From Gammaproteobacteria bacterium (GTDB lineage Bacteria > Pseudomonadota > Gammaproteobacteria > HK1), in NCBI GenBank assembly GCA_022824305.1, contig JAJEAD010000089.1, positions 105,756 through 169,755 of the forward strand: 64,000 nt of DNA, read 5' to 3'. Numbering within the stretch: the first letter of the stretch is position 1; each line of letters opens with the position of its first letter. Shown in pieces: positions 1 to 64,000 of the stretch. The notes below the pieces were generated by a model, which saw only the letters and a program-made list of their open reading frames with translations, did no database searches and was not told where the DNA came from. A program made the translations under genes and the position numbers.

Positions 1-1732
1 TGCCGCCGAAGAAGAAGAGCACCGGAATCAGGTACACGAATGCCGGCATGGTCTGCATGGTGTCGAGCACCGGACGCTGAATCGCATCCCAGACCCTGGA
101 GTGGGCGGCCGCGATGCCGAGCGGAATGCCGATCACCATGCAGATCACGACCGACACCGTCGTCCCGGCCAGGGTGTACATGGTGATTGTCCAGAGGTCC
201 GCGGCGCCCACGAAGAACAGCGCGACAGTGGTGACGATCGCGAATCCGAGGCCTACGGAACGCCAGACGATGAGCCCCACGAGGCCCGCCACGTAGAACC
301 ACGGCAGCTCGACGAGGAAGCGGTCGAGCGGCGCAAGCAGGTAGAGGTAGACGGCGGCGCGAATCCACTGGGTGACCGCGATGAAGGGGGGATAGACGGT
401 GAGATCCGCGACCACCTTGTCGATGGGCTCGCGGATGGAGATTTCCCACTCCCGCGGAAAGTCGCCGATACGCAGGAGGTGGGCATCGATCACGAGCACG
501 GCCGCGATGAGAATGAGCCCGGTTACGAGGAAGCCCCGGCGCGCGCACCAGGCGGAGACACGGATCTGCATGGAGCGATCGACGAGTGCGGCAAGCGCGC
601 CGAGCAGCCGCCCGACGCCACGCGCGGTCGCGGTGCACGCTCCCCCGACCGTGTTCCAGGCCCGGTCGATGCCGATTTCGACGACTCGGGCGGCGGGGTG
701 CGAGTCCCATTTCTGCGGGAGCAGGCGGAACTCCAGAAAGCCGGCCGGGAGTGCTCGCGTACGGTCCCGGTTCATCGCCGCGCTCATTCGATCGAAGATG
801 ACCGCCATGATGACGATGCACAGCCCGCCCTCGAAGGAGTGACCGACCTTCAGGCGGGTGATCGCGCGCCACACTTCGGCGCCGAGCCCTTCCGCGCCGA
901 TGAAGGTGGCGAGCACCGCCAGCGCCAGCGCCATCATGATCGTCTGGTTCACGCCGAGCCGGATCGAAGGCATCGCCTGCGGAATCTGCACCTTCGTGAG
1001 CATCTGCATCGGGGTGGCGCCGAAGGCGCGCGCCGCCTCGATCATCTGCGGGGAGACCTGTCGTATGCCGAGGTTGGTCAGCCGGATCATCGGGGGGAGG
1101 GCGTAGATGATGATCGCCATCGCCGCGGAAGGGCCGCCCAGGCCGAAGAAGAATATCGCGGGCACCAGGTAGACGAATGCGGGCATGACCTGCATCGCGT
1201 CGAGGACGGGACGCAGCATCGCCTCGAAGCGGTCGTTCTGCGAGCACACGATGCCCAGCACGGTCCCGGTCGCGACGCAGAGCAGCACCGATACGCCCAT
1301 CAGACTCAGGGTCGAGATCGCCACGTCCCACATGTCCACCGCGCCCCAGAACATCACCCCGAAAGAGGTGAAGAGCCCGAGGCGCAATCCTCCGTAGGCG
1401 AGCGCCGGGAGCACGAGCACGATGACGAGGACCGGCCACGGCTGAAGCAGCAGGAAGAGCTCCAGGCTCTCGAGCGCCCAGCCTACCGCCTCGCTGATTC
1501 CGCGGGTGAACCATCGGAAGTGCTCCTGAAGCCACTTCTCCGCCTGGTTGACCCACTCGACCATGGGAAAGGCGCGAACGACATCCTCGGGGAAGGGGTG
1601 CGCACCGCCGCTCGCCTTCATGACCAGGAGCGAGATCGCGACCCCGGCCAGGAGCAGCGCCGCAAGGGTCCAGTCCCGCCCCCCGAGCATCAGGCGGGGA
1701 ATCGCGCTCACACGCGGTGCATGCCTCGCCAT
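1..1732 (-). CDS. proW: Glycine betaine/proline ABC transporter permease, tandem-duplicated, 3' end cut by window edge
   Basis: This is the membrane permease of an osmoprotectant importer (ProU/OpuA type). The start is ATG at 1732, preceded by a GGAAGGGAG ribosome binding site, and 577 codons are visible before the left edge. Two copies of the same permease module can be read: LDAMQVMPAFVYLVP near residue 177 and LDTMQTMPAFVYLIP near residue 556, each ending in the IFFFG/LFFFG stretch of the family. After the first copy come the EAARAFGATPMQML coupling loop and hydrophobic helices, then a linker, then the second N-terminal helix set. Ordinary ProW proteins of about 350 residues have one module, so this is a fused or internally duplicated form. 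The ATPase gene lies divergently at 2190; the substrate-binding protein is probably beyond the left edge. Confidence 0.9.
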   Translation of the reverse strand, partial: MARHAPRVSAIPRLMLGGRDWTLAALLLAGVAISLLVMKASGGAHPFPEDVVRAFPMVEWVNQAEKWLQEHFRWFTRGISEAVGWALESLELFLLLQPWPVLVIVLVLPALAYGGLRLGLFTSFGVMFWGAVDMWDVAISTLSLMGVSVLLCVATGTVLGIVCSQNDRFEAMLRPVLDAMQVMPAFVYLVPAIFFFGLGGPSAAMAIIIYALPPMIRLTNLGIRQVSPQMIEAARAFGATPMQMLTKVQIPQAMPSIRLGVNQTIMMALALAVLATFIGAEGLGAEVWRAITRLKVGHSFEGGLCIVIMAVIFDRMSAAMNRDRTRALPAGFLEFRLLPQKWDSHPAARVVEIGIDRAWNTVGGACTATARGVGRLLGALAALVDRSMQIRVSAWCARRGFLVTGLILIAAVLVIDAHLLRIGDFPREWEISIREPIDKVVADLTVYPPFIAVTQWIRAAVYLYLLAPLDRFLVELPWFYVAGLVGLIVWRSVGLGFAIVTTVALFFVGAADLWTITMYTLAGTTVSVVICMVIGIPLGIAAAHSRVWDAIQRPVLDTMQTMPAFVYLIPVLFFFGG

Positions 1733-1916
1733 CGCTCCCTTCCGGCCCGGTGCGAACGCTCGGTCCGCGTTCCTCGTTGTCTCACTTCTCCCGCTCGCAC
1801 GACGGCCGGTCGAGGACGGGGGCTCCAGTCCGCTCTCCCGGAGAGTCGTGCGGCCACCGAATCCGGCCGTTCGGAGCGGAAGCGACCGGGAGAAGCTCTC
1901 GATCCCGCCTCCGTCA

Positions 1917-1942
1917 TTCCCGCATGCCCGCGAGAGCGGGAA
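1917..1942. repeat. REP-like palindrome (TTCCCGC ... GCGGGAA)
   Basis: GTCATTCCCGC is followed after 12 bases by GCGGGAA, giving a 7-bp perfect stem at 1917-1923 and 1936-1942. The wording resembles the dispersed intergenic REP elements of many Gammaproteobacteria. Only this copy was noticed in the window. It lies in the 457-bp gap (1733-2189) between the divergent permease and ATPase genes, which must also hold both promoters; no convincing promoter hexamers were recognised there. Confidence 0.5.
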
Positions 1943-2189
1943 CACGGATCCGCGAACCTGGCGAGCGGACTTCCTTGCTGGGAGGGTGAGGGGGCGCAGA
2001 TCACGGCAGGCAATGGGTGGCGCTCGACGACCATCAGGGGCAGCCGCTCCGCTCGGAGTATTCCACGTCCCCTTTGCGGTCGCCAGCGCCCGATTCGGGG
2101 TCGAGCGCTTCGCGGCACGCTCGTTCCCGCCTTGATTCTCTCCCGTCTCCTTCCCGATCATGGAGTCCGCCTTCGGAGGACTTTGGAGC

Positions 2190-3281
2190 ATGAACGGAAC
2201 GGGCAATCGCGAAAGCGCCAAGATCGTGTGCCGGAACGTGTGGAAGATCTTCGGGCCCCACCCGGAACGCTTGCGAGCGAATCTCGATGCCTCCGCGAAC
2301 CGGGACGAGGTCCAGGAGCGCACCGGCCACGTGATTGCGGTCAGGGACGTTACTTTCCAGGTCAACGAGGGCGAGACCTTCGTCGTCATGGGGCTTTCCG
2401 GTTCCGGCAAGTCGACTCTGGTGCGCTGCATCTCGCGGCTGATCGAGCCGACGAGCGGCGAGGTGCGGATCGATGGCCGCGACGTCGTCGCAATGACCGA
2501 GGCGGAGTTGACGGAGATGAGACGCCACCGGATGAGCATGGTGTTCCAGCACTTCGGCCTCTTCTCGCATCGAACGGTTCTGGACAACGTCACATTCGGG
2601 CTGGAGGTGCGGGGAACCGGCCGGGCACAGCGCACGGTCAAGGCGATGGAGGTGCTCGAGCTGGTGGGCCTCTCCGGGTGGGAGAGCAACTACCCCCAGG
2701 AGCTCTCGGGGGGGATGCAGCAACGCGTGGGGCTGGCGAGGGCGATGGCGGTGGATCCCGAGATCCTGGTCTTCGACGAGCCCTTCTCGGCGCTCGATCC
2801 GCTCATTCGACGCGAGATGCAGGACGAGCTGCTCGGTCTGCAGGCGTCCATGAAGAAAACCATGGTCTTCATCACCCATGACTTTCTCGAAGCGATCAAG
2901 ATGGGAGATCACATAGCCGTGATGAAGGACGGCGAGGTTCGGCAGATCGGCACGCCGGAGGAGATCGTGGTCGCGCCGGCCGACGACTATGTTCGCGAGT
3001 TCACCGAAGACGTCCCGCGGCACAAGGTGTTGAGCGCGGGCAAGGTGATGCGGTCCCGGGTGTCACCGGAGGCGAGGAAGCGATTCCGTGAGGGCCTCCG
3101 GGTGAGCGAGGGCACGAAGCTGGACCGCCTCATGGACCGGATCGCGGACACGGATGCTGCGTTGCCGGTAGTGGATTCGGAGGACCGGATCGTGGGTGAG
3201 ATCGATCGCGGCACCGTCATGCGTGCGCTCTCGGAGCGGGAGGAGGCGGAGTCCGCGGCCGGCCGCGCTGCCGCGCGATGA
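2190..3281 (+). CDS. proV: Glycine betaine/proline ABC transporter ATP-binding protein
   Basis: This is the cytoplasmic ATPase that powers the osmoprotectant importer. ATG 2190 is chosen over the in-frame ATG 2160 because GGAGGA sits 9 bases upstream; this gives 363 residues. Walker A GLSGSGKST begins near residue 68, the signature is LSGGMQQRVGLARA, and Walker B with D-loop reads ILVFDEPFSALDP. The C-terminal 80 residues form a CBS-like regulatory segment (ALPVVDSEDRIVGEIDRG), as in ProV/OpuAA, which sense ionic strength. It is divergent from the permease rather than in the usual proVWX order. A hairpin (CCGCTCC/GGAGCGG, 3304-3326) follows the stop and may help end the transcript. Confidence 0.95.
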   Translation: MNGTGNRESAKIVCRNVWKIFGPHPERLRANLDASANRDEVQERTGHVIAVRDVTFQVNEGETFVVMGLSGSGKSTLVRCISRLIEPTSGEVRIDGRDVVAMTEAELTEMRRHRMSMVFQHFGLFSHRTVLDNVTFGLEVRGTGRAQRTVKAMEVLELVGLSGWESNYPQELSGGMQQRVGLARAMAVDPEILVFDEPFSALDPLIRREMQDELLGLQASMKKTMVFITHDFLEAIKMGDHIAVMKDGEVRQIGTPEEIVVAPADDYVREFTEDVPRHKVLSAGKVMRSRVSPEARKRFREGLRVSEGTKLDRLMDRIADTDAALPVVDSEDRIVGEIDRGTVMRALSEREEAESAAGRAAAR

Positions 3282-3438
3282 GATGACGGCCCGGTCTTCG
3301 ACGCCGCTCCATGCCACCCGGAGCGGTGCGGGAGGGCTCCGGACAGGGGTGCGCGCGACGCACGTCTTCCGGGTGAAGGGTCTGTGCGCACAGGGGGTTG
3401 TCGTCCCGCCGCCGGAACGCGCTCCCAGGCCCCGGGCG

Positions 3439-3468
3439 TTGAAGAAAGCGGCCCTGATTCGTTAAACT
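3439..3468 (+). promoter_or_regulatory. Possible promoter of the rimP-nusA-infB operon
   Basis: TTGAAG (3439-3444) and TAAACT (3463-3468) are separated by 18 bases and match the sigma-70 consensus only moderately. The position, just before the two leader hairpins, is what makes it plausible. It is a weak call from sequence alone. Confidence 0.3.
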
Positions 3469-3529
3469 TCGCGTTCGCCGGGTGAGTGCAGGTCGGATCC
3501 CTGCCCCCGCTTCGTGTCAAGAGTTTCGA

Positions 3530-3549
3530 CCCCCGGCAGGGGGTTTTTT
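3530..3549 (+). terminator. Leader terminator 1 upstream of rimP
   Basis: CCCCC-GGCA-GGGGG forms a 5-bp all-GC stem with a 4-base loop (3530-3543), followed by six T residues (3544-3549). It could end proV transcripts or act as the first attenuator of the rimP-nusA operon. A competing upstream hairpin GCAGG/CCTGC (3488-3504) lies just before it. Confidence 0.6.
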
Positions 3550-3601
3550 GTGGCGGTTCCGCAGCCGGGTCAACGGGTATCCGGGATGGAGCCATCAGGG
3601 A

Positions 3602-3627
3602 AAGTGGGCCACGCGCCCATTTTTTTT
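3602..3627 (+). terminator. Leader terminator 2, 17 bases before the rimP start
   Basis: TGGGC-CACGC-GCCCA, extendable by AAG/TTT pairs, is followed by eight T residues (3620-3627) and then directly by the rimP start region. An intrinsic terminator inside the 5' leader, so close to the start codon, is the layout of an attenuator. Terminator-like rimP leaders have been described in other Gammaproteobacteria, and this operon makes the termination factor NusA. Confidence 0.65.
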
Positions 3628-3643
3628 GCATCAACCAAGGCCA

Positions 3644-4099
3644 GTGAACGAGAGTGAGCGCAAAGTGAAGGAGTTGATCGGGCCGGCCGTGCAGGCGCTC
3701 GGCTACGAGCTGCTCGGAGTCGAGCACCATGTGGCTCCGAAGCGCTCCCTGCTGCGCGTCTACATCGATTCCGAATCCGGAATCGGCGTGCATGACTGCG
3801 AGCGGGTCAGCTACCAGGTGAGCGGCATTCTCGACGTCGAAGATCCCATTGCCGGCGCCTACGACCTCGAGGTGTCGTCGCCGGGAGCGGATCGACCTCT
3901 CTTCGAACCGGCCCATTTCGCACGCCACCGCGGCGCCCGGGTGAAGATTCGTCTCAACCTGCCCATCGACGGTCGCAGGAACTTCCGTGGCGTCCTCGAA
4001 GGCTGCCGGGACGGCAACATCTTCATCAAGGTGGACGGCACGGACCACGTGCTGCCCTTGAGTCGAGTCGGGGTCGCCCGCCTCGTGCCCGACGCCTGA
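3644..4099 (+). CDS. rimP: Ribosome maturation factor RimP
   Basis: RimP assists assembly of the 30S ribosomal subunit. The frame is open further upstream through the leader terminators, but GTG 3644 gives NESERKVKELIGPAVQALGYE, the normal N-terminus, and 151 residues, the usual family length; the leader hairpins therefore lie outside the gene. The diagnostic core YDLEVSSPGADRPLFE is intact (E. coli has LEVSSPG in the same place), followed by the C-terminal SH3-like barrel. It is the first gene of the rimP-nusA-infB-rbfA-truB-rpsO-pnp cluster, with nusA 38 bases downstream. Confidence 0.95.
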   Translation: MNESERKVKELIGPAVQALGYELLGVEHHVAPKRSLLRVYIDSESGIGVHDCERVSYQVSGILDVEDPIAGAYDLEVSSPGADRPLFEPAHFARHRGARVKIRLNLPIDGRRNFRGVLEGCRDGNIFIKVDGTDHVLPLSRVGVARLVPDA

Positions 4100-4137
4100 A
4101 GGCACCGGGACCATTCCTTTCGAGGTTCGAGAACCCG

Positions 4138-5724
4138 ATGAGCAAAGAGATTCTCATGATGGTGGAAGCGATGTCGAACGAGAAGGGCGTCGCTCCCGAG
4201 ATCATTTTCGAGGCCATCGAATCCGCTCTCGCGAGCGCGACCCGCAAGCGCCACGGTGAGGACCTCGACGTGCGGGTCTCCATCGACCGCCGGAGCGGCT
4301 CCTACGAGACATTTCGGCGCTGGAGAGTGGTCACCGAGGAGGAGGTGGTCTTCGACGCGTCCCTCCTTCCGGAAGTGGAAGAGAGTGACGAAGAACTCGA
4401 GGACGAGGCGGCGGAGGACGCCGGTCCGCACCTCTTCGCTCCGGAACGCGAGATTCTGTTCGACGACGCGCGCTCCCAGCGGCCGGGGATAGCGGCCGGG
4501 GACTACATCGAGGAAGCCATGGAATCGGCGGTGTTCGGGCGAATCGCGGCCCAGGCCGCCAAGCAGGTCATCGTGCAGAAGGTGCGCGAGGCCGAGCGCG
4601 CTCAGGTCATCGAGGCCTACGAAGGCCGCGTCGGCGAGCTGGTATCCGGAGTCGTCAAGCGCAACGATCGCGGGGGAGTGGTGATCGACCTGGGAGCCAA
4701 CGCCGAGGCCCTGATTCCCCGCGAGGAGCTCATTCCCCGGGAGATCACCAGGCCCGGCGACCGGATTCGCGGCTACCTCAAGGAGGTCAGCGCGGAGGTG
4801 AGAGGGCCTCAGCTCTTCGTGAGCCGCAATTGCCCGGAGCTGATGAGGGCGCTCTTCACTCTCGAAGTGCCGGAGATAGGGGAGGGCCTCATCCAGATTA
4901 TGGGCTGCGCCCGGGATCCCGGTTCCCGCGCGAAGCTCGGCGTACGGTCCAGGGTGCCGCGGATCGACCCGGTCGGAGCCTGCGTGGGCATGCGGGGCTC
5001 ACGAGTGCAGGCCGTGTCCAACGAGCTGGCGGGTGAGCGGGTGGACATCATTCCCTGGGACGAGAACCCCGCGCAGTACGTGATCAATGCGATGTCTCCC
5101 GCGGAGGTCGTGTCCATCGTGGTCGACGAGGAATCGCAGGCCATGGATGTCGCCGTTCACGAGGAGCAGCTCTCGCAGGCGATCGGCCGCGGCGGCCAGA
5201 ACGTGCGCCTGGCGAGCCAGTTGACGGGCTGGGAGCTCAACGTCATGACCGAGAGCCAGGCCGACGAGAAGAACGAAGAGGAAGCGGGACGCATCCTGGG
5301 GCTGTTCATGGAGCAGCTCGACGTCGACGAGGAGGTCGCGACGATCCTGAGCCAGGAAGGCTTCACGAATCTCGAGGAGGTGGCGTACGTCCCCGAGGCC
5401 GAAATGCTCGCCATCGAGGAGTTCGACCAGGAGATCGTCAACGAGCTGCGCTCGCGCGCACGGGACGTACTGCTCACCCGCGAGATCGCCATCGAAGAGG
5501 GATTGAGCGACGCGGACCCGGCCGAGGACCTGCTCGCGCTCGAGGGCATGGACCCTGCTCTCGCCTTCGTTCTCGCGCGCCACGGCGTCGTCACCCGGGA
5601 AGACCTCGCTGAACAGGCGATAGATGATCTCCTTGACATCACCGATCTCGAGTCGTCGCGGGCGGGAGAGCTCATCATGGAGGCCCGGGCGGCGTGGTTC
5701 GAGAACGAGGACAGCGAGGCGTAG
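4138..5724 (+). CDS. nusA: Transcription termination/antitermination factor NusA
   Basis: NusA binds RNA polymerase and nascent RNA and modulates pausing, termination and antitermination. The 528-residue product begins with the polymerase-binding domain (MSKEILMMVEAMSNEKGV), then an S1 domain (GELVSGVVKRNDRGGVVIDL), two KH domains (CVGMRGSRVQAVSNELAGER and the QAIGRGGQNVRLASQLTGW type) and two C-terminal acidic repeats as in E. coli. It is about 30 residues longer than the E. coli protein, largely from a very acidic stretch at about residues 75-115 (EVEESDEELEDEAAED) inside the N-terminal domain. It is the second gene of the operon. Confidence 0.97.
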   Translation: MSKEILMMVEAMSNEKGVAPEIIFEAIESALASATRKRHGEDLDVRVSIDRRSGSYETFRRWRVVTEEEVVFDASLLPEVEESDEELEDEAAEDAGPHLFAPEREILFDDARSQRPGIAAGDYIEEAMESAVFGRIAAQAAKQVIVQKVREAERAQVIEAYEGRVGELVSGVVKRNDRGGVVIDLGANAEALIPREELIPREITRPGDRIRGYLKEVSAEVRGPQLFVSRNCPELMRALFTLEVPEIGEGLIQIMGCARDPGSRAKLGVRSRVPRIDPVGACVGMRGSRVQAVSNELAGERVDIIPWDENPAQYVINAMSPAEVVSIVVDEESQAMDVAVHEEQLSQAIGRGGQNVRLASQLTGWELNVMTESQADEKNEEEAGRILGLFMEQLDVDEEVATILSQEGFTNLEEVAYVPEAEMLAIEEFDQEIVNELRSRARDVLLTREIAIEEGLSDADPAEDLLALEGMDPALAFVLARHGVVTREDLAEQAIDDLLDITDLESSRAGELIMEARAAWFENEDSEA

Positions 5725-5849
5725 AGGGATGGTGGCCCCTTCGCCGCGTGCAGAGCTGAGGGAGTGGAGACTCCGAGCCCCGGCGCATTCGCGCCGGCGC
5801 CCCGGGGAGAGGGAAAGCGGTCGCGATACGGTCGCGAGGGGAGGCACCG

Positions 5850-8507
5850 ATGGCTGAGACGACGGTTCGAGAGCTGGCGGAGGTGTTCGGCATTCCCGTC
5901 GACCGGCTGCTGGGCCGGATGACCGAGTCGGGTCTCCCGCATGAGCGGGCCGACCAGCACATCAACGACGCGGACAAGGAGCAGTTGCTCTCGCATCTTC
6001 GCCGCCTGCATGGGAAGGGGGAAGGCGAGGCGGCGGCGCCGAAGAAGATCAGCCTGAAGCGGCGTTCGGTCCGCGAGCTCAAGATCTCCTCTCCCCAGGG
6101 TCGGCGCAAGACGGTAACCGTCGAGGTGCGCAGGCGCCGTACGTTCACCCACGCGCCCGGGCCAGGGGCGGGGAATGATGCACCGGCGGGAGTCGGCGAG
6201 GTAGAGACCGAGGCCGAACGCATGGCCGCGGCGAAGCGGGCGCTGCAGGAGGAGGCCAAGCGGCGGCAGCAGGAGCTCGACGAAGCGCTGAGAGCGGAAG
6301 ATCTCCTCCGCGAGGGACAGGAGCGCCAGCGTCGGGAGCAGGAAGAGGCGAATCGACGCGCGAACGCGGAACGGGCGGCAGCGGAAGCCCTGGCCGCGGC
6401 GCAGGCGGCGGCGGAGGCGGAAATCGCATCGGCCGCGGAAGCCGAGGCCGCCGAACGAAGGGCCGCCGAATCGCAGAGCGCGGAGCCGGCGCCGGTCGCG
6501 AAGGGCGAGGAAGGCGGCACCCAGAGCGAGATCGCGCAGAAGGTCGCCGCCGACCAGGCCGCGGCGGCGCGCCGCAGCGACGGGCGCAAGTCGGAACGGA
6601 CCAAGCGTTCGGAGAGGGAGCGTTCCAAGTCACGACGGACCGAGCTTCACGTCGCCTCCGACAAGAGCGGCCGTCGCCGGAAAAAGGCCAAGGTCCGTCC
6701 CGTCATCCGTCCCTCGAGTCCCAAGCACGGGTTCGAGATGCCCACCGCGCCAGTGGTGCGCGATGTGGCGATCGGGGAGACGATCACGGTCGGCGAGCTG
6801 GCCCAGCGCATGAGCATCAAGGCCGGCGAGCTCATCAAGGCGATGATGAACATGGGAACCATGGCCACCATCAACCAGGTTCTCGACCAGGAGACCGCCG
6901 CCATCATCGTCGAGGAGCTCGGCCACCGGGTAAAGCTGCTCAAGGAGGAGTCGGTAGAGGACGAGCTGTTCCTGGGCGAGGATGTGGATGCCGTGTCGGA
7001 GCCCCGTCCTCCGGTGGTCACCGTCATGGGGCACGTAGACCATGGCAAGACCTCCCTGCTCGACTACATCCGGCGCACCAGGGTTGCCGCGGGCGAGATC
7101 GGGGGCATCACCCAGCACATCGGCGCGTACCGTGCGTCGACGCCTCGAGGAGACATCACCTTCCTCGACACTCCCGGCCACGCCGCGTTCACCGCAATGC
7201 GGGCGCGGGGAGTCCAGGCCACCGACATAGTGATACTCGTGGTCGCGGCGGACGACGGCGTCATGCCCCAGACCGTCGAGGCGGTCACCCATGCGAAAGC
7301 GGCCGGAGTGCCCATCGTGGTGGCCGTGAACAAGATCGACCGCCCGGAAACGCAACCCGAGCGCATCCGACAGGAGCTCGCGAACCACGAGGTCATCCCG
7401 GAGGAATGGGGCGGCGACACGATGTTCGTCGACGTTTCGGCGATTACCGGTCAAGGGGTCGACAACCTTCTCGAAGCGATCAGCCTCCAGGCGGAGCTGC
7501 TCGAGCTTGCCGCCCCGGCCGAGGGGCCCGCGAAGGGAGTCGTCATCGAGTCGCGCATCGACCGCGGGCGCGGGGCGGTGGCGACCGTGCTGGTGCGATC
7601 CGGACACCTGTCCAAGGGCGACATTCTGCTTGCCGGGGAGGAGTTCGGGCGTGTCCGGATGCTCTACGATCACACTGGCGCGGAGGTGGCGGAGGCCGGT
7701 CCCTCGACCTCGGTGGAGGTGCTCGGGCTGTCCGCGCCGCCCAACGCGGGCGACGAAGCGGTGGTGGTGCCGAATGAGCGTCAGGCTCGCGAGGTCGCGA
7801 GCTATCGCCACGGCAAGCACCGGGAGATCCGCCTCGCCCAGCAACGTAGCGCCTCTCTGGACAACGTGTTCGAGCAGATGACCGAAGGCGAGACCGCGAC
7901 CCTCAACGTCGTGGTCAAGGCGGACGTGCAGGGTTCCGCGGAGGCCCTGCGCGACGCCCTCACCGGGCTGTCGGGAGACGAGGTGCAGGTCAAGGTGGTG
8001 TCGAGCGCCACCGGCGGCATCAGTGAGACGGACGTCAATCTGGCCGTCGCATCCCAGGCGATCATTGTCGGATTCAATGTCCGCGCCGATGCTTCCGCGC
8101 GGCGGCTGATCGAGCTGGAATCGGTTGACGTGCACTACTTCAGCATCATCTACGAGGTGATCGATGTCGTTAAGCAGGCGATCAGCGGCATGCTCAAACC
8201 GGAGATCCGCGAGCAGATCGTCGGCATCGCCGAAGTCCGCGAGGTCTTCCGTTCGAAGCGCTTCGGAGACATTGCGGGTTGCATGGTCAGGGAGGGCGCG
8301 GTGAGGCGCAGCAATCCGATTCGGGTGTTGCGCGACAACGTCGTCATCTACGAGGGCGAGCTCGAGTCTCTGCGGCGATTCAAGGACGACGTCGCGGAGG
8401 TCAAGTCCGGGACCGAGTGCGGCATCGGCGTGCGCCACTACAACGACGTGCGCGCCGGCGATCAGATCGAAGTGTTCGAGAGGGTGCAGGTCGAACGATT
8501 TGCGTGA
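5850..8507 (+). CDS. infB: Translation initiation factor IF-2
   Basis: IF-2 is the GTPase that delivers initiator tRNA to the 30S subunit and promotes subunit joining. The 885-residue protein has an IF2_N motif at the start ([20 protein letters not shown]), a long charged Ala/Glu/Arg-rich coiled-coil linker at about residues 100-280, a second IF2_N segment, and the G domain with GHVDHGKTS at residue 394, DTPGHAAFT and NKID. The C-terminal domains bind fMet-tRNA. ATG 5850 has GGGGAGG just upstream. It lies 125 bases after nusA and 9 bases before rbfA. Confidence 0.98.
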
Positions 8508-8516
8508 ACCCCTACC

Positions 8517-8915
8517 ATGAGAGGCAGGGCCACCAAGCGGGCCGTGCGGGTAGGAGACCAGATCCAGCGCGAGCTTGCGGCCATCGTCATTCGGGACCTG
8601 GCCGATCCCGCGGTCGGACCGGCCACCCTGTCCGGCGTCGATCTGTCACCTGACTTTCGTCAGGCGAAGGTCTATGTCACACCGGCCAGGAACAGCAACG
8701 GGCAGAGCACGCTCCGCGCCCTGAACCGCGCGGCAGGCTTCCTGCGAAAGCGCCTCGGCGCCCGGATCCACCTCAAGGTGCTGCCGCGCTTGCGCTTCGT
8801 GTACGACCCCACCCTGGACGAAGCCCAACGCATCAGTGCGCTGCTCGAGGAAGCGAGAAGCCGCGACGAGGAGAGGGCGAATCCGGGCGAGGAAGGTTTG
8901 CCGCATGAAAGTTGA
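8517..8915 (+). CDS. rbfA: 30S ribosome-binding factor RbfA
   Basis: RbfA is a cold-shock ribosome maturation factor acting on the 5' region of 16S rRNA. The 132 residues show the type-II KH fold of the family: VGDQIQRELAAIVIRDLADP, LSGVDLSPDFRQAKVYVTP, and the C-terminal LRFVYDPTLDEAQRISALLEEA, whose equivalent in E. coli is the F..D.s...g..i..Ll helix. It starts 9 bases after infB. The 184 bases from its stop to truB hold no gene I can support. Confidence 0.95.
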   Translation: MRGRATKRAVRVGDQIQRELAAIVIRDLADPAVGPATLSGVDLSPDFRQAKVYVTPARNSNGQSTLRALNRAAGFLRKRLGARIHLKVLPRLRFVYDPTLDEAQRISALLEEARSRDEERANPGEEGLPHES

Positions 8916-9099
8916 AGTGGCTCCGACGGCGATTGGCCACCGCTCTCTCGCCGCCGAATCTGCCGGCAGGTGCTGAAGTGAAACGATTCCGCAATGCCGT
9001 CGCGACCATCGAAGTCGTGACCCGGGAAGTGACCGGAGCGCGGGTGGCGAACGCGCGGTCATGGCGGCGGACCGAGCGGTCGGGAACTGCGAGGTGACG

Positions 9100-10068
9100 A
9101 TGGGACGAAAGCGATTCCGGCCGAGAGGACGGCCGATAGACGGAATCCTGGTGCTCGACAAGCCGGTCGGCATGGGGTCCAACGAGTCCCTGCAGGTCGT
9201 CAAGCGCCTCTTTCGAGCGAGGAAGGCGGGCCACACCGGCAGCCTCGACCGACTCGCGAGCGGACTGCTGCCGATCTGCATGGGAGAGGCCACCAAGATC
9301 TCGGGTTACCTCCTCAATGCCGACAAGCGCTACGAAACCTGCGTGCGCTTGGGAGTGCGTACCCGGACCGGAGACGCGGAAGGGGAAGTGATCGAGAATC
9401 GGGCCGTCCCCAGGTACTCCCGATCGCGGGTCGACGAGGTGCTCTCGGAATTCGTCGGCCTGATCGAGCAAATCCCGCCGATGCACTCCGCGATCAAGCA
9501 CCAGGGGCAGCGACTCTACAAGCTCGCCCACCAGGGCATCGAGGTCGAGCGCAAGGCGCGCCAGGTCCGGATTCACCACCTCGACCTGCTCGACCAGCAG
9601 GCCAATCGGCTCTTTGTGGACGTGAAGTGCTCCAAGGGCACCTACATCAGGACGCTGGCCGAGGACATCGGTGAACGTCTCGGGTGCGGCGCCCATGTCG
9701 AGGCCCTGAGAAGGCTGGAGGCCGGCCCATTCGACATCGATGCGTCGACGTCGCTGGACACGGTGAGAGAGCGCTCGAGAGAAGGGCTCGAAGCCCTCGA
9801 CGCGATGCTCCTTCCGGCCGAGGCGGGCCTTTCCGACTGGCCGGAAGTGCACATTCCGCAGCGGGTGGCCTACTACCTCGAGCAGGGACAGCCGGTCCTG
9901 GTGCCGCACGCCCCGACCGACGGGTTCGTTCGCATCTACTCGAAGTCGGGAGGCTTCCTCGGCGTCGGAGAGGTGCAGGACGATGGACGCATCGCACCCC
10001 GGCGCCTGCTGCGCAGCCCCTCCGGGGGCGCCGACCCGGCCGTTGTTCGGCGTCGGAGCGGTATGTAG
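9100..10068 (+). CDS. truB: tRNA pseudouridine(55) synthase TruB
   Basis: TruB makes pseudouridine 55 in the T loop of tRNAs. ATG 9100 (GAGG five bases upstream) is preferred to the in-frame ATG 9061 and gives 322 residues beginning [20 protein letters not shown]. The KAGHTGSLD motif carries the catalytic Asp50, and the family hallmark [20 protein letters not shown] follows. The residue after the catalytic Asp is Arg instead of the almost invariant Pro ([11 protein letters not shown] versus ALDPLATGMLP). A C-terminal PUA-like domain is present ([16 protein letters not shown]). Confidence 0.95.
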
Positions 10069-10106
10069 AATACGCCGCCGGCCAACCCGAGGGTCCCACG
10101 AGTCCG

Positions 10107-10376
10107 ATGGCGCTACAGGCGGCCGAGAAGGCCGAAATCATGAAGTCCTACCAGCGCGGCGACGCCGATACCGGCTCGCCCGAAGTCCAGGTGGCCTTGT
10201 TGTCCGCTCGAATCGGCCAGCTCACCCAGCACTTCAAGACCCACATCCACGACCACCATTCCCGGCAGGGCTTGCTGAAGATGGTGAGCCAGCGCCGCAA
10301 GCTGCTCGACTACCTGCGGCGCAAGGATGTCGAGCGCTACCGGAACATCGTATCGCGGCTTGGATTGCGCCGATGA
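10107..10376 (+). CDS. rpsO: 30S ribosomal protein S15
   Basis: S15 is a primary 16S rRNA-binding protein of the 30S platform. The frame is open upstream into truB, but ATG 10107 gives the canonical 89-residue protein [20 protein letters not shown]. The signature [41 protein letters not shown] and the C-terminal [13 protein letters not shown] are all intact. As in E. coli it lies between truB and pnp. Confidence 0.97.
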
Positions 10377-10561
10377 CATGGGTCTCCGCGGGCGAGCGTT
10401 GCCGCTATCGCCTCTGATGCCCGCATGTTCCCAGGCCGCAGTGTGATCCCGGCCTGGCCCTCGCTTTACCTTCCGTTCTCCGGCGTGAGTTCGAGCGTCG
10501 CTCCGGATTCGGGGGCGGCGCGCCCGCCGCCCGATCTCTACCACCAATTCCAGGATATTCG

Positions 10562-12643
10562 ATGGCCCCCATAAAGAAGAGTGTTTCCTTTGGCGAGCGC
10601 ATGCTGGTGCTCGAGACGGGCGAGGTCGCCCGACAGGCTTCGGGCGCGGTGATGGCAAGCCTGGGGGATACGACGGTGCTGGTCACCGTCGTGGGGGACA
10701 AGGGTTCCGGCACGGAGCGGGATTTCTTCCCCTTGACCGTGGACTACGAAGAGAGAACCTACTCCGCCGGCAAGATACCCGGGGGATTCTTCAAGCGGGA
10801 AGGGCGTCCCAGCGAGAAGGCCACCCTGACCTGCCGGCTGATCGATCGTCCCCTGCGGCCCACCTTCCCGAGCGGATTCCGGCACGAAGTGCAGGTAATC
10901 GCCACGGTGCTCTCGCTCGATCCGGAGGTGGATCCCGACATCCCGGCGCTGGTGGGAGCGTCGGCGGCGATAAGCCTTTCCGGCATCCCCTTCAACGGGC
11001 CGATAGCCGGGGTCCGGGTGGGGTACGTCGACGGCGAGTATGTGCTCAATCCGACCCTGAGCCAGCTCGAGCGCTCGAGGCTCGACCTGGTGGTGGCGGG
11101 GACCGAGACCGCGGTGCTGATGGTCGAGTCCGAGGCCGACGAGCTGCCCGAATCGGTGATGCTCGATGCGGTCCTCTTCGGCCACGAGCGGATCCAGCCG
11201 GTAATCGATGTCATCAGCGAACTCGCGCAGGAGGCGGGATCCCCGGCCTGGGACTGGCAGGCCACCCCCGAGGACGAGGCCCTCTTCGAATCGGTGCGCG
11301 GAGCATGCGAGAGCGCGCTCGCCGAAGCCTACCTGTTGCGGGACAAGATGGAGCGGCGGGACCGCATCTCGGAGGTCCGGAGCGGGATCATGAATCAACT
11401 CTCGGACGCGGAGGACTCGAGCTGGACGGACCGGGACGTCGCCGGTGCGTTCGGAAAGCTCGAGAAAGCCATCGTGCGTGCGCGGGTCATCAGCGGGGAG
11501 TCCCGGATAGACGGCCGTGACGCCCGCACCGTGCGTGACATCAGCATTCGAACCGGAGTCCTGCCCCGTACCCACGGCTCGGCGCTCTTCACCCGGGGCG
11601 AGACCCAGGCGCTGGTGGTGACCACGCTCGGGACCGCGCGGGATGCCCAGCTCGTGGACGCGATCGAGGGCGAACGCCGGGAGCCCTTCATGCTTCACTA
11701 CAACTTCCCCCCGTTCTCGGTGGGAGAAGCGCGGCGCGTGGGCTCCCCCAAGCGCCGGGAGATAGGGCACGGAAGACTCGCGAAGCGCGGTGTGCAGGCG
11801 GTGATGCCGAACATGGAGGAGTTTCCCTACGTGGTGCGCGTCGTCTCGGAAGTGACGGAGTCCAACGGCTCGAGCTCCATGGCCACGGTGTGCGGCAGCA
11901 GCCTCTCCATGATGGATGCCGGAGTGCCGGTGAAGGCTCCCGTCGCCGGCATCGCGATGGGACTGATCAAGGAGGGCGACGACTGCGTGGTGCTCTCCGA
12001 CATCCTCGGGGACGAGGACCACCTCGGCGACATGGATTTCAAGGTCGCGGGGACGCGGGACGGGGTCACCGCGCTCCAGATGGACATCAAGATTGACGGC
12101 ATCACCCGCGAGATCATGGCGAGCGCCCTCGACCAGGCGAAGGACGGGCGCATTCACATCCTCGACGAGATGGCGAAGGTCATCGACCGGCCGCGCGAGG
12201 AGATGTCCGAGTACGCGCCGCGGATCATCTCGTTCCGGATCCACCCCGACAAGATTCGGGACGTCATCGGGAAGGGCGGGGTCACCATCCGTTCCATCAC
12301 CGAGGAAACGGGAACCACCATCGACATCGAGGACGACGGCACCGTGAGCATCGCCTCGGTCGACAAGGCGGCGGGCGAGGAAGCCCGGCGGCGCATCGAG
12401 GAGATTACCGCCGACGTGGAGGTCGGGAAGATCTACGCCGGGCGGGTGGCCCGACTGATGGATTTCGGCGCTTTCGTCAACATCCTGCCCGGGAAGGACG
12501 GGCTCGTGCACATCTCGCAGATATCGACCGAGCGGGTGGAAAAGGTCAGCGACAAGCTGCGCGAGGGCGACATGGTCAAGGTCAAGGTGCTCGAGGTCGA
12601 CAAGCAGGGCCGGATCCGGCTGAGCATGAAGGCGGTGGCCTGA
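10562..12643 (+). CDS. pnp: Polyribonucleotide nucleotidyltransferase (PNPase)
   Basis: PNPase is a phosphorolytic 3'-5' exoribonuclease of the RNA degradosome. The 693 residues contain two RNase PH-like domains separated by the all-alpha linker, a KH domain ([19 protein letters not shown]) and an S1 domain ([18 protein letters not shown]). [10 protein letters not shown] and the active-site region [19 protein letters not shown] are recognisable. The 185 bases after rpsO contain no coding sequence; in E. coli the equivalent leader is an RNase III site with PNPase autoregulation, and no clear duplex was identified here. It is the last gene of the block and converges on a minus-strand hydrolase. 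Confidence 0.97.
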
Positions 12644-12765
12644 TCGCTGCACGTCACCGAGGCGCCTCGACGCGCGAAGCCACCGAGAACTGCTGACGTA
12701 TCGCGGCTGATTCACGCCCCGGCCCCGGTCGCGCAATGCCGGAGGCGGTGCTCCGGAATCGGAAG

Positions 12766-13800
12766 TCAGGCCCGCACCCGGGCGGCGAGGAACTCCGGGA
12801 TTCGCCGTTCGAGCCAGTAGTGCGCCTCGGCGGGGCTCGAGCCGCCGATGAACCCGACGTGGCCTCCGGCGTCGCTCAGTTCCAGCGTCGTGGACTCGGA
12901 CAGCTCGGCTGCGCTCGGGATAACCGCTTCGCTCATGAAGGGATCGTCGCGGGCATGCAGGATGAGGGTGGGGCGCTCGATGGTGCCGAGATAGCGGCGC
13001 GCGCTCGAGCGGCGGTAGTAATCGCCGGCGTCTCGAAAGCCGTGCAGGGGGGCGGTCACGGCATCGTCGAAGGCGCTCATGGAGCGCCAGGACCGGTGTT
13101 TCGACACGTCGACGGGCGCACGCTCCCAGCGCCGGAATTTCTCGACGATCCGTCTCCGCAGCAGGCGCAGCAGGTACCACTGGTACACCCGGGACACGCC
13201 CCGAGTCAGCCGTGCGGCCGCGACATCGAGCAGAAAGGGCACGGACACCGCAATCGCGGCGTCGACCTCGGCCTGCGCGCCCTCTTCGCCGAGCCACTTG
13301 AGCACCACGTTCCCGCCCAGGGAGTAGCCGGCGAGGCAGAGCGGGGTGCGGGGTTCGCGCCGGCGCAGCTCCCGCACCACCCGTGAGAGGTCCCCGGTCT
13401 CCCCGGAATGGTAGGTGCGGGAAAGGCGGTTGGGCTCGCCGCTGCAGCCCCGGAAGTGCATCGCCGTCGCCCTCCACCCCCGGGCGTGCATCGCGGCGAG
13501 GAGTCCTCGCACGTAGTGAGAGCCGCTGCAGCCTTCCAGCCCGTGGAGCACGAGCAGGCGCGGCCCCTCCCGCCGGGTGGTCGAATCGAGATCGATGAAG
13601 TCGCCGTCGTCGAGCTCCAGGCGTTCGCGACGCACGGCCACCTTCGGGGCAGGTCGAAAGAAGGTGGGCCAGACGGTCTGGAGGTGGGGAGAGGAGAGCC
13701 ACCACGCGGCGCGAAACCCGCTCTCGACGCGCCGCCCGCAACGCGATGGCTCGTGCGCTCGTGTCGTTACCTCGCCCGCGGGCGCGGGCTCGATCCTCAT
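12766..13800 (-). CDS. YheT-type alpha/beta hydrolase
   Basis: This is a member of the YheT/UPF0017 alpha/beta-hydrolase family; the natural substrate is not known. The nucleophile elbow is GYSLGGN, the acid is in HARDDPFM and the catalytic His in GGHVGFIGG. The N-terminus has the family segment WWLSSPHLQTVWPTFFR. ATG 13800 gives 344 residues. A TTG at 13830 overlapping the ygfZ stop codon (TTGA) is an alternative that would add 10 residues and translational coupling. It lies just downstream of ygfZ, and converges with pnp across 122 bases without a clear terminator. Confidence 0.85.
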   Translation of the reverse strand: MRIEPAPAGEVTTRAHEPSRCGRRVESGFRAAWWLSSPHLQTVWPTFFRPAPKVAVRRERLELDDGDFIDLDSTTRREGPRLLVLHGLEGCSGSHYVRGLLAAMHARGWRATAMHFRGCSGEPNRLSRTYHSGETGDLSRVVRELRRREPRTPLCLAGYSLGGNVVLKWLGEEGAQAEVDAAIAVSVPFLLDVAAARLTRGVSRVYQWYLLRLLRRRIVEKFRRWERAPVDVSKHRSWRSMSAFDDAVTAPLHGFRDAGDYYRRSSARRYLGTIERPTLILHARDDPFMSEAVIPSAAELSESTTLELSDAGGHVGFIGGSSPAEAHYWLERRIPEFLAARVRA

Positions 13801-13826
13801 GGCCTGCGACCCGGGCACGGGTGGAC

Positions 13827-14882
13827 TCAAGCGGCTTCGTACTCGGAGCGACAGGGCAGAGGCAGCAACTCGAGGGCAGGGCCCTCCGGGGCGCCCAGCG
13901 CCAGGTTTCCCTCCGACGCCGCCTCGTCGGCAACGACGGCGAGCGCTTCGAAACGCTCCCGGCGCGGGGAGGGAGCGGCCGCAACTACCTGACCGACCGA
14001 TCCGTCCCGGTCCGCGTCTCGCCGGTACAACGAATCGCCGGGAGCCGCCGGCTCCGGGCTATCCAGCACCGCTCGGTGGAGGCGGCGCTTGAGGCGGCCG
14101 AGATACTGGGTCCGGGCCACGATCTCCTGTCCGGCATAGCAGCCCTTCTCGAAGCTCATGCCGTTGACGCTCTGGAGATTGAGCATCTGGGGCAGGAAGC
14201 GGTCGCTCAGGAGGGGTGGGAGGCTCGCGACGCCCGCCCGGATGTCGAGGAGACTCCAGGCCGGTCCCGCCACCGGAGCGGCGTGCGCCCGGCACTGCGT
14301 CCACAGGTCGAGCGCTTCCTCCAATGGGGCGATGACCTGGAACCTCGGCCGCTCTCCGCGCAGCCGGATCACGGTACCGTGGCGCGAGCGGCAGGCCTCG
14401 TCGGGCTGTGCGGGGAGGGTCCCCACCCTGGCCGCGAGGGCTTCGGCGGCCTTCGGACCCGAGACGCCGAAACGAATCGAACCCTCCGAGTCGTCCGCGA
14501 TGGTGACCCGGGCCCGCAGCACGTACATGCGCAGGCGCGTGATGATGGGGTCGCGCAGCCCGGCCGGCAGCTCGAGGCAATAGGCCTCTCCCCGGAGCCA
14601 GATGCGGAACAGGACGAGGACGCGACCCTTGATGCTGCACCAGGCGCTGAGCTGCGTGTGGGCTTCGTCGACTTCGTCGATGTCGTTGGTGAGCTGCCCC
14701 TGGAGCAGGGATCGGGCATCGGGACCGGAGACCGAGAGCACCCCGTGATGGGAGAGGTCGGCGATGACGTCGCCGTGGAGAGCCGCATCGGCCTGGGCAG
14801 CGGCGGCCTCCGGCGTCGGACCCGCCTCCGGCGCCGCGTCCGTGCCGTCGCTTCGCAGGTGTTCGCGCCACGCCGCCAGCAT
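13827..14882 (-). CDS. ygfZ: Folate-binding protein YgfZ (iron-sulfur cluster repair/assembly)
   Basis: YgfZ is a tetrahydrofolate-dependent protein of the GcvT family that maintains certain Fe-S enzymes. The diagnostic KGCYAGQEIVARTQ motif with its essential Cys is present, as are VLSVSGPDARSLLQGQLTND near the N-terminus and the C-terminal barrel. Length is 351 residues, close to the usual 320-350. Its place beside the succinate dehydrogenase cluster is sensible because SdhB carries three Fe-S clusters. Confidence 0.92.
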   Translation of the reverse strand: MLAAWREHLRSDGTDAAPEAGPTPEAAAAQADAALHGDVIADLSHHGVLSVSGPDARSLLQGQLTNDIDEVDEAHTQLSAWCSIKGRVLVLFRIWLRGEAYCLELPAGLRDPIITRLRMYVLRARVTIADDSEGSIRFGVSGPKAAEALAARVGTLPAQPDEACRSRHGTVIRLRGERPRFQVIAPLEEALDLWTQCRAHAAPVAGPAWSLLDIRAGVASLPPLLSDRFLPQMLNLQSVNGMSFEKGCYAGQEIVARTQYLGRLKRRLHRAVLDSPEPAAPGDSLYRRDADRDGSVGQVVAAAPSPRRERFEALAVVADEAASEGNLALGAPEGPALELLPLPCRSEYEAA

Positions 14883-14957
14883 CTTCGTCCCCGCCGCCGC
14901 TTCGATGGCCGCGAGTATATCCCCGTGCGCCGGGCGGCGCGGCGCCGGGTCCGATCT

Positions 14958-16787
14958 TCAGACCACGCGCACGCTTTCGCCCTGGATCGGTCGCGACGCT
15001 CCCGATGCGAAGAGGTCGCTGCCGCCGGAGGAGAGCTCCTCGTAGCCGTTGATCGCGTCCCAGGGATCCTGGAAGTCCTGAACCCAGCCGAGGAAGGGGC
15101 GGTGCAGGGTGTAGCCGAGCAGCCGGCCGATGTGCTCCGGCATCTCCCTCGCCAGCTCGGGGGGGACGGTGAGGTAGAAGTTCTGCTCCTGGCGCAGCCA
15201 GCCCAGGCAGTAGCCCTGGAACATGCCGATGCGCCACTGGTGCGCGCTGCGGTTGGCCCCGCCGCCGTGGTAGGTGCCCCCGAGGAACAGGCACACCGAA
15301 CCCTTCGGCATTGCCGCGGGCACGGCCTCGCTCTCCTTCGGCTTGCGGGTGTCGTCCCATCGGTGGCTCCCCGGGACAATCAGGGTAGCTCCGTTCTCGG
15401 CGCTGAAGTCGCCGAGCGCCCACACCGCGGTGCAGCTCAGGTTGCGCTCGCTCGGATGGGGCAGGGGGTAGAGGGCGTCGCCCCGGTGCAGGGACTGTGC
15501 GGTCTCGCCCGGCCCGATCGCGGTGATGGAGTTCGTGGACAACTGGAAGTGATCGCAGAAGGGTCCGAGCGCCGAGTCGACCAGGTCCAGGACCGTGCGA
15601 TGGCCGATGAAGTCGATGACCCGCCGGGTCTTCGGCAACAGGGAGAACAGGCGCTTGGTCTCGAAGCCGATGAACTCGGTCTCCCCCTTGGGCTTGCGCT
15701 CGAGCCAGGGTTGGAGATCGGAGATCAGCGCATCGATCGTGTCGGCCTCCACGACGTTGCGCACGATGAGGCATCCCGCCTCCGCGAGCAGGCCCTGCAT
15801 TTCCGCCGGGTCCGTGTTCGCATCGACGGCAGGTATGGCGTTCGCGCGGGCGCCGCCGTTGACGGCGGCTGGCGTCCGGGCGGTCGGGGTCTCGCCGCGC
15901 CGTACCGACCTGCCCTGCTCCATCCGCTCCTCTCCCCGGGCGAGCATGTCCCGGCCGCCTCCCCGGGAGAGCTCCTCGTAGCCGTTGATGACTTGCCAGG
16001 GGTCCTGGAGGTCGAACACCCAGCCAAGGTAGGGGCGGTGGACGCTGTAGCCGAGCAACCGGGCGAGCTCCTCGGGCATCTTGCGGGCCTCGTCGGGCGG
16101 AACCGAGAGATAGAAGTTCTGCTCCTGGCGCAGCCAGCCCAGGCAGTAGCCCTGGAACATGCCGATGCGCCATTCGTCGGCGGTGCGGTTCGCTCCGCCG
16201 CCGTGGTAGACGCCGCCGACGAAGAAGCACACCGATCCCTTCGGCATCACCGCCTGCACCGTCTCCGACTCTTCGGGCACGCGCAGGTCATCCCAGTGGT
16301 GGCTGCCGGGGATGATGCGGGTGGCCCCGTTCTCTTCGGTGAAGTCGGTGAGCGCCCAGAACGCGGTGCAGCAGGCATTGCGTTCGCTGGGATGGGAGAG
16401 GGGATAGAGGAGATCGTCCCGGTGAAGGGGCTGCACCGTCTCGGCGGGTCCGATGGCGGTGATGGAGTTGGAGTTGAGCTGGTAGTTGTCGCAGTAGGGC
16501 AGCAGCGCGACGTCCACCGCCTGCTTCACGTTGGGATGCAGTATGAACTCGGGCAGCACGCTGCTCTTGGTGAAGAGGGAATGCAGGCGCTTGGTGTGGA
16601 AGCCGGAGAAGTCGCCGTTCCCGGTGGGCTTGCGTTCCATGTAGGGGCGCAGCTCGGAGAGCATCCGGTCGATCGTCTCGTGGTCGATGACCTCTTCCAG
16701 GATCACGCATCCTTCGCGCTCGAGGTGATGGCGGATCTGCTCGTCGCTTGCGCTCGCGTCGAGGCGCGGGATTCGATGCTCGCTCAT
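14958..16787 (-). CDS. Tandem phytanoyl-CoA dioxygenase (PhyH)-family protein; second half lacks the iron-binding Asp
   Basis: The protein has two full-length PhyH-like Fe(II)/2-oxoglutarate oxygenase halves in one chain of 609 residues. ATG 16787 is chosen because AGGAGG lies 7 bases upstream. Half 1 (about 1-290) has the metal motif LHRDD (His122, Asp124) and distal His195 in VYHGGGANR. Half 2 (about 325-609) is strikingly similar, sharing WRIGMFQGYCLGWLRQEQNF and INGYEELS, but its metal motif reads LHRGD: His434 is kept, the Asp position is Gly436, and the distal His507 remains. The first half therefore looks catalytic and the second may be structural or regulatory. The Arg/Ala/Thr-rich linker is at about 290-325. 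Substrate is unknown. It follows sdhE on the same strand. Confidence 0.85.
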   Translation of the reverse strand: MSEHRIPRLDASASDEQIRHHLEREGCVILEEVIDHETIDRMLSELRPYMERKPTGNGDFSGFHTKRLHSLFTKSSVLPEFILHPNVKQAVDVALLPYCDNYQLNSNSITAIGPAETVQPLHRDDLLYPLSHPSERNACCTAFWALTDFTEENGATRIIPGSHHWDDLRVPEESETVQAVMPKGSVCFFVGGVYHGGGANRTADEWRIGMFQGYCLGWLRQEQNFYLSVPPDEARKMPEELARLLGYSVHRPYLGWVFDLQDPWQVINGYEELSRGGGRDMLARGEERMEQGRSVRRGETPTARTPAAVNGGARANAIPAVDANTDPAEMQGLLAEAGCLIVRNVVEADTIDALISDLQPWLERKPKGETEFIGFETKRLFSLLPKTRRVIDFIGHRTVLDLVDSALGPFCDHFQLSTNSITAIGPGETAQSLHRGDALYPLPHPSERNLSCTAVWALGDFSAENGATLIVPGSHRWDDTRKPKESEAVPAAMPKGSVCLFLGGTYHGGGANRSAHQWRIGMFQGYCLGWLRQEQNFYLTVPPELAREMPEHIGRLLGYTLHRPFLGWVQDFQDPWDAINGYEELSSGGSDLFASGASRPIQGESVRVV

Positions 16788-16908
16788 GGGGATACCTCCT
16801 GGGAAAGGGGCTTCGGCCGGGCGCGGGCGCGGCGCCCTCGAGTCTGATTGTAATCCCGGATTCGGACGTGCACGCCCCTTCCCCTTCCGGCACGGCCGGA
16901 CCCGGGCC

Positions 16909-17268
16909 TCATCGCGAATCGCAGTTGCGCACCGGGATTCGGATGCGGCCGGGCGTCGGGGCAGGGTCGTGCGAAGGAGTTTCCCCGGCTGCAAGTCCGA
17001 CGTTCAGGCGAATGCAGCGCACGATGTCCGCGAGATCCGCGCTCGGCGGTCGGGTACCGCCTCCAATCCAGTCGACGAGATCCTGGTCCGGGCTCGCGAG
17101 GAGAGCCTCGAAGCGGGTGAGCTGGTCCGCGCTCAGGTTCTCGAATCCCTGTTCCAGGAATCGCTCGAGCAGCAGGTCCAGCTCCTTCATGCCCCTTCGG
17201 CAGCGCCAGCGCAGCCTCGCGCGCCGGCGAGCGTCCCCGTCCCGATGCGAAGGCCCGGGCGAGTCCAT
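16909..17268 (-). CDS. sdhE: FAD assembly factor SdhE (succinate dehydrogenase assembly factor 2 family)
   Basis: SdhE helps attach FAD covalently to SdhA. The RGMKELD segment (family motif RGxxE) and the helical bundle LERFLEQGFENLSADQLTRF, LLASPDQDLVDWIGG are clear. The 119-residue frame is longer than the usual 80-90 because of an Arg-rich N-terminus and a C-terminal tail of about 27 residues; a shorter start is possible. It begins three bases after sdhB ends, so it belongs to the sdhCDAB operon. Confidence 0.92.
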   Translation of the reverse strand: MDSPGPSHRDGDARRRARLRWRCRRGMKELDLLLERFLEQGFENLSADQLTRFEALLASPDQDLVDWIGGGTRPPSADLADIVRCIRLNVGLAAGETPSHDPAPTPGRIRIPVRNCDSR

Positions 17269-17271
17269 TCC

Positions 17272-18054
17272 CTAGAGAGTGCGAGAAAGCAGCAGCTTCT
17301 TCACTTCGGCGATTGCCCGCGCGGGATTGAGTCCCTTGGGACAAGTGCGCGTGCAGTTCATGATGGTGTGGCAGCGGTAGAGCCGGAAGGGGTCTTCGAG
17401 GTCGTCGAGGCGCTCGCCGGTCTCTTCGTCGCGGGAGTCCACGATCCAGCGGTAGGCCTGGAGAAGAATCGCCGGTCCGAGAAATCGCTCGGAGTTCCAC
17501 CAGTAGCTCGGACAGCCGGTCGAGCAGCAGGCGCAGAGAATGCACTCGTAGAGACCGTCGAGGCGGGCGCGATCTTCCTTCGACTGCGTGCGTTCGCGGT
17601 CCGGCGGGGGCGGGGTGCGGGTGCGCATCCACGGCTTGATCGACGTGTACTGGGCGTAGAAGTGCCGGAGATCCGGCACCAGGTCCTTGATCACCGGCAT
17701 GTGCGGAAGGGGGAAGATCTTCACCGGCCGGCGGCCCGCGTCGATCGCACGGGTGCAGGCGAGGGAGTTCGTGCCGTTGATGTTCATCGCGCAGGAGCCG
17801 CAGATGCCCTCCCGGCAGGAGCGCCGGAAGGTCAGCGTCGCATCGATCTCGTTCTTGATCTTGATGAGGGCGTCGAGAACCATCGGCCCGCATGCGTCGA
17901 GGTCCACTTCGTAGGTGTCGACGCTCGGGTTCTCTCCCCGATCCGGATCGAATCGGTACACCTCGAAGCGCTGAACGCGCGCGTCCGATCCGGACGCGGG
18001 ATGCGTGCGGCCCTTCCTGACCTTCGAGCGCGCGGGCAGCCTGAACTCGGCCAT
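17272..18054 (-). CDS. sdhB: Succinate dehydrogenase iron-sulfur subunit
   Basis: SdhB carries electrons from the FAD of SdhA to quinone through three Fe-S clusters. The [2Fe-2S] motif [21 protein letters not shown], the [4Fe-4S] motif [17 protein letters not shown] and the [3Fe-4S]/[4Fe-4S] region [17 protein letters not shown] are complete. At 260 residues it is slightly longer than the E. coli subunit because of an N-terminal extension rich in basic residues. It lies 10 bases downstream of sdhA. Confidence 0.97.
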
Positions 18055-18064
18055 CGCGGCGGCC

Positions 18065-19854
18065 TCAGTAGACCCTGCGGGTGGGCGGGATCACCTTCGC
18101 CTCGTTGGTGAGGGTGAACATGTGCACGGGCCGGTAGTCGATGATTGGCTCGCTCCGATCACCGTCGAACCATACCAGGGTGTGCTTGAGCCAGTTCTCG
18201 TCGTCGCGCTCGCTGAAATCCTCACGGGCGTGGGCGCCGCGGCTTTCGGTGCGGTTTCGCGCCGCGTGCATCGTCACCACGGCCTGGCGGAGCAGGTTTT
18301 CGAGCTCCAGGGTTTCCACGAGATCCGAGTTCCAGACCAGGCTCCGATCGGATACGCGGACCCGTTCGAAGGACCTCCAGACCTCGCCGATGAGGTCGCA
18401 GCCCTCGTCGAGCGTCTCCGCGCTCCGGAACACCGCCGCGTGGCTCTGCATGATGCGCTGCATGCGCAACCGGATCGCGGCGGTGGGCTCGCTTCCCTCG
18501 GCGTGGCGCAGGCGGTCGAATCGATCGAGGCCGGCCTCGGTGGCGGCGCCCGGCAGGGGGGCGTGCGACGAGCCCGCCTCCACCACCGCGGCGCAGCGTT
18601 TCGCCGCGGCGCGTCCGAACACGACCAGGTCGAGGAGCGAGTTCGAGCCCAGGCGGTTCGCTCCGTGCACCGAGACGCAGGCCGCTTCCCCGATCGCCAT
18701 CAGTCCCGGAACCACCCGGTCCGGGTCACCGTCGCGGAGGGTGACCACCTCACCGTGGTAGTTGGTGGGAACTCCGCCCATGTTGTAGTGGACGGTGGGC
18801 AGAACCGGAATCGCCTCCCGGGTTACGTCGATGCCGGCAAAGATCCGGGCGGTCTCGGCTATTCCGGGCAGGCGCTCGTCGATCACCTCCGGGCCGAGGT
18901 GCTCGAGGTGAAGGTGCAGGTGGTCCCGCTCGGGGCCGACTCCGCGCCCTTCCCGAATCTCGGCGGTCATCGCCCGGCTCACCACGTCTCGCGACGCGAG
19001 GTCCTTCGCGCTCGGCGCGTAGCGCTCCATGAAGCGCTCGCCGTCGGAGTTGGTGAGGTACCCGCCTTCTCCCCGGGCCCCTTCGGTGATCAGGCAGCCG
19101 GCGCCGTAGATCCCGGTGGGATGGAACTGCACGAACTCCATGTCCTGAAGCGGATAGCCCGCCCCCAGCACCATGGCGCTGCCGTCGCCGGTGCAGGTGT
19201 GCGCGGAAGTGCAGGAGAGGTAGGTCCGTCCGTATCCCCCGGTCGCGAGCACCGTCATGTGGGCGCGAAAGCGATGCAGGGTGCCGTCCTCGAGGTTCCA
19301 CGCGAGCACCCCGCGGCAGGTCCCCTCCTCGTCGACGAGGAGATCGATGGCAAAGTACTCGATAAAGAACTCGGCGTCGTGCTTGAGGCTCTGCTGGTAC
19401 AGGGTGTGCAGGATGGCGTGACCGGTTCGATCGGCGGCGGCGCAGGTGCGCTGGGCGATGCCTTCTCCGAAACGGGTCGTCATCCCGCCGAAGGGGCGCT
19501 GGTAGATCTTTCCGTCCTCGGTGCGGGAGAAGGGCACGCCGTAGTGTTCGAGCTCCACCACCGCGGGGATTGCCTCGCGGCACATGTACTCGATCGCGTC
19601 CTGGTCTCCGAGCCAGTCGGAACCCTTCACCGTGTCGTACATGTGCCAGGTCCAGTGGTCCTCGCCCATGTTGCCGAGCGCCGCGCTCATCCCGCCCTGG
19701 GCGGCGACGGTGTGGCTTCGGGTGGGAAGAGCTTGGAGATGCAGGCGGTGCTCAGGCCTTCCGCCGCCATCCCGAAGGTGGCCCGCAATCCCGCGCCGCC
19801 GGCCCCCACGACCACCGCGTCGTAGTGGTGATCGACGAGATCGTAGGCCGCCAT
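18065..19854 (-). CDS. sdhA: Succinate dehydrogenase flavoprotein subunit, with a one-base frameshift
   Basis: SdhA oxidises succinate to fumarate at a covalently bound FAD. Translation from ATG 19854 (overlapping the sdhD stop, TGATG) gives [19 protein letters not shown] with the dinucleotide-binding GAGGAG. The frame breaks after ISKLFP at residue 44; the expected continuation [11 protein letters not shown], containing the FAD-linking His, is in another frame, and the remaining 540 residues ([19 protein letters not shown] onwards) are intact to the stop at 18065. One base is missing at about 19723-19726, where the minus strand has TTCCCACCC and the family pattern predicts a fourth C. The rest is undamaged, so a sequencing or assembly error is the likeliest cause; a real mutation would abolish complex II. 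Confidence 0.9.
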
Positions 19855-20234
19855 CAGCTTCCCAGCGCGATGCGCAGCACGGCGAAGAGCGCCGCCGCCG
19901 CGAGCAGGAACACCAGCATCCTGAGCAGCACGAGGCTCGCCACCCGCAGCCACGGCGTGTGGACGTAGTCCTCGATCACGACCTGAATGCCCAAGTGCGC
20001 GTGGTAGAACACCCCGACGACGAAGACCGCGAGCAGGAGGGCCGAGGCCGGCTGCGAGGCCCAGGCGCGCACCGCCTCGTAGCGCGCGTCGGCGATTGCC
20101 ACGATCGAGTACACGAACCACAGGCTGAGCGGAATCAGGGCAACCGCGCTGACGCGCTGCGCCCAGAAGTGGGCGGTGCCGTGTCCCGCCGCGCCGAGAC
20201 CCCGGGCGCGGGAAAGGGGGGTGCGGAAGCTCAA
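19854..20234 (-). CDS. sdhD: Succinate dehydrogenase membrane anchor subunit
   Basis: SdhD is one of two membrane subunits that hold heme b and the quinone site. The chosen start is TTG 20234, which overlaps the sdhC stop (TTGA) and has GGAGGAGG a few bases upstream; this gives 126 residues. Three membrane segments are evident ([54 protein letters not shown]). The [16 protein letters not shown] motif is the heme-ligand region of SdhD. The stop overlaps the sdhA start by one base, so sdhC, sdhD and sdhA are translationally coupled. Confidence 0.92.
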
Positions 20235-20626
20235 GCGCCTCCTCCCATGAGGGCGGCCGCGACCCACGTGGCCGCGGTCAGGACCAGGGATGCCGCTACG
20301 ACCGCCCTTCCGCTCCGGTAGGCGGTGCTCAGCTCGAATCCTACGCCCGCGTCCCAGAACAGGTGCCGGATCCCGTTGCACAGGTGATAGAACAGGGAGA
20401 AGCAGAATCCCAGCAGCACGCCCTGTCCGTACCACGTGCCCGCGAGACTCCGGAGGAAGTTGAAGGCGTCCGGTCCGGACGCGAGCGCGTTCAGCCAGTA
20501 CACGAGGAACAGCGCGCCCGCCGCCAGCAGGATTCCGGTGCCCCGGTGCGCGATGGAGAGCACCGAAGTGAGCTGCGGCCGGTAGATCTGCAGATGGGGA
20601 GAAAGTGGCCGCGTCGAGTGCTTCAT
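20231..20626 (-). CDS. sdhC: Succinate dehydrogenase cytochrome b556 subunit
   Basis: SdhC is the first membrane anchor of complex II. ATG 20626 gives 131 residues starting [20 protein letters not shown], the canonical opening [23 protein letters not shown] and [14 protein letters not shown] (heme and quinone region) are intact, with three membrane helices. It is the first gene of sdhCDAB-sdhE. The region immediately upstream contains a decayed integrase instead of a recognisable promoter. Confidence 0.95.
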
Positions 20627-20767
20627 GCCGCCCGGAAACGTACTGAGATCATCGGGCTCGCGCAAGGGCGCCTCCGCCGGCGCCTGCGCGCCCGGTTGGT
20701 CTCGGAACATGCCCGGGCTGCGGTGAAGTGGCGCGCCTATGCGGAGCTTTGCATAGTCGGGGCAGCT

Positions 20768-20918
20768 CCAGCACTCCGACCGGGGCACGCTGCGACACGC
20801 ATTGCGGCAGGCGACGTAGTGGGTGGGCGCCTGGGCTACGGTTGGGTGGAGCGGGACCAAGCGGGACTTGCGGAGCTTGCCCTCCTGCGCCGTGAGGACA
20901 GTTGGCCAAGTCCACGTG
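20768..20918 (-). pseudogene. Remnant of a tyrosine recombinase/integrase
   Basis: The minus strand reads HVDLANC in one frame and continues in the next as VLTAQEGKLRKSRLVPLHPT then VAQAPTHYVACRNACRSVP. This is the beta-sheet segment of tyrosine integrases (typical wording: tvR.gKfrKSRlVPLHPt...L..Y). The catalytic HxxR and Tyr regions are missing and a frameshift lies at about 20898, so it is a dead fragment. The rest of the 676-bp interval 20627-21302, between sdhC and a divergent NYN-domain gene, holds no other gene I can support; the sdh promoter must lie within or next to this debris. Confidence 0.55.
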
Positions 20919-21302
20919 GTTAGCTGCCGCTTCCGGCTTGCGATACGGGCCGCCTTGCGTTTGACTGCTACCGATTTGCCTCCGTACTCGAGCCCGGCAT
21001 CCTTGGCCTTTCGGCATGGAATTCGTTCGGCCTCGCACCTCTCCGCCTGGTAAGGACCGCATATGCGGTGGCCGGACTCGGCGGGTTCCTGCCGCACTTG
21101 GTTCAGATGCCCGTGAGACCCGGTCGACGGTCTGCCGGCACGAGTGCTCTCGTTCATAAGCCTTTGCCCGGTCTGGGTCTCACCGCGGCTTCCCGGTGGC
21201 ACGGAGACGCACGTCACGAGCACCCCAGCTATACGGCGGGAGAGTCATGGTGTGGACGTTACGAGGCTGTCAGAATGGCCGCTCTGCCAAGAGCGGACAG
21301 TC

Positions 21303-22055
21303 ATGGCGACAAGCGGACAGGCGCCGAGCCTCGCGGTGCTGATCGACGCCGACAACACCAGCGCACGCTATGCGTGGGCGATCTTCGAGGAGATCGTCAA
21401 GCTTGGCGAGGCCAACGTGCGGCGCATCTACGGCGACTTTTCCGGTAACCGCCTCAACAGCTGGGACCGTGCGATTCAGTCGCTTGCGATCCTGCAGCAC
21501 CAGCAGCGCAGCAACACCACGGGCAAGAACGCGGCCGACATCGCGCTGGTCATCGACGCGATGGACCTGATGCACAAGGGCAAGCTCGACGGCGTTTGCC
21601 TGGTGAGCTCGGACAGTGACTTCACGCGGCTCGCGCAGCGGCTGCGCGAAGACGGGCTCGTGGTCTACGGCTTCGGCGAGCGCAAGACGCCGGAGGCGTT
21701 CCGCAACGCCTGCAACCGGTTCATCTATGCGGAGAATCTGATCGGCCCCGGCGCGGAAAAGTCGAACGCCGCCGCTGGTGCACCGCCGGAGAAGAAGGAG
21801 TCGCCGAAGAAGGCGGTGAGCATCATCGCCAAGGCGGTCGAGGACGGTGACGACGACGGGTGGGCGCATCTGGGTGCCGTCGGCAGCCGGATCCAAGCCG
21901 CGACTCCGGACTTCGATCCGAGAACCTACGGCTGCCCCAACCTGAGCACGCTGGTCACGAAGTCGGGCGGGTTCGACATCCGCAAGGGATCGGGAAGCGC
22001 CATCCACATTCGCCGCAAAGCTCCGATCGGCAAGGCAGCATCCGGAAAGAAGTGA
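21303..22055 (+). CDS. NYN (PIN-like) domain protein with OST-HTH/LOTUS-like C-terminus
   Basis: This is a predicted RNA-acting protein of the LabA/DUF88 group. Residues about 8-150 form the NYN domain: AVLIDADNTSARYA, DIALVIDAMDLMHKGKLDGV and VSSDSDFTRLAQRLREDG supply the acidic metal-binding residues of the PIN-like fold. A Lys/Glu-rich linker (about 155-175) leads to an OST-HTH-like region (WAHLGAVGSRIQ, DFDPRTYGCPNLSTLVTKSG). ATG 21303 gives 250 residues; the frame stays open upstream to 21144 but without recognisable sequence. The stop overlaps by four bases the GTG of a truncated hicA. Related proteins are often in accessory DNA; biological role unknown. Confidence 0.85.
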   Translation: MATSGQAPSLAVLIDADNTSARYAWAIFEEIVKLGEANVRRIYGDFSGNRLNSWDRAIQSLAILQHQQRSNTTGKNAADIALVIDAMDLMHKGKLDGVCLVSSDSDFTRLAQRLREDGLVVYGFGERKTPEAFRNACNRFIYAENLIGPGAEKSNAAAGAPPEKKESPKKAVSIIAKAVEDGDDDGWAHLGAVGSRIQAATPDFDPRTYGCPNLSTLVTKSGGFDIRKGSGSAIHIRRKAPIGKAASGKK

Positions 22056-22225
22056 GGCGGGGGAGACGGGTCGGCACTTTGTTGGGGAATGGCAAGGGCA
22101 GCCACGTCACGCTGTACTACGGCGACCGCAAAACGGTGGTCAAGGACCGGCGCAAGGACATCGGCCCCGGCCTGCTGGCTGCCATGGCTCGCCAGCTCGG
22201 ACTACGCCCCGGCGACCTGCGCTAG
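22052..22225 (+). CDS. hicA: HicA-family mRNA interferase toxin, N-terminally truncated
   Basis: The 57-codon frame has the HicA core GKGSHVTLYYGDRKTVVKD, with the catalytic His in GSH, and the C-terminal DIGPGLLAAMARQLGLRPGDL. HicA proteins of this subgroup normally have about 20-25 more residues at the N-terminus (first helix and strand). Here the only start is GTG 22052, which overlaps the stop of the NYN gene (GTGA), and the upstream in-frame sequence is not HicA-like. The toxin has probably lost its 5' end in a recombination event. It is followed by an intact hicB. Confidence 0.65.
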   Translation: MRRGRRVGTLLGNGKGSHVTLYYGDRKTVVKDRRKDIGPGLLAAMARQLGLRPGDLR

Positions 22226-22242
22226 ACCCCAGGGAGAACGCA

Positions 22243-22671
22243 ATGCAATTCGTCTATCCAGCCGTCCTGACCCGCACCGGCCCTCGCGAGCTCGTCGTCT
22301 CGTTCCGTGACCTCCCGGAGTGCCTGACGTCGGGCGCGGACGCCGACGCGGCCCTCGCCGCCGCCGCCGACGCCCTCTCCGAGGCGCTGGCCGGGCGCAT
22401 TGACGACGGCGAGCTCATCCCCGAGCCGACCCAGGCGGAATCCGGTGAGCACGAGGTGCCGGTGCCGCCCGGCATGGCGGCGAAGACGGCGCTCGCGATT
22501 GCCTTCCGCGACAGCGGGCTCACGCGCGTCGCGTTCGCCAAGTCGCTTGGAGTGGACGAAAAGGCCGTGCGCCGGCTGCTCGACCCCCGCCACGGCACCT
22601 CCCCGGATCGGATCGGCAAGGCGCTCCGCGCCCTCGGTCGGCGCATCGCTCTCGACGTCAGGGCCGCCTGA
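22243..22671 (+). CDS. hicB: HicB-family antitoxin
   Basis: HicB antitoxins neutralise HicA and repress their own operon. The 142-residue protein has the partly degraded RNase H-like domain (MQFVYPAVLTR, VSFRDLPECLTSGAD, AALAAAADALSEAL) and a C-terminal helix-turn-helix (AFAKSLGVDEKAVRRLLDP). ATG 22243 has AGGGAG upstream. It follows the truncated hicA by 17 bases, the standard hicAB order, and ends the plus-strand accessory cluster. Confidence 0.9.
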   Translation: MQFVYPAVLTRTGPRELVVSFRDLPECLTSGADADAALAAAADALSEALAGRIDDGELIPEPTQAESGEHEVPVPPGMAAKTALAIAFRDSGLTRVAFAKSLGVDEKAVRRLLDPRHGTSPDRIGKALRALGRRIALDVRAA

Positions 22672-22738
22672 CGCGTCCGCGCGATGGCCACGGGCGTAAC
22701 GTCTCCAACAGCGCAGAGGTCAGGGCTACCGGCCAGGG

Positions 22739-23587
22739 TCAGCCCAGGGCGAGTCGCAGGGATTCGTGCAGTGCGCGAAGTGTGCCCCGTACGCCTCCTC
22801 CCCGTTCCTGGTCGAGAACCAGCCGGAACCCGATGTTCGCGGGAGGAACGCCGATCGAGCATCCTCCCACGGGCACTCGACGTACGAACTCGGACTGGTA
22901 GGTCTTGTGCGCGCCGGCCAGGATTCTCGAGCCGCCGCAGTCCTCGGTGGCTTCGCCGCGTGCGTTCGAGTCTTCGTTCAGCCAGCAGGTGTCGGTCCAC
23001 TCCCAGACGTTCCCGTCGAGGTCGAAGATCCCCTGCCGGTTCTCGCTGAAGTGGCCCACGGGCCGGGTGGCCTTCGAGCCGCGCAATGCGTAGTTGGCAT
23101 AGTCGGCCGCCCATGCCAGACGAGGATCGTCCCAGAGCTTCCTGGTCTGTTCTTTCACGACGTCCTTTGCCAGGTAGTCCCACTCGCTCGCCCGCGGGAG
23201 ACGATAGCCCTGGCCCGTTACCCTCGACAGCCACCGCACGTACTGCCGGGCATCCCGCCAGTTGACGTTGGTCACGGGGTGATCGGGACCCTGGTAGTTC
23301 CGCACCCGTGGACGATGCGCGCATCCCCCCGCCGCGACGCACCGCTCCCACTCCGCGATCGTCACCTCGTGCCTGCCGACGAGAATGGCGGGCGCTTCGT
23401 CCGGCGAGGCTGGCGAAGGCGCCTCCAGCGTCACCGCCACCAGGTCCGGCAGCAAGGGCTCGTCGACGTCGACGCCCTCGCCGGATGCGGAGGCGGGTCG
23501 GCTCAGCAGCCATGAAGCGGCCGAGCCGACCCCGAACGCCAGGGCGCCGGCGAGAAGCGCGCAGCCAATGAACGTCGTCGCCTTCAT
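22739..23587 (-). CDS. nirV: NirV-like SUMF1/formylglycine-generating-enzyme-family protein
   Basis: The protein has an N-terminal signal/anchor (about residues 7-28, FIGCALLAGALAFGVG) and one SUMF1-type domain: VGRHEVTIAEWERCV, HPVTNVNWRDARQYVRWL, YRLPRASEWDYLA, GIFDLDGNVWEWTDTCW and IGFRLV. Such a gene beside nirK is called nirV in denitrifiers; its exact function is not established. It begins 55 bases after nirK on the same strand, so co-transcription is likely. Length is 282 residues. Confidence 0.85.
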   Translation of the reverse strand: MKATTFIGCALLAGALAFGVGSAASWLLSRPASASGEGVDVDEPLLPDLVAVTLEAPSPASPDEAPAILVGRHEVTIAEWERCVAAGGCAHRPRVRNYQGPDHPVTNVNWRDARQYVRWLSRVTGQGYRLPRASEWDYLAKDVVKEQTRKLWDDPRLAWAADYANYALRGSKATRPVGHFSENRQGIFDLDGNVWEWTDTCWLNEDSNARGEATEDCGGSRILAGAHKTYQSEFVRRVPVGGCSIGVPPANIGFRLVLDQERGGGVRGTLRALHESLRLALG

Positions 23588-23642
23588 CGCGCCGGGGGCA
23601 AAGCCGAACCCTTCTCCGCGTGGCGACGGCGACGACCGGGCA

Positions 23643-24821
23643 TCAAGTCATCTGCGTCGGCTTCTTGACCTGCTTCATGAGATCGTCGTTCCACTCGCCC
23701 TCCACGACGACGTGCGAGGCGGCGCCGAGCTCGACCGCTTCGATGAGGTTGTGGTTGAGATAGACGTACACGCCCGGCTGATGGAAGGTGTACAGGGCCG
23801 CGCCGGCGGAGCCGCCGCGGATGAACCAGGTCTCGAGCCCGGTCTCCGGCACGTCGGCGAAGGAGCCCGCCTCCCAGACGTAGTCGCCGTGGCCTCCGAT
23901 CAGGTGCGGGCGCGAATCGCGGTTGGCCTGGGAGTGGATGAACAGCACCGACTCACCGACCTTGGCCTTCATGGCCGCGTCGCCGGTTAGCGCGCCCACC
24001 TTGCCGTTGAACACGATGTGCGTCGGTATGAGCGTGCGCATGATCGGAAATACGTCCGCGAAGTTGTGCGCCGGCCCGTCGTACTTCTTCCAGTCGCCGT
24101 TCTCGTCCCGGGGAACGTAGAAGTCCTGCTCTCCGATGTAGTACGCGCGGTCGTACCGGAGCGGATTGCCCTTGCCGTCGCTCAGACCGTCGCGCGGCAG
24201 CACCATGATGGCGCCGTTCATTCCGTGCACGACGTGGTAGGGAATCATCGGTCCGCCCGGGGCGCAGTGATAGATGTAGACGCCCGCCTTCGTCGCCCGG
24301 AATCGCAACACCGTCTCCTGGCCCGGCGCGACGTGGGTCAGCGCTCCTCCGCCGAGGGCGCCGGTCGAAGCGTGGAAGTCGATGTTGTGCTCCATCGTGT
24401 TCGTCGAGGGGTTCTTCAACGTGAGCTCGACGTAGTCATCCTGGTGGCAGACGACGAGGGGTCCGGGCACCGAGCCGTTGTAGGTCATGGCCCATACTTC
24501 GGCGCCCGTGTCGTCGACGGCCCAGGGCTTGTCTATGCAGGTCATGGTGATTTCCACGACCTTCGGGCCGCCGCTCGCCACCTGCTCGTGTTCCGGCACG
24601 AAGGGCGGCGCGACGAGCTCCTGCTTTACGCGCGGAAGCGCCGCTATCTCTTCTTCGCTCAGCGACGCCATGGCCGTCATGGAGCTGCTGTCGGCCGATT
24701 GCGTGGCGGCCATGGCGCTCTGGTTTCCGGCGAGCGCGAATGCACCAAACGCGGCGGCGCCCGAGGCGGTCGAGGCTTTCAGAAAACTACGGCGATCGAG
24801 AGCTTCTTTCTTCGACTTCAT
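23643..24821 (-). CDS. nirK: Copper-containing nitrite reductase (NO-forming)
   Basis: NirK reduces nitrite to nitric oxide in the periplasm. The 392-residue precursor begins with a Tat signal ([20 protein letters not shown]). Type 1 Cu ligands are in [30 protein letters not shown]; type 2 Cu His residues are in DFHAS, YHCA and [10 protein letters not shown]; the catalytic Asp is in IDFHAS and the second active-site His in [31 protein letters not shown] is the family hallmark. ATG 24821 has AAGGAGG 8 bases upstream. nirV follows. No nor or nos gene is in the window. Confidence 0.97.
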
Positions 24822-24880
24822 CGACAGGGCCTCCTTATCTCAGGGACCCTGAATTCTAGGATCGAATCCGCACCCGCGCA

Positions 24881-24894
24881 CTGATTCGCGTCAG
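24881..24894. promoter_or_regulatory. Possible FNR/NNR-type box upstream of nirK
   Basis: CTGATTCGCGTCAG matches the FNR/NNR/DNR dyad TTGAT-N4-ATCAA at most half-site positions and is itself nearly palindromic. It is centred about 66 bases before the nirK start. nirK genes are commonly activated by FNR-family regulators sensing oxygen or NO; the assignment here is inference. Confidence 0.4.
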
Positions 24895-24908
24895 TCGGCG
24901 GGTAGTCG

Positions 24909-25086
24909 GCCGCAACGTTTCACCGATTTTCGTAGCGAGGGCGCCAAGATGCCGTGATAGCGGGTCGCACGGACCGAGAGACACTGAAGGCGTAGCCGAC
25001 ACTACGTCGAAGTGGCTCGAGGGAGTACGGCCCGCTAGCGCGAGCAGATTGGCGTCCGCAGTAGGAAATCGGTGAAATGTTGCGGC
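24909..25086. mobile_element. 178-bp foldback/MITE-like inverted-repeat element
   Basis: The ends (24909-24929 and 25066-25086) are 21-bp inverted repeats with one mismatch, of the form GCCGCAAC(G/A)TTTCACCG. Inside them further pairs nest: a 14-bp imperfect pair at about 24939 and 25050, TAGCGGG/CCCGCTA (24958-24964 and 25031-25037), and CGTAG/CTACG in the centre. Nearly the whole element can therefore fold into one long hairpin. It encodes no transposase. The right end overlaps the stop codon of the DUF1674 gene, and the left end lies 14 bases from the putative nirK FNR box. No clear target duplication was seen. Confidence 0.6.
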
Positions 25087-25286
25087 TAAAAGTCCGTGCA
25101 CCGGCCCTTGTGTTCCCAGTCGCCGTAACGGGTGGGCTCCGGGCCGGGCGGGCCGCCGATCTCCGGCGGCAGGGGTGGGAACGGCGCCTTGGCGGGCCGC
25201 CGGCCGACGGGGTCGTCGGCTCCGGTCGCAGGAAGCGCGGGGGATTGTTCCCCATCCTTTCGGGTCGGCGGGCACCTTTGCGGCAT
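25086..25286 (-). CDS. DUF1674/SDHAF4-family protein (putative succinate dehydrogenase assembly factor 4)
   Basis: This small 66-residue protein ends in PPEIGGPPGPEPTRYGDW followed by a KGRCTDF-type terminus, the diagnostic C-terminus of the DUF1674 family, whose eukaryotic member SDHAF4 binds SdhA during complex II assembly. The N-terminal half is disordered and Pro/Ala-rich, as usual. ATG 25286 is the only good start. Its stop TAG lies in the right inverted repeat of the foldback element. It is 4.5 kb from sdhC, on the same strand, separated from it by accessory DNA. Confidence 0.8.
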   Translation of the reverse strand: MPQRCPPTRKDGEQSPALPATGADDPVGRRPAKAPFPPLPPEIGGPPGPEPTRYGDWEHKGRCTDF

Positions 25287-25435
25287 TGCGGCGTCTCTCC
25301 GTACACGTTAGTGAGTAAGACCCTCCAGCGGCGTCCGGCTTCCGGGCGTCGGACGAGCGGGGATCGGAAGGCGTTCGCCGGACGAGGTGACGAGGAACGT
25401 GGGTCCGGAAGGGACGAGAAGTCTAGGACGAGAGC

Positions 25436-25999
25436 ATGGAAAGTTCACTCGGCTCCACGCTGCGCGTCGACCTCGGTCCCTCTCCCGTCACCGGGTGGGT
25501 ACTCGGGGTGGCGCATGCCGGCGCCGCCGCCGGGGCCTTCGCCCTGCCCGGCGCTCCGTGGAGCACTTCCGTCGCGTGCGCGGTGCTCGCGCTCGGCGCG
25601 TGGCGCGCTCTCGCCCGCCATGCCTTTCGCCGCGGAGCCGGCGCGATCGTCGCGGTGGGATACTCGGCATCCGGGGGCTGGTGGCTCGCCACCGCGCGGG
25701 GGGAGAGTCTCGGGAGCTGCGAGGTCATCGGCGCTTTCGTTCATCCCGCCTTGAGCGTCGTCTCCTGGTCCACCCCGAGAGGACGCGTGGACGTGCTCTT
25801 CCCCAGGGGAGCGCTCGCCCCCGGGGAGGCGAGGAGACTGCGCGTGGCGTTGCGCCGGACGGAGATGCACGCGAGCGCGGAATGGGCCGCCGCCCGCAGG
25901 GCAGGCGCCCTTGTCGCGCTCCGGGCCTTCGCGATGGCGCGGGTTCGCGGGGCGCTCAGGCGCCGGCCGCCGCGTCCGCGGCGCGCCGATGCGGGTTAA
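25436..25999 (+). CDS. Probable YgfX-like small membrane protein
   Basis: The 187-residue product has two adjacent hydrophobic segments near the N-terminus (about residues 20-38 and 43-60), then a beta-rich stretch ending LSVVSWSTPRGRVDVLF and LAPGEARRLRVALRR, which resembles the C-terminal half of YgfX/CptA-type proteins. In E. coli ygfX sits next to sdhE. An Arg-rich tail of about 30 residues is unusual. Identification is by general pattern only. It starts at ATG 25436, divergent from the DUF1674 gene; the 149 bases between hold nothing recognisable. Confidence 0.5.
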   Translation: MESSLGSTLRVDLGPSPVTGWVLGVAHAGAAAGAFALPGAPWSTSVACAVLALGAWRALARHAFRRGAGAIVAVGYSASGGWWLATARGESLGSCEVIGAFVHPALSVVSWSTPRGRVDVLFPRGALAPGEARRLRVALRRTEMHASAEWAAARRAGALVALRAFAMARVRGALRRRPPRPRRADAG

Positions 26000-26117
26000 G
26001 ATCCCCGCATGCGGGCTCGCATGTGCGAACGGACGTGCTCACACCGAAGATGACGACTGGCGCACGGGGAGGGCCGGACTCCGCGGGGCGGGGAATGAAG
26101 GCGGAGACGGAGCCTTC

Positions 26118-28097
26118 ATGAGCGACGCCGCGCCGCGTTTGCGGGCTCCGGATCTCCGTACCGACGATGCGGTGGTGAGAGTGTTCGCGAGCGAGGGCAC
26201 TCTGGCCGCGAGCATGGATGCCTATCGGCCGAGGGACATCCAGATCGAGATGGCGAGCGCCGTCGCGTCCGCCATCGAGACCCGGGACGTGCTCGTGTGC
26301 GAGGCCGGTACCGGTACCGGGAAGACCCTGGCCTACCTGGTGCCGGCGCTCCTCTCGGGCCGCCGCACCATCGTTTCCACCGGCACCCGCAACCTTCAGG
26401 ATCAGCTCTTCTCCCGCGACCTCCCGCTCGCCCGCGAGGCGGTCGGCGCGAGCGCGCGCTGCGCCCTGCTCAAGGGACGTTCCAACTACCTGTGCCGGGA
26501 GCGACTTGCGCGGAGCACCGCGTTCGGCCGGCACCTCGACCCCGCGCTCGACCTCGACCTCGCGGCAATCGGTGAATGGGCCCGCCATACCGTGGAGGGC
26601 GACATCGCGGAGGTGACGGAGATCCCCGAGAGCGCGCCCGCGTGGCGACACGCGACGTCCACCGCCGACAACTGCCTGGGGCAGGAGTGTCCGTCGTACT
26701 CCTCGTGTCACGTGCTCCGGGCGCGGCGCAAGGCGATCGAGGCCGATGTCCTGGTCGTCAACCACCACCTCTTCTTTGCGGACATGGTGTTGCGCGAGGA
26801 AGGATTCGGCGAGCTGCTGCCGGGCGCCGAGACGGTCGTGCTCGACGAGGCGCATCAGCTCGCGGATACCGCCACCCGCTTCTTCGGGACCACCCACAGC
26901 AGCGCCCAGACCGCGGAGCTGCTGAGAGACTCGCTGCGCGTGCACCGCGACGAGGCGGGCGATCAGCCGGCGCTCTCCGCCCTGGTGGAGGAGTGCGAAG
27001 ACGCGCTGGCGGAGTTTCGCCGGTCTCTGGGCGAGAGCGGGCGCCGCTTCACCTGGAGCGAGGCGCTGTCCTCGTCCGAGGTCGCCCGGGCGGCGCAGCG
27101 CCTCGATGCTGCGCTGCGCTCGCTGTGCGAGGTGCTCGAGCCGATGGCGGAGCGCGGAACGGGACTGCAGAACTGCGCGCAGCGCGCCGCGCTCGCCCGC
27201 TCCCGATTCGATTTCCTTACGCGGGAGGAGGAAGAGCAGGACCCGGTCCGCTGGGTCGAGACCCACCGGTTGGGGTTTACGCTTCACGCGAGCCCCCTCG
27301 ACGTCGCGCCCATGATGGCCGAGCGCGTCTACGCCGCCCCCTGCGCCTGGGTGTTCACTTCGGCGACTCTCGCGGTCGAAGGCAGCCTGTCGCACTTCGC
27401 CGAGCGCATGGGACTGGACGAGCCGCTCGCCCGGGTGTGGGCCAGCCCCTTCGAGTTCCAGAGCCAGGCGCTGTGCTATCTCCCGGCCGGACTCCCCGAG
27501 CCGCGCTCACCGCATTACAGCGCCGCGCTGCTCGAAGAGCTGGTGCCCTTGCTGGATGCGACGCGGGGCCGTGCGTTCGTGCTGTTCACCAGCTATCGGT
27601 CGATGGAGGCGGTATGGCAGGAGCTGCCGGCACGCATCCCGTACCCGGTCCTTCTCCAGGGCAGCGCCCCCCGGCGCGAGCTGCTCGAGCGCTTCCGTCG
27701 CCACGCCGGCGCGGTGCTCCTCGGCACCTACAGCTTCTGGGAAGGGGTGGACGTGAGAGGGGAGGCGCTTTCCTGCGTCGTCATCGACAAGCTTCCCTTC
27801 GCGGCGCCCGACGACCCGGTCCTGCGGGCCAGAATCCGTTTCCTGCGCGACCTCGGACAGGATCCCTTCATGAGCTACCAGCTCCCTCAGGCGGTGCTGG
27901 CGCTCAAGCAGGGTTTCGGACGGCTCATCCGGGATCCGGAGGACCGCGGGGTGGTCGTTCTCTGCGACCCGCGCGTGCTGCAGAAGGGTTACGGGCGGGT
28001 CTTTCTGAACAGCCTTCCGTCCATGCCGACGACACGGGATCGCGGCGACGTGCGGCGCTTCTTCGGGCGGGACGAGGCCGCCGGCGGGCCGGGGTAG
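26118..28097 (+). CDS. yoaA: DinG/YoaA-family ATP-dependent Fe-S DNA helicase
   Basis: This is a superfamily 2 (XPD-like) 5'-3' DNA helicase linked to repair. ATG 26118 gives 659 residues. Motifs: Q-motif region YRPRDIQIEMASAV, Walker A CEAGTGTGKTLAYLVP, four Fe-S Cys (NYLCRERL, DNCLGQECPSYSSCHVL), DEAH box VVLDEAHQLADTA, and C-terminal motifs TYSFWEGVDVRGE and LKQGFGRLIRDPEDRG. Size and layout match YoaA rather than the longer DinG. It is followed 31 bases later by tsaB, the E. coli order yoaA-tsaB. Confidence 0.92.
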   Translation: MSDAAPRLRAPDLRTDDAVVRVFASEGTLAASMDAYRPRDIQIEMASAVASAIETRDVLVCEAGTGTGKTLAYLVPALLSGRRTIVSTGTRNLQDQLFSRDLPLAREAVGASARCALLKGRSNYLCRERLARSTAFGRHLDPALDLDLAAIGEWARHTVEGDIAEVTEIPESAPAWRHATSTADNCLGQECPSYSSCHVLRARRKAIEADVLVVNHHLFFADMVLREEGFGELLPGAETVVLDEAHQLADTATRFFGTTHSSAQTAELLRDSLRVHRDEAGDQPALSALVEECEDALAEFRRSLGESGRRFTWSEALSSSEVARAAQRLDAALRSLCEVLEPMAERGTGLQNCAQRAALARSRFDFLTREEEEQDPVRWVETHRLGFTLHASPLDVAPMMAERVYAAPCAWVFTSATLAVEGSLSHFAERMGLDEPLARVWASPFEFQSQALCYLPAGLPEPRSPHYSAALLEELVPLLDATRGRAFVLFTSYRSMEAVWQELPARIPYPVLLQGSAPRRELLERFRRHAGAVLLGTYSFWEGVDVRGEALSCVVIDKLPFAAPDDPVLRARIRFLRDLGQDPFMSYQLPQAVLALKQGFGRLIRDPEDRGVVVLCDPRVLQKGYGRVFLNSLPSMPTTRDRGDVRRFFGRDEAAGGPG

Positions 28098-28128
28098 AGC
28101 CCGCCTTCCCCCGTCTTCGGCAAGTCCC

Positions 28129-28845
28129 TTGAAGCTGCTCGCGATCGAGACCGCCACCGACGCCTGCTCCTGCGCCCTGGTGCTGGGAGAGGAACGGGAA
28201 CAGCGCTTCGAGGTCGCCCCGCGCCGCCATTCCGGGTTGGTGCTGGGCATGGCCTCGGAGCTCCTCGACCTCGCGGGCGTGCCGCTCTCCGCCCTGGACG
28301 CCATCGCCTTCGGTCGCGGTCCGGGTTCGTTCACGGGGGTGCGCATCGCGACCGCGGTCGCGCAGGGGCTGGGGCTGGCTGCCGACCTTCCCCTGGTGCC
28401 GGTGTCGTCGCTCGCGGCACTCGCCCTCGCGGCGGCGAGGCGCGGAGGCGGCGGCGCGGTGCTCGCGGCCTTCGACGCCCGCATGGACGAGGTCTACTGG
28501 GGAGCCTTCGATACCCGCGACCCCGCGGCGGCGATTCCCGACGGCGAAGAGCGCGTCGTTGCGCCCGCCTGCGTCCCGTTGCCACCGCGCGGGGGCTGGC
28601 TGGGAGCGGGGGAGGGCTGGTCCGTGCACGGGGACGTGCTGCTGGCCCGCCTGAAGGGGCTGGTCGACGCCGTCGATACGAAGGCCCGGCCGGGCGCGAT
28701 GGAGGTGGCGGCGCTCGCCGTGGGCGAGCTTCGGGCCGGCCGCGCCTGCGCGCCCGAGCTTGCGCGCCCGGTCTACCTCCGCGACCGCGTCACCCGGCGG
28801 CCGGAGACGAAGGCGGGCGCGGCGCCTCGTTCGGAGCCTTCATGA
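28129..28845 (+). CDS. tsaB: tRNA threonylcarbamoyladenosine biosynthesis protein TsaB
   Basis: TsaB (YeaZ) is the scaffold partner of TsaD in making t6A37 of ANN-decoding tRNAs. The start is TTG 28129, giving LLAIETATDACSCALVLG, the canonical N-terminus. The ASKHA features RRHSGLVLGMASELLDLAG and FGRGPGSFTGVRIATAVAQG are intact. The 238-residue protein overlaps the next gene by four bases (ATGA), which suggests coupling to the lipoprotein-export genes. Confidence 0.93.
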   Translation: MKLLAIETATDACSCALVLGEEREQRFEVAPRRHSGLVLGMASELLDLAGVPLSALDAIAFGRGPGSFTGVRIATAVAQGLGLAADLPLVPVSSLAALALAAARRGGGGAVLAAFDARMDEVYWGAFDTRDPAAAIPDGEERVVAPACVPLPPRGGWLGAGEGWSVHGDVLLARLKGLVDAVDTKARPGAMEVAALAVGELRAGRACAPELARPVYLRDRVTRRPETKAGAAPRSEPS

Positions 28846-30089
28846 AGCGTTCGCTCTCGACCTTCATCGGATTGCGCTACGTGCGGGCGAAGCGGCGCAA
28901 CCACTTCATCTCCTTCATCACGTTCATCTCGATGCTGGGCTTCGCGCTGGGCGTCGCCGCCCTCATCACGGTGCTCTCGGTGATGAACGGCTTCGAGCGG
29001 GAGCTGCGCGCGCAGATTCTCGGCATGGCCTCCCACGCGACCATCCGCCCGCTGGGCGGCGCGCTGACCGACTGGGCTCCGCTCGCCGCGTCGGCGGCCG
29101 GGCATGCCGGGGTGCTCGGAGTGGCGCCCTACGTGCAGGGAGAGGCGATGCTGAGCCACGGGGGAGCGGTGCGCGGCGTCGCGGTAAGGGGAGTCCTGCC
29201 TTCACGCGAGGAACAGGTGTCGGAGATCGGCCGTTACCTCGTCGAAGGCAGCCTGGACGACCTGAAGGACGGCGCGTACGCGGTGCTGCTCGGCCGGGGA
29301 CTGGCCCGCGCGCTCGGCGCCTCGGTGGGCTCCCGGATCACGGTCATCGCCCCGCAGACCACCGTTTCGCCGGCCGGAATCGTGCCCCGGATGCGGCGCT
29401 TCACCGTGGCGGGGATCTTCGAGGTCAACCACTACCAGTACGACACCGGCATCGCGGTCATCCACCTGTCCGATGCGGCTCGCCTCTTTCGCCTCGACCC
29501 CGGGGTCACCGGCCTGCGCATCAAGGTGGACGACATCTCCCGGGCGCCTCGAATCAGCCGCGAGATCGCGAGCGCGCTCGAGGGGGCGTTCTGGGTCAGC
29601 GACTGGACACGCCACCACCGGAACTTCTTCCGGGCGCTACAGACCGAGCGGATGGTCATGTTCGTGATCCTGTCGCTGATCGTGGCGGTGGCCGCGTTCA
29701 ACATCGTCTCCACGCTCATCATGGTGGTCACCGACAAGCAGTCGGACATCGCCATTCTCCGCACCCTCGGGGCTACGCCGCGCACCGTGATGCGGATATT
29801 CGTCGTCCAGGGATCGGTGATCGGCGTGATCGGAACGCTCGTGGGGGTGTTGGGCGGCATCGCTCTCGCCGTCAACGTCGAGACCCTCGTGCCCGCGATC
29901 GAGCGTTTCTTCGAAACGAAGTTCCTCTCCGAGGAGATCTACTACATCGCCGAAGTGCCCTCCGAGCTTCGCCGCGAGAACGTGGTGGTGATCGCGCTCG
30001 TGGCCTGCGTGATGAGCGTGCTGGCGACGTTGTACCCGGCGTGGCGGGCCTCACGGGTTCAGCCCGCGGAGGCGCTGCGGCATGAGTGA
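28842..30089 (+). CDS. Lipoprotein-releasing ABC transporter permease (LolC/LolE family)
   Basis: This is the inner-membrane permease that extracts outer-membrane lipoproteins and passes them to LolA. The opening [20 protein letters not shown] is typical, followed by TM1, a large periplasmic domain with [20 protein letters not shown], and three C-terminal membrane helices with [20 protein letters not shown]. Length is 415 residues. Only one permease accompanies lolD, so the transporter is probably a LolDF-type homodimer rather than the E. coli LolCDE heterodimer. Its 3' end overlaps lolD by 8 bases. Confidence 0.93.
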
Positions 30090-30765
30090 TCGAGGCGCCA
30101 TCGCCTGCCGCGACCTCGGTCGCACCTTCCGCGAGGGCGGTCTGTCGGTGAAGGTGCTGGAGGCGGTGAACCTCGCGGTGGCGAATGGAGAGCGCCTCGC
30201 GATCGTGGGGGTGTCCGGCTCGGGAAAGAGCACCCTGCTGCACCTGCTCGGAGGGCTCGATACGCCGACCCGGGGCGAGGTGTGGGTCGGTGGACGGCGA
30301 ATCTCGGAGCTCGGCGAAGCCGAGCGCTCCCGCCTGCGCAACGAGGCGCTGGGCTTCGTCTACCAGTTTCACCACCTCCTCCCGGAGTTCAGTGCGCTCG
30401 AGAACGTGGCGATGCCGCTGCTCATCCGGGGAGTGCCGACGGGCGACGCGGAGGCGGCGGCGACCGAGATGCTGTCCCGGGTCGGCCTCGCTGCGCGCCT
30501 CCCGCACAAGCCCTCGGAGCTGTCGGGAGGAGAGCGGCAGCGCGCCGCCATCGCCCGGGCGCTGGTCACCAGGCCACGCTGTGTCCTCGCCGACGAGCCG
30601 ACCGGCAACCTGGACCGCCACAGCGCGGAGCAGGTGCTCGGCCTCATGCTCGAGCTCAACCGCGCAAGCGGCGCCAGCCTGGTCGTGGTCACCCACGACT
30701 CGGGGGTCGCGGCGTCGATGGACCGTGTTGTCACCCTGGAGGACGGATCGATCAGGGAGGGTTGA
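30082..30765 (+). CDS. lolD: Lipoprotein-releasing ABC transporter ATP-binding protein LolD
   Basis: LolD energises lipoprotein release from the inner membrane. The 227 residues contain Walker [18 protein letters not shown], the LolD hallmark region [19 protein letters not shown], signature [16 protein letters not shown] and Walker [12 protein letters not shown]. The start overlaps the permease gene. comEC follows after 49 bases. Confidence 0.97.
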
Positions 30766-30814
30766 ATTCTAGTCGGTCCGGGTCACCGGCGATTCCCAGG
30801 GAAGGGAGAACTCC

Positions 30815-33121
30815 ATGCACATCGGGACGTTGTGCTTCCTCGGCGGCGTCTTCGCGTTTCAGCACTGTTCCGGCCTGCCGGACCCGGGCTACCTCGCGCT
30901 GCTTCCGGCGGCGCTGCTCGCGTGGATGCGCGCCGGCAGGGCGGGCTGGGCCGGCGCCGTCGCGGCCGGGTTTCTCTACGCGCTCCTTCGAGCCCACGTC
31001 CTGGCTCCGGATCCGCTGCCCTCGGCCTGGGAGTCGAAGGACCTGGAGGTCGAAGGCAAGATCGTCGGGTTGCCGCAAGCGAGCGCGAAGCGGACGAGGT
31101 TCGAGTTCGACATCCATCGCATCGAGCGGAGCCCGGAGGGCGGGACGTCCGTCGATCTTCCGTGGCGGGTGCGCCTCAACTGGTACTACGACGCGCCGTC
31201 GCTGCGCGCCGGAGAAGGGTGGCGCCTCAAGGTCCGTCTCAAGCGACCGCGCGGATTCGCCAATCCGGGCGGCTTCGACTACGAGGGCTGGCTCTTTCGC
31301 CGGGGCATCACCGCGACCGGTTACGTCCGTTCCGGCGACAACCGGCTCCTGTCGCCGGGCACGGGGAACCTGGCCCGCGTCCGCCAGGCCCTCTCCGAGC
31401 GCATCGACGCGGCGCTCGGCCCTGCTCCCCTGCGGCCGCTGGTCAAGGCGCTCGCGCTCGGGAGCCGCGAGGAGATGTCGAAGGCCCAGTGGGATGTGCT
31501 GCGCAAGACCGGCACCGCGCACCTGATGGCGATCTCCGGCCTCCACGTGGGGCTCGTGTCCGGTCTCGCTTTTGGCCTCTTCGCCTTCGCGTGGCGCATG
31601 GCCGGCACGAGCGTGCTGCGGGTGGACGCGAGGCGCGTCGGCGCGATGTCGGCGATCGCCGCCGCTCTCGCCTACGCGGCGCTCGCCGGTTTCTCGATCC
31701 CGACGCAACGGGCCGCGGTGATGGTGGTCTGCCTGATGTGCGCCATGCTATGCCGGCGGCCGGTCGCGCTCTCCGTGCTGCTCGGCCGGGCCTTGATCGC
31801 GGTGCTGCTTCTCGATCCCTTCGCGGTGAACGAGACGGGGTTCTGGCTCTCCTTCTCCGCGGTCGCCTTCATCCTCTACGGCGTCTCGGGCCGCCTCGCC
31901 CTGCGGCGCTCTACCGGGCGCGCGCTCTGGTGGCGATTCGGCCGGATTCAGTGCCTGCTCGGGCTCGCGCTGCTGCCGCTCGGGTTCTGGTTCTTCGGCG
32001 AGTTTCCCGTCTCCGCGCCGCTGGCCAACGCATTCGCGGTGCCCTGGGTCTCCGCCCTGGTCGTGCCTCCGGTGCTGGCGGGGACACTCGTCTGTGCCTT
32101 TGCGCCCGATCTGGGCGCGCCCTTTCTGGAAGTGGGGCACGGGGCGCTGTCCTGGCTCTGGACCGCGCTCGAGTGGCTCGCGCTTCACATCCCCGTGCTG
32201 CCGGCCGGCCCGGCCGGGCCTCACTGGCAGATGCTGGCGGCGGTGACGGGCGCCCTCCTGCTCTTTGCTCCCCGGGGCGTGCCGGCACGCTGGCTCGGAG
32301 GGCTGTGGATCGCGCCGCTGCTCTTCGCGCCCCCGCCGCCGGTGCCCGAGGGCGTGCTTCGCGTCACCGTGCTCGACGTCGGGCAGGGGCTCTCGGTGGT
32401 GTTGCGCACCCGGGACCACACCCTCGTCTATGACACCGGGCCGCGTTTCAGCGAGCAATTCGACACCGGGGCCGCGGTGGTCGTGCCCTACCTGCGCCAC
32501 GTCGGCAAACGCGAGATCGACATGCTGGTGCTGAGCCACCGCCACCAGGACCACCTGGGGGGCGCCGAGAGCGTGGTGCGGCTCGTGAGCGTCGGGCAGG
32601 TCCTGACGAACGCGCCGTCGTGGGCGGGGCGGGCGGCGCCCTGCCGGGCCGGCCGGGAGTGGCAGTGGAACGGCGCCCGCTTCGCGGTGCTGCATCCGCC
32701 CGCGGATCGGCACGATGCCGGAAACGAGGATTCCTGCGTGATTCGGGCGACGATGGGCAGGACATCGGTGCTTCTCACCGGAGACATCGGGGAGCCGAGC
32801 GAGCGCGAGCTGCACGATCGGTGGGCTCTGCAATCCGACGTGCTGCTGGTGCCTCACCACGGCAGCGGAACCTCTTCGAGCCCGGATTTCCTCGACGCCG
32901 TGGAGCCTCGTCTCGCCGTGGTGAGCTACGGCTATCGGAACCGCTTCGGTCTGCCCGACCCCGATGTCGTCGCCCGCTATCGCGCGAGAGGGATCCCCGT
33001 GCTGGCTACCGCGCGCGAAGGCGCCGTCGAGATCGACCTGCACGCCGACGGCACTCTCGGTACCCCGCGGCGCTTCCGTCCGGAAGGGCGGCGCTACTGG
33101 CACGGGTGGGCCGGAGACTAG
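30815..33121 (+). CDS. comEC: ComEC/Rec2-family DNA internalization protein
   Basis: ComEC forms the inner-membrane channel for single-stranded DNA in natural transformation. The 768-residue protein has N-terminal membrane helices, an OB-like DUF4131 region (about 60-200), the competence domain beginning GTAHLMAISGLHVGLVSG, many helices, and a C-terminal metallo-beta-lactamase domain from VTVLDVGQGLSVVLR with LVLSHRHQDHLGG and LLVPHHGSGTSSSPDFL. All three usual domains are present, so the gene looks functional. ATG 30815 has GGGAG upstream. Placement between lolD and exbBD is the common gammaproteobacterial order. Confidence 0.95.
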   Translation: MHIGTLCFLGGVFAFQHCSGLPDPGYLALLPAALLAWMRAGRAGWAGAVAAGFLYALLRAHVLAPDPLPSAWESKDLEVEGKIVGLPQASAKRTRFEFDIHRIERSPEGGTSVDLPWRVRLNWYYDAPSLRAGEGWRLKVRLKRPRGFANPGGFDYEGWLFRRGITATGYVRSGDNRLLSPGTGNLARVRQALSERIDAALGPAPLRPLVKALALGSREEMSKAQWDVLRKTGTAHLMAISGLHVGLVSGLAFGLFAFAWRMAGTSVLRVDARRVGAMSAIAAALAYAALAGFSIPTQRAAVMVVCLMCAMLCRRPVALSVLLGRALIAVLLLDPFAVNETGFWLSFSAVAFILYGVSGRLALRRSTGRALWWRFGRIQCLLGLALLPLGFWFFGEFPVSAPLANAFAVPWVSALVVPPVLAGTLVCAFAPDLGAPFLEVGHGALSWLWTALEWLALHIPVLPAGPAGPHWQMLAAVTGALLLFAPRGVPARWLGGLWIAPLLFAPPPPVPEGVLRVTVLDVGQGLSVVLRTRDHTLVYDTGPRFSEQFDTGAAVVVPYLRHVGKREIDMLVLSHRHQDHLGGAESVVRLVSVGQVLTNAPSWAGRAAPCRAGREWQWNGARFAVLHPPADRHDAGNEDSCVIRATMGRTSVLLTGDIGEPSERELHDRWALQSDVLLVPHHGSGTSSSPDFLDAVEPRLAVVSYGYRNRFGLPDPDVVARYRARGIPVLATAREGAVEIDLHADGTLGTPRRFRPEGRRYWHGWAGD

Positions 33122-33275
33122 GCGGTGCCGCTCCCGCCGCACCGCGCAATCGACGGGGCAGGGATCCGGTCGCTCCTGTCGTGCGATAACATCATTCCTT
33201 TCTGATTGGGGCCGACTCTGCCGTGCCGGCGAGGGCACGGTCGGGCGTGCCGTTCTTCCGACTTCGGGGTCTGCC

Positions 33276-33896
33276 ATGCTGGAGCTGGTGAAAGCGGGTG
33301 GCTGGCTGATGGTGCCCATCCTGCTCTGCTCGGTAATCGCGATGGCGATCGTCGTGGAGCGCTTCTGGGCATTGCGCCGGGACCGCATCGCGCCGGAGAA
33401 CCTGGTCGCCCAGGTGAGGCAGTGGGCCCGCAGCGGTGAGCTGAGCGAGGAACGCCTTCGGGCGATGAGCCGGAGGTCCTCGCTGGGGCGCGTGCTCGCC
33501 GCGGGACTGAGCGCCCGCGACCGCAGCCGGGAGGTCATGAAGGAGAGCATCGAGAACATCGGCCGGCACGTCGTCCACGACCTGGAACGCTACCTCAACG
33601 CTCTCGGCACCATTGCCGCCATCACTCCTCTGCTCGGGCTGCTGGGGACCGTCATCGGCATGATCAAGGTCTTCGCGGTCATTACCTCGCAGGGGGTCGG
33701 CGATCCCGGCGTGCTCGCGAGCGGTATCTCGGAGGCGCTTCTCACCACCGCGGCGGGACTCACGGTGGCCATCCCCGCCCTGATGTTCCATCGCTACTTT
33801 CGCGGACGGATCGATGGGCTCGTGGTTACCATGGAGGCGGAGGCGCTGAAGATGGTCGAGGCGCTGCATGCCCTCCCTCCGGACCAGAGCCGATGA
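33276..33896 (+). CDS. exbB: MotA/TolQ/ExbB proton channel family protein
   Basis: This is the proton-channel subunit of an ExbB-ExbD (or TolQ-TolR) energy-transducing pair in the inner membrane. ATG 33276 gives 206 residues starting MLELVKAGGWLMVPILLCS. Three membrane segments are visible, with the conserved LGTIAAITPLLGLLGTVIGM and ISEALLTTAAGLTVAIPALM core. The frame is open upstream into comEC but without family sequence. It overlaps exbD by four bases. Its position between comEC and lpxK is typical; whether it serves TonB transport or Tol-Pal cannot be told here. Confidence 0.92.
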   Translation: MLELVKAGGWLMVPILLCSVIAMAIVVERFWALRRDRIAPENLVAQVRQWARSGELSEERLRAMSRRSSLGRVLAAGLSARDRSREVMKESIENIGRHVVHDLERYLNALGTIAAITPLLGLLGTVIGMIKVFAVITSQGVGDPGVLASGISEALLTTAAGLTVAIPALMFHRYFRGRIDGLVVTMEAEALKMVEALHALPPDQSR

Positions 33897-34309
33897 AACT
33901 GGGACGAAGCGAGCGCGAAGATGTGCAGATCACCCTTACGCCGCTCATCGACGTAGTCTTTCTGCTGCTCATCTTCTTCATGGTTTCGACGACATTCGAG
34001 AGAGGGGCCGAGATCGCCATCGAGCTGCCCGAAGCGGATGCGAAGGCGTCGAACCCCGAGGCCGAGGCGATCGAAGTCTGGATAGACGCCGTCGGGCGCT
34101 TCTTCATCGAGGGAAGGAGGATTCCCGCCACCGGGGCAGGAGATCTGGGCAGCGCGCTCGAGGCGCTCGCGCCCGCCGGTCCCCGTCCGGCCCTGGTCAT
34201 CAACGCTGACGCGGCAACGCCCTACCAGGCGGTGATCACGGCCATGGATGCGGCGAGCCGGGCCGGGTTCGTCAATCTCTCCCTTCCGGTACGGACTCCT
34301 TCGGAATAG
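33893..34309 (+). CDS. exbD: ExbD/TolR-family biopolymer transport protein
   Basis: This is the partner of the ExbB-like channel, with one N-terminal membrane helix and a periplasmic domain. The proton-relay Asp lies in ITLTPLIDVVFLLLIFFMV, the family signature. Length is 138 residues. It starts in the ATGA overlap with exbB. Many relatives have msbA between exbD and lpxK; here only 95 non-coding bases separate them. Confidence 0.93.
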   Translation: MKLGRSEREDVQITLTPLIDVVFLLLIFFMVSTTFERGAEIAIELPEADAKASNPEAEAIEVWIDAVGRFFIEGRRIPATGAGDLGSALEALAPAGPRPALVINADAATPYQAVITAMDAASRAGFVNLSLPVRTPSE

Positions 34310-34404
34310 GCGCCGGATGTCTCTTCGGTCGAGGCTTCATGTTCCACGCCCGAGCTTCGGCGGGCTCTGATTCGGGCGATCCGTCGCGAGAACTCCCGTA
34401 AGCG

Positions 34405-35463
34405 ATGCGCGCAAGGAAATCACGACGCTCTTCCCGCCCCGCCCGGGAATCTTCGTCGGGCGTGGGTTCCGAATTGAATGCCCTGCTCGAAGCGATCTGG
34501 TATGGCCGTCACCCCCTCGGTTTCGTGCTGGCGCCGCTGGGGTGGCTGTACCGTCTCGCGGCAGGCCTTCGCCGGCTCGCCTTCAGACTTCAGCTTCGGC
34601 AGATCAGGCGGGTGGAGGCCACGGTGATCGTGGTAGGCAACATCTCGGTTGGCGGCACCGGCAAGACGCCACTCGTGATCTGGCTCTCCCGGTACCTCGC
34701 ACGGGATTTCCGCCCGGGAGTGGTCTGCCGCGGCTACGGCGGCCGGTCCCGGACCTGGCCCCAGAAGGTCCGTGCGGACAGCGATCCCGCGACGGTGGGG
34801 GATGAGGCGGTGCTGCTTGCGACACGCTGCGGGTGTCCGGTGGCGGCGGGCCCGGATCGGGCGGCGTCCGCGAGGGCGCTGATCGAGCACGAGGAGTGCA
34901 ACCTGATCCTGAGCGACGATGGTCTGCAGCACCTGTCGCTGGCGCGCGACATCGAGATCGCGGTGGTGGACGGCGACCGAAGGCACGGCAACGGACGCTG
35001 TCTTCCCGCGGGTCCCCTCCGCGAGCCCCCCTCGCGGCTGAAGAGCGTGGATATCGTGGTCGCCAACGGTGAGGCGGCGCGGGGTGAGTTCCGGATGCGG
35101 GTGAGTCCCTGGAAGGCGATCAACCTGCAGGGACACGAAGCGCCGCGCGAGTTGAGCGCCTTTGCCGGCACGCCGGTTCATGCGCTCTGCGCGATCGGCA
35201 ACCCCGCCCGATTCCTCGACATGCTGCGTGCCGCCCGGCTGGAGATCGTGCCGCATGTCTTTCCCGACCACTACGTGTTCTCGCGGGACGACATCGCTTT
35301 CGGGGATGGTCTTCCGGTCCTGATGACGGAGAAGGACGCGGTGAAGTGCCGTCAAATCGCGGGCGAGGAGCACTGGTACGTCCCGGTGCGCGCGGAGCTC
35401 GACGAGTCCTTTGCGCTTCGCCTGGGGATGCTGCTCGGTGGTTCCGCCGATCACTCGGAATGA
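34405..35463 (+). CDS. lpxK: Tetraacyldisaccharide 4'-kinase LpxK
   Basis: LpxK phosphorylates the 4' position of the lipid A disaccharide. The P-loop is VVGNISVGGTGKTPLVIWL, followed by VCRGYGGRSRTWPQKV, VGDEAVLLA and ILSDDGLQHLSLARDIEIAVVD, all family hallmarks. The 352-residue frame starts at ATG 34405 with a basic, Ser/Arg-rich N-terminus about 25 residues longer than usual, so an internal start is possible. It overlaps kdsB by four bases, a conserved pairing. Confidence 0.96.
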   Translation: MRARKSRRSSRPARESSSGVGSELNALLEAIWYGRHPLGFVLAPLGWLYRLAAGLRRLAFRLQLRQIRRVEATVIVVGNISVGGTGKTPLVIWLSRYLARDFRPGVVCRGYGGRSRTWPQKVRADSDPATVGDEAVLLATRCGCPVAAGPDRAASARALIEHEECNLILSDDGLQHLSLARDIEIAVVDGDRRHGNGRCLPAGPLREPPSRLKSVDIVVANGEAARGEFRMRVSPWKAINLQGHEAPRELSAFAGTPVHALCAIGNPARFLDMLRAARLEIVPHVFPDHYVFSRDDIAFGDGLPVLMTEKDAVKCRQIAGEEHWYVPVRAELDESFALRLGMLLGGSADHSE

Positions 35464-36257
35464 GCGCCGCGGCCACGGTGGTGATTCCGGCGCGCTTCGC
35501 CTCGACGCGCCTGCCGGGCAAGGTGCTCATGTCGATCGCGGGGCGCCCGATGATTCAGCACGTATGGGAGCGCGCGGCGAGCAGCGGGGCGGGGGAGGTG
35601 GTGATCGCGACTGACGACGAGCGCGTGGCCGAGGTCGCGCGCGGCTTCGGCGCCTTCGTCGTCATGACCGCGGCCCGGCACCGCTCGGGCACCGAGCGCG
35701 TGGCGGAGGCCGTCGAGCGACTCGCGCTCGGCAACGATGACGTGGTGGTGAACGTCCAGGGCGACGAGCCCCTGATTCCGGCATCCCTGATATCCCAGGT
35801 CGCCGAAGACCTCGTGGCCCATCCCCGCGCGCAGGTGGCCACTCTTCTCGAGCCGATGGCCCGGGAGGCCGAGGTCTTCGACTCCGCGAACGTGAAGGTG
35901 GTCACGGATCGCGAGGGCTACGCGCTCTACTTCAGTCGCGCGCCCATCCCCTGGCACCGCGGGCACTTCGAGTCCGGAGCGCTGCCCCCCGGGTCCGCGG
36001 TCAGCCGGCACATCGGCCTGTATGCCTACCGGGTGGGCTACCTGCGCACCTACGTCGGCCAGGACGCGCCGGAAATCGAGGCGCTCGAGGCGCTGGAGCA
36101 ACTGCGCGCGCTCTACCACGGTGCCCGAATCCACGTGACGAGGGCTCAGGGCAGCCCCGGCCCGAGCGTGGACACCGCCGGAGACCTGGCGCGGGTGAGG
36201 GCGCTGGTCGGCGGGGAAGGCGAATCGGCCGCGCGGCGGGGAGGAGCGCTGCGGTGA
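35460..36257 (+). CDS. kdsB: 3-deoxy-manno-octulosonate cytidylyltransferase (CMP-Kdo synthetase)
   Basis: KdsB activates Kdo for attachment to lipid A. ATG 35460 overlaps the lpxK stop (ATGA) and gives 265 residues: VVIPARFASTRLPGKVL, ATDDERVAEVARGFG, HRSGTERVAEA, VNVQGDEPLIP, YFSRAPIPWHR and HIGLYAYRVGYL, all characteristic. The last 20 or so residues are a low-complexity Gly/Arg tail beyond the normal end. Confidence 0.97.
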   Translation: MSAAATVVIPARFASTRLPGKVLMSIAGRPMIQHVWERAASSGAGEVVIATDDERVAEVARGFGAFVVMTAARHRSGTERVAEAVERLALGNDDVVVNVQGDEPLIPASLISQVAEDLVAHPRAQVATLLEPMAREAEVFDSANVKVVTDREGYALYFSRAPIPWHRGHFESGALPPGSAVSRHIGLYAYRVGYLRTYVGQDAPEIEALEALEQLRALYHGARIHVTRAQGSPGPSVDTAGDLARVRALVGGEGESAARRGGALR

Positions 36258-36366
36258 GGGACGGCCGGCCGGAGGGCGCGGAGCTGAAGCCCGACTCCTC
36301 CCGGGTCGGGCTTCCCGCGCGACGCCGGGGCCGGTGCGCGCGCCGTCGCCGCGGCGGGCTTTGCCG

Positions 36367-37143
36367 ATGAAGGCGCCGGGCGGCAGCCCGCCGGCGGCCG
36401 CGGAGGATGACACCCGCGCGGTGGAGCGCTTCGAGCGCAACCGCCTCGGTCGCGACTTCGTGGTCGGCGACATTCACGGCATGTTCACGTACCTGGGTCT
36501 TCTCCTGGACGAGGTGGCGTTCGACGAGACCCGGGACCGTCTCTTCTCGGTGGGCGATCTCATCGACCGGGGACCCGAGTCCCCCCGTGCCCTGGAGTGG
36601 CTCGATCGCCCGTGGTTCCGGGCCTGCCGCGGCAACCACGAACAGTGCGCGATCGATTCCCCGGACCCGGAGCAGCTCGCGTTCTGGGTGAGTCGAAACA
36701 TGGGGGGACATTGGTGGCTGGACATCGATCCACAGCGCCAGGCGCACTTTCTCCGGGCATTCGCCCGGATGCCGCTCGCGCTGGAGATCGAGACCCGGAC
36801 CGGCCTGGTCGGCGTCGTTCACGCCGACGTGCCTCCTTTCCTGGCGTGGGACGTCTTCATGGAGCGCCTGCGAAGGGGCAACGCGGATGCGGTCTCCTGC
36901 GCGCTCTGGTCGCGACAGCGGCTCAGCGACGTCCGGCTGTGCATGCCGGTCTCGGGCGGAGTGGACCGGGTCTACTGCGGGCACACTCCGGTGCGCGGCA
37001 CGGTCCGGCGCGACAACGTCTACTACATCGATACCGGTGCGGTGTACGCGCGAAGCGGGCATCCGGAGGCGCGCCTGACGATGGTCGAGATCCACCCCGA
37101 GCGTCACCGGGAGTACGCCGTCGAGACCGCGCGCCGGCCTTGA
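36367..37143 (+). CDS. PrpA-like metallophosphoesterase (serine/threonine protein phosphatase family)
   Basis: This is a calcineurin-like phosphatase related to lambda phosphatase and PrpA/PrpB. Metal-binding motifs in order: VVGDIHGMF, GDLIDRGPES, CRGNHEQ, the VVHADVPPF segment and VYCGHTPV. ATG 36367 gives 258 residues; GTG 36334 would add 11. The substrate is not predictable. It lies 109 bases after kdsB and converges with infA. Confidence 0.88.
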   Translation: MKAPGGSPPAAAEDDTRAVERFERNRLGRDFVVGDIHGMFTYLGLLLDEVAFDETRDRLFSVGDLIDRGPESPRALEWLDRPWFRACRGNHEQCAIDSPDPEQLAFWVSRNMGGHWWLDIDPQRQAHFLRAFARMPLALEIETRTGLVGVVHADVPPFLAWDVFMERLRRGNADAVSCALWSRQRLSDVRLCMPVSGGVDRVYCGHTPVRGTVRRDNVYYIDTGAVYARSGHPEARLTMVEIHPERHREYAVETARRP

Positions 37144-37185
37144 GTAGCGGAAATCGCCGCGCCCCGGGCGCCGGGGGGCCGCCGA

Positions 37186-37404
37186 TCAGCGCGCGCGGTA
37201 GGTGATGCGTCCCTTGCTGAGATCGTAGGGAGTGAGCTGTACCGTGACCTTGTCGCCCGTGAGGATGCGGATGTAGTGCTTGCGCATCTTTCCCGAGATG
37301 TGGGCGGTCACTATGTGTCCGTTATCCAGTTCGACCCGGAACATGGTGTTCGGCAGCGTTTCCACCACCGTGCCTTCCATCTCGATGTGATCTTCCTTCG
37401 GCAA
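37186..37404 (-). CDS. infA: Translation initiation factor IF-1
   Basis: IF-1 blocks the ribosomal A site during initiation. The 72-residue OB-fold protein reads [20 protein letters not shown] and ends [31 protein letters not shown] is intact. It lies 76 bases downstream of bpt on the same strand, as in many Gammaproteobacteria (aat-bpt-infA). Confidence 0.98.
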
Positions 37405-37480
37405 AGTTCTCCCTCAGCGCGGTCAGGCTCTCGATCAGTTTGCAAGAACGCCGGGCGCGGGTAAAGCCGCGTCGTTCCGA

Positions 37481-38209
37481 TCAGCTCGTTCGCATCTCGC
37501 CCGGAGTCGCCCCGAAGCGCGTCCACGCGCCATCGATGTATCTCTCGTGCGGGCGGAAGTCCTCCTTGTAACGCATCTTGCGGCACTCCTCGATCCAGTA
37601 TCCGAGATAGAGCCATTCGTGGCCGGCATGCTTCGCCGCTTCAATCTGCCACAGGATGCAGTAGGTACCGAGGCTGCGCCCCTCGAAATCGGGGTCGTAG
37701 AAGGTGTAGACGGCGGAGAGCGCGTCGGAGAGCCGATCCGAGACCGCGATAGCGAGCAGATGCGGGCCGAGGCGGAACTCGAAGAAGACGGTCTCCGACC
37801 ACGCGCCGCCGAGGAAGCTCCGGTAGTCTCCGGGCGTCGCACCGTCCATGTTGCCGCCGGGGTGTCGCTCCGAGATGTAACGGCGATAGAGCCGGTAGTG
37901 CTCCTCCCGGAACCGGTCGTCGCACTCCACCACCCTGAGGTCCTGGTTGTGCCGCCATGTTCGCCGCTGACAGCGCCGCCGGCGGAACTCGCGAACCGGA
38001 ACGCGCAGCGCCACGCAGGCCCGGCACTGCGGACACTCGGGCCGGTAGATGTGTGCTCCGCTGCGCCGGAACCCGTGCCGGGAGAGAATGCTCAGCAGCT
38101 CGGGACTCTTGGGCGCCGAAGGGTCGACGAAGGCGGAGCGGGCGCTTCGCTCCGGCAGGTACCCGCACTCGTGCGCGGGGGTCACGAAGAGCGGCAGGCG
38201 GAAGGACAC
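37481..38209 (-). CDS. bpt: Aspartate/glutamate leucyltransferase (arginyltransferase-like, Bpt)
   Basis: Bpt adds leucine to N-terminal Asp or Glu, feeding the N-end rule (ClpS/ClpAP) pathway. GTG 38209 gives 242 residues and lies 11 bases after aat. Family features include CGYLPERSARSAFVDP, GFRRSGAHIYRPECPQCRAC, FFEFR, SAVYTFYDPDFEGRSLGTY and LYLGYWIEECRKMRYKEDF. The Cys residues of ECPQCRAC are retained. The frame is open upstream, but that sequence belongs to a shadow of aat. Confidence 0.95.
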   Translation of the reverse strand: MSFRLPLFVTPAHECGYLPERSARSAFVDPSAPKSPELLSILSRHGFRRSGAHIYRPECPQCRACVALRVPVREFRRRRCQRRTWRHNQDLRVVECDDRFREEHYRLYRRYISERHPGGNMDGATPGDYRSFLGGAWSETVFFEFRLGPHLLAIAVSDRLSDALSAVYTFYDPDFEGRSLGTYCILWQIEAAKHAGHEWLYLGYWIEECRKMRYKEDFRPHERYIDGAWTRFGATPGEMRTS

Positions 38210-38220
38210 GGAACGGCCGC

Positions 38221-38922
38221 TCAGGTCGCGAAGGGCGGAAGAACGCCACTCGGCGCGCGGAAGTCCGAGACGCACCAGCGTTCGAGGTGTGCGTTGAACA
38301 CGCGGCGAGGCATGTCCACGGCCCCGAGCGTCGTGAGATGCGAGCTCGGAATCTGGCAGTCGATGAGCTCGTAGCCGAGCCCCGCGAGCCCCACGAGCGC
38401 GGCCTTGGAGGCATCGGGGACGAGGGAGAACATCGATTCTCCGAAGAACACCCGGCCCAGAGTCACTCCGTACAGGCCGCCGACCAGCTCTCCGTCCTGC
38501 CACGCCTCGATCGACTTGGCGAAGCCGAGGGCGTGCAGGCGCCGGTAGGCCTCGATCATGGTTCCGGTTATCCAGGTCTCGCGCGAGGCGGCGCGCGGCA
38601 TCGCGCATTGCCGGATGACCCGGGAGAACGCGATGTCGGCGCTGAGGGTGATGCGGCCTCGACGGAGCGTCTTGCGCAGGCTTCGGGAGACATGCAGGTT
38701 TTCCGGGAGCAACGCCGCGCGCGGGTCCGGGGCCCACCACAGGACCGGCTGTCCTTCGCTGAACCAGGGAAAGATGCCCCGCCGGTAAGCGCAGAGCAGG
38801 CGTTCGGCGCTCAGGTCGCCGCCGATGGCGAGCAGGCCGTTCGGCTCGCGGAGCGCCTCCTCCACGTCGGGAAAGGCATCCGGCGGGCTCCGCTCGCTCA
38901 TCTCGAGCAACCGCAGGATCAC
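38221..38922 (-). CDS. aat: Leucyl/phenylalanyl-tRNA-protein transferase
   Basis: Aat adds Leu or Phe to proteins with N-terminal Arg or Lys, targeting them to ClpS/ClpAP. GTG 38922 overlaps the upstream stop (GTGA) and gives 233 residues, one fewer than E. coli. Motifs: [76 protein letters not shown] and [16 protein letters not shown]. An internal ATG at 38901 would remove the conserved first strand. Confidence 0.97.
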
Positions 38923-40148
38923 GGGTCGACCGCTCGCGGCGGCGCTCCCGGCGTCCGGCGGGCGGGCATGGGGGTCGAGAAAGGCTCGCGCGCGCCGCTC
39001 CTGAAGGGGGCGTGGCGCTTCATCTCCTGGATGTAGGCTCGCACGCCGCGCTCTTCCCGGACCAGGAACTGCTCGATCGCCTCTCGAAATGCATCGTGGC
39101 GCACCCAGTGGGCAGAGCGCGTGAGCACCGGCATGAATCCGCGCAGGATCTTGTGCTCGCCCTGCGCCCCTGCCTCGAAGCCGTCGAGCCCCTGGTCGAT
39201 GCAGTATTCGATCGCCCGGTAGTAGCACATCTCGAAGTGCAGGGAAGGGTGGAACTCGAAGCAGCCCCAGTTCCGGCCGTAGAGCATGGATGCGTCCCGG
39301 AAGAGGTGGGCGCCGGCGATGTAGCGCGAGCCCCGTCGCGCGAGCATGACGATCACGCCGTCGCCCATAGACCCGCCGACCGCGGAGAAGAACTCCCGGG
39401 TCAGGAAGGGGTATCCGTACTTGCGCTCGTAGGTCGAAGCGTAAAGGGCGTGGTAGGCGGCCCAGTGCTCCTCTTGCATCTCGGTGCCGTGGCGCACTTC
39501 GACCTCGACCGGCGCGGCCCGGGCCTCCCGGCGCTCCCGCCGGATCGCCTTGCGGCGCTTCGACGTGAAGGCGTCGAGATAGTCCTGGAAATCGCGGAAT
39601 CCGGGGTTGCGCCAGTGGAACTGACAACCGCTCCGGATCAGGTGGCCCCGCCGCGACAGCCTCTCGCTGTCGTCGTCGTCGGTGAAGAGCCAGTGCAGGG
39701 TCGCGATGTCCGCCTCCCGGGCAAAGGCGACCGCCGTCTCCACCAGCAGGTCCGGCGCGAGGGAGTCCGGGCGCGAGCGCTCGTAGAGGAGCCGGGGGCC
39801 CGCGGCCGGCGTGAAGGGGATCGACACCACCAGCTTGGGGTAGTACTCCAGGCCGGCCCGGGCGTAGGCGTCCGCCCAGCCCCAGTCGAACACGAACTCT
39901 CCGTAGGAGTGAGACTTCGCGTACATCGGCACCGCGCCGAGCAGTTGCTCATCCTCGTAGAGCAGGACGTGGCAGGGGGACCACCCGGTCTCGTCGCAGG
40001 CACAGCCGTGCGTTTCCAGGGCGGAGAGAAACTCGTGCCGGACGAAGGGGTTGCGTTCGCCCGCGATGCGATTCCACGCGGCGGCGTCGACGGATTCCAG
40101 GCTGCCGACGATCTCCGAGCGATAGCGGGGGCGGGGTGCTTCGCCCAC
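38919..40148 (-). CDS. GNAT/FemAB-like acyltransferase (DUF482 family)
   Basis: The protein belongs to the large family annotated as peptidogalycan biosynthesis protein/DUF482, an acyl-CoA N-acyltransferase fold. Features: [17 protein letters not shown] at the N-terminus, [57 protein letters not shown] and [18 protein letters not shown]. Length is 409 residues with a Pro/Arg-rich tail. Substrate is uncertain. It overlaps aat by four bases, so it is in the same transcript as aat, bpt and infA. Confidence 0.88.
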
Positions 40149-40262
40149 CGTTCTAGGGCCGGCCCCGGCCCCGGCGCCGGAAGGCCCGGCATCCGCGGTG
40201 CCCGGCCGGAGGGGGCCTTCGACCGGAGTGAAGGGCAGGCAGGTTCCCCGGCGCCGGCCGCA

Positions 40263-41564
<1,302 letters not shown>

Positions 41565-43883
41565 ATGGCTCAGGTTTCGCAGAGGTGGACGGACTGGGTG
41601 CCATGGCCTCGCGGCCCCCTGGGGCGAGGCTCCAGGGAAGGGGTGCTCATCTTCTTCGCCGCTCTCGCCCTATACCTGGGACTGTCGCTGTTCACCTACC
41701 ATCCCGGCGATCCGAGCTGGTCGCACAGCGGCCACGTGGAAAGCGTCGCGAATCGGGGAGGGGTCGTCGGGGCCTGGCTCGCGGACATCCTGCTCTACCT
41801 GTTCGGATTCCTCGCCTACCTGTTCCCGTTCATGGTCGCGCACTGGGGCTGGATCGCGATTCGCAGCGGAGGCAAACGCCGGGATGCGGCGGACGGCATG
41901 CACTGGCTTACCCGGGTGGCCGGGGGCGTCGCCACGCTCGGCGCCGGTTGCGCGCTCGCGACCCTGCACTACCACGGCTACACCGAGCTTCCCCTGGCCG
42001 GCGGCGGGATCGTGGGCGACCTGCTGGGCGGGAGCCTCGCCGGCGCGTTCAGCCCGCTCGGCGCAACGGTCTTCCTGCTCGCCCTCTTTCTGACCGGGTT
42101 CACGCTCGTGACCGGGCTGTCGTGGCTCACGGTGATGGACGTGACCGGTCGGCTCACGCTGGACGCATTCAGCGCCCTGACCGCGGCCGGCCGGTGGGTC
42201 GTGGCTGCGATCGACAGCCGACGGGCGAAACGCAGGAGAGCGGCCAAGCGCAGCGCGGACAAGGCCCGGCAGATGCGCCGAAAGACGCCGCGGATCGCGC
42301 CGCCTCCTCCCAAGCCCGCTCCGAGCCTGCGGGAAGTCCGCGAACGCCAGGAACCGCTCTTCGAGCCGGCGCCGGAAGAGCGTTCCCTTCCCGAGCTGTC
42401 GCTGCTCGACGAGCCGAAACGCTCCGGCAACGAGATCCCCAAGACGGAGCTCGAGACGATTTCGCGACAGGTGGAGCTCAAGCTCTCCGACTTCGGCGTG
42501 GACGCCGAGGTCGTGGCGGTGCTGCCGGGCCCCGTGGTGACCCGTTTCGAGCTTCAGCTCGCACCCGGCGTCAAGGTGAGCAAGGTGTCGGGCCTTTCGA
42601 AGGACCTCGCCCGCTCCCTCTCCACCGTGAGCGTGCGCGTGGTGGACGTGATACCGGGCAAGTCGGTGATCGGACTCGAGATTCCCAACGAGCAGCGGGA
42701 GCTGGTCAGTCTGAGCGAGGTGCTGCGCTCCACCGCCTACGAAGGCGCGAACGCGACGCTGGCGCTTGCGCTGGGCAAGGACATCGCGGGGGAGCCGATG
42801 GTGGTCGACCTCGCCCGAATGCCGCATCTCCTCGTTGCCGGCACCACCGGTGCGGGCAAGTCGGTGGCGATCAACGCGATGGTCCTCAGCCTGCTCTACA
42901 AGGCGAGCCCTGCCGACGTGCGCATGATCATGATCGATCCCAAGATGCTGGAGCTGTCGGTCTACGAGGGCATTCCGCACCTCCTCGCGCCGGTGGTGAC
43001 CGACATGAAGCAGGCGGCGAACGCGCTTCGCTGGTGCGTGGTGGAGATGGAGCGCCGCTACCGGCTGATGTCCACGATGGGGGTGCGCAACATCGGCGGC
43101 TTCAATCGAAAGCTCAACGAGGCTCGCTCCAGAGGGGAGCGGGTGCCGGATCCTCTCCACGAGTTCGACGCGGAAGGAGAGGACGGCGATGTGCCCGAAC
43201 TCGAGCTCCTTCCCATGATCGTGGTGGTCATCGACGAGCTCGCGGACCTCATGATGGTGACCGGCAAGAAGGTGGAGGAGCTCATTGCACGCCTCGCGCA
43301 GAAGGCGCGCGCATCGGGCATCCACCTCATTCTCGCCACCCAGCGGCCGTCCGTGGATGTCATCACCGGCCTAATCAAGGCCAACATCCCGAGCCGGATC
43401 GCATTCCAGGTGTCGTCAAAGGTCGACTCCCGCACCATCATCGACCAGATGGGGGCGGAGAACCTGCTCGGGCACGGGGACATGCTCTACATGACTCCCG
43501 GCATGTCCACGCTGCGCCGGGTGCACGGCGCTTTCGTCGGCGACCAGGAGGTCCATCGAGTCGTCAAATCGTTGAAGAAGAAAGGCAAGCCGCAATACGT
43601 CCCGGAGATCCTGGAAGGCGGCGGGTTCGAGAGCGCAGGATCGGACCCGGTCGCGATACCCGGGCTCACGAGCGACCCGGAGAGCGACCCCTACTATGAC
43701 CAGGCGGTGCGGATCGTCACCGAGACGCGGCGCGCCTCGATCTCCGGAGTGCAGCGCCGTCTCAAGATCGGCTACAACCGGGCGGCGCGCATGCTGGAGC
43801 AGATGGAGGAGGCGGGCATCGTCGGGCCGCTCCAGGCGAACGGCAGCCGGGAGGTCCATGCCCCGCCGCCCCCCGAGCCTTGA
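41565..43883 (+). CDS. ftsK: DNA translocase FtsK
   Basis: FtsK anchors at the septum and pumps chromosomal DNA to dif for XerCD resolution. The 772-residue protein has four or five N-terminal membrane helices (to about residue 190), a short basic linker with a Pro-rich run (about 220-260), the motor domain with Walker [36 protein letters not shown] and Walker [15 protein letters not shown], the [20 protein letters not shown] signature, and a C-terminal winged-helix gamma domain ([20 protein letters not shown]) that reads KOPS. The linker is far shorter than in E. coli. It overlaps lolA by one base (TGATG). Confidence 0.97.
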
Positions 43884-44572
43884 TGTGGTCTCTGCGCTTC
43901 CCGGCGCGCAAGGGTACGGGCGAACCTGAGCGGACGGCCGGGAGCCCCCGGATTGCGGCGGCGTGGGCAGGGGGCGTCCTGCTGGCGCTTCTGCCCTTCG
44001 GGGGCGCGGCGCAGAACGGCGCGGCGGAGCGCCTCCAGGAGTTCCTTGCGCAGACGCGCAGCCTGCAGGCGGAGTTCCGGCAGGAGATACACGATGCGTC
44101 CGGACACCTGATCGAAGAGTCGGAAGGAGTGGTCTCTCTCTCCCGTCCGGGGAAGTTCCGCTGGGAGTACCGCGAACCCTACCAGCAGCAGGTCATCGGC
44201 GACGGAACGGAGGTCTGGGTCTACGACGTTGATCTGGACCAGGCGACGGTCGGCGACATGGAAGCGGGGCTCGGCGCGACACCGGCGCTGCTGCTCTACT
44301 CCGATCGCGCACTGGAGGAGTCCTTCGACGTGAAGTCGCTCGGGGAGGAGGGCCCCCTGCATTGGGCGGAGCTGCTGCCCCGCGCCGAGGAGTCGACCTT
44401 CACCTTTATCCGGATCGGCCTCGGCCCGGAGGGTCCGCGGGTGATGGAGCTCGGCGACGCCTTCGATCAGCACATCCGGATCGCCTTCGAGAGACTGGAG
44501 CTCGACGTGCGCTTCGACGAAGGCCACTTCCGCTTCGTCCCGCCCGCCGGGGTCGACGTCTTCCGTCGCTGA
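43883..44572 (+). CDS. lolA: Outer membrane lipoprotein carrier protein LolA
   Basis: LolA shuttles lipoproteins through the periplasm from the Lol ABC transporter to LolB. ATG 43883 overlaps the ftsK stop. The signal peptide core is at about residues 25-42 (AAAWAGGVLLALLPFGGAAQ), longer than usual because of a charged N-terminus. Mature features: SLQAEFRQEIHDASG, GVVSLSRPGKFRWEYREPY, VIGDGTEVWVYDVDLDQATV and FRFVPPAGVDVFRR at the end. Length is 229 residues. Confidence 0.95.
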   Translation: MWSLRFPARKGTGEPERTAGSPRIAAAWAGGVLLALLPFGGAAQNGAAERLQEFLAQTRSLQAEFRQEIHDASGHLIEESEGVVSLSRPGKFRWEYREPYQQQVIGDGTEVWVYDVDLDQATVGDMEAGLGATPALLLYSDRALEESFDVKSLGEEGPLHWAELLPRAEESTFTFIRIGLGPEGPRVMELGDAFDQHIRIAFERLELDVRFDEGHFRFVPPAGVDVFRR

Positions 44573-44690
44573 AGCGAAGGCCCGCGCGCTCGGGAAGCGT
44601 TCGCGCGCCACGCGCGGCACAATGGGCGCCGGGCGGGGAGGGCGCCGCGCAAGCGAGACGGCTTCGGGGATCTGCAGGGGGGAAGACGCT

Positions 44691-47344
<2,654 letters not shown>

Positions 47345-47399
47345 GGGTCCCCTCGGCCCGCGGGTCGGGACACCGGGTGAATCGCCTGGTCCCCGCGAT

Positions 47400-47579
47400 T
47401 CAGACCAGGGCCATCAGGAAGATCACGAAGAGCACCACCGCGCCGAGGGGAATCAGGACCCCCACCCAGTCCGAGAAGGTCCCCTCGCGGCCTTCCTTGA
47501 GCATCCTGCGGGCATGCGGCAGCAGCATCACCAGCATGAAGGCGACGAGGATTGCCGAGCCGATGGTCAGCCAGTCCAT
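47400..47579 (-). CDS. Small two-helix membrane protein (59 aa), function unknown
   Basis: A short frame encodes MDWLTIGSAILVAFMLVMLL, a basic loop HARRMLKEGREGTFSDW and a second hydrophobic helix VGVLIPLGAVVLFVIFLMAL ending at Val59. Two membrane segments with a positive loop, a sensible ATG and codon use like its neighbours argue that it is real. It sits downstream of the BI-1 gene on the same strand but behind a strong terminator, so it is either read through at low level or has its own promoter. No function is known to me. Confidence 0.7.
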   Translation of the reverse strand: MDWLTIGSAILVAFMLVMLLPHARRMLKEGREGTFSDWVGVLIPLGAVVLFVIFLMALV

Positions 47580-47596
47580 CGATTGAGACCCGCAAA

Positions 47597-47627
47597 CGAA
47601 ATGCCCCGGGGGTGCCGGGGCATTTCG
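47597..47627 (-). terminator. Strong hairpin terminator after the BI-1 family gene
   Basis: CGAAATGCCCCGG and CCGGGGCATTTCG form a perfect 13-bp stem with a 5-base loop. On the minus strand it lies 24 bases after the BI-1 stop and runs into TTTCGTTTG. On the plus strand it could also terminate serS transcripts, 250 bases further from that gene. Confidence 0.85.
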
Positions 47628-47650
47628 GTTCTACCCTTGGAGGGCGGCCT

Positions 47651-48322
47651 TCATTCGTCCGACGACATCCCCAGGAACATCAGCAGGAACTGGAAGATGT
47701 TGAGAATGGAGATGTACAGGCTGATGGTCGCGAAGATGTAGTTCGTCTCGCCTCCGTGCACCATCTGGCTCGTGTTGTAGAGGATGAGGCCGCTGAAGAT
47801 CAGCATGCCGATCGCGGCGATGGCGAGCGAGAGGGCGGGAATGGCGACGAAGAGGTTGATGAGCATCGCGCCCAGCACCACGAGCAGGCCGCAGATGAGG
47901 AACCCGCCCATGAAGCTGAAGTCCTTGCGGGTGGTCAGGGCGTAGCCGGACAGGGCGAGGAAGATGATGCCGGTGCCCCCCAGCGCGGTCGCGACCACCT
48001 GCGGACCGTTCGGGGCGGCGAGGTAGTACATGAGCGAGGGGCCAAGACCGAAGCCCAGCAGGCCGGTGATGACGAAGGTCATCCACAGGCCGTGGAAGGA
48101 GTTGGCGAAGCGCGGAAGCACGAACCAGAGCATCAGCAGCGCGCCGACGAAGCAGAGGAGACCGGCGCCGGGAGAAACCCTGACCGCCACCGCCGCACTT
48201 GCGGTGAGCGCGCTGAAGAGCAGGGTGAGCGAGAGCAGCACATAGGTGTTTCGAATCAGCTTGTTCGTCGCCAGCACGCTGGCGGCGGGACGTGCCCGAA
48301 TCAGAGTCGGCTCTGCAGTCAT
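47651..48322 (-). CDS. Bax inhibitor-1/YccA family membrane protein
   Basis: The 223-residue product has seven membrane segments and the BI-1 (YbhL/YccA) family pattern: LATNKLIRNTYVLLSLTLLF, FANSFHGLWMTFVITGLLGF, LTTRKDFSFMGGFL, LIFSGLILYNTSQMVHGGETNYI and the C-terminal LYISILNIFQFLLMFLG. The Asp/Glu residues of the proposed Ca2+ or proton path are present (GMSSDE tail). In E. coli, YccA modulates FtsH. ATG 48322 has AGGAGG upstream at a rather long spacing. Confidence 0.92.
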   Translation of the reverse strand: MTAEPTLIRARPAASVLATNKLIRNTYVLLSLTLLFSALTASAAVAVRVSPGAGLLCFVGALLMLWFVLPRFANSFHGLWMTFVITGLLGFGLGPSLMYYLAAPNGPQVVATALGGTGIIFLALSGYALTTRKDFSFMGGFLICGLLVVLGAMLINLFVAIPALSLAIAAIGMLIFSGLILYNTSQMVHGGETNYIFATISLYISILNIFQFLLMFLGMSSDE

Positions 48323-48598
48323 CGGATGGATTACCTCCTGATCTCGACCCCGAAATGGGGCCTCCATCGACATGTTCAAGGGAACAACGGGGATCTTACC
48401 CCTCGCATCGGGCAATTCAATAGCGCTTACAGAGGTTTAATGGGCCAGGCGGGGAGCGGCCGGCTCGCTCCGGACCGGGGTTCGGTCCATGCGAGCGGGC
48501 CTTCCCGCGCCTCCCGCGCCCCGCTTCCCGGCCGGCCGTCGGCGACGGGCCCGCCTTTCGCGGCGCGATACGTAATCCGATATGCTCGCCCGCATGCC

Positions 48599-48686
48599 GG
48601 AGAGGTGGCTGAGTGGCCGAAAGCGGCGGTCTTGAAAACCGTTGACCCGCAAGGGTCCGGGGGTTCGAATCCCCCCCTCTCCGCCA
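48599..48686 (+). tRNA. tRNA-Ser (anticodon UGA)
   Basis: GGAGAGG at the 5' end pairs with CCTCTCC at the 3' end, followed by G and an encoded CCA. The anticodon loop CTTGAAA gives UGA; the long variable arm (TTGACCCGCAAGGGTC) is typical of tRNA-Ser, and the T arm is GGGGGTTCGAATCCCCC. The 88-nt gene is immediately followed by a toxin-antitoxin module that has lost its 5' end, as often seen where mobile DNA uses a tRNA 3' end. Confidence 0.97.
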
Positions 48687-48881
48687 CAAAGTCGGTTGGT
48701 TTGTCAGTTATCAGTGGGTTACAAGAGACACGTCCCAACGGATACTGCTTCTTGAACCACGAAACGGTTGGTTGGCCCGGGTACTCGCTAATCCGCGGCG
48801 ACACAGACGCACGGCGTTCTCAGCTAATGCAGCCCCTTCGGTCGCTGGATCGGCCGGCTTGATCGTCACGCTGCTGCGCGC

Positions 48882-49121
48882 GTGGCGACCGCCCTGTACC
48901 GGATGGAGATGGGGAACCTGTCCAATGCGAAGGGTGTCGGAGGCGGGGTGTTGGAGTACCGGATCGACTTCGGCCCAGGCTACCGGCTCTACTTCGGGCG
49001 GGACGGCGATGCGTTGATCATTCTCCTCGGCGGTGGAACGAAAGTGCGCCAGCAGCGCGACATCGAAGCTGCAGTGGTGTTGTGGCGCGAGTACAGGCGG
49101 AGAAAGCGGCAGGAGGGTTGA
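48882..49121 (+). CDS. RelE/HigB-type addiction-module toxin, 5' truncated
   Basis: The readable product contains GVGGGVLEYRIDFGPGYRLY and ALIILLGGGTKVRQQRDIEA, the core of the RelE-superfamily killer protein that pairs with a HigA-like antidote. In-frame sequence further upstream (FGRWIGRLDRHAAARVATAL, from about 48835) matches the normal N-terminal helix, but a stop codon at 48825-48827 removes the first eight or so residues and there is no ATG; the only start is GTG 48882. The toxin is probably inactive. The antitoxin follows after 4 bases. Confidence 0.75.
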   Translation: MATALYRMEMGNLSNAKGVGGGVLEYRIDFGPGYRLYFGRDGDALIILLGGGTKVRQQRDIEAAVVLWREYRRRKRQEG

Positions 49122-49125
49122 GACT

Positions 49126-49443
49126 ATGCCATTGACGCGCGATTTCCGAGTGACGATCCGGGAGCGGCTCGAGCGCGATTCGGGCTTCCGGGAGGCACTG
49201 CTCGAAGAAGGTGTGCAGTGCCTTCTTGCCGGCGAGTTCGATGTCGGCAAATCGATCCTGCGCGACTATGTCAACGCGACAATCGGGTTTCAGGAACTCA
49301 GTGGGCTGACCGCGAAGTCGCCCAAGAGTCTGATGCGCATGCTCAGTCCGAACGGCAATCCGAAGGCGCGCAATCTATTCGATATCATCAGCTGCCTTCA
49401 GCAACGCGAGGGTCTGCACCTCAAAGTACAGGCGTTTCGATGA
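49126..49443 (+). CDS. HigA-like addiction-module antidote protein
   Basis: The 105-residue protein matches the helix-turn-helix antidote family paired with the toxin above: LTRDFRVTIRERLERDSGFR, ALLEEGVQCLLAGEFDVGKS, LRDYVNATIGFQELS and SPKSLMRMLSPNGNPKARNL. The start ATG 49126 has AGGAGGG at a good spacing. It appears complete although its toxin is damaged, the usual order of decay for such modules. Confidence 0.85.
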   Translation: MPLTRDFRVTIRERLERDSGFREALLEEGVQCLLAGEFDVGKSILRDYVNATIGFQELSGLTAKSPKSLMRMLSPNGNPKARNLFDIISCLQQREGLHLKVQAFR

Positions 49444-49554
49444 CTGACGAGGTCCCAAGAAATCTGCGCGCAGACCACAGATGGACTTGGTTGGCACGCC
49501 AAGGGCCGCTGCGGTTCTGTCCCTCAACTCTGACTTCCGGCTGGCGAGCCGGGC

Positions 49555-50250
49555 TCAGGGCTGGCGGTTGCGAAGCATGCTCTTGCGCCGGTCGGTGCAG
49601 GCGCAGGCGCTGAGCGCGTTTTCGTCCTCGGCGCGATACGGGAACTCCGCCTCGAGGCGCCAGTCCGCGGATGGCTCGAAGCCATCGTGCCAGAGGCCGC
49701 GTCCCGCCTCGCGGGCCACGGCCTCGGTCTCCGCGTAGGTGGTGTCGGCGGCGAGCGCCCATCCCCGTTCCACGAGCCACGCGCCGAGCGAGGATGCTTC
49801 CACGTGACAGGTCGCCAGCCGTTGCCCGAATGCGTCTTGCCCCTCGTCCTCGCAGGCGACGGGCCGGTCGTTGATGTGCCGCGCGAGCTCCGTCCGCGCG
49901 AGGAAGCCGCAGCGCCACTCGATGCCCGCATCGCGGCGGCAGCGCTGGGCGAGGCCGGGCGCATCGACCCCGTGCAGACGCACCCGTTCCCCTCCGATCT
50001 CGAGGGTGTCGCCGGAGAGTACGTCGGCGGGTCCGGTCATTTCGGGCGCGCAGAACGCGGCCGGCGTCCCCAACACGGCGAAGCAGAGCAGCAGTCGAGG
50101 AAGCCAGGGCTTTCGGGGACAGCGTTCGGCCGAGGGGCAGCGATGGTCCCTTGTGCTCGCCCGGTGCGAGGGTGCGGCGTCCCCCGGGTCGATGCCTCGC
50201 GCCGGCTTTGGCCTGAGGGGCGAAAGCCCAATCTCTCTCCAATCGATCAT
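49555..50250 (-). CDS. Thermonuclease (SNase)-family secreted protein
   Basis: The 231-residue product has a hydrophobic export segment LPRLLLCFAVLGTPAAFCA at about residues 45-65 preceded by an unusually long polar leader, then an SNase-like domain: ADVLSGDTLEIGGERVRLHG, VDAPGLAQRC, FGQRLATCHVEASSLGAWLV, ERGWALAADTTYAETEAVAR and GRGLWHDGFEPSADWR. The nuclease Asp and Arg positions (GDTLEI, RVRLHGVDAP) are retained. ATG 50250 is the nearest start; the true one may be closer to the signal. It is monocistronic and divergent from a DUF2237 gene. Confidence 0.85.
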   Translation of the reverse strand: MIDWREIGLSPLRPKPARGIDPGDAAPSHRASTRDHRCPSAERCPRKPWLPRLLLCFAVLGTPAAFCAPEMTGPADVLSGDTLEIGGERVRLHGVDAPGLAQRCRRDAGIEWRCGFLARTELARHINDRPVACEDEGQDAFGQRLATCHVEASSLGAWLVERGWALAADTTYAETEAVAREAGRGLWHDGFEPSADWRLEAEFPYRAEDENALSACACTDRRKSMLRNRQP

Positions 50251-50563
50251 CGCCGTCCGGAGTGTATCGCTTTCGTGGCAGGCCGGTTCGGAAGCGAAGC
50301 GCATCCGGGCTCCCGAGGGCGCCGTGTCAATGGCAACCGAAAACTGCGCATCTTTGGTAATCGAGTGTTGCTCAGTTTGGGAGTGCGGTGGGTCCTCCAA
50401 GTTAGTGTTGGGGGGCGGAATCGGTGGGGCGGCCCGGCCGCGAAGTGCGGAGACTTCCGGGCGATGGTTCCCGGGCGGTGCCGATGCTGTCATCATCGCG
50501 GCGCGCGGGGTCGGCGCCGGAGGGCGTCGCCGGTCACAGGCTGGTCTTCCGGGAGGACTCGTG
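50251..50563. other. Divergent intergenic region without recognisable features
   Basis: These 313 bases separate the nuclease and DUF2237 genes. Plus-strand frames run through it but resemble no protein. No convincing promoter, repeat or RNA was seen. Confidence 0.5.
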
Positions 50564-50935
50564 ATGGATGAATCGCAGAACGTCTTCGGTGAGGCGCTCG
50601 AGCTGTGCAGCGAGGATCCGGTAACCGGCTTCTTCCGCGACGGCTGCTGCAACACGAGTGGACAGGACGCGGGATCGCACACCGTCTGCGTCCAGGTCAC
50701 CGCGGAGTTCCTCGAGTTCTCGAAGGGGAGGGGGAACGACCTCTCTTCCCCGGTGCCGGAGTTCGGATTTCCGGGCTTGCGTCCCGGTGATCGGTGGTGC
50801 CTGTGCGCGCCCCGGTGGGCCGAGGCCTACCACCACGATGCGGCCCCCCGGGTCTACCTGAGACGCACTCACCTCCGGGCCCTGGAGCACGTGCCCATGG
50901 AAATCCTGCGCACCTTCGCGGTGGACCTCAACTGA
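50564..50935 (+). CDS. DUF2237 family protein
   Basis: The 123-residue protein is a complete member of this Cys-containing family: NVFGEALELCSEDPVTGFFR followed by DGCCNTSGQDAGSHTVC, VTAEFLEFSKGRGNDLSSP, PEFGFPGLRPGDRWCLCAPRW and APRVYLRRTHLRALEHV. The function of the family is unknown. ATG 50564 is favoured by GGGAGG 7 bases upstream; a GTG three bases earlier is in frame. Confidence 0.9.
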   Translation: MDESQNVFGEALELCSEDPVTGFFRDGCCNTSGQDAGSHTVCVQVTAEFLEFSKGRGNDLSSPVPEFGFPGLRPGDRWCLCAPRWAEAYHHDAAPRVYLRRTHLRALEHVPMEILRTFAVDLN

Positions 50936-51111
50936 CGCGACCCGGGTTGTAGGCCCCCGGCACCCGCCGGGCGGACCGGAGCACGACCCCGCACCGGATT
51001 CGGTCGGGCGCACTCTTCCTGCCTGCCCGCGATGCCTCGGGTTGAATCCAGTAGTCGCGCGAGGCAGCCCGTTCCCGGCGATATGCCACGCGCGCGGCGC
51101 CTTTCCCCGCG

Positions 51112-51141
51112 CTTACCTCCGGCTTACATCTGACTTACATC
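51112..51141 (+). promoter_or_regulatory. Three 11-bp-phased direct repeats, Pho-box-like
   Basis: CTTACCTC (51112), CTTACATC (51123) and CTTACATC (51134) recur at exactly 11-base intervals, so all face the same side of the helix. The 7+4 layout CTTACAT-N4-CTTACAT parallels the PhoB box CTGTCAT-N4-CTGTCAT (five of seven positions). The array is in the 308-bp gap before the GacA-like regulator, about 105 bases from its start. Which OmpR/PhoB-type regulator would bind is unknown. The rest of the gap (50936-51243) holds nothing else recognisable. Confidence 0.5.
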
Positions 51142-51243
51142 CTGCCTCGTGTTCATCACGCGAGCGGCACTCGGCCATAGACTTCCCGGTGGCTGTGACG
51201 CGACTGGTTGGATCGAAAGGACACAAACAGGAGGTGCACATAA

Positions 51244-51885
51244 ATGATCCGAATCATGCTCATCGATCACCATCGGCTCGTTCGGACGGGACTCAAGGCG
51301 CTGCTCTCCCAGGAGCGCGGCATCGAAGTCGTAAGCGAGAGCGCCCACCCGGACCGTGCGGTCGCCGCGGCCCGTGAAGCCAATCCGGATGTGGTCGTGA
51401 TCAACGCCGAGCTTCCCGGAATGGGGGCGCTGGAAACCACGAGGCGCTTGAGTCGCCTGAAGCCGGCTCCGAAGATCATCGCGCTCGGCGTGCAGATCGA
51501 TGGCCCCTTTCCGACCTGTCTGCTGGAGGTGGGCGCGCGAGGCTACCTGCCGAAGACCTGCCGGCGAGAGGAGCTGGTGTCCGCGATCCGGCAGGTCGCC
51601 CGCGGTGCGTACTACGTGGGCGGCGACGTCGCGCAGAACCTGGTGTTGAACAAGCTGCGGGACGCGCCCACGCCGATGTCCCGCCTCACTCCCCGGGAGC
51701 TCGCGGTGATGGTCATGGTGAGTCAGGGGCAGACCCGGGGCCAGATATCGAGCGTGCTGGCGCTGAGCCCGAAGACAGTGAGCACCTATCGCACCCGTCT
51801 GCTGAGAAAGCTGGGAGCGCAGTCCGACGTGGAGTTGACGCACATCTCTCTGCGCTATGGCCTCATTGAGCCGTTGATGGCATGA
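51244..51885 (+). CDS. GacA/UvrY-like LuxR-family response regulator with degenerate receiver
   Basis: The 213-residue protein aligns along its length with GacA/UvrY: IRIMLIDHHRLVRTGLKALL, the DPFPTRLL-like PFPTCLLEVGARGYLPK, and a C-terminal LuxR helix-turn-helix (LALSPKTVSTYRTRLLRKLG, then SDVELTHISLRYGLIEP). In the receiver the phosphoacceptor position is Asn54 (VVINAELPG instead of VLMDVKMPG), and the acidic pair near the N-terminus is Asp8-His9 instead of Asp-Asp; the Lys of the K-site is kept. It therefore should not be phosphorylated normally. AGGAGG lies upstream of ATG 51244. It precedes uvrC as uvrY does in E. coli. Confidence 0.9.
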   Translation: MIRIMLIDHHRLVRTGLKALLSQERGIEVVSESAHPDRAVAAAREANPDVVVINAELPGMGALETTRRLSRLKPAPKIIALGVQIDGPFPTCLLEVGARGYLPKTCRREELVSAIRQVARGAYYVGGDVAQNLVLNKLRDAPTPMSRLTPRELAVMVMVSQGQTRGQISSVLALSPKTVSTYRTRLLRKLGAQSDVELTHISLRYGLIEPLMA

Positions 51886-52144
51886 AATATAAATAAAACA
51901 GTTGGATAAGGTCCTTATATTAAGTAACTTGTAATGTCCGGTGCGTATTGATTCCATCGTCAGGAGGAGAACGCCTCACGAACTCCATCAAGTTCCTGAT
52001 TGCCAGGAAGTAATTCGAGTAGCTCTTGCCGTGCGTGCAGGGTGTCGGGCATCTCGTCTCGACCGGGCCTGAGCCCGTGCGCTCGATTGTGCGCCCGGGC
52101 TTCTGGTATCGTGCCGCCGGTGCCGCCGCCAACCCTTTGCGGGC

Positions 52145-53986
52145 GTGGAGACTTCGTCCGAATTCGACCCTCAGGCATTCCTGTCCACACTCACGGGAGG
52201 TCCCGGGGTATACCGGATGCTGGACGGCGAGCGGCGGGTGCTCTATGTCGGCAAGGCGCGCAGCCTGAGCAAGCGTGTCGCCAGCTACTTCCGCTCCGCG
52301 GCGCAGCTCGAGCCCAAGACTCGGGTGCTGATGTCCCAGGTCGCCTCGGTCGAGATCACCGCGACCCACACCGAGGGCGAGGCGCTGCTGCTCGAGAACA
52401 GCCTGATAAAGGAGCACCAGCCGCGCTACAACATCCTGCTGCGCGACGACAAGAGCTTTCCCTACATCCACATCTCGACCGAGCAGTCCTTCCCCCGCCT
52501 GGCCTTTCACCGGGGAGCGCGCAACCGGGCCGGGCGCTTCTTCGGACCCTTCGCGAGCGCCGGTGCGACCCGCGACACCCTGAACCTGCTGCAGAAGCTG
52601 TTTCAGGTCCGGCAGTGCGAGGACACCTTCTACCGCAATCGCTCCCGCCCCTGTCTTCAGTATCAGATCAAGCGCTGCACCGCCCCCTGCGTGGGGCTGG
52701 TGGATGCGGAGCGCTACCAGGAGGACGTCCGCCACGTCATCATGTTCCTCGAGGGCAAGAGCGAGGAGATGATCGAGGAGCTGGTCGGGCGGATGGAGGC
52801 GGCTTCGGGCCGCCTCGAGTTCGAGCTCGCGAGCCGCTACCGGGACCAGATCGCGAGTCTGCGCAGAGTGCAGGCGCGCCAGCACGTCATCGGCGCCCGG
52901 GGCGATGCCGACGTCGTCGCGTCCTGCGTGCGTGACGGTGTCGCGGTGGTGCAGTTGACCCTCATTCGCAACGGCCAGAGCCTGGGAAGCCGGACCCTGC
53001 TGCCCCGCCAGGCGGCGAACGCCTCGGAGCGTGAGGTGCTGGATGCCTTTCTGTCCCAGTACTACCTGTCCCGGGCGGGCCGGCAGGGCATTCCTCCCCA
53101 GATCCTGGTGAGCGAGCCCGTCGACTCGCTGGACCTGCTTGCCGGCGCGCTGAGCGAGCGGGCGGGGCGGCGGGTGAGCCTTCGCCACCCGCTTCGGGGC
53201 GAGCGCGCCCGCTGGATCGAAATGACCCGGCAGAACGCCGAGCTCGCGGTGGCGCAGCGCCTGGCCGAAGAGGCGAGCCTGCGCGGCCGATTCGAGGCGC
53301 TGCAGGACTTCCTCGAGTTCGACGAAGTGCCGGGCCGCATCGAGTGCTTCGACATCAGCCATACTGCGGGGGAAGCGGCGGTGGCGTCCTGCGTGGTGTT
53401 CGCGCCTACCGGCGCGCTCAAGGCGGAGTACCGGAGGTTCAACATCAGCGACGTCGAGCCCGGAGACGACTACGCGGCGCTCAAGGACGCCGTCCGTCGC
53501 CGATACACGAGAGTGCAGCGCGAGGAGGGGAGGGTGCCGGACCTGATCATGATCGACGGAGGAAGAGGTCAGCTCGCGGTGGCGCAGGAGGTGCTGGAAG
53601 AGCTGCAGCTCGATGAGGTTCCCATCCTCGCGGTGGCCAAGGGCAGCGCGCGCAAGGCGGGGCTGGAGAGCATCCACCTCGGAGGAAGAGGGCGCCCGCT
53701 CGCGCTGCCCGATTCCTCCCCCGAATTGCACCTCATCCAGCAGATCCGCGATGAGGCACACCGTTTCGCCATAGCCGGCCACCGGGCCCGGCGCGGCAGG
53801 AAGCGCAACACTTCGGTCCTGGAGCAGATATCGGGCATCGGGGCGAAGCGACGCCAGCGCCTCCTGAGCGAGTTCGGGGGCTTGCGGGCGCTGTCGCGCG
53901 CGGGGGTCGAGGACCTGGCCCGGGTGAACGGCATCAGCCGCACGCTCGCCCGGGCGATCTACGACGCATTCCGGGACGGGCCGTGA
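52145..53986 (+). CDS. uvrC: Excinuclease ABC subunit C
   Basis: UvrC makes both incisions in nucleotide excision repair. The 613 residues comprise the GIY-YIG domain (GVYRMLDGERRVLYVGKARS), the KSFPYIHISTEQSFPRL region, the Cys-rich KRCTAPCVGLVD segment, a UVR motif (EFELASRYRDQIASLRRVQ), the RNase H-like endonuclease (IECFDISHTAGEAAVASCVV, LIMIDGGRGQLAVAQ) and the C-terminal tandem HhH (QISGIGAKRRQRLLSEFGG). The start is GTG 52145. The 259-bp gap before it has an AT-rich stretch with a 13-bp palindrome ATAAGGTCCTTAT (51906-51918) just after the regulator gene. Confidence 0.97.
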   Translation: METSSEFDPQAFLSTLTGGPGVYRMLDGERRVLYVGKARSLSKRVASYFRSAAQLEPKTRVLMSQVASVEITATHTEGEALLLENSLIKEHQPRYNILLRDDKSFPYIHISTEQSFPRLAFHRGARNRAGRFFGPFASAGATRDTLNLLQKLFQVRQCEDTFYRNRSRPCLQYQIKRCTAPCVGLVDAERYQEDVRHVIMFLEGKSEEMIEELVGRMEAASGRLEFELASRYRDQIASLRRVQARQHVIGARGDADVVASCVRDGVAVVQLTLIRNGQSLGSRTLLPRQAANASEREVLDAFLSQYYLSRAGRQGIPPQILVSEPVDSLDLLAGALSERAGRRVSLRHPLRGERARWIEMTRQNAELAVAQRLAEEASLRGRFEALQDFLEFDEVPGRIECFDISHTAGEAAVASCVVFAPTGALKAEYRRFNISDVEPGDDYAALKDAVRRRYTRVQREEGRVPDLIMIDGGRGQLAVAQEVLEELQLDEVPILAVAKGSARKAGLESIHLGGRGRPLALPDSSPELHLIQQIRDEAHRFAIAGHRARRGRKRNTSVLEQISGIGAKRRQRLLSEFGGLRALSRAGVEDLARVNGISRTLARAIYDAFRDGP

Positions 53987-54597
53987 ACCTCCCCAACGCA
54001 CTGACCCTGGCGAGGATTCTGCTGATCCCGGTGTTCGTGGTGGTGTTCTTTCTGCCCGCGGAAGGGGCCCGCGCCGCCGCCGCTCTCCTCTTCGGCGCGG
54101 CCGCCTGCACCGACTGGCTCGACGGGTACCTGGCGCGGCGCCTCAATCAGACCTCGAGGTTCGGCGCCTTTCTGGATCCGGTGGCCGACAAGCTGATGGT
54201 CTGCACCGTCCTCGTGCTCCTGGTGCAGGCCGACCCGCGCGTCCTGCTCGCGGTGCCGGCGCTGGTGATCATCGGCCGGGAGCTCGCGGTGTCCGCTCTG
54301 CGCGAGTTCATGGCCGAGATCGGCCAGCGCACCACGGTGGCGGTGGCCACGCTGGGGAAGGTGAAGACCATCGCACAGATGGTGGCCCTCGTTCTCATGC
54401 TCTACCGCGACCCCGTCGTCGGGATTCCGGTGTACCAGTCCGGGCTGGCGCTGCTCTATCTCGCGGTGGTGCTGACCCTGTGGTCGATGCTCATCTACCT
54501 GCGCGCCGCGTGGCCGCTGCTGGCGCCCTTTGCCACCTCGCTTGACACCCCAAAGGCGCCTACTAGAATACAAAACGCCCCGAACAGGGGAGAGTGA
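53983..54597 (+). CDS. pgsA: CDP-diacylglycerol-glycerol-3-phosphate 3-phosphatidyltransferase
   Basis: PgsA makes phosphatidylglycerophosphate, the first step to PG and cardiolipin. The 204-residue membrane protein starts at GTG 53983 overlapping the uvrC stop (GTGA) and opens NLPNALTLARILLIPVFVVV. The CDP-alcohol phosphatidyltransferase motif (D-G-x2-A-R-x8-G-x3-D-x3-D) appears as DWLDGYLARRLNQTSRFGAF with LDPVADKLM. tRNA genes follow immediately, as in E. coli. Confidence 0.97.
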   Translation: MNLPNALTLARILLIPVFVVVFFLPAEGARAAAALLFGAAACTDWLDGYLARRLNQTSRFGAFLDPVADKLMVCTVLVLLVQADPRVLLAVPALVIIGRELAVSALREFMAEIGQRTTVAVATLGKVKTIAQMVALVLMLYRDPVVGIPVYQSGLALLYLAVVLTLWSMLIYLRAAWPLLAPFATSLDTPKAPTRIQNAPNRGE

Positions 54598-54608
54598 CGC
54601 GCGAGTCG

Positions 54609-54684
<76 letters not shown>

Positions 54685-54722
54685 GATAACTCGTTTGGTC
54701 GCCCTGATTGGCCTTTCTCGCG

Positions 54723-54796
54723 GGCTGGGTGGCAGAGTGGTCATGCAGCGGCCTGCAAAGCCGTGGACGCCGGTTCGATTCCGACCCCAGCCTCCA
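54723..54796 (+). tRNA. tRNA-Cys (anticodon GCA)
   Basis: GGCTGGG pairs with CCCAGCC, with encoded TCCA end. The anticodon loop CTGCAAA gives GCA, and the T arm reads CCGGTTCGATTCCGA. The 74-nt gene corresponds to cysT in the conserved pgsA-tRNA cluster. Confidence 0.97.
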
Positions 54797-54911
54797 CCTG
54801 TCGCGTCGGGAAGGGGCGCTCGCCACGGCGCCCGTGGGCGCGGCTTGCGCCACGATCGACCGCTTCCGTGCCGTTTACTTCCCGGGATCCGGTCACTATG
54901 CTCGCCTTCAG

Positions 54912-55242
54912 GCCCGGATGGCGGAACAGGTAGACGCAGCGGACTCTTTTGGGTCCCCGGCGGGGAAACCTGCCGGTGAAAAGGGGTCAAATTCGGGGAA
55001 GCCTCAACAGCCCGGCTGCTGGTAATCCCGAGCTAAGCCTCGAGGCGGTCGCCGCGGCAGCCGCCCGAGGAAAGTGTAGAGACTAGACGGCCCCTGCCTA
55101 AGTGCGCGAAGCGCGTATGGCAAAGGGATAGTCCAGACCACAAATGCGCCCGGCGGCAGCCTCGGCGCAGTAGCGAAAGCTATAGTGGTACGTAAAATCC
55201 GCTGGCCGAAAGGCCGTGCCGGTTCGATCCCGGCTCCGGGCA
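54912..55242 (+). tRNA. tRNA-Leu (anticodon UAA), interrupted by a group I intron
   Basis: The 5' exon (54912-54945) is GCCCGGATGGCGGAACAGG followed by the D-arm end and anticodon 5' strand GCGGACT. The 3' exon (55193-55242) is TAAAATCCGC, a long variable arm TGGCCGAAAGGCCGT, T arm GCCGGTTCGATCCCGGC and TCCGGGC with discriminator A. Joining them restores a GCGGA/TCCGC anticodon stem and loop CTTAAAA, hence anticodon UAA. The intron sits between U33 and U34. CCA is not encoded here (A is followed by CTC), unlike the other three tRNAs. It holds the leuZ position of E. coli. Confidence 0.92.
54946..55192 (+). ncRNA. Group I self-splicing intron in tRNA-Leu(UAA)
   Basis: The 247-nt insertion has the landmarks of small tRNA introns of the Azoarcus type. 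P1: exon GGACU pairs with internal guide GGUCC (54952-54956), with a U.G pair at the splice site and a 6-base loop. P2: CCGGCGGG-GAAA-CCTGCCGG. Core: GTCAAATTCGGGGAAGCCT, AATCCCGAGCTAAGCCTCG (P4-P6), GTAGAGACTAGACGG and GATAGTCC (P7, with P8 between). P9: TAGC-GAAA-GCTA. The last intron base is G (55192). Both GAAA-capped helices match the tetraloop layout of the Azoarcus ribozyme. There is no homing endonuclease frame. Self-splicing is inferred. Confidence 0.88.
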
Positions 55243-55829
55243 CTCTCGTTCGTGGACTGGCTATCGCGCGTCCGGTATCGCGATGCTGTGGCGGATGCCG
55301 GCCGCCGGACCCGCCGCCACCATTCATCTCACCGGAGTGCGCCGAAGGGACTCTCAACGCGCGATGCGCTGCGCGAGCGTGCTCCACAGTGATGCAGAAA
55401 GCTCCAGGATGGAGACTGCCGGCCCGGTGGCCAGCGGGGAGGCCGGAACGATGGCCGGCGTCGCCGGGACTGTAGCCGGTCTCGGAGGATGGATGCGCGT
55501 GATTCCTGCCGGCCGAATCTCCATTCCTATTGCACTTACTTTACATAATATACATTATGCGCATAAAGGGAGACGGCTCCCGCAGGAGACGGACGAGACG
55601 GGGGGTGGATTCGAAGGTCGTGTCTCTTCGGCGGTGTCGGCGCCGGTGTCGCCGGCCTGCCCTCGTTCTCCGTGTCGCCGCCCGCGGCGCCGAGCCGCCG
55701 CGGTGCACTCGGCCGCAGTGCTTCACCGAGCGGCTATCGGGAACGCCCTTGGTCTCGCTTGCGCCTCCCGCACCATGAGCCGGCGTCCGCTCGGCTCCCG
55801 CGCCCTCGCTTCGCTAGCCGGTCGGTCCT
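55243..55829. other. Convergent intergenic region with an AT-rich palindromic patch
   Basis: No gene can be supported in these 587 bases between tRNA-Leu and sat. GC-rich sequence is broken by an AT-rich island at about 55526-55567 containing two overlapping dyads: CATAAT-ATAC-ATTATG (55544-55559) and the perfect 12-bp palindrome TTATGCGCATAA (55555-55566). A TTGCAC (55530) with CATTAT 17 bases later could be a weak promoter. What it would drive is unclear, as the plus frames downstream resemble nothing. Confidence 0.4.
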
Positions 55830-57017
55830 TCAGCCGGCCTGCCGGTAGTGCTCGATGAGGATGGAGGCGATCTCGGGCCGCGTGAACTCCGGGGGCGGCG
55901 CGATGCCCTGGCTCAGCATTTCCCGGACTCGCGTCCCGGACAGGAGGATGAAATCCTCGGGCGCATGGTCTTCCACCGAGCCCATCGCCACGACCCGCTC
56001 CAGCTTGCGGGACCAGGCGGTGTGGTCGCCCCGGTAGATCTCTATCTCGAGGGCGCCGGGGGGAACGTCCTCGTCGAAAATGCTCTGGGCGTCGAAGGGA
56101 CCGTAGTAGTCCCCGACGCCGGCGTGGTCCCGGCCGACGATGAGATGGGTGCAGCCCGCGTTCTGGCGGAAGATGGCGTGCAGCACCGCCTCACGGGGCC
56201 CCGCGTAGAGCATGTCGAAGCCGTAGCCCGCGACCATCACCGAATTGGGCGGAAAGTAGAGCTCGACCATGCGTCGAATCGCGGTCTCGCGCACGGAAGC
56301 CGGAATGTCCCCCTCCTTGAGCCGGCCCAGCAGCATGTGGATCAGCACCCCGTCCGCAGCGGTGGCGTCCCTGGCCATCTTGCACAGCTCCTCGTGCGCC
56401 CGGTGCATGGGGTTGCGGGTCTGGAAGGCGACCACCCGTCGCCAGCCCCGGTCGGCGATCTCCTTCCGGATCGAGGCCGCAGTGCGGAAGGTGTGCGGGA
56501 ACTCCTCCTCGAAGTAACTATGGTCGAGGACCTCGACGGGGCCGGCGACGAGAGAGCGGCCGAGCCCGCGAAAGGTCTGCACCCCGGGGTGGCGCTCGTC
56601 ACGGGTGCCGAAGACGCGAGCGGTGATGAAATCGAACTCCTCGTCCCGGATGCGGGTGAGCGACTTCACTTCCTGGATGGCGAGCACCGGGTGGCCGGGG
56701 CGATTGGGGTCGCGCAGTGCGATGCGCTCCGCTCCGTCCACGGCAGCGGCGTCCGCGCTGAGGTTCAGCACCGGGATAGGCCAGAAGAGACCCGATTCCG
56801 TCTTCATGTTCTCCGCCACGCCGAGGGCGTCGCCGAGGCTCATGAACCCGCTCAGGGGGCTGAAGTAGCCCGCTCCGAGCATGACCGCGTTGGCGGCCGC
56901 GGCGGAGCTGAGCAGCATCGAGGGAAGCCTGGCCGCCTCCTCCCGCAGTTCGTCTCGCCGCGCGCCCTCTTCCACGAATCGCGGGTTCAGGGGAGCGGAG
57001 CCGTGCGCCGCAATCAT
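55830..57017 (-). CDS. sat: Sulfate adenylyltransferase (homo-oligomeric ATP sulfurylase)
   Basis: ATP sulfurylase interconverts sulfate plus ATP with APS plus pyrophosphate. The 395-residue protein is of the single-subunit type, not CysDN. Motifs: PLSGFMSLGDALGVAENMK, QTRNPMHRAHEELCKMA with the HxxH ATP site, LIVGRDHAGVGDYYGPFDAQ and LLSGTRVREMLSQG. In sulfur oxidisers this type often runs in the APS-to-ATP direction; no aprAB, dsr or APS kinase gene is in the window, so the direction is open. It is divergent from arsR. Confidence 0.95.
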   Translation of the reverse strand: MIAAHGSAPLNPRFVEEGARRDELREEAARLPSMLLSSAAAANAVMLGAGYFSPLSGFMSLGDALGVAENMKTESGLFWPIPVLNLSADAAAVDGAERIALRDPNRPGHPVLAIQEVKSLTRIRDEEFDFITARVFGTRDERHPGVQTFRGLGRSLVAGPVEVLDHSYFEEEFPHTFRTAASIRKEIADRGWRRVVAFQTRNPMHRAHEELCKMARDATAADGVLIHMLLGRLKEGDIPASVRETAIRRMVELYFPPNSVMVAGYGFDMLYAGPREAVLHAIFRQNAGCTHLIVGRDHAGVGDYYGPFDAQSIFDEDVPPGALEIEIYRGDHTAWSRKLERVVAMGSVEDHAPEDFILLSGTRVREMLSQGIAPPPEFTRPEIASILIEHYRQAG

Positions 57018-57098
57018 CGTGCCGGGTGAACGCCTGTCGCCGGGAGGGGCGCGACACTAGCACAAGGCCGGTGCTGCGGGTCCCGGCCCGCACAACGA

Positions 57099-57122
57099 TT
57101 CGATAATTCGAGTAAAATCGAA
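57099..57122. promoter_or_regulatory. Probable ArsR operator overlapping the arsR promoter
   Basis: TTCGAT (57099-57104) and ATCGAA (57117-57122) form an inverted repeat across 12 bases. The possible -10 hexamer GATAAT (57102-57107) is inside it, and the right arm touches the arsR start at 57125. A dyad over the promoter is the usual target of ArsR/SmtB autorepressors. The short leader and the near-absent spacing after AAGG suggest an unusual or near-leaderless start. Confidence 0.5.
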
Positions 57123-57124
57123 GG

Positions 57125-57493
57125 ATGGACGAAGACACCGCCGTTCGCGGCCTCGGCGCGCTCGCGCATCCCCATCGCCTGCGCGCCTTTCGCCTTCTGC
57201 TCAGAGCGCACCCCGAGGGTTGCGCAGCGGGCGAGATCGCGGCGGCGCTTCGCATTCCGCCCTCCAGCCTGTCCTTCCACCTCGCCTCCCTCCATGCCGC
57301 CGGCCTCGTGAAGTCGGAGCGTGACCGGCGCCGGGTGGTCTACCGGGCCGACTTGGGCGGCATGAGGATGCTCATGCGCTATCTCACCCGGGATTGCTGC
57401 GACGGCAACCCGGAAATCTGCGCGGATCTCTTCGCGCTCGCGGATGTCGAGACCGCCGTCGCGGCGACCGCAACTGAGGGTGGGCGCGGATGA
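57125..57493 (+). CDS. arsR: ArsR/SmtB-family transcriptional regulator
   Basis: The 122-residue winged-helix repressor reads LGALAHPHRLRAFRLLLRAH, ALRIPPSSLSFHLASLHAAG (recognition helix) and RRVVYRADLGGMRMLMRYLT, then a Cys-rich tail RDCCDGNPEIC of the kind binding As(III) in proteobacterial ArsR proteins. It overlaps the aquaglyceroporin gene by four bases (ATGA), so both are one operon, most likely induced by arsenite or a related compound. Confidence 0.9.
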   Translation: MDEDTAVRGLGALAHPHRLRAFRLLLRAHPEGCAAGEIAAALRIPPSSLSFHLASLHAAGLVKSERDRRRVVYRADLGGMRMLMRYLTRDCCDGNPEICADLFALADVETAVAATATEGGRG

Positions 57494-58203
57494 CGACGCA
57501 GGCGGACTGCGCACGGCGCATCGCGGCGGAGGCGCTGGGCACCGCGGCGCTTCTCGCCACGGTGGTGGGTTCGGGAATCATGGGAGAGACCCTCTCCGGC
57601 GGCAACGTGGCCATCGCGCTGCTCGGAAACACGATTCCTACCGGCGCCATCCTGGTGGTCCTGATCATGGGGTTGGGGCCGGTTTCGGGCGCACACTTCA
57701 ATCCCGCGGTGACCCTCGCGTTTCTCGTGCGGCGGGAGATCGGCGTCGGCATGGCGGCCGCCTACATCCTGGCCCAGGTCGTCGGCGGGCTTGCGGGGAT
57801 GCTTGCCGCTCACGGGATGTTCGATCTGCCCTTGCTGCAGGTGGGGGTCAAGTCGAGGACCGGGACGGCGCAGTGGTTCTCGGAATGGGTCGCCACTTTC
57901 GGGCTGGTGAGCACGATCTTCTGCGTCCTGCGCTTTCGGGAGGCAGCGGTCCCGTGGGCCGTGGGTCTGTACATCACCGCCGCGTACTGGTTTACCGCCT
58001 CGACCTCCTTCGCCAATCCCGCGGTCACCCTCGCCCGAAGCTGGACCGACACCTTCTCCGGAATCGCGCCGCCCCACGCTCCGGCATTCATCGTCGCCCA
58101 GGCGGTGGGAGCGCTCTGCGCGGCGCTCGCCTGCGGCTGGCTGCTCGGACGACCCGGCCCCCTGCCCCGCCCGCCGGAAGGCTCGGCCGCGAGCGGTTCC
58201 TGA
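57490..58203 (+). CDS. MIP-family aquaglyceroporin (AqpS-like)
   Basis: The 237-residue channel has six membrane helices and two NPA half-helices (GAHFNPAVTLAFLVRRE and TSFANPAVTLARSW). Coupling to arsR recalls arsR-aqpS pairs, where the channel lets trivalent or methylated arsenicals out, but no arsC, arsH or arsM is visible here. General water or glycerol transport cannot be excluded. It converges with panB, 26 bases away. Confidence 0.88.
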   Translation: MTTQADCARRIAAEALGTAALLATVVGSGIMGETLSGGNVAIALLGNTIPTGAILVVLIMGLGPVSGAHFNPAVTLAFLVRREIGVGMAAAYILAQVVGGLAGMLAAHGMFDLPLLQVGVKSRTGTAQWFSEWVATFGLVSTIFCVLRFREAAVPWAVGLYITAAYWFTASTSFANPAVTLARSWTDTFSGIAPPHAPAFIVAQAVGALCAALACGWLLGRPGPLPRPPEGSAASGS

Positions 58204-58229
58204 GACCGAGTGCCGGCCGATCTCCCCGG

Positions 58230-59048
58230 CTAGGTATAGATGTGCTCCGGGCCCGGGTAGCGGCCGCTCCGCACATCTTCGATGAAGGTGCGCACGGCTT
58301 CGCTCACGCTCGCCGATCCGGCCAGGAAATCCCTGGAGAACTTGGGACGCTTTCCGGAGCTCACGCCGAGTATGTCGTGGAGGACGAGGATCTGGCCGTC
58401 GGTTGCGTCGCCGGCCCCGATTCCGATTACGGGAGCATCGACCGCCTCGGTGATGTTGCGGCCGACCTCACCGGGGACGCACTCCACGAGCAGGATGTCC
58501 GCCCCCGCCTGCTCGAGCTCGCGCGCCTGTGCGACGAGTCCCATCGCCTGGGAGCGGTCGCGTCCCTGGACGCGGAAGCCGCCGATCTTGTGGACCGTCT
58601 GCGGAGTCAGGCCGAAGTGCGCGCAGACCGGGACGCCGTTCTCCGAGAGGGCGGCGACGATGGGCGTCTGCTCCCGCGTCACCTCCACCTTGATGCACTC
58701 CGCCAGGCCCTCCTGCATGAGGCGGGCGCTGTTGCGCAGACCCTCCTCCACCGTGGTGTAGCTCATGAAAGGGAGATCCGCCATCAGCAGCGCGCGCGTG
58801 CGGGCGCGGGCGACGCTGCGACAGTGGTAGATCATGTCGTTCATGTGGACCGGCACCGTGGTGTCGTGCCCCTGAATGACCATGCCGAGCGAGTCGCCCA
58901 CCAGGATCACGTCGATTCCCGCGTCGCCCATGATCCGGGCGAAGGTGGCGTCGTAGGCGGTCAGGCAGGCGATCTTCTCGCCCCGGGTCTTCATGTCGCG
59001 CAGGCGGGCCGCGGTGACCTGTGGTGCCGGTGGGGCTTTTTCGCTCAT
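58230..59048 (-). CDS. panB: 3-methyl-2-oxobutanoate hydroxymethyltransferase
   Basis: PanB makes ketopantoate in coenzyme A synthesis. The 272-residue TIM-barrel protein has KIACLTAYDATFARIMGDAG, DVILVGDSLGMVIQGHDTTV, ADLPFMSYTTVEEGLRNSAR, KVEV, HFGLTPQTVHKIGGFRVQGR and VIGIGAGDATDGQILVLHD. The usual partner panC is not adjacent. Confidence 0.97.
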   Translation of the reverse strand: MSEKAPPAPQVTAARLRDMKTRGEKIACLTAYDATFARIMGDAGIDVILVGDSLGMVIQGHDTTVPVHMNDMIYHCRSVARARTRALLMADLPFMSYTTVEEGLRNSARLMQEGLAECIKVEVTREQTPIVAALSENGVPVCAHFGLTPQTVHKIGGFRVQGRDRSQAMGLVAQARELEQAGADILLVECVPGEVGRNITEAVDAPVIGIGAGDATDGQILVLHDILGVSSGKRPKFSRDFLAGSASVSEAVRTFIEDVRSGRYPGPEHIYT

Positions 59049-59185
59049 GGCAATCCGATCTCGGTCGAGTGCCGACTCTATAGGGACCCCGGCGTGGCGG
59101 TGTCAAGGTTCCGGCCTCGCTTGCGGCGAGGATTGCCGTGGCCCAGGATCGCCGGAGTCAGCGCGCCGGGGCCGCTTCGGGGAAC

Positions 59186-60181
59186 ATGATTCGGATGGAG
59201 ACGATCATCACGGTACAGGGGGCGAGCGGGGTGCACGACGTGCCCGGGCTCTCGAGCCTCGAGGGCGAAGCAACCTTGTGTTTTTCGCGCACCGAAGAGG
59301 ACCTGAAGGAGCTGATTCGGGACGCGGAGATCCTCCTCGGCTGGGACTTCCGCGCCCGGGCGCTCGAAGCGGCGTGGCCGGAGGCGCGCAGGCTGAAATG
59401 GATTCAGTGGAGCGGTGCGGGGGTCGACGCCCTCCTCTTTCCGGAGCTGGTGAAGAGCGAGGTGAGGGTCACCAATTCGCGCGGGGTCTTCGACCGTGCG
59501 ATGGCGGAGTACGTTCTCGGGCTGATCATCGCCTTCGTCAAGCACTTCCCCGAGACCTGGTCGTTTCAGTCCGAGCGCCGATGGCGGCATCGGCTCACCG
59601 ATACCGTCCATGGCAAGAAGGTTCTGGTCGTCGGCGCCGGCGGCATAGGCCGGAGCATCGCGCGACTTTGCGCCGGGGCCGGCATGCGGGTCTCCGGGGT
59701 GGGGCGAAGCGCGCGAAGCGCGGACGCCGACTTCGGCCGTGTCCACGCCTGCGAATCGTTGAACGAGGCGCTGCCGGAGGCCGATTTCGTGGTCGTTGCC
59801 GCCCCGCTCACGGCGGGCACCCGGGGGCTCTTTTCGGCAGAGCAGTTCCGTCACATGAAATCGACGGCCAGGTTCATCAACGTCGGTCGAGGGGCGATCG
59901 TCGACGAGAGCGCTCTCACCGCCGCGCTCGTAGACGGCCGGATTGGGGGTGCGGCCCTGGACGTGTTCGAAGAGGAGCCGTTGCCGGTCGAGAGCCCCCT
60001 CTGGTCGATGCCCAACGTGATCGTCTCTCCTCACATGTCGGGCGATTTCACCGGGTACGCGGACGCGCTCGCGGGGATCTTCCTCGAGAACTATCGCCGC
60101 TACCGGGCGGGAGAGCGCCTCGTGAACCTGGTCGACAAGGCGCTGGGATTCGTGCCCTCGCAGGCCGCGGGCTCGCCATGA
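59186..60181 (+). CDS. D-2-hydroxyacid dehydrogenase family protein
   Basis: This is an NAD(P)-dependent oxidoreductase of the GhrA/SerA superfamily; the substrate cannot be fixed. ATG 59186 (GGGG upstream) gives 331 residues. Features: WIQWSGAGVDALLFPEL, VTNSRGVFDRAMAEYVLGLI, Rossmann motif VLVVGAGGIGRSIARLCAGA, VNVGRGAIVDESALTAALVD, GGAALDVFEEEPLPVESPLW and catalytic His in VIVSPHMSGD. The catalytic Arg lies in INVGRG and Glu in FEEEP. It is divergent from panB. Confidence 0.9.
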   Translation: MIRMETIITVQGASGVHDVPGLSSLEGEATLCFSRTEEDLKELIRDAEILLGWDFRARALEAAWPEARRLKWIQWSGAGVDALLFPELVKSEVRVTNSRGVFDRAMAEYVLGLIIAFVKHFPETWSFQSERRWRHRLTDTVHGKKVLVVGAGGIGRSIARLCAGAGMRVSGVGRSARSADADFGRVHACESLNEALPEADFVVVAAPLTAGTRGLFSAEQFRHMKSTARFINVGRGAIVDESALTAALVDGRIGGAALDVFEEEPLPVESPLWSMPNVIVSPHMSGDFTGYADALAGIFLENYRRYRAGERLVNLVDKALGFVPSQAAGSP

Positions 60182-60217
60182 CCTGAAGGGCCGCGGCGCA
60201 CCGCGGCCCCGGCGGAC

Positions 60218-60832
60218 TCACCCTTCCAGAGTGGTGTTCATCCTCACCAGCTCGGCCAGCGTCCGGGCCCTCATCTTGTCCATCACGTGGGAGCGGTGCA
60301 CTTCGACCGTGCGCTGGCTCAAGCCCAGGTCGATGGCGATGACCTTGTTCGCCTTTCCCTGGATGACCATGTCCATCACCTCCCGCTCGCGCCGGGTGAG
60401 GGAGGAAACCCGCTCCGCGATGTCCTGCTTCGTTTCCTCCGCCTCCCTCCGCCTGCGGTTCTGCTCGATGGCGAGGTTGATGCGGTCGAGCAATTCCTGG
60501 TCGCGGAAGGGTTTCTGGATGAAATCCACCGCGCCACGCTTCATCGCCTCGACCGCCATGGGCACATCGCCATGCCCCGTGATGAACACGATGGGAAGCG
60601 AGGAGCCGCGCTCGTTCAGACGCTCCTGCAACTCCAGGCCGCTCATCCCCGGCATGCGTATGTCGAGCACGAGGCAGCCGCGCTGGGCGTTGTCGTAGAC
60701 GTCGAGAAAGGCGTGCGCGGAAGGATAGGTCGCGACATCGAGTCCCACCGAATCGATGAGGTCGCGCAGGGAATCGCGCACGGCATCGTCGTCGTCGACC
60801 ACGAAGATGGTCGGGGCGGAGGCATCGCTCAT
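60218..60832 (-). CDS. FixJ-family response regulator
   Basis: The 204-residue regulator has a canonical receiver (FVVDDDDAVRDSLRDLIDSV, phosphoacceptor Asp57 in LVLDIRMPGMSGLELQ, ITGHGDVPMAVEAMKRGAVD and KPF) and a LuxR-type HTH (LTRREREVMDMVIQGKANKV, GLSQRTVEVHRSHVMDKM). It overlaps the kinase gene by four bases and is its evident partner. Output genes are unknown; in other bacteria such pairs control microaerobic or redox genes, which would fit nirK. Confidence 0.93.
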   Translation of the reverse strand: MSDASAPTIFVVDDDDAVRDSLRDLIDSVGLDVATYPSAHAFLDVYDNAQRGCLVLDIRMPGMSGLELQERLNERGSSLPIVFITGHGDVPMAVEAMKRGAVDFIQKPFRDQELLDRINLAIEQNRRRREAEETKQDIAERVSSLTRREREVMDMVIQGKANKVIAIDLGLSQRTVEVHRSHVMDKMRARTLAELVRMNTTLEG

Positions 60833-62367
60833 ACGAGCGACTCCGTGGCCTTCGGCAGGCTGAAACGAAAGGTGACTCCCCGCTCGGGGTTGCGAGTGAA
60901 CCAGAATCGGCCGCCGTGAGCGCTGATGATGGAGTGGCTGATCGAAAGTCCCATGCCCATTCCCGCGACCTTGGTCGTGAAGAAAGGCTCGAAGAGGTGC
61001 TGTTCGTCCAGCTTGGTGATCCCGGTTCCGCGATCGCAGACCGAGACCTCCACGAAGTTCTCCGAGGCATCGGTGCGGACCATGAGCCGGCTCTCCTCCT
61101 TGGGCACCATGCCCATCGCATCGATGGCATTGCGCAGCAGGTTGAGGATGACCTGCTCTATCTGAACCGGATCCGCGAGCACGCAGCTCGGAGACTCCGT
61201 CAAGGAGACTTCAACCACGACATCGTGGATTCGGGCGTCGACCTCGGCCAGTCGCAGGCTTTCCCGCACGAGGTCATTGACATCCAGCAGCTCGCGCTGG
61301 CTTTCCCGCTTCTTGACGAGGTTGCGGAGGCGGCGCACCACCTCCCCGGCGCGCTGGGCCTGTTCGTCAATCTTGGTGAGCGATGCCGAGAGCTTCTCGC
61401 CGTCCAGCCGCCCTGCGCTCACCCGTCGGAACGCGGCATTCGTGTAGTTGGCGATCGCGGACAGCGGCTGATTGATCTCGTGCGCGATGCTCGCCGCCAT
61501 CTCTCCCATCACGTTCAACCGGTCAACGTGCGCAAGCCTCTCGCGGTGCTCGCGCGCTTCCTCCTCGGCCTGCATGCGTTCGGTGAGATCCTCGACCTGC
61601 ACCACGATCATGACCGGCCGTCCCTGCTCGTCGCGAACCACTCCGTTGTGCAGAACCACGTGCACTACCCTTCCATCCTTGTGCACGTAGCGCTTCTGAT
61701 AGGAGTAGGTATCCCCTTCCCCTCGAAGCGCCTCCTCCATCAGGGTCACCGTGAGCGGAAGATCGTCCGGGTAGGTGAAGTCGCGGAAGCTCATGCGCCC
61801 GATCTCGCGCTGGGCGTAGCCGAGCATCTTGCAAAACGAAGGATTGGCGCTGAGAACGACGCCGTCCAGACCGACGGTGGCGATGGGAATGGGAGCGTTC
61901 TCGATCGTCAGGCGCAGCTCTTCCTCTCGCTGCGTGAGGCGCCGCTCGATCGCCTTGCGTTCGCTGATGTCCCGGATGATGCCCACGAAACGAGGAACCT
62001 GTGCACGCACCTCGCCCACTGCCAGCTCGACCGGAAACGTGGTCCCGTCCCGGCGCCGTGCCACGAGCTCCCGGCTGTTGCCGACGAGATCCGGTTGTCG
62101 AGTGCGGAGATAGGAGACGAGGGAGCCTTCGTCCTCACTCGGACCGGGATCCGACATCAGCAGGTTGACGCTTCGCCCCATGACTTCCTCCGGGGAAAAG
62201 CCGAAGAGTCGCTCGGCGCTCGCGTTGAACCCTTCGATCTGTCCGTCGGCGTCCATGATCACGATGCCGTCCACCGCGGCGTCGAGCAGAGCGGAAAACT
62301 CCGCCTCGGTGAGTCGGGCCCGTTCGTCCGTGATCGATGGCCGCGTGCTGACGGTCTGCAGAGCCAT
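60829..62367 (-). CDS. FixL-like PAS sensor histidine kinase
   Basis: The 512-residue soluble kinase has two PAS/PAC units (ALLDAAVDGIVIMDADGQIE at about 25-145 and LRLTIENAPIPIATVGLDGV at about 150-275), a HisKA domain with the phosphoacceptor His296 in SIAHEINQPLSAIANYTNAA, and an HATPase domain (VILNLLRNAIDAMG, FEPFFTTKVAGMGMGLSISH). No membrane helices are evident, so it senses a cytoplasmic signal; heme binding by a PAS domain is not provable from the sequence read here. ATG 62367; fixJ-like partner immediately downstream. Confidence 0.92.
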   Translation of the reverse strand: MALQTVSTRPSITDERARLTEAEFSALLDAAVDGIVIMDADGQIEGFNASAERLFGFSPEEVMGRSVNLLMSDPGPSEDEGSLVSYLRTRQPDLVGNSRELVARRRDGTTFPVELAVGEVRAQVPRFVGIIRDISERKAIERRLTQREEELRLTIENAPIPIATVGLDGVVLSANPSFCKMLGYAQREIGRMSFRDFTYPDDLPLTVTLMEEALRGEGDTYSYQKRYVHKDGRVVHVVLHNGVVRDEQGRPVMIVVQVEDLTERMQAEEEAREHRERLAHVDRLNVMGEMAASIAHEINQPLSAIANYTNAAFRRVSAGRLDGEKLSASLTKIDEQAQRAGEVVRRLRNLVKKRESQRELLDVNDLVRESLRLAEVDARIHDVVVEVSLTESPSCVLADPVQIEQVILNLLRNAIDAMGMVPKEESRLMVRTDASENFVEVSVCDRGTGITKLDEQHLFEPFFTTKVAGMGMGLSISHSIISAHGGRFWFTRNPERGVTFRFSLPKATESLV

Positions 62368-62384
62368 TGGGTCGGGTTGGATCG

Positions 62385-63365
62385 CTAGGGTGTCGACGAA
62401 TCATCGCATGCGCTCCGGCCACATGCGAGGGCCAGGTCCTCCAGAGCCAGCCTCTCGTTCAGGTTGAATTGCCGGGAGAGTGCGGATCGGATCGCGAGGC
62501 AGGCATCGAGGAGGCGAAACCAGCCTGCCAGACTCGCCCTGGCGGCCAGCGAGCGGAGTTGGCCGGTGTCGGAGCCCCCCCGACCGGGCGCGGCGCGTAA
62601 CCGGATGGCGTCCTGAACGAGACCGGTCAGCCACCAGGAGGTCTCGTCCAGGCCGTGCCCGGCCCATCGCTCGGCAACCGACACGGGATCGGCGGCGCCC
62701 CGCATCAGGGACTCGAGATCGTCGCTCAAGCTGCCTCTGAGCGCGCGGCGTTCCCCGAGAGCCACGGCATGCAGCGGCGCGCCGTGGGCAAGAGCGAGCA
62801 GCTCGGCGGCCGTTGCCTCCGAGCCCGCCTGCTCCTCCAGCCAGGCAATCGCCTGCGGCGTGGGCGGACAGGGGAACGTGAGCGCCTGGCACCGGCTCCT
62901 GATGGTTGCCGGGAGCAGGCCGCTCCGGTCCGACACCAGCAGGAACACGGTGTCTCCGGGCGGCTCTTCCAGAGTCTTGAGAAGGGTGTTGGCCGCCGGT
63001 CGGTTCATTGCCTCCGCCGGTGCGATCACGACCGCCCGGCGACTTCCTCCGCTCGCGGTCAGGACTACGCGTCCGATCAGATCGCGGATCTGATCGATGA
63101 GTATCTGCTTGCGGTCTTCCGGGGGTTCGATGACGTGCAGATCGGGGTGAAGACCTCCCGCGGCGAGATGGCAGGACCTGCATTCGCCGCAGGCCTCTTC
63201 CTCGATCGGAGAGTGGCAGAGGAGCGCTCGAGCGAGACGTTGCGCAAAGCGCCGCTTGCCGGTGCCGGCCGGCCCCCGCAGCAGCAGGGCGTGAGGCACT
63301 CGCGCGCGTCCCTCGGGCGATCGCAGGCGAGCCCATTGCGCATCGTGCCAGGGAAGGCGGTCCAT
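62385..63365 (-). CDS. holB: DNA polymerase III delta' subunit
   Basis: Delta' is a clamp-loader subunit. ATG 63365 overlaps the tmk stop (TGATG) and gives 326 residues: MDRLPWHDAQWARL, HALLLRGPAGTGKRRFAQRL, the zinc-binding CGECRSCHLAAGGLHPDLH, IDQIRDLIGRV, and the sensor region MNRPAANTLLKTLEEPPGDT then LLPATIRSRCQ. The P-loop is better preserved than in E. coli HolB. The tmk-holB pairing is conserved. Confidence 0.95.
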   Translation of the reverse strand: MDRLPWHDAQWARLRSPEGRARVPHALLLRGPAGTGKRRFAQRLARALLCHSPIEEEACGECRSCHLAAGGLHPDLHVIEPPEDRKQILIDQIRDLIGRVVLTASGGSRRAVVIAPAEAMNRPAANTLLKTLEEPPGDTVFLLVSDRSGLLPATIRSRCQALTFPCPPTPQAIAWLEEQAGSEATAAELLALAHGAPLHAVALGERRALRGSLSDDLESLMRGAADPVSVAERWAGHGLDETSWWLTGLVQDAIRLRAAPGRGGSDTGQLRSLAARASLAGWFRLLDACLAIRSALSRQFNLNERLALEDLALACGRSACDDSSTP

Positions 63366-63997
63366 CACGCCATCAAATGCTCCACCGCGCGGCGAATCGC
63401 GGCGGAGGTGGCCGAAGGCGACTCGCTCGCGTCGATGATGCGGTAGCGCTCGGGCGCCTCGCGAGCCCGTTCGAGATAGGTTGCGCGTACCCGCTCGAAG
63501 AAGGCGCTGCCTTCCCGCTCGAATCGATCCGCACTGCGGCCTCGGATTCGGGCCTGACCCGTGGATACCGGCAGATCCAGCAGCAGCGTGAGATCGGGCC
63601 GCAGCTCGCCCTGCACCCAATCCTCCAGCACCGCGATGCGCGCCGACCCGATGCGGCGTCCCGCCCCCTGATAGGCGAAGGTGGCATCGGTGAATCGATC
63701 GCACACCACCCAGCGGCCCCGCTGCAGGGCGGGCCGGATCACCTTCTCGATATGTTCCGCGCGAGCCGCGAACACCAGGAGCAGCTCGGCGTCCTTGCCC
63801 AGAGAGCGGTAGGCGGGATCCAGGAGCAGAGCTCTGATGGCTTCCGCTTCCGGTGTGCCGCCGGGCTCCCGGGTGGCGATTGCATCGATGCCGGACCTGG
63901 CCAACGCCTCGACGAGGGGAGCGACCTGCGTGGACTTCCCTGCGCCTTCTATGCCCTCCAGAGTGATGAATCGTCCCCTTTGTCCGCCGGTGTCCAC
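63365..63997 (-). CDS. tmk: Thymidylate kinase
   Basis: Tmk phosphorylates dTMP to dTDP. The 210 residues include the P-loop RFITLEGIEGAGKSTQVAPL, the DR(Y/F/H) motif WVVCDRFTDATFAYQGAGRR and the lid RIRGRSADRFEREGSAFFE. The start is GTG 63997, three bases from the window end; the protein already begins at the normal family N-terminus, so little or nothing is missing. Confidence 0.95.
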   Translation of the reverse strand: MDTGGQRGRFITLEGIEGAGKSTQVAPLVEALARSGIDAIATREPGGTPEAEAIRALLLDPAYRSLGKDAELLLVFAARAEHIEKVIRPALQRGRWVVCDRFTDATFAYQGAGRRIGSARIAVLEDWVQGELRPDLTLLLDLPVSTGQARIRGRSADRFEREGSAFFERVRATYLERAREAPERYRIIDASESPSATSAAIRRAVEHLMA

Positions 63998-64000
63998 GTT

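What the first reader, a model, noticed from the sequence alone, without database searches (positions are those of the whole stretch)
54912..55242. Group I intron in the anticodon loop of tRNA-Leu(UAA)
The sequence shows two tRNA-Leu exons separated by 247 nt. Removing 54946-55192 restores a perfect anticodon stem and loop CTTAAAA. P1 pairs exon GGACU with intron GGUCC with a U.G at the splice site, P2 and P9 carry GAAA tetraloops, the core contains AGACTAGACGG and ATAGTCC, and the intron ends in G. The core wording is close to the Azoarcus tRNA-Ile(CAU) intron known from the literature, but the host here is tRNA-Leu(UAA), the host best known from cyanobacteria and plastids, and the insertion falls between U33 and U34. 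A self-splicing intron in the leuZ position of the pgsA-glyW-cysT-leuZ cluster is unusual for this group.
Basis: partly seen in the sequence, partly recalled or inferred. Interest (0 to 1): 0.9.

Follow-up and report, generated by a model that had tools for sequence, protein, structure and literature searches.

The report
Self-splicing intron in leucine tRNA gene
A bacterial leucine-tRNA gene is split inside its anticodon loop by an RNA that very probably cuts itself out; related introns were found in many genomes of this bacterial class, but here the cut sits one nucleotide away from the usual place.

Summary
At 54912-55242 a tRNA-Leu(UAA) gene is split after U33 by a 247-nt group I intron (54946-55192). 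The core helices are all present and show compensatory changes across relatives. Rfam's group I model scores 34.8 bits (E 3.5e-7 on 601 bases), below its cut-off of 50, so intron and tRNA are missed at standard cut-offs.

A covariance model built here finds related introns in 71 of 369 genomes of the class; by my reading 25 of these have one in this same tRNA, after U34. Thiomargarita and Beggiatoa were already reported with putative ones.

What looks new is the site. In 7 of 17 genomes of the window's family, plus one further MAG, the intron lies after U33. These eight form one clade in the full-intron tree, not in the weaker core tree. Their P1 is 6 bp and overlaps the anticodon stem, against about 3 bp at U34. 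Splicing itself is inferred.

Side finding: phage contigs and one cultured phage carry the U34 intron; two HNH-like proteins in phage copies are 50-56% identical to four in bacterial copies.

The parts
54912..54945 (+). tRNA-Leu(UAA) 5' exon, ending at U33
   Evidence: ARAGORN intron mode; intron-less orthologues
54946..55192 (+). group I intron, 247 nt, ends in G (omega G)
55193..55242 (+). tRNA-Leu(UAA) 3' exon, U34 to A73; CCA not encoded
54941..54956 (+). P1: exon GGACU(+C1) with internal guide GGGUCC (54951-54956), U33.G at the 5' splice site
   Evidence: invariant in the 7 aligned U33 introns; hairpin -8.0 kcal/mol
54957..54976 (+). P2, 8 bp with GAAA tetraloop (54965-54968)
   Evidence: 4 of 8 pairs with changes on both sides
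54983..54988 (+). P3 5' strand (partner about 55089-55094)
54993..55031 (+). P4 (54993-54997/55027-55031) with P5 and P5a
   Evidence: these pairs hardly vary
55032..55075 (+). P6 (55032-55033/55074-55075) and P6a (55038-55042/55066-55070); site of an ORF in some other introns
   Evidence: P6a 4 of 5 pairs with double changes; ORF position
55081..55085 (+). P7 5' strand GACUA (partner UAGUC 55129-55133), the G-binding pseudoknot
   Evidence: 2 of 5 pairs with double changes across A1; invariant in A3
55095..55122 (+). P8 with CCUAAG...UAUGG, the 11-nt GAAA-receptor motif (motif recalled)
55137..55189 (+). P9 (55137-55141/55185-55189) with side hairpin 55170-55183 bearing GAAA
   Evidence: the other side helix (P9a) is not supported
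54609..54684 (+). tRNA-Gly(GCC)
54723..54796 (+). tRNA-Cys(GCA)
53983..54597 (+). CDP-alcohol phosphatidyltransferase (pgsA-like)
   Evidence: PF01066 E 1e-39
52145..53986 (+). uvrC-like gene
   Evidence: PF08459 E 1.6e-54

Best explanation
[quoted passage not shown] Inferred mechanism: the intron's internal guide (GGGUCC) pairs with the last five exon bases to form P1 with U33.G. A guanosine bound in P7 cuts after U33. The freed U33 attacks after the last G of the intron and the exons join, giving the anticodon UAA. The intron descends from the U34 type that is widespread in tRNA-Leu(UAA) of this phylum. In one lineage the splice site moved one base upstream and the guide was rewritten, so that a strong 6-bp P1 replaces a weak one of about 3 bp. 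This P1 uses bases 29-31 of the anticodon stem, so that stem can close fully only as splicing proceeds. Shown: anatomy, covariation, empty sites, one clade in the full-intron tree. Inferred: splicing, direction of the shift, role of P1.
For: RF00028 E 3.5e-7 over the locus. Spliced exons make tRNA-Leu(UAA). Core covariation: 98.5% of cells paired, 11 of 34 pairs with double changes including two in P7, 0 of 500 shuffles. Full-length U33 set: 94.5% of cells paired, 13 of 62 pairs with double changes, 0 of 500 shuffles. Presence in 7 and an intron-less gene in 8 of 17 family genomes. Eight U33 introns form one clade, 98/92, in a tree of 57 introns with their own P1 and 3'-end bases left out. The six best-scoring relatives of the window intron outside the U33 set are U34 tRNA-Leu introns. 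P1 hairpin -7.3 to -8.3 kcal/mol in 8 of 8 U33 introns; 0 to -2.9 in 17 of 18 U34 introns (rough). No intron-less tRNA-Leu(UAA) found by pattern in six intron-bearing relatives.
Against: RF00028 is under its cut-off and a search of the own genome with it found nothing at E 0.001. No RNA data. The window's gene lacks an encoded CCA. A second UAA-anticodon tRNA exists on C78. UUA is nearly absent from the ORFs counted, so loss of this tRNA might be tolerated. One proposed side helix (P9a) is paired in only 25% of cells. In the core-only tree the U33 introns are not one clade: L095 falls apart from the other seven, among U34 and phage introns, with weak support. In the full-intron tree the place of the U33 clade among U34 introns is unresolved and the bootstrap had not settled.
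Confidence: 0.9

Rival explanations
1. A dead or decaying intron-bearing gene: the insertion is no longer removed, and the second UAA tRNA on C78, or near-absence of UUA codons, makes the gene dispensable.
For: CCA not encoded (CTC), while 40 of 43 other tRNA genes encode it; second UAA-anticodon tRNA; 2 UUA in 17,761 codons of crude ORFs, chosen for high GC3.
Against: Every proposed core helix is intact in the window's copy. Seven family genomes in three genera have the intron. The C78 tRNA lacks a long variable arm and was not found in the other 16 family genomes. Six intron-bearing relatives show no intron-less gene by pattern. A nucleotidyltransferase gene of the CCA/poly(A) family is present.
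Confidence: 0.06
2. A group I intron as described, but the U33 site came from a separate insertion (reverse splicing or homing, perhaps from a phage copy) rather than a one-base shift of a resident U34 intron.
For: The link of the U33 clade to U34 introns is unresolved, and in the core tree the U33 introns do not even hold together. Phage contigs carry related tRNA-Leu introns. The family is patchy: 7 with, 8 without. L098 (family f47) also ends before U34 but lies outside the clade.
Against: Same gene, neighbouring phosphodiester bond, and the best-scoring relatives outside the U33 set are U34 tRNA-Leu introns of the same class.
Confidence: 0.25
3. Not a ribozyme: a spacer removed by proteins (archaeal bulge-helix-bulge type) or an assembly artefact.
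For: None found beyond the sub-threshold Rfam score.
Against: RF00028 E 3.5e-7; P3/P7 covariation; the same structure in seven family assemblies, two of them single-contig.
Confidence: 0.01

Closest known systems
tRNA-Leu(TAA) and tRNA-Arg(TCT) introns of Thiomargarita nelsonii and BOGUAY Beggiatoa (PMC4853749, passages seen)
   Same: Same host tRNA; put forward there as putative group I introns; Gammaproteobacteria (recalled)
   Different: Type and secondary structure not determined there; insertion position not seen in the passages; the window's intron is after U33
U34-type tRNA-Leu(UAA) introns of Pseudomonadota (found here)
   Same: Same tRNA, 13 of 25 class loci with the Gly and Cys tRNAs called nearby; the six nearest are 81-85% identical over aligned bases
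   Different: Insertion after U34; P1 of about 3 bp (CUU/GAG); some encode an HNH-like protein in P6
Cyanobacterial and plastid tRNA-Leu(UAA) introns (named in PMC4033280, passages seen)
   Same: Same tRNA; same subgroup (recalled)
   Different: Recalled as inserted after U34; not compared here by sequence
Azoarcus tRNA-Ile(CAU) intron (recalled)
   Same: Core wording nearly the same (recalled)
   Different: Inserted after the anticodon in another tRNA (recalled); loci I read as Ile2(CAU)-type form a separate clade

Membership tests
Group I intron (Rfam RF00028) | Score at or above the curated cut-off | tested here: not met
   34.8 against 50 bits; 0 of 8 U33 loci pass, and 6 of 20 loci given, so the cut-off itself loses introns of this kind
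Group I intron (Rfam RF00028) | Full-length, statistically significant match to the model | tested here: met
   E 3.5e-7 on 601 bases, model 1-253
Group I intron (Rfam RF00028) | P3-P8 core with the P7 pseudoknot, supported by covariation | tested here: met
   (P3, P6a, P7, P8); within the U33 set alone P7 does not vary
[quoted passage not shown]
   8 of 8 U33 introns
Group I intron (Rfam RF00028) | Guanosine-initiated self-splicing | not testable with these tools
   needs in-vitro transcription
IC3-like bacterial tRNA introns | Small core, GAAA loops in P2 and P9, tetraloop receptor in P8 | tested here: inconclusive
   CCUAAG...UAUGG at 55097-55120 and both GAAA loops are present; the subgroup rules are recalled and no reference IC3 set was compared
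tRNA-Leu(UAA) intron of the U34 type | Insertion between U34 and A35 | tested here: not met
   insertion between U33 and U34; after U34 in the 25 class loci read as that type
Homing (mobile) intron | Endonuclease ORF | tested here: not met
   no ORF of 70 aa or more inside the window's intron

The most novel reading that the evidence does not exclude
Phages are the vehicle that moves endonuclease-carrying tRNA-Leu(UAA) group I introns among Pseudomonadota. In the window's lineage the resident intron, having lost its endonuclease, moved its splice site one base upstream by rewriting its guide sequence. It thereby turned tRNA maturation into a switch in which P1 and the anticodon stem exclude each other.
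Probability: 0.35. Interest if true: 0.7.

Novelty: new variant of a known kind. Interest (0 to 1): 0.5.

Why it matters
A one-base move of a splice site with a rewritten guide, next to many relatives at the old site, gives a natural comparison for how group I introns change target. The survey suggests that some genomes that seem to lack tRNA-Leu(UAA), tRNA-Arg or tRNA-Ile2 carry introns that Rfam's cut-off and ordinary tRNA searches miss. Intron-split tRNA genes in phages, if they splice, contradict the 2014 review statement (PMC3984707, passages) that all phage introns seen to date lie in protein-coding genes, and they offer a transfer route.

Tried and rejected
Twin ribozymes: several introns of about 690 nt gave two covariance-model hits. 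I first took them for tandem introns, but reading them shows one core split by an insert in P6, so this was rejected.

ARAGORN labels: loci called tRNA-Gln(CTG) read GACTCAT|...|AATCCC, that is CAU with the intron after it (Ile2-like). L065, L080 and L120 (called Phe, Ser, Phe) are tRNA-Leu(UAA) at U34 after a shift of 1-2 bases. L101 is called Leu(UAA) by ARAGORN but its exons read like another tRNA, and it is not counted. These are my readings. Eight of 96 loci got no intron call (L069, L076, L097, L150, L153-L156) and were not counted.

G004's model hit is in tRNA-Arg(CCU), not Leu, so it is not counted as U33. L098 (f47) ends before U34, but its P1 has a mismatch by my reading and it lies outside the clade; it is left open and not counted.

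Core tree: 85 of 100 aligned matches; here the U33 introns are not one clade, since L095 sits apart from the other seven among U34 and phage introns with weak support. The full-intron tree (57 introns, 8 of them phage, long or ORF-bearing ones mostly left out) has them as one clade; I rely on it because it uses more columns (194 against 133), but its bootstrap had not settled.

PgsA tree: too short to resolve whether the intron was gained once or lost repeatedly in the family.

P10: the window's UUUUG (54947-54951) could pair with UAAAA of the 3' exon; I do not see it in the other U33 introns, so it is not used as evidence.

P1 energies are rough: in L072 and L077 the script took an early GAG as the guide, and in L070, L080 and L102 the predicted fold is not CUU/GAG; L065 (-7.7) has an extra hairpin.

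Literature: ten searches in an open-access library. In what I saw of them (listings, and passages of seven papers: and none for the rest) there was no description of a U33 site or of phage tRNA group I introns. Most subscription papers are not held, so this is weak.

Full report
What is there. The window is part of a 4.98-Mb, 101-contig assembly. Reading along the + strand: a uvrC-like gene, a CDP-alcohol phosphatidyltransferase gene (pgsA-like), tRNA-Gly(GCC), tRNA-Cys(GCA), then a tRNA-Leu(UAA) gene split by 247 bases. The exons 54912-54945 and 55193-55242, joined, give a complete tRNA-Leu(UAA) with a long variable arm. The split is after U33. The 5' exon ends GGACU, the intron begins C and ends G, and the 3' exon begins UAAAAUCC.

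Is it a group I intron? Rfam's model spans the locus from position 1 to 253 at 34.8 bits, E 3.5e-7 on 601 bases, under the cut-off of 50. I aligned the cores (P3-P8) of eight such introns and counted a structure with the P7 pseudoknot: 98.5% of cells paired, 11 of 34 pairs with changes on both sides (in P3, P6a, P7, P8 and the helix above P8), 0 of 500 shuffles as good; sliding the partners by 1-3 columns drops pairing to 27-47%. For seven full-length introns of the window's own type: 94.5% paired, 13 of 62 pairs with double changes, 0 of 500 shuffles. One side helix (P9a) failed (25%). P1, P4, P5, P6 and P7 do not vary within the seven and so say nothing there.

Who has it? In the window's family (17 genomes held, which are also the whole order held) seven carry the intron in tRNA-Leu: G000, G001, G003, G008, G012, G015, G016. 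Eight have the gene without an intron: G002, G005, G006, G009, G010, G013, G014 and G007. In G004 and G011 the gene was not found; G004's model hit is in tRNA-Arg(CCU). A pattern for the U33 type over named bacterial and archaeal genomes gave 15 stretches, of which 7 match the covariance model and read as U33-split tRNA-Leu. By their titles or NCBI lineage (for HK1) these seven are Gammaproteobacteria or Thiotrichales: six look the same as family members above (Thiotrichales CAR2_bin_14, Thioalkalivibrio sp. HK1, SH-MAG129, jk18x1bzbins.85, OY282378, OY282353) and one is further (SuakinDeep_MAG79_4, family not known).

How unusual is it? A covariance model of the core (R1; the window's intron and two others of the class draw were among the eight it was built from) finds matches in 71 of 369 genomes drawn from the class at E 0.001 or better and in 41 of 398 of a phylum draw. 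Of the 96 loci taken from the class and family searches, ARAGORN gives an intron-split tRNA in 88. By my reading of the junctions 25 class loci, from 22 families, are tRNA-Leu(UAA) split after U34; the window's own and the unclear L098 are the only others in this tRNA. Others are tRNA-Arg(UCU), Arg(CCU), Ile2-like (CAU) and a scatter of further tRNAs. In the phylum draw all 28 newly fetched loci (of 47 places) have ARAGORN intron calls and none reads as U33. [quoted passage not shown] The tRNAscan-SE 2.0 paper tells of 36 genomes whose fMet or Ile2 tRNA was missing because of such introns (PMC8450103, passages); the review PMC4033280 (passages) lists cyanobacteria, alpha- and beta-proteobacteria only.

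What is different here: the site and P1. U34 introns pair CUU of the exon with GAG, about 3 bp. The eight U33 introns (seven of the family and SuakinDeep_MAG79_4) pair GGACU plus the first intron base with GGGUCC, 6 bp, hairpin energy -7.3 to -8.3 kcal/mol in 8 of 8, against 0 to -2.9 in 17 of 18 U34 introns (rough, see Tried and rejected). By tRNA numbering this P1 uses bases 29-31, three of the five anticodon-stem pairs, so the two helices compete. In a tree of 57 introns from which the first 18 and last 6 bases were removed, the eight U33 introns are one clade (98/92), inside a larger set with the U34 and Arg(UCU) introns and away from the Ile2-like ones; the bootstrap had not settled. In a core-only tree they are not one clade: L095 sits apart with weak support. 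In pairwise alignments six U33 introns score best against the window's intron, followed by four U34 tRNA-Leu introns and then the seventh U33 intron, L096, which carries long inserts. The simplest history is a one-base shift of a resident U34 intron; a separate insertion is not excluded.

Is it used? In six intron-bearing relatives a pattern for the intron-less gene with up to three mismatches finds only a CAA-type match in five and nothing in one. In the window's genome the list of 43 plain tRNA genes has one other UAA anticodon, on 20-kb contig C78. It lacks the long variable arm and was not found in the other 16 family genomes. UUA is almost absent (2 of 17,761 codons in 42 crude ORFs of the window chosen for high GC3), so demand looks low. 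The window's gene has CTC where CCA would be, while 40 of 43 others encode CCA; a nucleotidyltransferase of the CCA/poly(A) family is present. These points leave room for decay but do not show it.

Blind spot. Of 20 loci with introns given to Rfam at its own cut-offs, the intron was found in 6, in none of the 8 U33 ones, and no intron-split tRNA was reported as tRNA.

Phages. The U34 pattern in viral contigs gave 23 stretches, 15 with an R1 match; a core pattern gave 8, all with R1 matches; one contig is in both. Of the 30 contigs ARAGORN, with its labels re-read, gives a split tRNA-Leu(UAA) in 18, two pairs of which look alike. Among cultured phages, Agrobacterium phage Atu_ph07 has a tRNA-Leu(UAA) with a 278-nt U34 intron and Gordonia phage Daredevil a tRNA-Lys(UUU) with a 238-nt intron; no tRNA is annotated there in either record. 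In Klebsiella phage Muenster ARAGORN found no split tRNA in the stretch read, and the Rhizobium phage match lies between two parts of a ribonucleoside reductase gene. Two phage tRNA-Leu introns (L187, L210) encode HNH-like proteins 50-56% identical to those of four bacterial tRNA-Leu introns (L112, L116, L121, L130), all antisense to the tRNA, in the bacterial ones inside P6 (the Pfam HNH scores of the three tested are below the curated cut-offs). The review PMC3984707 (passages) says that phage introns observed to date were in protein-coding genes.

Verdict. A real, very probably active group I intron; a new variant (U33 site, long P1) of a kind that is more common than the papers seen here suggest. 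Interest 0.5.

Noticed in passing
L187, L210 (viral contigs), L219 (Agrobacterium phage Atu_ph07): Phage tRNA-Leu(UAA) genes split by U34 group I introns; L187 and L210 encode HNH-like proteins inside the intron, 50-56% identical to those in four bacterial tRNA-Leu introns.
   Followed up: partly
L218 1449-1760: Gordonia phage Daredevil: tRNA-Lys(UUU) split by a 238-nt intron, no tRNA annotated there.
   Followed up: partly
L207 5401-7261: One viral contig with three intron-split tRNA genes in a row (called Leu, Met, Arg).
   Followed up: no
L141, L152: tRNA-Arg(UCU) introns with an ORF that in L141 matches PD-(D/E)XK endonuclease PF11645, E 7.4e-40.
   Followed up: partly
[quoted passage not shown]
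   Followed up: no
L098 (G062, C1): tRNA-Leu(UAA) intron that also ends before U34 but lies outside the U33 clade and has an imperfect P1 by my reading.
   Followed up: partly
L027 1501-1577 (G000:C78:2579-2655): A second tRNA with a UAA anticodon, without a long variable arm, found in this genome only among the 17 of its family.
   Followed up: partly
L096 / L177: In G001 / Thioalkalivibrio sp. HK1 the U33 intron is 468 nt, with long inserts near P6, P8 and P9; its longest inner ORF is 106 aa and was not searched.
   Followed up: no
whole window: UUA codons nearly absent: 2 of 17,761 codons in 42 crude ORFs chosen for high GC3.
   Followed up: no
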